A program made the position numbers and the translations under genes. From contig JALVQN010000139.1 in the NCBI GenBank assembly GCA_027025555.1, positions 1-32,259 of the forward strand: a stretch of DNA of 32,259 bases, in the 5' to 3' direction. Within the stretch, counting starts at the first letter, position 1; every line of letters begins with the position of its first letter. This document shows positions 1 through 32,259 of the stretch, piece by piece. The notes under the pieces were generated by a model, which was not told where the DNA came from, did not search any database, and was given only the letters and a program-made list of their open reading frames with translations. The DNA is from Desulfobacterales bacterium. Lineage in GTDB: Bacteria; Desulfobacterota; Desulfobacteria; Desulfobacterales; UBA2156.

Positions 1-27
1 CTCTGGCGTGCTGGGGACGGGTTGGGT

Positions 28-53
28 CCCGGTGTTTCACGTGAAACACCGGG
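28..53. promoter_or_regulatory. parS: parS site (ParB-binding centromere), doubling as a possible terminator hairpin
   Basis: Positions 33-48 read TGTTTCACGTGAAACA, identical to the canonical chromosomal parS 16-mer bound by ParB/Spo0J. The dyad symmetry extends without a mismatch to 28-53, giving a 26-bp palindrome. Established knowledge: parS sites cluster near oriC and nucleate ParB spreading for chromosome segregation, and parA/parB often lie just beyond mnmE/mnmG/rsmG. That fits this position immediately after mnmE. On the plus strand the palindrome is followed by six T (56-61), so it could also act as a terminator for a plus-strand transcript entering from the left. That second role is inference; the palindrome has almost no loop. 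Confidence 0.88.
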
Positions 54-60
54 GCTTTTT

Positions 61-1446
61 TCACTTGCCGACACAAAAGCGGCTGAAAACGGCATCCAGG
101 ACATCGGGATCCAGGGTCTCTCCCAGAATTTCCCCCAGGGCCTCCACGGCCTCGCCCGCATCCATGCTGATCAGTTCGGGAGAACGTCCTGCCTCCAGTC
201 CCTCCAGGGCCGCCTCCGCAGCCTTCAGGGCGCGGTTCAGCGCCTCTTTTTGCCGCGCGTTGGGAACAATGGGGTTTTCCAGCCGGAGGCCTCCCCCGCG
301 TGTGACATGCTCGAAGATCTTGTCTTTCATGGATTCGATGCCATGCCCGGTCAAAGCGGAGATCCGCACCTGGGGCAGGGCCCTCCAGGCCCCCGGAATG
401 TCAAAGTCGGTGTCGGGATCCACCCGGTCCATCTTATTGATCACCAAAAGGGCCGGTTTCTTAAAGATCGGAAACCGCTCCTGTGGAAGGGCCCCGAAAT
501 CCGGGCGCGTGGCATCCACCACCAAGAGCAAGAGATCGGCCTCTCGGATCTTTTCCCGGGTTTTTTCAATGCCGATGCGCTCCACAGGATCATCGGTTTC
601 CTGGAGGCCGGCGGTGTCCACAATCAGGGTGGGCAAGCCCCTGAGGTGCAGCCGTTCCTCTAAAAAATCGCGCGTGGTGCCGGGGTGGGGTGAAACAATG
701 GCCCGTTGCCGCTCGAGAAGGCGGTTCATGAGGCTCGATTTCCCCACGTTGGGCATCCCGATCACCACGATACGGATGCCTTCGCGCAACATGCGGCCTG
801 CGGCATACTGATCGATCAAGACCTGCAATGGCTCCAAAACCTTTCCCTTGAGGGCCCCGGCCGCTTCCTTCGGGTTGAAAACCGTTTCCGGTTCCTCCGG
901 AAAATCGATGGCCGCCGCCAGCAATGTCTGGAGCTGGAGGAGAACGGACCGGCAGGCCTTTATCTGTTTTCGAAGCCCGCCCCGGATCTGGGCCGCGGCG
1001 ATTTCAAGGGAGGCCCTTGTCTTGGCATGGACCACATCGATGACGGCCTCTGCCTGGGTCAAGTCGATCCGTCCGTTGAGAAAAGCCCGCTTGGTAAATT
1101 CCCCCGGATCCGCCACCCGTGTGCCATGGGCCAGGACAAGGTCAAAAATGGATTTCAGGACGGCCGGTCCGCTGTGGGTGTGGATCTCCACCACATCTTC
1201 CCGGGTATAGGTTCGAGGGGCCTGCATGTATACCATCAAGACTTCGTCAAGGATCCCCCCGGCCTTTGGATCCAGGATTTGCCCATAGTACAAACGATGG
1301 GAACGATAGGTGTCGAGCCGTTTCCCGGAGGGCCTCCGAAAGAGGGCCCGGGCAACACCCAGCGCCCCTTTTCCGGAAATGCGGATGATTCCGATCCCGC
1401 CGCTTCCGAGGGGGGTGGCGATGGCGGCAATGGTGTCAGAATCCAT
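61..1446 (-). CDS. mnmE: tRNA uridine-5-carboxymethylaminomethyl modification GTPase MnmE
   Basis: A 461-residue protein of normal family length. With MnmG it modifies U34 of tRNAs reading split-box codons (known for the family). The N-terminal formyl-THF-binding domain (about 1-118) is followed by a helical domain interrupted by a Ras-like G domain. The G domain shows the P-loop GMPNVGKS (230-237), TTRD (257-260), DTAG (277-280) and NKMD (about residue 337). The C-terminus is FCVGK, with the catalytic Cys at 458, as expected for MnmE. It is the last gene of the rpmH-rnpA-yidD-yidC-jag-mnmE run in this window, 13 bp after jag. The parS site lies directly beyond its stop. Confidence 0.97.
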   Translation of the reverse strand: MDSDTIAAIATPLGSGGIGIIRISGKGALGVARALFRRPSGKRLDTYRSHRLYYGQILDPKAGGILDEVLMVYMQAPRTYTREDVVEIHTHSGPAVLKSIFDLVLAHGTRVADPGEFTKRAFLNGRIDLTQAEAVIDVVHAKTRASLEIAAAQIRGGLRKQIKACRSVLLQLQTLLAAAIDFPEEPETVFNPKEAAGALKGKVLEPLQVLIDQYAAGRMLREGIRIVVIGMPNVGKSSLMNRLLERQRAIVSPHPGTTRDFLEERLHLRGLPTLIVDTAGLQETDDPVERIGIEKTREKIREADLLLLVVDATRPDFGALPQERFPIFKKPALLVINKMDRVDPDTDFDIPGAWRALPQVRISALTGHGIESMKDKIFEHVTRGGGLRLENPIVPNARQKEALNRALKAAEAALEGLEAGRSPELISMDAGEAVEALGEILGETLDPDVLDAVFSRFCVGK

Positions 1447-1459
1447 GTGGCGACGTTGG

Positions 1460-2230
1460 TCAGCTTTTTGAAAGCGGTTTCTTTTTCGGGAAGATGGAGA
1501 GCTTCTTCAAGGCGCCGCTGCCTCGACTCTGGGTGCGGACCTCCCGGTTGTCTTTCAATGCCACGTGGATGATTCTCCTGTCCGAGGCGTTCATGTCTCC
1601 CAGGGTCACCGGCCTGCCGGTCCGCTTCACCTTTTCGGAAACCCTTTCGGCCAGCCGTTGGAGGCTGATACGCCGGTTTTCTTTGTAGCCTTCGATATCC
1701 ACAAAGACGCGTATCCGCCGCTCTGTTTTTCGACGGACAATTTTTTCCACCACATATTGGATGGCATCCAGTGTCTGTCCGCGCTTTCCGATCAAAAGGG
1801 CGCTGTTTCCCCCTCGGACATTGTAGAAAATCCCTTCCGGGTTCGTTTCAACGGTGATGTGGGTGTCCTCGGTGATGCTGTCGAGTATCCGTTTCAGGAC
1901 TTCCTCTCCCAGGGCGGAGACGGTCTCGATGTCCGGAACGGTCTCCTGGTCCGATGCCGCCGCCCCGGACGGGTGAGAAGGAGGCGCCTCCGGAAGATCG
2001 GCCTCCGGCTCCGGGGGGACCCTTTCTGCTTCCACCGGGGCCCTTGCCGAAGGCGCCGGCGGGGTCACCCGGATACGCGCCTTTTTCGAGCCCACCAGGC
2101 CGAAGATACCCGTGGAGCCGTATGAGAGCACGTCGTACTGGAGTTCTTCTTTTTCAACGCCCAGGGCCTTGCAGGCCTTTTCAACCGCCTGGTCGATATT
2201 TTTTCCTTCAAATTCGATGGGTCGTGTCAT
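1460..2230 (-). CDS. jag: RNA-binding protein Jag/KhpB (Jag_N-KH-R3H)
   Basis: A 256-residue protein from the ATG at 2230. A longer in-frame start at 2545 would run into yidC and add a low-complexity stretch unlike the family, so it is rejected. Residues 1-52 are the Jag N-terminal domain (GSTGIFGLVGSKKARI type). About 55-100 is a Pro/Glu/Ala-rich linker. A KH domain follows, with GKRG at 148-151, then an R3H domain with the Arg-x3-His pair R218/H222. Known members bind RNA and are linked to cell-envelope growth, and the gene is usually next to yidC as here (17-bp gap). No obvious strong ribosome site precedes the start. Confidence 0.93.
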   Translation of the reverse strand: MTRPIEFEGKNIDQAVEKACKALGVEKEELQYDVLSYGSTGIFGLVGSKKARIRVTPPAPSARAPVEAERVPPEPEADLPEAPPSHPSGAAASDQETVPDIETVSALGEEVLKRILDSITEDTHITVETNPEGIFYNVRGGNSALLIGKRGQTLDAIQYVVEKIVRRKTERRIRVFVDIEGYKENRRISLQRLAERVSEKVKRTGRPVTLGDMNASDRRIIHVALKDNREVRTQSRGSGALKKLSIFPKKKPLSKS

Positions 2231-2247
2231 GGCACCCGCCTTTGTCG

Positions 2248-3912
2248 TCAGGAAGACTTCTTGCTTACATAGTATTGTTGTCCGATGGAAAGCAGGTTGT
2301 TGACCAGCCAGTATAAAACGAGTCCGGAAGAAAAGTTGATGAAGATCACGGTAAAAACGATGGGCATGAGCATCATCATCTTGGCCTGCCCGGGATCTCC
2401 GGGAGGCGGGGACATCTTCTGTTGAAGCAGCATGGTCGCCCCCATGACAAGGGTAAGCACCGGAATGCCGTAGGGCGGCTGCATGAAGGGGATGGAAAAT
2501 CCGAAACGAAAGAGGCGGTCGGGTGCACTGAGGTCGTTGATCCATCCGAAAAAGGGCGCATGCCTCAGTTCGATGGCTTCATACAGCATCCGATATAAAG
2601 CAAAAAATACCGGAATTTGCGCAACCATGGGCAGGCAGCCGCCCAACGGGTTGATTTTATAGGTCCGATACAGGTTCATGATCTCCTGTTGCTGCCGCTT
2701 TTTATCCTCTTTGTACTTCTCCCGGATCTCCTTCATGAGAGGCTGGAGTTTTTTCATGTCGCTCATGGACTTGTAGCTCTTGTTGCCCAGGGGCCACAGG
2801 AGCACTTTGGATAAAATCGTCAGGATAATGATGGCCACGCCGTAATTGGGTATGACCCGGTAGATCTGGTTCATCAACCAGACACAGGGCTTGGCAATAA
2901 AATCGAACATCCCGAAATTGACGGTTTCCTCCAGGTCGTATCCCACTTCCTTCAGGATCTTCATGCTCTTGGGGCCGAAAAAGAGGTGATAGTCCAACCG
3001 CTTTTCCGCGTGCGGCTTCAATGCAACCGAGGGCAGAATGAACCGGGCTTCCACGATTCCGTTGGGTCGCGCAAAAAACATCACCTCCCCCTGGTCGTTT
3101 TCGGGGGGAATCGCCGCGGTGATGAAGTAGCGATCCTCCACGGCCCACCATTTCACGGCACCCACCGGGAGCGGTTTGTCCTTGATCTTCTTGATCGCGA
3201 CCTCTTGAACATCCCCGTTGATCAAAGCACTGGGGCCCTCAAAGCCGAATCTTCCGCGCTTGTGCTTTCCCATATACCGGTAAAGGGAAAGGGCGACATC
3301 GTCCTTCCAGGCCTTTTCACCGGCGTTTCTGAGGGTGACCGTGAGATTGATGAGGTAGGTCTTCGGGGAAAAGGTGTATTGCTTTTCAATCACCATCCCC
3401 CCGGGAGACCGCCATGTGAAGGTGATCGTCTTGTCCGTGTCGCCAAGCCTGATGGTGTCTTGAGGGGCGTCCGACGAAAAAACGGCGGACTCAAAACCCG
3501 CCACCGACTGTTGTTCAAAACCGATGTGCACGGTCCCGAAAGGGTTCTTCTCGGTGATGAGGGTTTTCGGGGGCGAATCCTTTTCCACCCGTTCCCGGTA
3601 ATGCTTGAGCGTAAATCGCTTCACCGTCCCTTTCCCCTCGGAAAGGCGCAGGGTATAAAGGGGCGTTTCAACGGTAAGGAGGCGTCCGGCTTCCACCGGC
3701 GCCGCGGGTGCAGGCGGGGATGCCTGGGATGGAAGGGCCCCGGCCGGGGAGGATTTCGCGTGCCTTTGGGGAGCAGCTTCCGGTTTGACCTTTTGGGTCG
3801 CTTCCACATCGGGCTTTTGCCGGGGCGGCTTCTTTTGTACGAAAAAAAGATTCCACACCAGGAATATCAAAAAAGACAGGGCTATGGCTAAAAAGATTCG
3901 GCCTTGTTCCAT
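2248..3912 (-). CDS. yidC: Membrane protein insertase YidC
   Basis: A 554-residue protein of the long Gram-negative type. A first membrane helix lies at about residues 5-24, followed by a Pro/Ala-rich linker and a large periplasmic beta domain (about 70-340). The conserved insertase core contains the NPLGGC-P motif and several C-terminal membrane segments. The protein inserts and folds inner-membrane proteins alone or with SecYEG. A Lys occupies the place of the E. coli groove arginine (in the SKVLLWPL stretch), a common substitution. The start codon directly abuts the yidD stop, and a GAGGAG ribosome site lies inside the end of yidD. This suggests translational coupling. Confidence 0.97.
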   Translation of the reverse strand: MEQGRIFLAIALSFLIFLVWNLFFVQKKPPRQKPDVEATQKVKPEAAPQRHAKSSPAGALPSQASPPAPAAPVEAGRLLTVETPLYTLRLSEGKGTVKRFTLKHYRERVEKDSPPKTLITEKNPFGTVHIGFEQQSVAGFESAVFSSDAPQDTIRLGDTDKTITFTWRSPGGMVIEKQYTFSPKTYLINLTVTLRNAGEKAWKDDVALSLYRYMGKHKRGRFGFEGPSALINGDVQEVAIKKIKDKPLPVGAVKWWAVEDRYFITAAIPPENDQGEVMFFARPNGIVEARFILPSVALKPHAEKRLDYHLFFGPKSMKILKEVGYDLEETVNFGMFDFIAKPCVWLMNQIYRVIPNYGVAIIILTILSKVLLWPLGNKSYKSMSDMKKLQPLMKEIREKYKEDKKRQQQEIMNLYRTYKINPLGGCLPMVAQIPVFFALYRMLYEAIELRHAPFFGWINDLSAPDRLFRFGFSIPFMQPPYGIPVLTLVMGATMLLQQKMSPPPGDPGQAKMMMLMPIVFTVIFINFSSGLVLYWLVNNLLSIGQQYYVSKKSS

Positions 3913-4215
3913 TCACATCTCCTCATTATCCGTTCCCGGGCGCAACGCCCCCCGGGGGCGTGGGGCCTTTTCTTCATTTTTCGGCTTTTTCCGGTCGGGG
4001 ACCGGATCCACGCCGCCGGGATGCCAGGGATGGCATCGCAACACCCGCCGGATCGCCAGTCCCGCGCCGGCGAAAAGACCGTGCCGCACGATGGCCTCAT
4101 GGGCATATGCCGAGCAGGAGGGATAGAACCGGCAGGAAGGCCCCAGCAGGGGCGATATGAACCATTGATACCCCTTAAGGATGGCCAGGGGAACCGCTGT
4201 TGCAAATCGTTTCAT
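3913..4215 (-). CDS. yidD: Membrane protein insertion efficiency factor YidD
   Basis: A 100-residue protein from the ATG at 4215. A TTG five codons upstream (4230) is possible, but family members begin near M-K-R. It has the YidD hallmark [20 protein letters not shown] (residues 16-35), the conserved cysteines C28, C34 and C61, and the downstream HPGG-DPVP motif. The charged tail is variable. YidD is a small membrane-associated factor that assists YidC-dependent insertion (known for E. coli). The start overlaps the end of rnpA by 41 bp, a typical arrangement, and the stop abuts the yidC start. Confidence 0.94.
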
Positions 4216-4564
4216 GCGGGTGTTTGGCAAGCTTCACAAAAACCGTTTTAAGTTCTGAAAACCACCGGGAGCTATCCCATCCGGTCGTTTCTTTTTTCAC
4301 AATGATATTGATATCCCAATTTCCCCTAAGAAGATGGTTGTTCGTACGGTAAAACTCCCGGATGAGGCGTTTGATCCGGTTGCGTTGCCAGGCTTTGCCC
4401 ACATGCCGGCCCACGGTGATTCCCAAACGCGGCGTGGCGGTGGCGCCAGGTGCAAAAACCACCGTAAAAGAAGGGGTTCGTATGGCAATGCCCTCTTTTT
4501 GGAGCCGAACAAAATCCCGGTGTTTCAAGCGCTGCCTTGTCCTTGAAAGGGGAAATCGTCTCAA
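4175..4564 (-). CDS. rnpA: Ribonuclease P protein component
   Basis: A 129-residue basic protein, the protein subunit of RNase P that matures tRNA 5' ends. The signature [10 protein letters not shown] is at residues 61-70 and the N-terminus ([18 protein letters not shown]) matches the family. The start is a TTG at 4564, chosen because an AGGAGG ribosome site (4571-4576) sits 6 nt upstream. Nearby GTG and TTG codons at 4570 and 4567 are too close to it. The frame stays open upstream to 4816, but that extension passes through rpmH in another frame and is not coding. The gene starts 35 bp after rpmH and its 3' end overlaps yidD. Confidence 0.93.
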
Positions 4565-4599
4565 CAACACCCTCCTTGAAAAAGGGGGGGGCAAGGACA

Positions 4600-4734
4600 C
4601 TACACGGACAGGCGTGTTCTTCCCTTTGCGCGGCGGCGGTTGATGATCCGTCTTCCCGACCGGGTGGCCATCCGTTTGCGAAACCCGTGGGTTCTGGCCC
4701 TCCGGATCTTGCTGGGTTGATACGTTCTTTTCAT
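4600..4734 (-). CDS. rpmH: 50S ribosomal protein L34
   Basis: A 44-residue, very basic protein starting [20 protein letters not shown] and ending [12 protein letters not shown], essentially the bacterial L34 consensus over its full length. It is easily missed because of its size. It lies upstream of rnpA in the standard rpmH-rnpA order and starts with ATG at 4734. L34 is an rRNA-binding protein of the large subunit. The AT-rich stretch just upstream (4744-4816) probably carries the cluster's promoter. Confidence 0.98.
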
Positions 4735-4783
4735 GGCTTACATCCTCAATGTCCATATCCAACAGGATTGATTCATTAAAATT

Positions 4784-4816
4784 ATTAAAAAAATCATTTT
4801 TTTTGGAATGCGTCAA
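4784..4816 (-). promoter_or_regulatory. Candidate promoter of the rpmH-rnpA cluster
   Basis: On the minus strand TTGACG (4811-4816) matches the -35 consensus at five of six positions. It is followed by an A- and T-tract-rich spacer and then TTTAAT/AATAAT-like elements around 4781-4789. The best -10 gives a spacer longer than 19 bp, so the assignment is weak. The 120-bp gap between rng and rpmH is strikingly AT-rich compared with its flanks. That fits a strong ribosomal-protein promoter, but no DnaA box is visible in it. Confidence 0.3.
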
Positions 4817-4855
4817 GAAAAAAGCGCCTCTTTTTCGTCCCTCGTTGGAAGGCGG

Positions 4856-6373
4856 CTACGCGATTCTTTCCAGGACATCAAATTTTTCGATGTGAAACTG
4901 GGATTCCGGATAGATCTCCACCTTCTTTTTCAGTTGATCTTCCAGGGCTCGGATGAGGCGATTTTCCGGGCCATGCAACAACTCGGCGATTTCGGGATTG
5001 ACTTTGAGTATCAACCGCGCCTCTGGAACATCTTGATATCCTTTGAGGATCTCACGGTAAATCGTATAGCATATGGAGGTTCTCGAGAGCAAATACCCCT
5101 CGCCCTCACAATAGAGGCAAGGTTCACAAAGGGTGTGGGTAAGGGACTTGCGGGTCCGTTTTCGGGTCATCTGGACCAGCCCCATATCCGATATGGGAAG
5201 GATATGGGTCTTGCTGCGGTCCTTTCTCAAGGCCTCCTGCAAGGCCAAAAAGACTTTCTCCTGGTGGGCCTTTTTTTCCATGTCGATGAAATCGATAATG
5301 ATCAGTCCCCCCAGATCCCGGAGCCGGATTTGATAGGCGATCTCCTTGACCGCCTCCAGATTGGTCTTCAAAATGGTCTCCTCCGGATTGTGTTTCCCCA
5401 CAAAGCGGCCGGTGTTGACATCGATGGCCACCAGCGCTTCGGTGTGTTCGATTACGATGTATCCCCCGGATTTGAGCCACACTTTCCGTTTCAGGGCCCG
5501 TGAGATATCGCCTTCCAGATTGTATGCGTCGAAAACCGGTTCCTCGCCTTCGTAGAACTCCACCGCCCCGATTAATCCGGGCATGGACACCTCCAGAAAG
5601 GAAAGCACCGACTCATAGGCCCGCCGGTCGTCGATCACCACACGCTCCACTTCGTAAGTCATCAGGTCCCGCACGGCCCGCAGGATCACGTTCAATTCCT
5701 GATGGAGGAGGGCAGGCGCGGAAACGGCGTTGTATTTCTTCTGGATGCTTTCCCAAAGCTTTTTCAGGAAAACTTTTTCATTGGAAAGCTTTTCCGCACT
5801 CATCCCCTCTGCGGCGGTTCGCACGATGTATCCGTAATCATCGTTTTTGAGCGATTCCATGATGTTCTTGAGCCGGCTGCGTTCGGCTTCCTCTTCAATC
5901 CGCCTGGATATGCCGATATGCGCGGCCTTGGGCATCAACACCAGAAAGCGTCCGGGAAGGGAGATCCGGGACGTCACCCGGGCGCCCTTCGTGCCCAGGG
6001 GCGCTTTGGCCACCTGAACCATGATTTCCTGGCCTTCGGTCAACAGCGCCTCGATATTCATGGGGCTTTCGATGAACGCTCCCGGCCGGCCGGGGAGCCC
6101 TCCTCCCTCCCCGGAAAAAGCAGGGTCCGGTGCCGGAAGGCGCTCATCAAACACGTCATCCACGTAGATAAAGGCGGCCTGCTCGATGCCGATATCCACG
6201 AAGGCCGCCTGCATCCCAGGAAGGACCCGCTGGACCTTTGCTTTGTAGACGTTTCCCGTGATTTCCCCTTCATCGCCCCGTTCGATGAAAAGCTCGGCGA
6301 TGGTGCCGTCTTCCATGAGGGCAACCCGGGTTTCGAAATCGGCCACGCTGACGATCAGCTTTTTAAACATCAT
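4856..6373 (-). CDS. rng: Ribonuclease G (RNase E/G family)
   Basis: About 505 residues, the length of RNase G rather than RNase E. An S1-like RNA-binding region (about 35-125) carries an insertion rich in Gly/Pro around 80-100. The catalytic DNase I-like domain has the metal-binding aspartates in AIDVNTG (D317) and IIIDFIDM (D360), numbered from MFKK. The zinc-link CLYCEGEG (C418/C421) and a dimerisation domain follow. It cleaves single-stranded A/U-rich RNA and matures 16S rRNA 5' ends (known). The start is ATG 6373 or 6370, after GGGGG; an upstream ATG at 6385 lacks family support. It overlaps the 3' end of the radical SAM gene by about 10 bp, suggesting coupled translation. Confidence 0.95.
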   Translation of the reverse strand: MMFKKLIVSVADFETRVALMEDGTIAELFIERGDEGEITGNVYKAKVQRVLPGMQAAFVDIGIEQAAFIYVDDVFDERLPAPDPAFSGEGGGLPGRPGAFIESPMNIEALLTEGQEIMVQVAKAPLGTKGARVTSRISLPGRFLVLMPKAAHIGISRRIEEEAERSRLKNIMESLKNDDYGYIVRTAAEGMSAEKLSNEKVFLKKLWESIQKKYNAVSAPALLHQELNVILRAVRDLMTYEVERVVIDDRRAYESVLSFLEVSMPGLIGAVEFYEGEEPVFDAYNLEGDISRALKRKVWLKSGGYIVIEHTEALVAIDVNTGRFVGKHNPEETILKTNLEAVKEIAYQIRLRDLGGLIIIDFIDMEKKAHQEKVFLALQEALRKDRSKTHILPISDMGLVQMTRKRTRKSLTHTLCEPCLYCEGEGYLLSRTSICYTIYREILKGYQDVPEARLILKVNPEIAELLHGPENRLIRALEDQLKKKVEIYPESQFHIEKFDVLERIA

Positions 6374-8939
6374 CACATCCCCCATTGCACTTCACGATCC
6401 TTACCCGTTTCATCTGTGTCTTAGAAAGTTGAAACACGGCGCGCACCCAAGCCTCGGGGCGAAGGGTCTTTTGAGAGGAATTTTCGATTTGTATCTCCAG
6501 GACGTTCGGTGCAATCTGTTCGACCCGCCGAACCCTCTCCTTCAAGTCATGGGTTTCCACGCGGCCTTTCCGGTCGGATTGGACCCATGGAACCGAAGGG
6601 GACCTTTGAAAGGCTTCCAAAGCGGCCTTGTCGAAATCCCCGGGAAATACGATCCGATACCGAAGGAGGGTCTTCCTTGGAATTTTGGCTTTTTCCGGCA
6701 CCGCTCGACACCCTTGGATCGTGATGCCCTCCGGCATTTGTCGGCCCAGCGCCGCCTTGAGCGCCTCCGGATCCAAGGGCCGGCGCACCCACAGGTCAAA
6801 GGCCTCCCTTTCGCTCTCCATACCCACCGGCAAGGGATCCCCAAAGGCGATTTTGGGCTTTGGGTGATACCCCCTGGAGTATGCCACACGAATGCCTGCC
6901 CGGCGTATGCCCTGGAGGATCAGTTTCACCATTTCCAGGTGGCCGAAATAGCGTGCCGGGCCCGTTTTGGAATAGTAAAGACGGTACTTTTGGAGACGTC
7001 CCGGCTCTTCTTGTTCAAAAAACCCTTCGGCTTTTCCCTGTTCCGGGTCCCGGGAGGGGGGGGCTTCGTGGAGTTCCGGTTTGACTTTTTCAAAATCACA
7101 GACCCCGCACCCATGGCACACCCCGGCCCTACAGTCCGGTGTTGTCTCCGCCTTTTTCGCCCGTTCCCACTCCTTCCTGAGAAACGCCCGGCTGACACCG
7201 GTGTCGATGATATCCCACGGAAGCGGTTCCGAAAGGTTCCGGGCCCTTGTGGTGAAAAAATCAAGGTCCACGCCTTCCTCGGCAACGGCCTCCATCCACC
7301 GGTCAAAACGGAACCGATCCGTCCACCCGTCGAAGAGACACCCCTTTTCATAGGCACAAACCAAAAGGCGGCCCAGGCGTCGATCCCCCCTGGCCCACAG
7401 GCCTTCCAGGAGGCTGATTTCCGGGCTCTGCCATTTGAAATGGATGCCCGGATGCTGGAGGGCGCTTTTCAAATAAAAAATCTTTTCCCGGGAGGCTTCA
7501 ATGGCAAGTTGAGGCGCCCACTGGAAGGGGGTATGGGGCTTTGGGATGAACGTGGCCACACTCACATTCAACCTTCCCCGCCTCCTTCCCCTTTTTCCGC
7601 CGAACGCCTTCAGTCCAACGAGGCGCCGGACCAGCGCCGTGAGAGCCTCCAGGTCGGCGTCGGTTTCAAAAGGGAGCCCGATCATAAAGTAGAGCTTGAC
7701 CGTTTGCCACCCCAGTTCAAAGGCGTTTTGCACCGTTTCGACAATCTCGGCCTCCGTGAGGTTTTTGTTCACCACGTTCCTCAGGCGCTGGCTCCCGGCT
7801 TCGGGGGCGATGGTAAACCCGGTCTTCCGGACCCGCTTGATCTGTTGCATCATCCCGGGGGTCAGGGTGCCGGCCCGCATGGAAGGCAGGGAGAGCGCCA
7901 CCCGGTCCCGTTCACATCGGCCCATTAAATTTTCCATGAGATACTCCATGGCCGTGTAGTCGCCGGTGCTCAGGGAAAGGAGGGAAATATTATCGTATCC
8001 CGTGGCGGGCAGACTCTCGGACACCATGTTCAAAAGGGTGTCCGGAGCGCGTTCCCGGACAGGACGATAGAGGATGCCGGCCTGACAGAACCGACACCCC
8101 CGGGTACACCCCCTGGCGATCTCAAGGCGGAGACGGTCGTGTATCGGCTTTCCGAAGGGCACCACCGGCTTCACGGGAAAGGGCGCTTCATCCAAGTCGG
8201 CCACCAGAGCCCTCCGGATCCTGGCGTTTTCCGGGGTTGTTTTCGGTTCGAGGTGTTGAAACCCCTTTGGGTCGTAGGTGGGGTGGTAAAAGGAAGGAAC
8301 ATAGATCCCTTCGATCCTGGACCACATCTTCAAAAGGGTTTCCCGGTTCCGGTCCCCGTCCGATTTCCATTGAAACCATGCCCGGGAAAGGGAAAGAATC
8401 ACCTCTTCGGCCTCACCGATCACCATGGCATCGAACAGATCCGCCACCGGCTCCGGATTGCAGGTACACGGGCCGCCGGCGATCACCAACGGATCCCGGT
8501 TTTCCCGGTCCTTTGAGAAAAAGGGGATCTTTCCCAGGTCCAGCATATAAAGCACATTGGTATAGTTGAGCTCATAAAGGAGGCTGAAGCCCACCATATC
8601 CACCCGGTTCAGCGGGGTGTGCGTTTCCTGGGTCGCAAGCGTCATGCCGGCCGCTTTGAGGTGGCGCCCCATGTCCTCACCGGGCGCAAAAACCCGCTCG
8701 GCATAGATTCGCGGATCCTGGTTGAGGATATAATAGAGAATTTGGATGCCGAAATGGGACATGGCGATGTCGTACCGGTCGGGAAAGGCCAACGCCATAT
8801 GGAGCCGGACCCGGGAAAGGTCCTTTTTACACCGGTTGGTCTCGGTTCCCAGATAGTGGCTGGGATGTTGGATCAAGGGCAACAGATCTTGAAGGGTTGA
8901 AGCATTCATGGTATTGAACTTGAAATCCTTTTTTTCCAT
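6363..8939 (-). CDS. TIGR03960-family B12-binding/radical SAM protein fused to a DUF2344 (TIGR03936) domain
   Basis: An 858-residue protein. The N-terminal part (about 25-250) resembles the B12-binding-like region of the family. The radical SAM cluster motif is CTRGCRFC (C278, C282, C285), followed by glycine-rich and barrel motifs to about 480. A second cysteine group, C603, C608, C611 and C614, lies in a linker and could bind another Fe-S cluster or zinc. The last roughly 210 residues (from about 648) form the DUF2344 domain, encoded separately in some bacteria. The reaction is unknown. The family commonly sits beside rng and the L21/L27 genes, hinting at a role in RNA or ribosome modification (inference). 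It is divergent from htrA across only 48 bp. An internal ATG at 8909 is an alternative start. Confidence 0.9.
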   Translation of the reverse strand: MEKKDFKFNTMNASTLQDLLPLIQHPSHYLGTETNRCKKDLSRVRLHMALAFPDRYDIAMSHFGIQILYYILNQDPRIYAERVFAPGEDMGRHLKAAGMTLATQETHTPLNRVDMVGFSLLYELNYTNVLYMLDLGKIPFFSKDRENRDPLVIAGGPCTCNPEPVADLFDAMVIGEAEEVILSLSRAWFQWKSDGDRNRETLLKMWSRIEGIYVPSFYHPTYDPKGFQHLEPKTTPENARIRRALVADLDEAPFPVKPVVPFGKPIHDRLRLEIARGCTRGCRFCQAGILYRPVRERAPDTLLNMVSESLPATGYDNISLLSLSTGDYTAMEYLMENLMGRCERDRVALSLPSMRAGTLTPGMMQQIKRVRKTGFTIAPEAGSQRLRNVVNKNLTEAEIVETVQNAFELGWQTVKLYFMIGLPFETDADLEALTALVRRLVGLKAFGGKRGRRRGRLNVSVATFIPKPHTPFQWAPQLAIEASREKIFYLKSALQHPGIHFKWQSPEISLLEGLWARGDRRLGRLLVCAYEKGCLFDGWTDRFRFDRWMEAVAEEGVDLDFFTTRARNLSEPLPWDIIDTGVSRAFLRKEWERAKKAETTPDCRAGVCHGCGVCDFEKVKPELHEAPPSRDPEQGKAEGFFEQEEPGRLQKYRLYYSKTGPARYFGHLEMVKLILQGIRRAGIRVAYSRGYHPKPKIAFGDPLPVGMESEREAFDLWVRRPLDPEALKAALGRQMPEGITIQGCRAVPEKAKIPRKTLLRYRIVFPGDFDKAALEAFQRSPSVPWVQSDRKGRVETHDLKERVRRVEQIAPNVLEIQIENSSQKTLRPEAWVRAVFQLSKTQMKRVRIVKCNGGCDDV

Positions 8940-8987
8940 TAAGGATCGCTTAAAAGGCCATTGCGCAGGCGCCAGACGGATTTATAG

Positions 8988-10394
8988 ATGAAAACGAAAG
9001 CCTTGCCAAAGAAAAAAACCCGTGCACCCCTCTTTCACAAGCCGCCTGTCGTTGTTCTGTTTTCGTTTTTTCTTCTTTTTCCCTTTTCTTTGGGCCATGC
9101 GGCCCCCCGGCGGGAAATGCCCGTCGTGAAGGCGGTCCGGCGGGTGGCTCCTGCCGTTGTCAACATCAACTCGGAGTATGAGGTCCGCGCCCGGCGCAAT
9201 CCCTTTTCCGGTTTTGCCCTGGACCCTTTCTTCGATTCCTTTTTCAGGGATTTCTTTGAACCCGGCTTCGGGCGGCGCTACAAACGCACCAGCCTGGGTT
9301 CCGGCGTCATCATCGATGGAAAAGAGGGATTCATTCTCACCAACGCCCATGTCATCGCCCGCTCCGGGAAAATCTCGGTGACCTTGATGGACGAGCGGGA
9401 GTTCGAGGCCGCCATCGTGGGGGCGGATCCGGATTCCGACTTGGCCATACTGCGGGTGGACTCCAAAGAGGTGCTCCCTTCCATCCGGATGGGAACCTCC
9501 GCCGACCTGCTCATCGGTGAGCCGGTGATCGCCATCGGTAATCCCTTTGGGTTCAGCCACACGGTCACCACCGGTGTCATCAGTGCGTTGCACCGCAGCA
9601 TCCGCACCGAAGACCGGGTCTATTTGGATTTCATTCAAACCGACGCCTCCATCAATCCGGGCAACAGCGGGGGGCCGCTTTTGAACATCGAAGGGGATTT
9701 GATCGGGATCAACACCGCCATTTACGCCAAGGCACAGGGAATCGGATTCGCGATTCCCATCGATCATGCCAAGCGGATCGTTGAGGACCTTATCCGATAC
9801 GGAGAAGTGGTCCCGGCCTGGTTCGGCCTGGTGGTGCAGGACATCGACGCGCGGATCTCCGGGTATCTGGGCCTTTTCCGCAACACCAGAGGGGTGCTGG
9901 TGAAAGGGGTGGAACCGAAAAGCCCGGCCGAAGAGGCCGGACTCAAAAAGGGGGATGTGATCCTCGCCGTGGGCGACCAAAAAGTCCCCTCCACACGGGC
10001 CTATCGCGCCGCCGTCAAGCAGGTGGCGCCGGGCGCGCGCGTTGCCGTTCGCCTTTTCAGGAAAAACAAGGAGATAACGCTTTTTTTAAAAACGCGCGCC
10101 TTTCCCAAAGCGTTGGCGGAAGCCCTGGGCACCAAGCTTTTGGGCATCCGCGTGAAGAACCTGCCTTCAAAGGACAAATCGCTCACCGGCGTGGTCATCA
10201 CGGAGATTGATCCGCGGTCTCAACTGGCCCGCATCGGCGCCCGCCCCGGGGATGTTATTCGGCAGATCGATGAAATTGCCATAAAAAATGTCGATGATTT
10301 CAAGAAGGCCGTCGTCCAATACCGACAGAAGCCGTCGGTGGTGATCCTGTTGCAACGGGGCGACCAGGGATATTACATCACCGTGAAACTCTGA
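8988..10394 (+). CDS. htrA: Periplasmic Do/HtrA-family serine protease
   Basis: A 468-residue protein with a basic N-terminus and a hydrophobic segment (about 20-36), then GHAAP, consistent with a signal peptide or anchor. The trypsin-like domain has the catalytic triad His121 (TNAHV), Asp151 (SDLA) and Ser227 (GNSGGP). Two PDZ domains follow (about 280-370 and 385-468). This is the DegP/DegQ architecture: a periplasmic protease/chaperone that degrades misfolded envelope proteins and is often stress-induced (known). It stands alone on the plus strand between minus-strand genes. The start has only a weak ribosome site (GGA 7 nt upstream). Confidence 0.95.
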   Translation: MKTKALPKKKTRAPLFHKPPVVVLFSFFLLFPFSLGHAAPRREMPVVKAVRRVAPAVVNINSEYEVRARRNPFSGFALDPFFDSFFRDFFEPGFGRRYKRTSLGSGVIIDGKEGFILTNAHVIARSGKISVTLMDEREFEAAIVGADPDSDLAILRVDSKEVLPSIRMGTSADLLIGEPVIAIGNPFGFSHTVTTGVISALHRSIRTEDRVYLDFIQTDASINPGNSGGPLLNIEGDLIGINTAIYAKAQGIGFAIPIDHAKRIVEDLIRYGEVVPAWFGLVVQDIDARISGYLGLFRNTRGVLVKGVEPKSPAEEAGLKKGDVILAVGDQKVPSTRAYRAAVKQVAPGARVAVRLFRKNKEITLFLKTRAFPKALAEALGTKLLGIRVKNLPSKDKSLTGVVITEIDPRSQLARIGARPGDVIRQIDEIAIKNVDDFKKAVVQYRQKPSVVILLQRGDQGYYITVKL

Positions 10395-10516
10395 AGGCTT
10401 CTCGGCCCCTGATCCCCTTTCTTCTTCCTGTGGCCTGTTCCAGGGGTGCTCACAGGGCCCTGCGGCGCGGGCCGGGCCATTATGGATAAGGGGTCTGCCC
10501 GCGCACGAAAGGCTTT

Positions 10517-11434
10517 TCATTCGGGAAGGGTTGCCTTCATCCCCTTTTCGGCGTTCCCCCGGATAACCTTGCAGATGGAAACCTTGCCTTTCACCTTGAC
10601 CGCCTCGATCTTTCCGGAAATCTCCATTTCCTGATCCAGGACCTCTCCGGTATTGGGATCGCGGATGAGGGTCAATCGTCCCACATCAAAGACCTGCCCC
10701 TTGCTGACCCCTTCCCGGGTTCCCCTGTTGAGATAGACCTTCTTTCCCCTGACCATGATGACATCCCCGGTCCAGGGAATCTCTTCCAGTTTGGCAACGA
10801 GAAAGGCGACCCCTTCATCCACGGCCTTTTCAATGGCCTTTCCAGCGTTGGTCTTCTTGAACCCCCCGATGTCCCCGGAAAAGCCGCCCTTGGAAATTCC
10901 CAAAGAAAGGCCGGTCTTGGTGATCTTGCCGTAACACTTTTTCGAGGCAAGGACCTGGCCGGTACTCGAGTCGACGATATACATGATGGCGTTGACTTCG
11001 GCGGTGCCCCCACCGGCACCGATCCGAAAGCCCTTAAATCCGATCCCGCCTCTTCCGCCGCTGGTCCCGGGTTCGAAATGGGTGATATCGCCCTTAATGA
11101 GAAGCTGTGCCGGGGTCATCTGGCCGGTAACCACCTGTTTGCCGCCGCCCGCCGTCCGGCCGCTCGCCGCCAGATCCTGCTCGGCCATGGCCTCGCGACG
11201 CATCTCTTTTTCCCCCAGCACGATGAACCTGCCGGTGGCATTCAGGCTGTCCGTCAGGACGGCGCCCCAGGCATCCCCCAAATCCCATTGCCCGTGCCAT
11301 CCCGAGCGGTTTTTAAACTGGGTCACCATGATGGAATAGCGCATCCCCTTCTGCGCTGCCAGGCCGACACCGGCCGCGACCATCATCGCTGTGATAAAAA
11401 TCGTGACTGTCTGGATCATCCGTTTTGCTGTCAT
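10517..11434 (-). CDS. CsgG-family secreted protein with a FlgT-like C-terminal domain
   Basis: A 305-residue protein from the ATG at 11434, which has a clear GGAGG site 5 nt upstream. An in-frame start at 11500 lacks one. Residues 1-27 look like a signal peptide (VGLAAQKG), without the lipobox cysteine found in classical CsgG. The middle (about 30-215) matches the CsgG/HfaB fold in outline: an 'adjust to a named effector' N-strand, a Thr/Ser-Leu helix, a GRFIVLGE motif and IMYIVDSSTGQVLASKK. The C-terminal part (from about 225) has GKKVYLNRGTREGV, like the FlgT C-terminal domain. The exact function is unknown; an envelope or secretion accessory role is inferred. There are no curli genes nearby. 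Confidence 0.75.
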   Translation of the reverse strand: MTAKRMIQTVTIFITAMMVAAGVGLAAQKGMRYSIMVTQFKNRSGWHGQWDLGDAWGAVLTDSLNATGRFIVLGEKEMRREAMAEQDLAASGRTAGGGKQVVTGQMTPAQLLIKGDITHFEPGTSGGRGGIGFKGFRIGAGGGTAEVNAIMYIVDSSTGQVLASKKCYGKITKTGLSLGISKGGFSGDIGGFKKTNAGKAIEKAVDEGVAFLVAKLEEIPWTGDVIMVRGKKVYLNRGTREGVSKGQVFDVGRLTLIRDPNTGEVLDQEMEISGKIEAVKVKGKVSICKVIRGNAEKGMKATLPE

Positions 11435-11548
11435 GCCGTCCTCCGATTTAAAAGATGCATCTGAAGCAACTTTCACCCCACTTGGACCGTCTTTTATCAC
11501 AAGGAAAGGTCCCTTGCCCAGGCAAACCTGAAGGTGTCGGCAAAAAAA

Positions 11549-13426
11549 TCAGGTGCGGATTCGACGGGGTATCGCAAGGCTGAGATAAGAGTCGCCCTCT
11601 TCGGCCATCAAGCGCTTTTGCACCATCATCTTCAGAAACGAGAGCCCTTGTTCTTTGGATACGCCTTTAAAACGGGAAAAGATCTCTTGAAGGCTGCGCA
11701 CAGTATCGCAATACAAATAGATTGACCGGGAGGTTCCTTCCAATCGATGCGTCAGTGTCGGTGCATGGGGTCGCCGCTGCTGAATCATAAGAAAGGATCC
11801 GCCGTCCAAAAAGCTCAAAATAGGACCTTTCTCCGCTTTTCTGCGGAGGTGTTCGTAGTCTTTCTTCCATTTGATGACCCGTTCCTTCACGGGGCGCCAC
11901 AGGCGCCGTTGATGTGTCCGGTCCCCCCGGTAGGTTTGGATCATCAATGGGAGCGCCTTCGTCATCGCCTTCGGAAACAGGTATCCGTAGTTGGGGTGAT
12001 TCTTTATTCCCGAAACACCGAACGCCCCGGGATCCTCCCAGACCGGGCTTCCCCTTCCAAGCCAGAAGCCGACCGTCCGCAACGGGCGGAAGGGCAGTGC
12101 GAATTCCAAGAGTCGCAGGGTCTCTTCCACATCGGCTTGTTTGCTGGACGGGAAATACAAAATCAGGTTGGAAAGGCTGGTGATGCCCAGCGCCTCGCAG
12201 TGCTTCATGATCTCCAGATTCTTCAGGGCGGTGGTGCCCTTGTTCATTTTCCTAAGCAAGGGGGTGCTCAGGGCTTCGATTCCGATTTGAACCTCCCTTA
12301 CACCGGCCCTTTCCATCCTCTCCAGAACCCCTTTCGGCGTATCGGGCCGAATTTCACAAAAGAGATGATACTCCTTTCCCCGGGAAGCCAGGGTTTCAAA
12401 CAGCGTCTTCGACAGGCCCGGAGAAAGGATATTGTCCGTGAATGCCAAGGAAAGAATCCGGTGCTTTTCACTGAGATGGTCCACTTCCCGGGCCGCCTGA
12501 CGGGACCCCTTGGATCGATAGCCCCGCCATTGGAGGTTCAGGTTGCAAAAGGCACATCCCCGGCGCCCGCCGCGGGGCCCCTTTGTCTGACGGTGCCACC
12601 AACACCCCCTTGAGCCCTCCACGGGAAGGATGGGGAAGAAGCGACGCGTTACAGGCAGCCCTTTAAGGAGGGCAAAATAGTCGTCGTAATCGGGAGGGGG
12701 CAGGTCTTTCAGGTCCGGTAACTGATCGAACCCAAACACTTCTTCGTCTTTCGTGGATGTGGCTTTCGACAAGACCCCTCTGACCGAAGGAATACGCGGG
12801 GGCATCTTTTTCGGGTCAATCAAGTATTCCAGGATGCGGCCCAGCGGACGCTCGCCTTCTCCGTTGACCAGGAAATCGATTTCTGGAAAAAATTGAAACA
12901 GGGCTTCTCCGGAAAGCCCTGAAAAGGAAGACCCGCCCAGGACGATCTTGATTTGAGGCCTCCTTTTCTTGATTTGCCGGATGAAATATAAAGAGGCGCT
13001 GAGCTGGCACAGACAGGCGGAAAGACCCACCACATGAAGCGATTCAAGGGAAATTCCGTCAAGAATCTTCTCCGTAATCTTTTGAATCCGCTCTACAATC
13101 TGTGAAAAGGGTATCTTTTTGACCCGGGCGTTTTCGGATGCATGCCGTTTGAACAGGCGTCCGGCCGCCTCTTTTTTTTCTGGAAACATGAGGGCGGCGT
13201 AAATGGGTTCGGCAAGCCATGTCCGCTCGGAAAGCCCCTGATAGAGCGGATAGCCGATGGATGCGGCCACCTCCAGGTAGGCGTGGTAAGCCTTTACCTG
13301 AAGGCGGGGAAAACAGGTTTCAAGATAGGCCTTGAGGGTGGCAATCTGTATGGACGGCCTGTTGTAAAGGGGCCAGGGGGGAGAAATGAGGGCCACCCCA
13401 AGAGGATCGGGACTTTCGGACTTCAC
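11549..13426 (-). CDS. B12-binding radical SAM protein of the RiPP-maturation C-methyltransferase type (TIGR03975-like)
   Basis: A 625-residue protein. The N-terminal part contains a cobalamin-binding-like Rossmann region (about 125-205, with VLGGSSFSG and DFLVNGEGE). A radical SAM domain starts at SRGCWW (272-277). Family members have EGSRGCWW...C-FC-LN with seven residues between the first two cysteines. Here C275 and C291 are separated by 15 residues (Cx15Cx2C, third Cys C294) because of a Lys/Arg/Gly-rich insertion. Later motifs (VQIGIEALS, LGITSLSNLILYFP) fit the family. Members methylate unactivated carbons in ribosomal peptides, but no precursor peptide is visible here, so the substrate is unknown. 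It sits 16 bp after the cyclophilin-like gene, the last of a dnaN-led run. Confidence 0.82.
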   Translation of the reverse strand: MKSESPDPLGVALISPPWPLYNRPSIQIATLKAYLETCFPRLQVKAYHAYLEVAASIGYPLYQGLSERTWLAEPIYAALMFPEKKEAAGRLFKRHASENARVKKIPFSQIVERIQKITEKILDGISLESLHVVGLSACLCQLSASLYFIRQIKKRRPQIKIVLGGSSFSGLSGEALFQFFPEIDFLVNGEGERPLGRILEYLIDPKKMPPRIPSVRGVLSKATSTKDEEVFGFDQLPDLKDLPPPDYDDYFALLKGLPVTRRFFPILPVEGSRGCWWHRQTKGPRGGRRGCAFCNLNLQWRGYRSKGSRQAAREVDHLSEKHRILSLAFTDNILSPGLSKTLFETLASRGKEYHLFCEIRPDTPKGVLERMERAGVREVQIGIEALSTPLLRKMNKGTTALKNLEIMKHCEALGITSLSNLILYFPSSKQADVEETLRLLEFALPFRPLRTVGFWLGRGSPVWEDPGAFGVSGIKNHPNYGYLFPKAMTKALPLMIQTYRGDRTHQRRLWRPVKERVIKWKKDYEHLRRKAEKGPILSFLDGGSFLMIQQRRPHAPTLTHRLEGTSRSIYLYCDTVRSLQEIFSRFKGVSKEQGLSFLKMMVQKRLMAEEGDSYLSLAIPRRIRT

Positions 13427-13442
13427 GTTTTAAAAAAGGCCG

Positions 13443-13856
13443 TCAGGGTTTTAGCGGTGCGACTCGGATGAAAGCGCCGCTTTGGACCTCTTTAAGGACC
13501 CGCACGTCTTGATCCATGGTTCCAAAAACATTGACCGGAGAGTATGCCCGGGGCCGATCCGAAGTGCTCGCCGGTGTGGGGCCGAAGAAAATGCAAAAAG
13601 CCGGTCCCTGGGGCCAATATCCCAGATCCCCCACGTCCACCTCTTCCCGGGCATTTTCTTCCAGATCCATCTTAACGGGAATCGAAAAATAAATTTCTTC
13701 CCCCCACACTTCAACACGTCCTTGAACGGGAAGTATTTTCAGGATCCCGCCTGCCGTGGGGGTGTCGAAAAGCGTCGCGGTGAGCGTCTTTCCTTCCAGG
13801 GCGATTTGGATCTTTTGCACGGGTTTTGCGCTCCTTACTGTTTTTGAGGGCCTCAT
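13443..13856 (-). CDS. Cyclophilin-like fold protein (DUF369/TM1367 type)
   Basis: A 137-residue protein from the ATG at 13856. That codon overlaps the stop of the upstream thymidylate synthase gene as ATGA (13853-13856); an ATG at 13868 is the alternative. The sequence has the hallmarks of the small cyclophilin-like family: LFDTPTAGGILKILP, WGEEIYFSIPV, ENAREEVDVGDLGYWP and FCIFFGPTP. Structures of this family resemble cyclophilin, but isomerase activity is not established and the role is unknown. The overlap with the upstream gene and the 16-bp gap to the radical SAM gene point to co-expression with both. Confidence 0.85.
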   Translation of the reverse strand: MRPSKTVRSAKPVQKIQIALEGKTLTATLFDTPTAGGILKILPVQGRVEVWGEEIYFSIPVKMDLEENAREEVDVGDLGYWPQGPAFCIFFGPTPASTSDRPRAYSPVNVFGTMDQDVRVLKEVQSGAFIRVAPLKP

Positions 13857-14644
13857 GTTTTCAGGCATCGGAGTTTGGCCAACTCCTCCGCATAGCCGTA
13901 CAGATGCAAGCCTTTGCTCTCGACGATCATACCGCCGTCATTGACGCCGATCTCTGCGGCCATGTATTCTTTGAGGTTTTGGATGGCCGCCAAGTTGGCC
14001 GGCAAGCCGTTCCAGAGATCCCAGGATCGAAAATAGACGAAGAAGTAAAGGGCGCCGTCTTGAATGCGCGTGTCGATATGCCTTAGACAGGGGGGATCCA
14101 CAAGGGTATGATCCGAGGGGTGGGCCACCTGGAGGACAAGCTGGTTGTTCCGTTGGCCGAAACGACGGTAGGTGTCGATCACCCACTCGATCTGATTTAT
14201 AAAAAGCGTCTCACCTTCCCGAAACACCACCTTGCCGTCTTCTTCCCGTTTGTCAACAATCTCCTGCCGGTTTTCATTCCACCAGTTCAGTTTTTCGCCG
14301 GTGATGGGAACCCGGGTGAGCCGCTCCCCATAGGTATACGATTCTCCAGGTTCCCGCCTGGGAGACATGAGGTACTCGATGTAGGCCCGGTCATATCCCG
14401 GACCCCCGTAAATATAGTCCTGTTCCACGGGATTGGGGATGCCGCAGGTAGGCGGAATATCCGGAATCAGGGGTTGGGTCCCCGGATATTGAACGTGTCC
14501 GATAAAATAATCGTATTCCAAGCGGGTCTGGCCGGCATAGGAGCCCCGATCAATCTGAAAGCGTCTTCCCCTGTCCAAGATGTCATGAACCGCCTGGAAC
14601 CATAGATCCGGAAGGTCTCTGGCATAGATTGTATGGATGTTCAT
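13853..14644 (-). CDS. thyA: Thymidylate synthase (ThyA superfamily, archaeal-like)
   Basis: A 263-residue protein of about the E. coli ThyA length but with low overall similarity. The active-site set is complete and correctly spaced: nucleophile C186 in PPCL, R206-S207-x-D209, N217, and H247-x-Y249. The spacings equal those of E. coli C146, R166, S167, D169, N177, H207 and Y209. N217 (rather than Asp) favours dUMP over dCMP as substrate. The predicted reaction is dUMP plus methylene-THF to dTMP plus dihydrofolate, in the cytoplasm. It follows gyrB after 48 bp and overlaps the next gene by ATGA. The N-terminal third (YPGTQPLIPDIPP, YGGPGYDRAYIEYLM) resembles the archaeal form; this affinity is from memory. 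Confidence 0.83.
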   Translation of the reverse strand: MNIHTIYARDLPDLWFQAVHDILDRGRRFQIDRGSYAGQTRLEYDYFIGHVQYPGTQPLIPDIPPTCGIPNPVEQDYIYGGPGYDRAYIEYLMSPRREPGESYTYGERLTRVPITGEKLNWWNENRQEIVDKREEDGKVVFREGETLFINQIEWVIDTYRRFGQRNNQLVLQVAHPSDHTLVDPPCLRHIDTRIQDGALYFFVYFRSWDLWNGLPANLAAIQNLKEYMAAEIGVNDGGMIVESKGLHLYGYAEELAKLRCLKT

Positions 14645-14692
14645 GCTGTTTACACCCCCAGGGCACGCACTGAAAAACGATGCATTGAAGAA

Positions 14693-18240
<3,548 letters not shown>

Positions 18241-18661
18241 GGTCCATTTCCTTTAATTGAGTAACATGAAATTAAATATGGACGTGTGAAAAGAGCCATT
18301 AAGAATAGAACCTTTTGATATTATTATTTTTTTATAGAAATGAATCCACAAAGGCCTGTTTATTCAAAGTCGATATCCCACCGGTTATCAACATCGTTTT
18401 CTTTCATGTTTAAAACCGCCTTCACTATCGACAAAATCCTTTTCGGATATTCACATTTTTTCAAAAGACTCCCCGCTTCCCCGCTCAAAACACTATATGT
18501 TGTATTTATTTAAAATAATAATGGCATATATACTGAAAAAGAAAAGATATCAAGGACTTTTTCTTTTTCCCGGAAAAGGCCCCGAAAGCTCCGGCTTGAC
18601 ACCCCCTTCCCTGTTTTTTACGTTTGTCTCAAGAGATTCGATGAAGTAAAGAGACCCTCAT
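18241..18661. other. AT-rich divergent intergenic region, candidate replication-origin element
   Basis: No gene is visible in these 421 bp. The region is clearly more AT-rich than its flanks, especially 18311-18345 and 18490-18540. It contains DnaA-box-like 9-mers on the plus strand: TTATCAACA at 18385-18393 and ATATTCACA at 18447-18455 (one mismatch each to TTATNCACA), and GAATCCACA at 18342-18350 (two mismatches). Its location upstream of dnaN and near a parS/rpmH cluster fits an origin, but no perfect box or tight box cluster is present. It also holds the promoters of dnaN and of the helicase gene. Confidence 0.4.
18596..18624 (+). promoter_or_regulatory. Candidate sigma-70 promoter of the endonuclease Q-helicase gene
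   Basis: A perfect -35 TTGACA at 18596-18601 is followed after 17 bp by TACGTT (18619-18624), a poor -10 element. It is 38 bp upstream of the ATG at 18662. The -35 is convincing and the -10 is not. Confidence 0.4.
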
Positions 18662-21600
18662 ATGAAATTTTTTGCGGACTTTCACATTCATTCCAAATAT
18701 TCCAGGGCAACGTCAAAAAACCTCGATCTCGAACATATCTATGCCGCGGCTCAAAAGAAGGGCATCAGCGTCATTGCCACTGGAGATTTTACGCATCCCG
18801 CCTGGTTTTCAGAAATCAAGGAAAAGTTGGTTTATTCGAAAAACGGCCTTTTTCAACTCAAAGAGGCTGTTTTAAAAGGGATGGACCTTAAGGTTCCCGT
18901 TTCCTGTCGGCAGCCCGTCTATTTTATTTTATCTTGTGAAATCAGCAATATATATAAGAAAGACGGCAGGGTCCGGAAGAATCACAACCTGGTCTTGTTA
19001 CCGGATATGGAAAGTGCCGAATCTTTTATTCACAAGATGGAAAAAATCGGCAATATTCATTCCGATGGGAGACCGATTCTCGGGCTGGATGCCCGGGACC
19101 TTCTCGAAATCGTTTTAGAAACGTCGGAGTCGGCATTTTTAATACCGGCACACATTTGGACACCCTGGTTTTCCCTTTTTGGTTCCAAGTCGGGTTTTGA
19201 CAGCCTCAAGGCGTGTTTCGAGGACCTTGCACCCCATATCTTTGCCCTGGAAACCGGGCTTTCTTCGGATCCCGAGATGAATTGGCGCGTCTCCGATCTG
19301 GATGATTTGGCTTTGGTTTCCAATTCCGATGCCCATTCCCCTGAAAAGATTGCCAGAGAAGCCAATGTGTTCGACACCGAGATCTCATTTTCCGGAATTC
19401 GCTCGGCCCTTTTGGAAAAAAACGGGATCACCTTCAAGGGAACCCTTGAATTCTTTCCTGAAGAAGGGAAGTATCATCTGGATGGACATCGCAAGTGCGG
19501 GATTCGTCTGCACCCCGAGGAAACACGAAAGAAACAGGGGCGCTGCCCGGAATGTGGAAAACCTTTGACACGGGGCGTACTCCATCGGATCATGGAGATC
19601 GGGGATCGGAAAAATCCAAAAAAACCCGAGGGCGCCCTGCCCTTTCATCGGTTGTTGCCCCTGGCCGACATTTTATCCGATGTGCTTCAAGTGGGGGCGT
19701 CTTCAAAAAAAGTGGCAATCGCCCAAAAGCGATTGATCGAAAAATTCGGTCCGGAATTGAACATCCTCCATCAAATTCCCCTGGACGCCTTGAAGGATGA
19801 GGAAGTGCCGCTCCTTGGAGAGGCCCTGCGCCGGGTCAGAAACGGGGAAATTTTCATTCAACCCGGATATGACGGTCAATTCGGCACCCTGAAAATATTT
19901 TCCGATTTGGAACGCAGAAGGCTTTTGGGCCAAAGGTCTTTATTTGCTTTTTCTGCACAAGAAAAAACAGACGCTTTAAAAGATAAAAGTCCTGTCTTTC
20001 CGGGAAGAAAAACGCAAAAGATAGCCATCGAAAAAAAAGATGGAAGAAAAGAAGACGCTTATGTCCAAAAGAAAAGGAACCTGGTGAATCCCGAGCAAGA
20101 AAGGGCGATTCATCGGGATCCCGGGCCGATCCTCGTGATTGCGGGGCCGGGTACCGGAAAAACACACACGTTAATCCAAAGAATCCTTAATCGAATCCTT
20201 TCCGACGGTGTGCTCCCAGAAACGATTTTGGCCGTCACCTTCACCCAAAAAGCCGCTGCAGAAATGAAAGAACGGATCAGCCGCGCCCTCAAGGCCCCGA
20301 GCGCCCCCCATATAGGCACCTTTCATGCCTTTTGCCTGGATGTCCTGAAAGAATGTGCTCTAAAGAGGGGGGAATCCGTATCGGTGATCGATGAAAACGA
20401 CCGCCGATACCTGATTTCCGATGCCGTAAAACTCCATCCGGCATCGGCAAAGAGCGGAAGAATCCTCGTGGACGACGTTTTAAAAGAGATCGTCTTCATG
20501 AAACAACACATGCCTTGGCAAAAGGAAGTACCCGTTCGAAAAAGGACAACAATCGATCCCCCCATTCTGATGGAAATTTTTCAGACCTACCAAGCGCTGC
20601 TTCGGGTGCAGCGTCTCATGGATTTTGAGGATCTGATTTCAAAGACGGTTTGTTTGTTTGAAACCCGAAAAGACGTCCGGCATACCGTTCAACAAAAGTT
20701 TAAGCACCTTTTCATCGATGAGTTTCAGGATATCAATCAAGCCCAATATCGCTTGATCCGACTCCTTTATCCCAAGACGGATCCTTCGAGAGATCTGTTT
20801 GTCATCGGGGATCCCAATCAGGCCATCTATGGATTCAGGGGATCTGATGTGAAGTTTTTTCATCGTTTTTCCAAAGATTATCCGGAAGCCACGATTGTTC
20901 GGTTGGTTCAAAATTACCGGAGCACCAAGATTCTATTAAGCGCATCGAAACAGGTGCTTCGGTCGCCCTCAAAGACACCGAAGGACGTCCTGCCGCCGGT
21001 GAATTTATTAAAAGCGGCGAAGATCAACATCAGCGGGTATTCAGATGAGGGAAAGGAAGCCGAAGGGATCGCCGAACGGATCGAAGCGCTGGTTGGCGGG
21101 AGCGGATATTTTTTCGTGGATTCTGGAAAAAGCGAAAGGCACCGGGAAGAAAACCTGTGGGCCTTTTCAGACATGGCTGTACTCTTTAGAACCCACCGCC
21201 AGGGCGAAGAGATCGCTAAGAACTTTGGAAAGCTCGGCATACCGTATCAGTTTGTAAGGAAAAAGGCCTTGATGAATGAAGCAGCGGCCGGTGTCTTTTC
21301 CGTGCTGAAGATGGCGCACCAAAGAGGCACCTTTGCCGACATGGAGCGCGCTTTCAAAGCCGTGGGATTCAAAATTGGCAAAAAGGCGCTTTTGGACTTT
21401 AAAATCCGGTGTCTGAAAGAAAAAATAAGTACATGGGACTTGCTCACGCATCTGTTTCACGGCGCATCAAGGGAAAAGCTCAACGCTCCGACAAAACGCC
21501 TTTTGCTCGGATATGGAGAACTTGAAAAAATTAAAAGAACGATTTCGGGACTTACCCTCAAAGAACAGCTCCTTTTTCTTTCAAAGGCGTATGGATCTTT

Positions 21601-22078
21601 GCAGCAAGACAAGAAGGACGACACCTGGGAAGGAAACCTTGAAAAGCTGATCCGCCTTGCCGGAGACTGTAGTGAAGACCTGGATCGTTTTCTGGAGGTC
21701 GTCTCCCTTGCCACAGATACCGATGTCTATGATGAAAGGGCCCAGAGGGTTTCCCTTTTGACCCTTCATGCGGCAAAGGGGCTGGAGTTTCCCGTGGTTT
21801 TTATCTCGGGATGCGAGGACGGCCTGATCCCGTTTTTCATAGGGAAAACAAAAGAGGTGGATCCTGAAGAAGAGCGCCGGCTTTTTTATGTGGGCCTCAC
21901 CCGGGCAAAGGAACGGCTTTTTCTCACCTGGGCGAAAAGACGCCGCCTCTTCGGACAAGTCCATCGGCTGGGCATTTCTCCCTTTGTTTTGAATATTCAT
22001 GAAGATCTGATACAATATCAAGTAAAAAAGGATAAAAGACCTGAAAGGGATGGGCAGGTTCAGCTTTCCCTGTTTTAG
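18662..22078 (+). CDS. Endonuclease Q-UvrD/PcrA helicase fusion protein with a C-terminal clamp-binding motif
   Basis: A 1138-residue, two-enzyme protein. Residues 1 to about 425 match the TIGR00375/endonuclease Q family: PHP metal site with HIH (H8, H10), YSRATSKN, GDFTHP, CEISNIY (E93), PAHIWTPW (H164) and NSDAH (D223, H225). A zinc finger follows (C279, C295, C298, ending CGKPLTRGVLHR). A charged linker (about 425-472) leads to a complete SF1 helicase: Walker A AGPGTGKT (494-501), TFTQKAAAEM, DEFQD (686-690), GDPNQAIYGFRGSD, QNYRST, HAAKGLEF and YVGLTRAKE. The last five residues, 1134-1138, are QLSLF, a consensus beta-clamp-binding peptide. Endonuclease Q nicks 5' of deaminated bases (known, mainly from archaea). 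Coupled nicking and unwinding is inferred. Confidence 0.9.
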   Translation: MKFFADFHIHSKYSRATSKNLDLEHIYAAAQKKGISVIATGDFTHPAWFSEIKEKLVYSKNGLFQLKEAVLKGMDLKVPVSCRQPVYFILSCEISNIYKKDGRVRKNHNLVLLPDMESAESFIHKMEKIGNIHSDGRPILGLDARDLLEIVLETSESAFLIPAHIWTPWFSLFGSKSGFDSLKACFEDLAPHIFALETGLSSDPEMNWRVSDLDDLALVSNSDAHSPEKIAREANVFDTEISFSGIRSALLEKNGITFKGTLEFFPEEGKYHLDGHRKCGIRLHPEETRKKQGRCPECGKPLTRGVLHRIMEIGDRKNPKKPEGALPFHRLLPLADILSDVLQVGASSKKVAIAQKRLIEKFGPELNILHQIPLDALKDEEVPLLGEALRRVRNGEIFIQPGYDGQFGTLKIFSDLERRRLLGQRSLFAFSAQEKTDALKDKSPVFPGRKTQKIAIEKKDGRKEDAYVQKKRNLVNPEQERAIHRDPGPILVIAGPGTGKTHTLIQRILNRILSDGVLPETILAVTFTQKAAAEMKERISRALKAPSAPHIGTFHAFCLDVLKECALKRGESVSVIDENDRRYLISDAVKLHPASAKSGRILVDDVLKEIVFMKQHMPWQKEVPVRKRTTIDPPILMEIFQTYQALLRVQRLMDFEDLISKTVCLFETRKDVRHTVQQKFKHLFIDEFQDINQAQYRLIRLLYPKTDPSRDLFVIGDPNQAIYGFRGSDVKFFHRFSKDYPEATIVRLVQNYRSTKILLSASKQVLRSPSKTPKDVLPPVNLLKAAKINISGYSDEGKEAEGIAERIEALVGGSGYFFVDSGKSERHREENLWAFSDMAVLFRTHRQGEEIAKNFGKLGIPYQFVRKKALMNEAAAGVFSVLKMAHQRGTFADMERAFKAVGFKIGKKALLDFKIRCLKEKISTWDLLTHLFHGASREKLNAPTKRLLLGYGELEKIKRTISGLTLKEQLLFLSKAYGSLQQDKKDDTWEGNLEKLIRLAGDCSEDLDRFLEVVSLATDTDVYDERAQRVSLLTLHAAKGLEFPVVFISGCEDGLIPFFIGKTKEVDPEEERRLFYVGLTRAKERLFLTWAKRRRLFGQVHRLGISPFVLNIHEDLIQYQVKKDKRPERDGQVQLSLF

Positions 22079-22092
22079 TCCAAGAGGTGGAT

Positions 22093-22407
22093 ATGGAACC
22101 AAGGTGGGTGTACATTACCGTGGGAAACCCGGAAGAGGCGAAAGAGATCGGAAAGGCGCTGGTGGAGTCAAAAACAGTGGCTTGTGTGAACATCCTCCAT
22201 GACATGCATTCTATTTATATCTGGGAAGGTAAACTTCAAGAGGACGTGGAGACCGTGCTCATCGCCAAGACCACCCAGGAGAAAATGCCGCAGGTGATCG
22301 AAAAAGTAAAGGCCCTGCACAGTTACGAGTGTCCGTGTATCATCAGTCTCCCCATAAAAGAAGGGCATGACCCGTTTTTAAAATGGATCGAAGAACAAGT
22401 CGCCTGA
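22093..22407 (+). CDS. cutA: Divalent-cation tolerance protein CutA
   Basis: A 104-residue protein from the ATG at 22093, preceded by AAGAGG with 5-nt spacing. A GTG two codons upstream is less likely. Family hallmarks are YITVGNPEEAKEIGKALVE, VACVNI, SIYIWEGKL and the conserved HSYECPCIISLPI. CutA1 proteins are small ferredoxin-like trimers. The name derives from copper tolerance in E. coli, but the molecular role is unsettled. It starts 14 bp after the helicase gene and its end overlaps the next gene by 25 bp. Confidence 0.93.
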   Translation: MEPRWVYITVGNPEEAKEIGKALVESKTVACVNILHDMHSIYIWEGKLQEDVETVLIAKTTQEKMPQVIEKVKALHSYECPCIISLPIKEGHDPFLKWIEEQVA

Positions 22408-22970
22408 TCCTTTTGGGGGTGGCGCCCTTTCTTTTGGGAGGCGTTGCCATTTTCCCGGCGTGGGCCGACATTTACCGTTTTGTCGATAAAAACGGCGTGG
22501 TCCATTTTTCAAACGTGCCCACGCGCTCCGGATACACATTTTATTTCAGAGAAAAAGGATCTGCCCTTCAAAGAAAAGCGTCGGTTCCTTACGAGGCATA
22601 CATCCTGGAGGCCGCCGAAAAACACGGGGTCGATGAGAAGCTGGTCAAGGCCATCATCAAGGTGGAGTCGGATTTCAATCCATGGGCCGTGTCCGAAAAA
22701 GGCGCCCGGGGGCTCATGCAACTCATGCCGGAAAACTGCCGCCGGTTAAAACTGAAAAACCCGTTTGATCCCAAAGAGAACATCATGGCCGGTACCCGGT
22801 TTTTAAAGTCCTTGCTGGAGCGTTTTCGCGGGAACCTCACCCTGGCCCTCGCGGCGTATAACGCCGGACCCGAAGCGGTGGCCCGGCACCGAGGGGTGCC
22901 TCCCATTCAGGAAACCCGGGCCTATGTGAAGAAGGTCCTCCACTACTATCGGAAGTATCAAAAAGGATAA
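22383..22970 (+). CDS. Lytic transglycosylase with N-terminal DUF4124 domain
   Basis: A 195-residue exported protein. The signal sequence (about 1-28, ending PAWAD) is followed by a DUF4124-like segment (IYRFVDKNGVVHFSNVPT, 30-47). A soluble lytic transglycosylase domain follows, with catalytic Glu95 (KVESDFNPWAVS), GLMQLMP (110-116) and AYNAGP (158-163). It cleaves the MurNAc-GlcNAc bond of peptidoglycan in the periplasm. The ATG lies within the end of cutA, 25 bp overlapping in another frame, without a clear ribosome site. Reinitiation after cutA is plausible. Confidence 0.93.
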   Translation: MDRRTSRLILLGVAPFLLGGVAIFPAWADIYRFVDKNGVVHFSNVPTRSGYTFYFREKGSALQRKASVPYEAYILEAAEKHGVDEKLVKAIIKVESDFNPWAVSEKGARGLMQLMPENCRRLKLKNPFDPKENIMAGTRFLKSLLERFRGNLTLALAAYNAGPEAVARHRGVPPIQETRAYVKKVLHYYRKYQKG

Positions 22971-23034
22971 AAAAGGAAGGGCGCTCAATGGGCATCCCGC
23001 ATGTGGGGAACGCGGTCTCGATTTTCCTCAAAGG

Positions 23035-24423
23035 TTAAAAAATCAGATCTTGGTTTACCACCCGTCCGGACTTCACCACGGCCTGCCTTGATTGTTGATT
23101 TTCAATCCTCACGCGGCCGACGATCTTCACATCCTTTTCAAACCGCACGTCTCCCAGGATCTTGAGGCATTCACATTCCAGCAAGGAAGGCACGCCGCTT
23201 TCAAAACGGCTTTCAAAATCGTCAATCTTTCCAAAGTAGCGGGAATCGAGATCAAGGGTGAGGGTTTTGGTTTTGCAGGAAGGATTGGCCACGAGCCGGG
23301 CGTCTTCCGAGAGCAAGTAGCGATCGGAGCGGACGTGGAGAAGGTCGCTGCACTTTTTAACGGGCACCATGCGGGACTTGGGCACACAGACGGCTGCGGC
23401 CCCTTGAAAGAGAGAGATGGCCGCGCCCATGGCGCTTTCCACCTGGAACACCCGCGGGCTTTGATCATCCCTGGGATCCAGGCTCTTCTCATTCAATATG
23501 AGCGGAAGAAGCAAGACCCTTTCCTTTTTCATAAAGTCCTTGAGGAATCTGAGGTTGATCCAGATGTTGTTTGTATTGAAATAGCGGTAATACTGAATGT
23601 CCCGGAAGGCTGCCAGCTCCGATTCGGGACACTGGGCCGCCTCCCTTAAAATGAAGCGACCGTCCTTTCTTTTGGCAAGATGACCGCCCTTGATGTCGGC
23701 GGGGGTCCGTTCAGCCACCTCCATCATGAAAGGCAAGGCCTTTTTAGCGAAAAATCCCAGAAGAGAAGGGTCCAGCACGGCACCCAGGTTGTCGGAGTTG
23801 GAGATAAAGGCGTATTCGATGCCGTCTTTGAGCAATTCATCGAGCATCCCCGAAGCCCACAGGGCCGTATAGACGTTTCCGTGCCCCGGGGGATTCCATT
23901 CCAGGGCCGGGTTCTCGGGCCAAAAGGCGCCTTCGAGCGTTTCCTTGAGTATTTTCGGGAACTGGTGTTGAAGGAAGATGAACGGCTGGACCGGACTTGC
24001 CATGGCCGCGATCGCCCGGCGCGTTTCCCGGTCGGTATTGAAAGAATTCATCAGGGCCAGGCGACACTTTTGATATTCCACCTGTTTAAAGAGGATTTCC
24101 AGAAAGGACAGACCGTCTTTGACCAGAAGCAGGGATTTGGGTCCGGAAAGCCCCATACTGGTGCCGAGCCCCCCGTTTAAGACGATGCGCACCGCCTTGG
24201 TGAAAACCTTTTTTCCGTAAGGGGCAAAAGCCTCAAGGGTCTTAAACTGTTCGATTTCCAAAGGCGAAACGGGGCGGATGTCCGCGTCTTTGATCAGGCC
24301 CGTTTCACCGGAGACGATCTGTTCATAATAACGGGAAAAGGTCTCGATGGCGATCCGGGGGAGCCCCCTGGCCCGCATCTTTTCAATGAGTGCCGGAAGA
24401 GGGTTCTTGTCGGTCCTTTTCAT
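23035..24423 (-). CDS. UTP-glucose-1-phosphate uridylyltransferase (UDPGP family)
   Basis: A 462-residue protein of the eukaryote-like UDPGP family, not the short bacterial GalU. The nucleotide-binding loop is LNGGLGTSMGLSGPKS (82-97). The sugar-phosphate region shows WNPPGHG (176-182) and SNSDNLG (208-214), and a C-terminal left-handed beta-helix-like region follows (about 390-462). The predicted reaction is UTP plus a hexose-1-phosphate to UDP-sugar plus PPi. Glucose is the usual substrate, but some members use N-acetylated sugars, so specificity is uncertain. It is convergent with the transglycosylase gene and lies 18 bp after ilvE, probably in the same transcript. Confidence 0.88.
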   Translation of the reverse strand: MKRTDKNPLPALIEKMRARGLPRIAIETFSRYYEQIVSGETGLIKDADIRPVSPLEIEQFKTLEAFAPYGKKVFTKAVRIVLNGGLGTSMGLSGPKSLLLVKDGLSFLEILFKQVEYQKCRLALMNSFNTDRETRRAIAAMASPVQPFIFLQHQFPKILKETLEGAFWPENPALEWNPPGHGNVYTALWASGMLDELLKDGIEYAFISNSDNLGAVLDPSLLGFFAKKALPFMMEVAERTPADIKGGHLAKRKDGRFILREAAQCPESELAAFRDIQYYRYFNTNNIWINLRFLKDFMKKERVLLLPLILNEKSLDPRDDQSPRVFQVESAMGAAISLFQGAAAVCVPKSRMVPVKKCSDLLHVRSDRYLLSEDARLVANPSCKTKTLTLDLDSRYFGKIDDFESRFESGVPSLLECECLKILGDVRFEKDVKIVGRVRIENQQSRQAVVKSGRVVNQDLIF

Positions 24424-24441
24424 ATTCAGGGCCCCCCGGGA

Positions 24442-25506
24442 TCAAAGGACCGGCTCAATCCATCCCTCGGGCCCTTCCTGCCGGCCGTATTGGATATCGG
24501 TAATGGCCTTATAGAGCCGACGGGCCACCGGACCCACTTTGCCCTCTCCGATGGTGAGGACGGTTTCGCCGTATCTAAGTTCTCCCACCGGAGAGATGAC
24601 CGCGGCGGTTCCGGATCCGAAGATCTCCGTCAGTCGACCGGAAGCGTGGGCGTCCAAGACTTCTTCCATGGCGATCTTGCGTTCCTCCACGGGCATGTTC
24701 CATTTCCTGGCCAGATGAAGGACCGACTTGCGGGTGATCCCCGGGAGAATGCTGCCTGTAAGGGCCGGGGTCACAATTGTATCACCCATGACGATGAAGA
24801 TGTTCATGGAGCCCACTTCTTCGATATATCTTTTTTCGATGCCGTCCAGCCACAGGACCTGGGTATACCCGGCTTCATGGGCTTCGTGGCCGGCGAGGAG
24901 ACTGGCCGCGTAATTGCCGGGGGTCTTGGCTTCCCCCACCCCCCCGGGGACGGCCCGGACATGGTTTTTGGTGACCCAGATTTTCACGGGGTTGAACCCT
25001 TCGGCGTAATAGGCCCCCACCGGGGATAAGATGATGAAAAAACGATAGGTGTAAGAGGCCCTCACGCCCAAAAACGGATCCGATGCATAGACGGTGGGGC
25101 GGATGTAGAGGGACGTGTCCGGCTTTTTGGGGACCCAGTCCTTCTCCAAAATCAGCAACTCCTTGAGGGCCTCCAGGGCAAAGGCTTCGTCTATGGGGGG
25201 CATGCACAACAGGTGGGCCGAGTGGTTGAGCCGCTTGAAGTTCTCCTTGGGCCTGAACAGCTGGATCTTGCCGGCATCCGTCCGGTAGGCCTTGAGGCCT
25301 TCAAAGATGCCTTGACCGTAGTGCAGCATCATGGTGGCCGGATCCAGGGCGAGGAGACCGTAAGGTTCGATGCGGGGGGTGTGCCATCCCTTGTCCGGAT
25401 GGTAGTCCATGAGAAACATATGATCCGTGAAATGGGTCCCGAATCCCAGCCGGGATTCATCCGGTTTGGTTTTCGGTTGTTTTGTTTTATGGATGCTGAT
25501 CTGCAT
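24442..25506 (-). CDS. ilvE: Branched-chain amino acid aminotransferase
   Basis: A 354-residue class IV PLP enzyme of the ilvE II type. The ATG at 25506 has a strong AGAGGAGG site 4 nt upstream, whereas the open frame to 25530 has none. Motifs are LHYGQGIFEGLKAYR (62-76), the PLP lysine K194 in GEAKTPGNYAASL, YIEEVGSMNIF (227-237) and SGTAAVISPVG. It performs the last step of leucine, isoleucine and valine synthesis. It is second in the PPC-ilvE-UDPGP run, 13 bp after the PPC gene. Confidence 0.95.
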   Translation of the reverse strand: MQISIHKTKQPKTKPDESRLGFGTHFTDHMFLMDYHPDKGWHTPRIEPYGLLALDPATMMLHYGQGIFEGLKAYRTDAGKIQLFRPKENFKRLNHSAHLLCMPPIDEAFALEALKELLILEKDWVPKKPDTSLYIRPTVYASDPFLGVRASYTYRFFIILSPVGAYYAEGFNPVKIWVTKNHVRAVPGGVGEAKTPGNYAASLLAGHEAHEAGYTQVLWLDGIEKRYIEEVGSMNIFIVMGDTIVTPALTGSILPGITRKSVLHLARKWNMPVEERKIAMEEVLDAHASGRLTEIFGSGTAAVISPVGELRYGETVLTIGEGKVGPVARRLYKAITDIQYGRQEGPEGWIEPVL

Positions 25507-25519
25507 GGAACCTCCTCTT

Positions 25520-25990
25520 TCAGGTTTCACAAAACCGGGTTTCGAGCCTGTTCAAGGGCCAAAGGAAGAGGCCGCTGGGTTCATCATAGCACCTTTCAGC
25601 GGGGGGCCCTTCCACCTCCTGGAGGAAGAGTTCCCCGTAAAACAAGGGGGTCTCTGAAAGGAGGTGGCCGCCCACCACCCGCTTCTTCGCGTCGGCCAGC
25701 GTGATCTTGGCGTGCACAAAGGGCTCCTGGTCCTTTAAGGAGACATTGCCGAAGCATCCGAGGATCTCGAAAGGCCCCTCTTCTTTCCATGTAACGTACA
25801 CCCGTTGTTTCTGGTCCAGGATGCCCAGTGTCGCCGAGCGAACCGCACCCAGGAGGCTGAACACCCCCCAGCAGACGGCATGGGTCGTGCAGAAGGCCTG
25901 GATGCCGGTCAAAATATCCCCGCCTTCCGGGAGGCGATCCAAAAAGCGCCTCCCCGGGCTTTTCACGGGATTGGGCCCAGCAGCGTCCAT
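25520..25990 (-). CDS. PPC/DUF296 domain protein
   Basis: A 156-residue protein from the ATG at 25990, with an AAGGAAGGA site about 10 nt upstream. A TTG at 26020 is rejected because it overlaps the promoter region. The fold is recognised by GGDILTGIQAFC, GVFSLLGAVRSATLGILD, EILGCFGNVSLKDQEPFVHAKITLAD and GGHLL. In plants this PPC domain follows AT-hooks; bacterial stand-alone versions form small trimers of unknown role. It is the first gene after the promoter at 26021-26048 and probably co-transcribed with ilvE. Confidence 0.85.
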   Translation of the reverse strand: MDAAGPNPVKSPGRRFLDRLPEGGDILTGIQAFCTTHAVCWGVFSLLGAVRSATLGILDQKQRVYVTWKEEGPFEILGCFGNVSLKDQEPFVHAKITLADAKKRVVGGHLLSETPLFYGELFLQEVEGPPAERCYDEPSGLFLWPLNRLETRFCET

Positions 25991-26020
25991 TTTGTTGAGA
26001 TCCTTCCTTTCCCGGCACAA

Positions 26021-26048
26021 TCTATAGCATAAATCCTCCAGAGGTCAA
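26021..26048 (-). promoter_or_regulatory. Sigma-70 promoter for the PPC-ilvE operon
   Basis: On the minus strand, TTGACC (26043-26048) and TATAGA (26021-26026) are 16 bp apart. A TG one base before the -10 makes it an extended -10. Predicted transcription starts about 25 nt before the ATG at 25990. Confidence 0.55.
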
Positions 26049-26345
26049 AGCAAAACCCGGAAAAGAGAAAGGGCCCGCTAATTATTGGTAATAAATAAAT
26101 CTAGATATAACATCCTGAATACGCAATATCATCAGGGTGGATATTCCAAAGCGCAATGGAATCGGATAATCTCCTCGGGATGGTACAGTTTGGTTGCTTA
26201 ATAATTCTAGTTCGGTTTTTTGAGATGGGTTCTATGATCCAAAGCAAGGGCAAAGTCAATCAACAGATGAACGCAGGACCCCTGCAGATCTCGCCTGTGG
26301 GGACCCCTGGAAGCGGTCGTATGGAAATTCGGCAGGGCCTTCTTT
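26049..26345. other. Non-coding divergent gap between the PPC-ilvE and DUF47-pit operons
   Basis: No convincing gene lies here. The stretch 26078-26110 is AT-rich. The 9-mer GGACCCCTG occurs twice, at 26276-26284 and 26301-26309. No Pho-box-like pair of repeats was recognised. A short open frame at 26156-26386 has no family resemblance. Confidence 0.5.
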
Positions 26346-26373
26346 TTGAAATCAATGCTCGATGTGGTATAAG
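26346..26373 (+). promoter_or_regulatory. Sigma-70 promoter for the DUF47-pit operon
   Basis: TTGAAA (26346-26351) and TATAAG (26368-26373) are 16 bp apart, each with one mismatch to consensus. A TG one base upstream of the -10 makes it extended. The leader to the ATG at 26461 would be about 80 nt and contains a stem-loop. Confidence 0.6.
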
Positions 26374-26409
26374 GGACGTCCGATAAAAAGGGAGCCGGAA
26401 CGGATCGTG

Positions 26410-26434
26410 CATTCCCCGCCGCTTGCGGGGGATG
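26410..26434 (+). promoter_or_regulatory. Stem-loop in the DUF47-pit leader
   Basis: The arms CATTCCCCGC and GCGGGGGATG pair over 10 bp (one T-G pair) around the 5-nt loop CGCTT. It ends 26 nt before the DUF47 start codon. There is no long T-run after it, so it is more likely an mRNA leader structure than a terminator. Function unknown. Confidence 0.5.
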
Positions 26435-26460
26435 CTTTCATTTTCGTTGGGGGAAAAGAG

Positions 26461-27111
26461 ATGCTCAGCTTTTTTTTTAAAAAGGAACACCGGGTGGAGT
26501 CGCTCATCTTTGAATATCTGGAAACAGTGGAGCGTACCCAGGACAACTTCTTAAAAGCGTTTGGCGCCTGTATCGACAATCCCATGTGTGAGAACTTCGA
26601 ATTTTTTCTGGAAAGGACGCACAAGTTCGAATCCAAGGCCGATGATATCCGGGAGGAGATCAAGGCCCTCATGTACAGCAAGGCCCTCATCCCCGATGCC
26701 CGGGGCGATATCATGGGCCTTCTGGAATCCGTTGATGCCGTCCCGCGTCTCTTCGAGCGCATCTTGTATATCATCCTCACGCAACGGCTCAAGATTCCGG
26801 ATTTTCTCATCCCGGACATCAAGACACTGGTTCAGCTGAGCCTGGAATGCTGCGATTTGATGCAACGCCAGGCCTATGCCTTGTTTAAAAAGAATGAAAG
26901 CATCCGGGATCTGGTCCACATCATCGACACCCATGAAAGCCATTGTGACCGCATCGAACGGCGGATCATCACCAAGCTTTTCGACTCCGACGTGGACCCG
27001 TTTTTGAAGTTGCAGCTTAAAGAGTTGACTGTTCAGATCGGTGAGATTTCGGATGAAGCGGACCGGGTTTCCAAGAGGATCAACATCATCAACATGAAAC
27101 GGCGGGTATGA
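26461..27111 (+). CDS. DUF47/PhoU-like phosphate transport regulator
   Basis: A 216-residue, largely helical protein from the ATG at 26461, preceded by GGGGGAAAA. An earlier in-frame ATG at 26362 overlaps the promoter and is rejected. It matches the DUF47/TIGR00153 family (MLSFFFKKEHRVESLIFEYLETV, then coiled PhoU-like three-helix repeats with conserved E-x3-D positions). These proteins are usually encoded beside PiT transporters and are thought to regulate them. The stop overlaps the pit start as ATGA, so the two are coupled. Confidence 0.92.
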   Translation: MLSFFFKKEHRVESLIFEYLETVERTQDNFLKAFGACIDNPMCENFEFFLERTHKFESKADDIREEIKALMYSKALIPDARGDIMGLLESVDAVPRLFERILYIILTQRLKIPDFLIPDIKTLVQLSLECCDLMQRQAYALFKKNESIRDLVHIIDTHESHCDRIERRIITKLFDSDVDPFLKLQLKELTVQIGEISDEADRVSKRINIINMKRRV

Positions 27112-28052
27112 GCGTCTCCCTTTTAGGCGGACTCTTTTTGGGGTGGTCCCTGGGCGCCAACGATGCGGCCAATGCCTTCGGGACCGCGGTTTCCTCGCGG
27201 ATGATCCGGTTTTATACCGCCGCGGTTCTCGGGGCCGTTTTCGTGGTCCTGGGGTCCCTTCTGGAAGGCCGGGCCGGTATTGAAACATTGACGGGTTTGA
27301 CGGCCTTCAGCCTGAAAAAGGCCGTCATCTCTTCGGTGGCGGCGGCATTGACCGTGACCCTCATGACGGCCCTGGGCCTCCCCATTTCCACGTCCCAGGG
27401 CGTGGTGGGGGCCATTTTGGGCATCGGCCTCGTCACGCACAGGCTGGATGCCTCGGGGCTGGAGAAGGTGGTGGTCTGCTGGTTGGCCACGCCCGTGGGA
27501 GGGGCCCTCATGGCTATGTTCTTGTACCATCTCCTGGGTGTCCTGTATAACCGGATGAACCTTTCGCTCTTTCAATCCGATCGGCTGCTGAAGTTGAGTC
27601 TCATCGTTTCAGGAGCCTACGGCGCCTATGCCCTGGGTGCCAACAATGTGGCCAACGTCTCCGCCGTTTTTGTGGGGGCCGGTTCATTGACCGTTTTCAG
27701 CGCCACCCTCCTCGGCGGGCTCAGCATCGCCTTGGGTATTTTAACTTTCAGCCGACCGGTGATGGAGACGGTGGGGGGGCGCCTGGTGCGGGTGGATCCC
27801 TTTTCGGCCCTGATCGTGGTGCTGGCCATGGGCGTGACCGTGCATGTGTTTACATGGATCGGCGTGCCGGTTTCCACCTCCCACGCCACCGTGGGAGGGG
27901 TCCTGGGGATCGGCATCGTGCGGGGGGTTCAGACCGTAAATCGCCGCATGCTGGCCAACATCGTGATCGGGTGGGGCCTCACCCCGGTTCTGGCCTGTGC
28001 CTTCAGCATCCTCATTTATGTGGCCAGTAATCTCTATTATATCCCGGAGTGA
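27108..28052 (+). CDS. pit: PiT-family inorganic phosphate transporter
   Basis: A 314-residue integral membrane protein, the short PiT form without the long cytoplasmic loop of E. coli PitA. The duplicated signatures are GANDAANAFGTAVSS (from residue 16) in the first half and GANNVANVSAVFVGA in the second. Two conserved PISTSQ/PVSTSHATVGG motifs lie in the re-entrant regions. It imports phosphate, usually as a metal-phosphate complex driven by the ion gradient. It is coupled to the DUF47 gene by ATGA overlap. Confidence 0.95.
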   Translation: MSVSLLGGLFLGWSLGANDAANAFGTAVSSRMIRFYTAAVLGAVFVVLGSLLEGRAGIETLTGLTAFSLKKAVISSVAAALTVTLMTALGLPISTSQGVVGAILGIGLVTHRLDASGLEKVVVCWLATPVGGALMAMFLYHLLGVLYNRMNLSLFQSDRLLKLSLIVSGAYGAYALGANNVANVSAVFVGAGSLTVFSATLLGGLSIALGILTFSRPVMETVGGRLVRVDPFSALIVVLAMGVTVHVFTWIGVPVSTSHATVGGVLGIGIVRGVQTVNRRMLANIVIGWGLTPVLACAFSILIYVASNLYYIPE

Positions 28053-28098
28053 ACGCGGAAAAAGGGGATTGAAACAAGAAACGGCGGCGGTGGATCCT

Positions 28099-28629
28099 TC
28101 AGGGGGCGCAATCCTTTAAAAGTATTTCCACCATCTCGGCAAATCCGTACCCGCCTTCCTTTGTGACGATCCATCCGGGCGGCGGCTTCAGACGCTCTGC
28201 GAATCGATGGATGTTGGCCATGCCCACGGAGTGGGGAAAGACGGCGAAAAGGGGCGCATCGTTGGGGGAATCTCCCGAAAAGAGGATCCGGTCTTTCATC
28301 TTTTCCAGGTCCTTTGAGAAGACCTCCTTGAAGAGGATGGCCGCCATGGTGCCTTTGTCGAAATCGCCGAACCACCCGTTGACGTGAATGGAGCTGACCT
28401 TGGCCTGTGCCCCCGCGGCCCTGAAAATCCGGACAATCCGGTCGATCTTGGCCTCTGAAAGGCGCGGGACGCCTTCACAAAAGTCGATGGCCAGATCCGC
28501 CACCCGGAAGGGTTGATCCGCCGAGACGCGGCATCCGGGAACCGCCTTCAAGATCCTTTCCTTGACCGCCTCAAGCCTTTTTCGATCAGCTTCCCGCTGG
28601 GCCCGGGTTTTGGCGAACCGGCGGATCAT
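28099..28629 (-). CDS. HAD-family phosphatase fragment lacking its N-terminal catalytic region (possible pseudogene)
   Basis: A 176-residue open frame. It matches the C-terminal two-thirds of a HAD phosphatase family: DQPFRVADLAIDFCE, VSSIHVNGWFGDFDKGTM, then the acidic motif FSGDSPNDAPLF and GGYGFAEM. Full-length relatives begin with about 90 residues carrying the nucleophile motif (DxDDTLT type). That region is absent here: the three frames upstream to 28848 show nothing like it. The start ATG has no ribosome site. Without the nucleophile Asp it should be inactive, so it is either a degraded gene or a domain reused for something else. The remaining frame is intact, so loss would be recent or the product retained. 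Confidence 0.7.
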   Translation of the reverse strand: MIRRFAKTRAQREADRKRLEAVKERILKAVPGCRVSADQPFRVADLAIDFCEGVPRLSEAKIDRIVRIFRAAGAQAKVSSIHVNGWFGDFDKGTMAAILFKEVFSKDLEKMKDRILFSGDSPNDAPLFAVFPHSVGMANIHRFAERLKPPPGWIVTKEGGYGFAEMVEILLKDCAP

Positions 28630-28848
28630 CCTTATGGCAACAGAAGGGAAAGGCGTGAAAGCGGTCCTGTCTTTTCGGGTGTGCCGGGCCCGGCCCGCCG
28701 GTCGCTTTTCGGTTTTAAAGGAGGCCGTGGAGAGAGCCCTTTTTCTTGACTTTACATGTCGGTGTGATAGGGGTTCATTTTCTGTTTTGATTTAGGGTGC
28801 CTGTGGCATTCCAACATCATTCAACCAAATGAGCAAAGGAGGCGTACA

Positions 28849-29874
28849 ATGAAAAAGGCGGTTTTCACCGGTCTTTGCGTCATGCTCGCTCTTTTTATCG
28901 GAGCGGGCGGGGTCGCGGCCAAGGAAAAGGTCGTGGTGTACACATCTTTGGAAAACGAAGAAGTGGTCGATTATCTCAAGCTGGCCAAGAAGGATCTCCC
29001 GGACCTGGACATTCAGGCCATCCGTCTGTCCACCGGGGAGCTGGGCGCCCGGATGCTGGCGGAAAAGGACAATCCCCAGGCCGACTGTATCTGGGGCTGG
29101 GCCGTCACCAACATGTCCGAGTTCGTGCCCAAGGGGATGCTTGTCCCATATAAACCCAAGGGTTGGGAAAAGATCCCGGCCAAGTTCAAAGACCCCAAGG
29201 GTTACTGGGTCGCCATTGATTTGTATGCCGCCGCCCTGGTCCCCAATACCAAGGTCCTCAAGGAAAAGGGCCTTCCCATGCCCAAGGGATGGAAAGACCT
29301 GCTGAATCCCGCCTACAAAGGCATGCTGATCATGCCGAACCCGGCCAGCTCGGGAACGGGGTTTCTCCAGGTGGCCAGCCTCCTGGTTCTTTTGGACCCC
29401 GATTATAAGAACAAGCCCGTTGAGGAAAACAAGGCATGGGAATTTTTAAAGAAACTGGATAAGAACATGGGCCAGTACATCAAGAGCGGGTCCAAGCCCG
29501 CCAAACTCACGGCCGCCGGCGAGTACGCCATCGGATGTTCTTTTGCATTCGTATATTCTTCATTGAAAAAGAAGGGCTTTCCCGTGGCCCTGGTCATGCC
29601 GGAGGAAGGCGCCGGTTATGAGCTTGAAGCCAATGCCCTTTTAAAGGGTGCCAAGCATGAAAAAGCGGCCAAGAAATTTTTGGACTGGGCCATCAGCGAA
29701 AGCGCCATGAAGCGGTATGCCACCTTTAAACTGGGTGTCACCTATCCCGGGATTCCCGGTCCCAAGGATCTGCCTTCCCTGGACAGCATCAAGTTGGCCC
29801 CCATGGACTTTCCCTGGCAGTCGAAGAATCGTGCAAAGATTCTCGAAGTGTGGCAAAAACTCTTCTTGAAGTAA
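28849..29874 (+). CDS. ABC transporter periplasmic substrate-binding protein (iron(III)/2-aminoethylphosphonate type)
   Basis: A 341-residue exported protein with a clear signal peptide (residues 1-24, cleavage after VAA) and a strong AAAGGAGG site. The mature start KEKVVVYTSLENEE and the WGWAVTNMSEFVPKGML, VAIDLYAAALVPNTK and PNPASSGTGFLQV segments place it in the AfuA/FbpA/PhnS cluster of type II binding proteins. It resembles the predicted 2-aminoethylphosphonate binder (TIGR03261) most closely. Iron(III) cannot be excluded from sequence alone. It is the first gene of the ABC operon; a terminator hairpin follows. Confidence 0.85.
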   Translation: MKKAVFTGLCVMLALFIGAGGVAAKEKVVVYTSLENEEVVDYLKLAKKDLPDLDIQAIRLSTGELGARMLAEKDNPQADCIWGWAVTNMSEFVPKGMLVPYKPKGWEKIPAKFKDPKGYWVAIDLYAAALVPNTKVLKEKGLPMPKGWKDLLNPAYKGMLIMPNPASSGTGFLQVASLLVLLDPDYKNKPVEENKAWEFLKKLDKNMGQYIKSGSKPAKLTAAGEYAIGCSFAFVYSSLKKKGFPVALVMPEEGAGYELEANALLKGAKHEKAAKKFLDWAISESAMKRYATFKLGVTYPGIPGPKDLPSLDSIKLAPMDFPWQSKNRAKILEVWQKLFLK

Positions 29875-29887
29875 ACCGGGGCCATCC

Positions 29888-29942
29888 CAAGGATCGCCCC
29901 CTGTTCCGTGGGTGTGGGCAGGGGGTGATCCTTGTCTTTTTT
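29888..29942 (+). terminator. Strong intrinsic terminator/attenuator between binding protein and ATPase genes
   Basis: The arms CAAGGATCGCCCCCTG (29888-29903) and CAGGGGGTGATCCTTG (29919-29934) pair over 16 bp with one G-T pair. They enclose a 15-nt loop and are followed by TCTTTTTT. Partial read-through would give much more binding protein than membrane complex, a common design in ABC operons. Confidence 0.85.
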
Positions 29943-30054
29943 GATGCAAAAAGGGCACGGGGCAGGCCTGACCGAAACAGGCATGGGACGCCCCTGAAGC
30001 GCCGTTTCCCGGCCGGTGGCAATGCCCCTGTTTTAAAAGAAATTAAGAGCGCCT

Positions 30055-31143
30055 ATGTCCAAGAAGTTGATCCTGGAAAACTTGAGTAAGCATTACGGTT
30101 CCCTGGTTGCCGTCGATAACGTGAGCTTGGAAATTGACCCGGGAGAATTCCTCTGTTTTCTCGGCCCCAGCGGTTGCGGAAAAACAACGATACTGAGGAT
30201 GATCACCGGATTTGAAGAAATCACCTCCGGCAACATTATTTATGACAATGCCGTCATCAACGACGTCATTCCCCAAAAAAGGGAGTTCGGCATCGTTTTC
30301 CAATCCTATGCCCTTTTCCCCAACATGACGGTCAACCAGAACATCGCATTCGGACTGAAAATGCGGAAAATGCCCCAAGACGTGATTGATGCGCGGGTGA
30401 ACGAAATCCTGGATCTCATCGGCCTTCGGGGATGGGAGAACCACTATCCCTCCCAGCTCAGCGGGGGGCAGCAGCAGCGGGTGGCCCTGGGCAGGGCCAT
30501 CGCCATCAAACCGAGCATCCTCCTTTTGGATGAACCCTTGAGTGCCCTGGACGCGAAAATTCGCGTGCGACTGAGGACCGTCATCAAGCGTCTCCAGGAG
30601 GAACTGGGCATCACCATGATTTACGTGACCCATGACCAGGAAGAAGCCTTGGCCCTGGCGGACAGGGTCGTGGTCATGCGGGACGGCCAGTTCAGGCAGA
30701 TCGGGACCCCTTGGGAGATCTATAAGAGGCCGAAGACGAGTTTTATCGCCGGCTTCGTGGGGACCTCCAACTTCATCCAGGGGAAAAAGGAAAAGGGGCA
30801 GGTCCGATTCGGTTCCCGGATCCTTACGGTCTCAGGCCTCGAGTCGGTTGAGAGTGAAACCGTCCACCTGGCCATCCGGCCGGAAAACATCGATGTACTC
30901 TTTGATGAACACGCCGCAGAAGGCTTGGTTTCCACCAACATCATCGAAACGACGGTGGAGGTCATCAATTTTTTAGGCGCCGTGGTGAGGATTACCTTTA
31001 TGGTGGAAGGTGAAGAGATGCTGGTGGATATCTCCGAAAAAGAGTTTGAAAAACACAACCTGAAGCGAAAGGATAATATCCGGCTCTACTTTCCGCCGGA
31101 GGCCTTTCATGTCTATACAGAACACTACAGGAAATTGATTTAG
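30055..31143 (+). CDS. ABC transporter ATP-binding protein (iron(III)/2-aminoethylphosphonate type)
   Basis: A 362-residue ATPase. Walker A is GPSGCGKT (37-44), the Q-loop is at Q83, the signature is LSGGQ (135-139), Walker B with catalytic Glu is ILLLDEP (155-161), and the H-loop is in YVTHDQ. Residues after about 235 form a TOBE-like regulatory domain (HLAIRPENIDVL). The length fits PotA/FbpC/PhnT-type ATPases. It lies after the terminator, 180 bp from the binding protein gene, with a weak ribosome site (AAGAG). Confidence 0.93.
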   Translation: MSKKLILENLSKHYGSLVAVDNVSLEIDPGEFLCFLGPSGCGKTTILRMITGFEEITSGNIIYDNAVINDVIPQKREFGIVFQSYALFPNMTVNQNIAFGLKMRKMPQDVIDARVNEILDLIGLRGWENHYPSQLSGGQQQRVALGRAIAIKPSILLLDEPLSALDAKIRVRLRTVIKRLQEELGITMIYVTHDQEEALALADRVVVMRDGQFRQIGTPWEIYKRPKTSFIAGFVGTSNFIQGKKEKGQVRFGSRILTVSGLESVESETVHLAIRPENIDVLFDEHAAEGLVSTNIIETTVEVINFLGAVVRITFMVEGEEMLVDISEKEFEKHNLKRKDNIRLYFPPEAFHVYTEHYRKLI

Positions 31144-31179
31144 AATCTTTCGGGTCCCCGATCCAGGAAACACCGCCCC

Positions 31180-32259
31180 ATGCCTTTCAACGCCAATTCG
31201 AAGGAAGCCGTAAAACAGTACGCGGTCTCGCCGGTGCGCATGGAGATCGACCGGTTCATTGTGCCGGCGGTCACCCTCTTTATCGCCTTGATCCTTTTCT
31301 TTTTCATGCTCTTTCCCTTAAGCGCCATTCTCAAACTCAGCCTTTTCAAGGGAGGGGAGTTCGGTCTTTCCAATTTTACCTTCGAAAACTTCCAAAAATA
31401 CTTTACCACCAGTTATACCCTGAAGGCCCTGTGGCACAGCCTGTACGTGTCTTTGGTCACCACGGTCATCGTCACCGTTGTCACCTTCTTTTTTGCCTAC
31501 GCCATGACGCGCACCACCATCTCGGGGAAGGGGTTTTTCCGCAACATCATCATGATGCCCCTGGTGGCGCCTTCCATCGTCCAGGCCCTTGCCCTGATTT
31601 ATCTGTTCGGGCGCAACGGGTTGATCACGGCCCATTTGATCCAGACCGACTGGAACATCTACGGTCCCACGGGGATCATCGTTTCCGAGGTGCTCTATTG
31701 CCTGCCCCATGCCTATGTCATCCTCTACACCACCCTGTCGGCGGTGGACATCCGACTCGATGAGGCTGCCGAGAGCCTCGGGGCGACACCCTTCAAAGTC
31801 TTCACCCGGATCACGATTCCATCGGCCAAGTACGGCATCTTCAGCGCCGCGGCCCTCACGTTCAACTTGACCATCACCGATTTCGGGAACCCGGTGGTGA
31901 TCGGCGGGGATTACAACGTTCTGGCCACGGAAATCTATGCCCAGGTCACCAATTTGTATCGATTCGACCTGGGGGCCACCATCAGCATCATCCTGCTGGT
32001 GCCGTCGCTGATGGCCTTTGCCCTGAATTATTATATTTCACGGAAGACCTTTTCCATGATCAGCGGGGCTGCCAAGCCTGTGATTCCCCCCTCCCGTCCC
32101 TTGAAAAAAGTGGGCTTTACGGCCTTTTGCACGCTCGTCGCGCTTTCGATCATCGTGATTTTCATCACCGTTGTGATGGGGTCGTTCGTCAAGGTCTGGC
32201 CCTATGACTGGTCTTTGACCCTGCAGCATTATGACTTTCCGTCCATTGCCGGCTATTCG
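31180..32259 (+). CDS. ABC transporter permease, 5' part (runs off the window)
   Basis: The frame is open from the ATG at 31180 to the window edge, giving 360 residues without a stop. It shows an N-terminal hydrophobic segment, about six membrane helices and the cytoplasmic EAA loop (EAAESLGATPFKVFTRITIP). A second hydrophobic block starts near residue 305. This fits the long double-unit permeases (about 550 residues) of the iron(III)/2-aminoethylphosphonate class, in which two permease domains are fused. A second EAA loop would be expected beyond the window. An in-frame ATG at 31240 is an alternative start. Confidence 0.88.
   Translation, partial: MPFNANSKEAVKQYAVSPVRMEIDRFIVPAVTLFIALILFFFMLFPLSAILKLSLFKGGEFGLSNFTFENFQKYFTTSYTLKALWHSLYVSLVTTVIVTVVTFFFAYAMTRTTISGKGFFRNIIMMPLVAPSIVQALALIYLFGRNGLITAHLIQTDWNIYGPTGIIVSEVLYCLPHAYVILYTTLSAVDIRLDEAAESLGATPFKVFTRITIPSAKYGIFSAAALTFNLTITDFGNPVVIGGDYNVLATEIYAQVTNLYRFDLGATISIILLVPSLMAFALNYYISRKTFSMISGAAKPVIPPSRPLKKVGFTAFCTLVALSIIVIFITVVMGSFVKVWPYDWSLTLQHYDFPSIAGYS

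Follow-up and report, generated by a model that had tools for sequence, protein, structure and literature searches.

On sequence grounds, the 625-aa protein encoded at positions 11,549 to 13,426 of the window, by which we mean the whole analysed stretch of 32,259 nucleotides (Desulfobacterales bacterium, contig JALVQN010000139.1), is a member of a coherent, uncharacterised subfamily of the PoyC kind. Our preferred reading, held tentatively and with somewhat less than even confidence, is that it represents a distinct, vertically inherited branch of PoyC-type (TIGR03975) C-methyltransferases which would act on a conserved protein or peptide encoded away from the enzyme gene. A search of a literature collection found no description of this branch, hereafter called the orphan clade. 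What makes it of interest now is the role in sulfate reducers of a PoyC-like enzyme encoded by a lone gene, not the Cx15Cx2C motif that had drawn attention in an earlier, sequence-only reading of this DNA. The argument draws on the following features:

11549..13426, minus strand: open reading frame of 625 aa with a GTG start, TIGR03975 B12-binding radical SAM enzyme of the orphan clade
12836..13072, minus strand: B12-binding domain PF02310, residues 119-197, 34.4 bits against a cut-off of 32.1
12107..12571, minus strand: radical SAM domain PF04055, residues 286-440, 54.6 bits, above cut-off
12545..12604, minus strand: [4Fe-4S] motif C275-x15-C291-x2-C294, then NLNLQWRGYRSK (clade signature), read from the sequence
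12557..12601, minus strand: WWHRQTKGPRGGRRG, the 15 residues between C275 and C291; a basic loop whose length varies from x4 to x21 in the clade
11567..11818, minus strand: C-terminal domain, approximately residues 537-620, a predicted winged helix of RRE/PqqD-like topology
13443..13868, minus strand: cyclophilin-like PF04126 gene, next upstream, beside the enzyme gene in this genome only
10517..11500, minus strand: CsgG-domain gene, downstream, a neighbour conserved within genus and family only

The assignment to TIGR03975, the model for RiPP maturation radical SAM C-methyltransferases, which the sequence-only reading had proposed, was borne out both for this protein, where a profile search gave 377.2 bits against the curated cut-off of 281.85 with residues 11-619 covering profile positions 1-606 of 606, and across the clade. 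With PF02310 and PF04055 both above their cut-offs and C275, C291 and C294 present, the protein falls into class B, the B12-dependent radical SAM enzymes. The predicted B12 domain, the radical SAM domain with its three cluster cysteines, a conserved C-terminal winged-helix domain and the lone genomic context can be regarded as shown.

TIGR03975 members were searched for in 58 relatives and in 395 genomes of Desulfobacterota, and their loci were retrieved. Within the phylum the scores are bimodal, with PoyC-like members reaching 576-662 bits and the orphan group 284-403 bits, and the former mostly carry Cx7Cx2C followed by GLNG whereas the latter share the signature CNLNLQWxGYRxK (C[N]LN.QW.GYR.K). 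The orphan group forms one clade against the PoyC-like members in an 88-sequence tree (100% SH-aLRT), and within it members from the same host family mostly cluster together. Because host families group in this way and strong copies mostly occur once per genome, the orphan clade looks like a maintained gene passed on vertically. The open reading frames are intact in the carriers. In one Desulfobacteraceae bin (L031:7939-9126) the ortholog is split over two frames, which could mean that the gene is broken or that the assembly is wrong here. Two genomes of a sister genus within the window's host family (G003 and G005; loci L051 and L050) are without the orphan enzyme and have a PoyC-like one instead; their DsrA scores are also lower, at 507-510 bits compared to 557-637 bits in carriers of the same family.

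The sequence-only reading had described C275, a 15-residue Arg/Lys-rich stretch and C291 accurately, and the basic character of the stretch could be confirmed, but its view that Cx15Cx2C is in itself unusual is not supported. The PoyC motif is Cx7Cx2C (PMC11285071) and canonical members of the same phylum have x7 as well, for example CWWGKKSQC, with a few PoyC-like members deviating to x4 or x9. The spacing here is x15, and among 74 orphan-clade sequences it ranges from x4 to x21 (x4 in 27, x8-9 in five, x12-15 in 38, x17 in three and x21 in one). As two congeners (L034 and L035) show x15 at the equivalent site and a sister genus x13, the insert is genuine and no sequencing slip. Its sequence is unconserved between genera while its basic character is kept: K and R make up 32% of the insert versus 14% in the same proteins, and the mean net charge is +2.5 versus +0.34 in random windows, with 0 of 2000 random window sets being as positive, so that the basic character is not a matter of chance. 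In the full-length structure model, residues 263-305 around the cluster have a pLDDT below 50.

One could imagine that the departure from the PoyC spacing reflects an altered or lost cluster, resulting in changed chemistry or a dead enzyme. However, C275, C291 and C294 are invariant in all 74 orphan-clade sequences, the flanks SRGCWW and FCNLNLQW are invariant or nearly so across spacings from x4 to x21, and intact reading frames persist in the carriers, which makes this explanation highly improbable. Judged by the sequences, Cx15Cx2C is one value of a drifting loop and ordinary inside its subfamily, and the orphan clade illustrates how variable the distance between Cys1 and Cys2 of a radical SAM cluster site can become within one subfamily, drifting between 4 and 21 residues. 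Given this range and the x4 and x9 of PoyC-like members, the insertion is common in the orphan branch, a finding that the sequence-only reading had itself named as speaking against its proposal. Since the spacing varies within the clade, the insertion is uninformative on the substrate; the suggestion of a non-RiPP or distant substrate thus loses the insertion as its basis but keeps the lone, vertically inherited context.

For the last ~85 residues, the predicted order of elements is strand-strand-strand-helix-helix-helix-strand-strand with a terminal hairpin (pLDDT 85.5). In hhalign comparisons, the orphan C-terminal domain matched that of canonical members at 99.3%, the canonical domain matched PqqD at 95%, and the orphan domain matched PqqD at 79%, and the sequence shows the predicted domain to be a homologue of the one in PoyC-like RiPP enzymes. 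C-terminal RRE fusions have been described in proteusin enzymes by the authors of RRE-Finder (PMC7470986). As a Foldseek search with the domain returned generic winged helices (E >0.01), with no PqqD among the matches listed, we keep to the label "RRE-like", a fair description, rather than RRE.

Apart from a peptide substrate, methylation of a small molecule or lipid can be considered, as performed by HpnR, TokK and Fom3, with the C-terminal winged helix as a relic. The distant relatives of the protein found by profile search are indeed B12 radical SAM enzymes of various substrates, and RRE-containing enzymes have been recruited to non-RiPP pathways, where the RRE is possibly vestigial (PMC7470986). 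Yet many C-terminal residues are conserved throughout the clade (D541, G542, R561, S566, R567, Y570, L615, L617 and A618), unlike what a relic would suggest, and no neighbour from a small-molecule pathway is common to the lineages, so that we consider this explanation improbable, if less so than a lost cluster.

The preferred reading, action on an unlinked protein or peptide, draws much of its weight from the gene neighbourhood. The intergenic gaps measure 20 bp to the cyclophilin-like gene upstream of the enzyme gene and 52 bp to the CsgG-domain gene downstream of it, and hence leave no space for an adjacent precursor gene. Both the housekeeping nature of the neighbours and the lack of a linked precursor or other RiPP gene, as noted in the sequence-only reading, hold over 77 orphan-clade loci, with neighbours that differ by lineage. 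The dnaN-gyrB-thymidylate-synthase-like surroundings in the window are retained only within genus and family, and other lineages show FBPase-HtpX-EamA, MurI-LolA-ribosomal-S1-like or POR gamma (pyruvate-ferredoxin-oxidoreductase-type) genes, or further lineage-specific ones such as PurE, CobU-type, YjeF and CysZ-type genes, none of which is a RiPP gene. The thymidylate-synthase-like protein next to gyrB and dnaN (window 13853-14644), which is kept in genus and family, scores 90 bits with TIGR03283, below the cut-off of 174.

Individual neighbours were also considered as partners. The cyclophilin-like gene, whose co-occurrence the sequence-only reading had proposed to follow, is absent beside the enzyme gene in the congeners L034 and L035 and in a sister genus (L036), and being adjacent in this genome only, it lies outside the system. 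A conserved protein of 262-318 aa with a weak TPR match (cluster 368) is encoded directly downstream in 13 loci with Cx4 spacing from four host families (e.g., L085:10749-11603). Across the phylum it is also present in many genomes that lack the enzyme, and in other lineages it lies by purD/purE, a glycogen-synthase-like gene or dsrA (names read from the sequences, dsrA from the DsrA search), and it therefore seems to be a general neighbour rather than a partner. An 861-aa frame in L104 looked like a fusion of LolA with the enzyme; this was rejected, as the extension overlaps MurI and has no other match. In three related genomes, a conserved 115-aa protein is encoded 7-13 bp downstream of the enzyme (L022:9849-10193, L029:1618-1962 and L030:9888-10232), with no Pfam match for the L022 copy and no NCBIfam match for the L030 copy.

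It is also conceivable that the protein is an ordinary RiPP C-methyltransferase working in trans on a precursor encoded elsewhere, with a leader type outside the Nif11 and NHLP models. Its membership in TIGR03975 and the retained RRE-like C-terminal domain would fit, and several canonical PoyC-like loci of the same phylum are likewise without a recognisable adjacent precursor, so that the absence from orphan loci is weaker evidence than it appears. One locus, in contrast, is clearly a RiPP cluster in a Desulfobacterota genome (L137:4485-5684), where a tandem array of three precursors with Nif11 leaders and cores rich in Val, Ala and Thr immediately precedes two tandem PoyC-like TIGR03975 enzymes. 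The leader model from this positive control, which detected all three precursors there, found no Nif11-type precursor in the 77 orphan loci (1.22 Mb). Neither NHLP nor Nif11 matches occurred in any of the 17 carriers among 57 scanned relatives, and the loci from the window's own family hold no conserved short open reading frame close to the enzyme gene. Moreover, no protease, transporter or second maturase is common to the lineages in the 77 loci, and the vertical inheritance of a lone gene across many host families also speaks against this explanation. Taken together, we regard action in trans on a RiPP precursor as rather unlikely. Upstream of another PoyC-like enzyme, a 139-aa open reading frame (L140:6570-6986) resembles in part, by eye, a nitrile-hydratase-type leader; it has no NCBIfam hit and might be an unrecognised precursor.

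The distribution of the orphan clade offers a hint at physiology. In the phylum sample of 395 genomes, 55 from 26 host families are carriers. Of these 55, 53 have DsrA, compared with 190 of all 395 (Fisher p=1e-16, with kinship not fully controlled), and 52 have acetyl-CoA synthase CdhC, compared with 254 of all 395. The two DsrA-negative carriers are a 67%-complete bin and a genome whose congeners have DsrA. The clade looks almost restricted to genomes that have dissimilatory sulfite reductase, although many DsrA genomes are without the orphan enzyme. The correlation is real at the level of the phylum but is confounded by phylogeny and cannot be separated from it, since almost every genome of the order has DsrA, regardless of whether the enzyme gene is present. 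It is a lead to physiology and not to the substrate.

Returning to an enzyme acting on an unlinked protein or peptide, the chemistry can be sketched from the family. The 4Fe-4S cluster would cleave SAM, the resulting 5'-deoxyadenosyl radical would abstract hydrogen from a peptidyl side chain at an unactivated carbon, and methylcobalamin would donate the methyl group to that carbon. From the context, docking of the substrate would fall to the RRE-like C-terminal domain. As no precursor travels with the enzyme and whole host families keep the lone copy, the most likely substrate is a conserved protein, perhaps a small one, whose gene lies elsewhere, in hosts that would respire sulfur compounds via DsrAB. 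The stretch of x4-x21 between Cys1 and Cys2 would then be a surface loop next to the cluster that tolerates change, rather than a novel cluster site, and where it is long and basic it might, speculatively, let an acidic substrate or electron donor dock.

For genome mining, the consequence is practical, since annotation pipelines call the orphan branch RiPP maturation enzymes and thereby lead miners to seek peptides that are probably absent. If the substrate were indeed a housekeeping protein, this would be a bacterial addition to the very short list of radically C-methylated proteins, in the environmentally important group of sulfate-reducing bacteria.

Among known systems, PoyC and PoyB of the proteusins, which we take to belong to TIGR03975 in agreement with their shared Cx7Cx2C motif, are closest. 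The orphan enzymes share with this type the full-length profile match above cut-off, the domain order and the homologous C-terminal domain; they differ in their lower range of scores, in CNLNLQW instead of CGLNG, in a variable rather than mostly x7 spacing and in being encoded by a lone gene without precursor. TokK and OxsB, both structurally solved, are the best PDB matches, TokK coming first in a structural search with the full-length model despite its poor cluster region and OxsB ranking first in the profile search against the PDB. Similarity is low, with ~15% identity to TokK when the structures are aligned, and both differ by their small-molecule substrates and by leaving the C-terminal domain unmatched. 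A model for B12 radical SAM enzymes acting on a metabolic protein rather than a RiPP would be provided by Mmp10 and MgmA-type enzymes, which modify methyl-coenzyme M reductase (MCR). The match to TIGR04014, the profile for the glutamine enzyme among the MCR methyltransferases, is weak (31 bits against a cut-off of 360) and indicates a different family, and we know of no MCR substrate in the host bacteria of the orphan clade. One could nonetheless speculate, as a possible though doubtful extension, that the orphan enzymes are a bacterial counterpart of the MCR-modifying enzymes, namely PoyC-like maturases of sulfate reducers which would C-methylate a conserved central or respiratory protein via a repurposed RiPP recognition domain.
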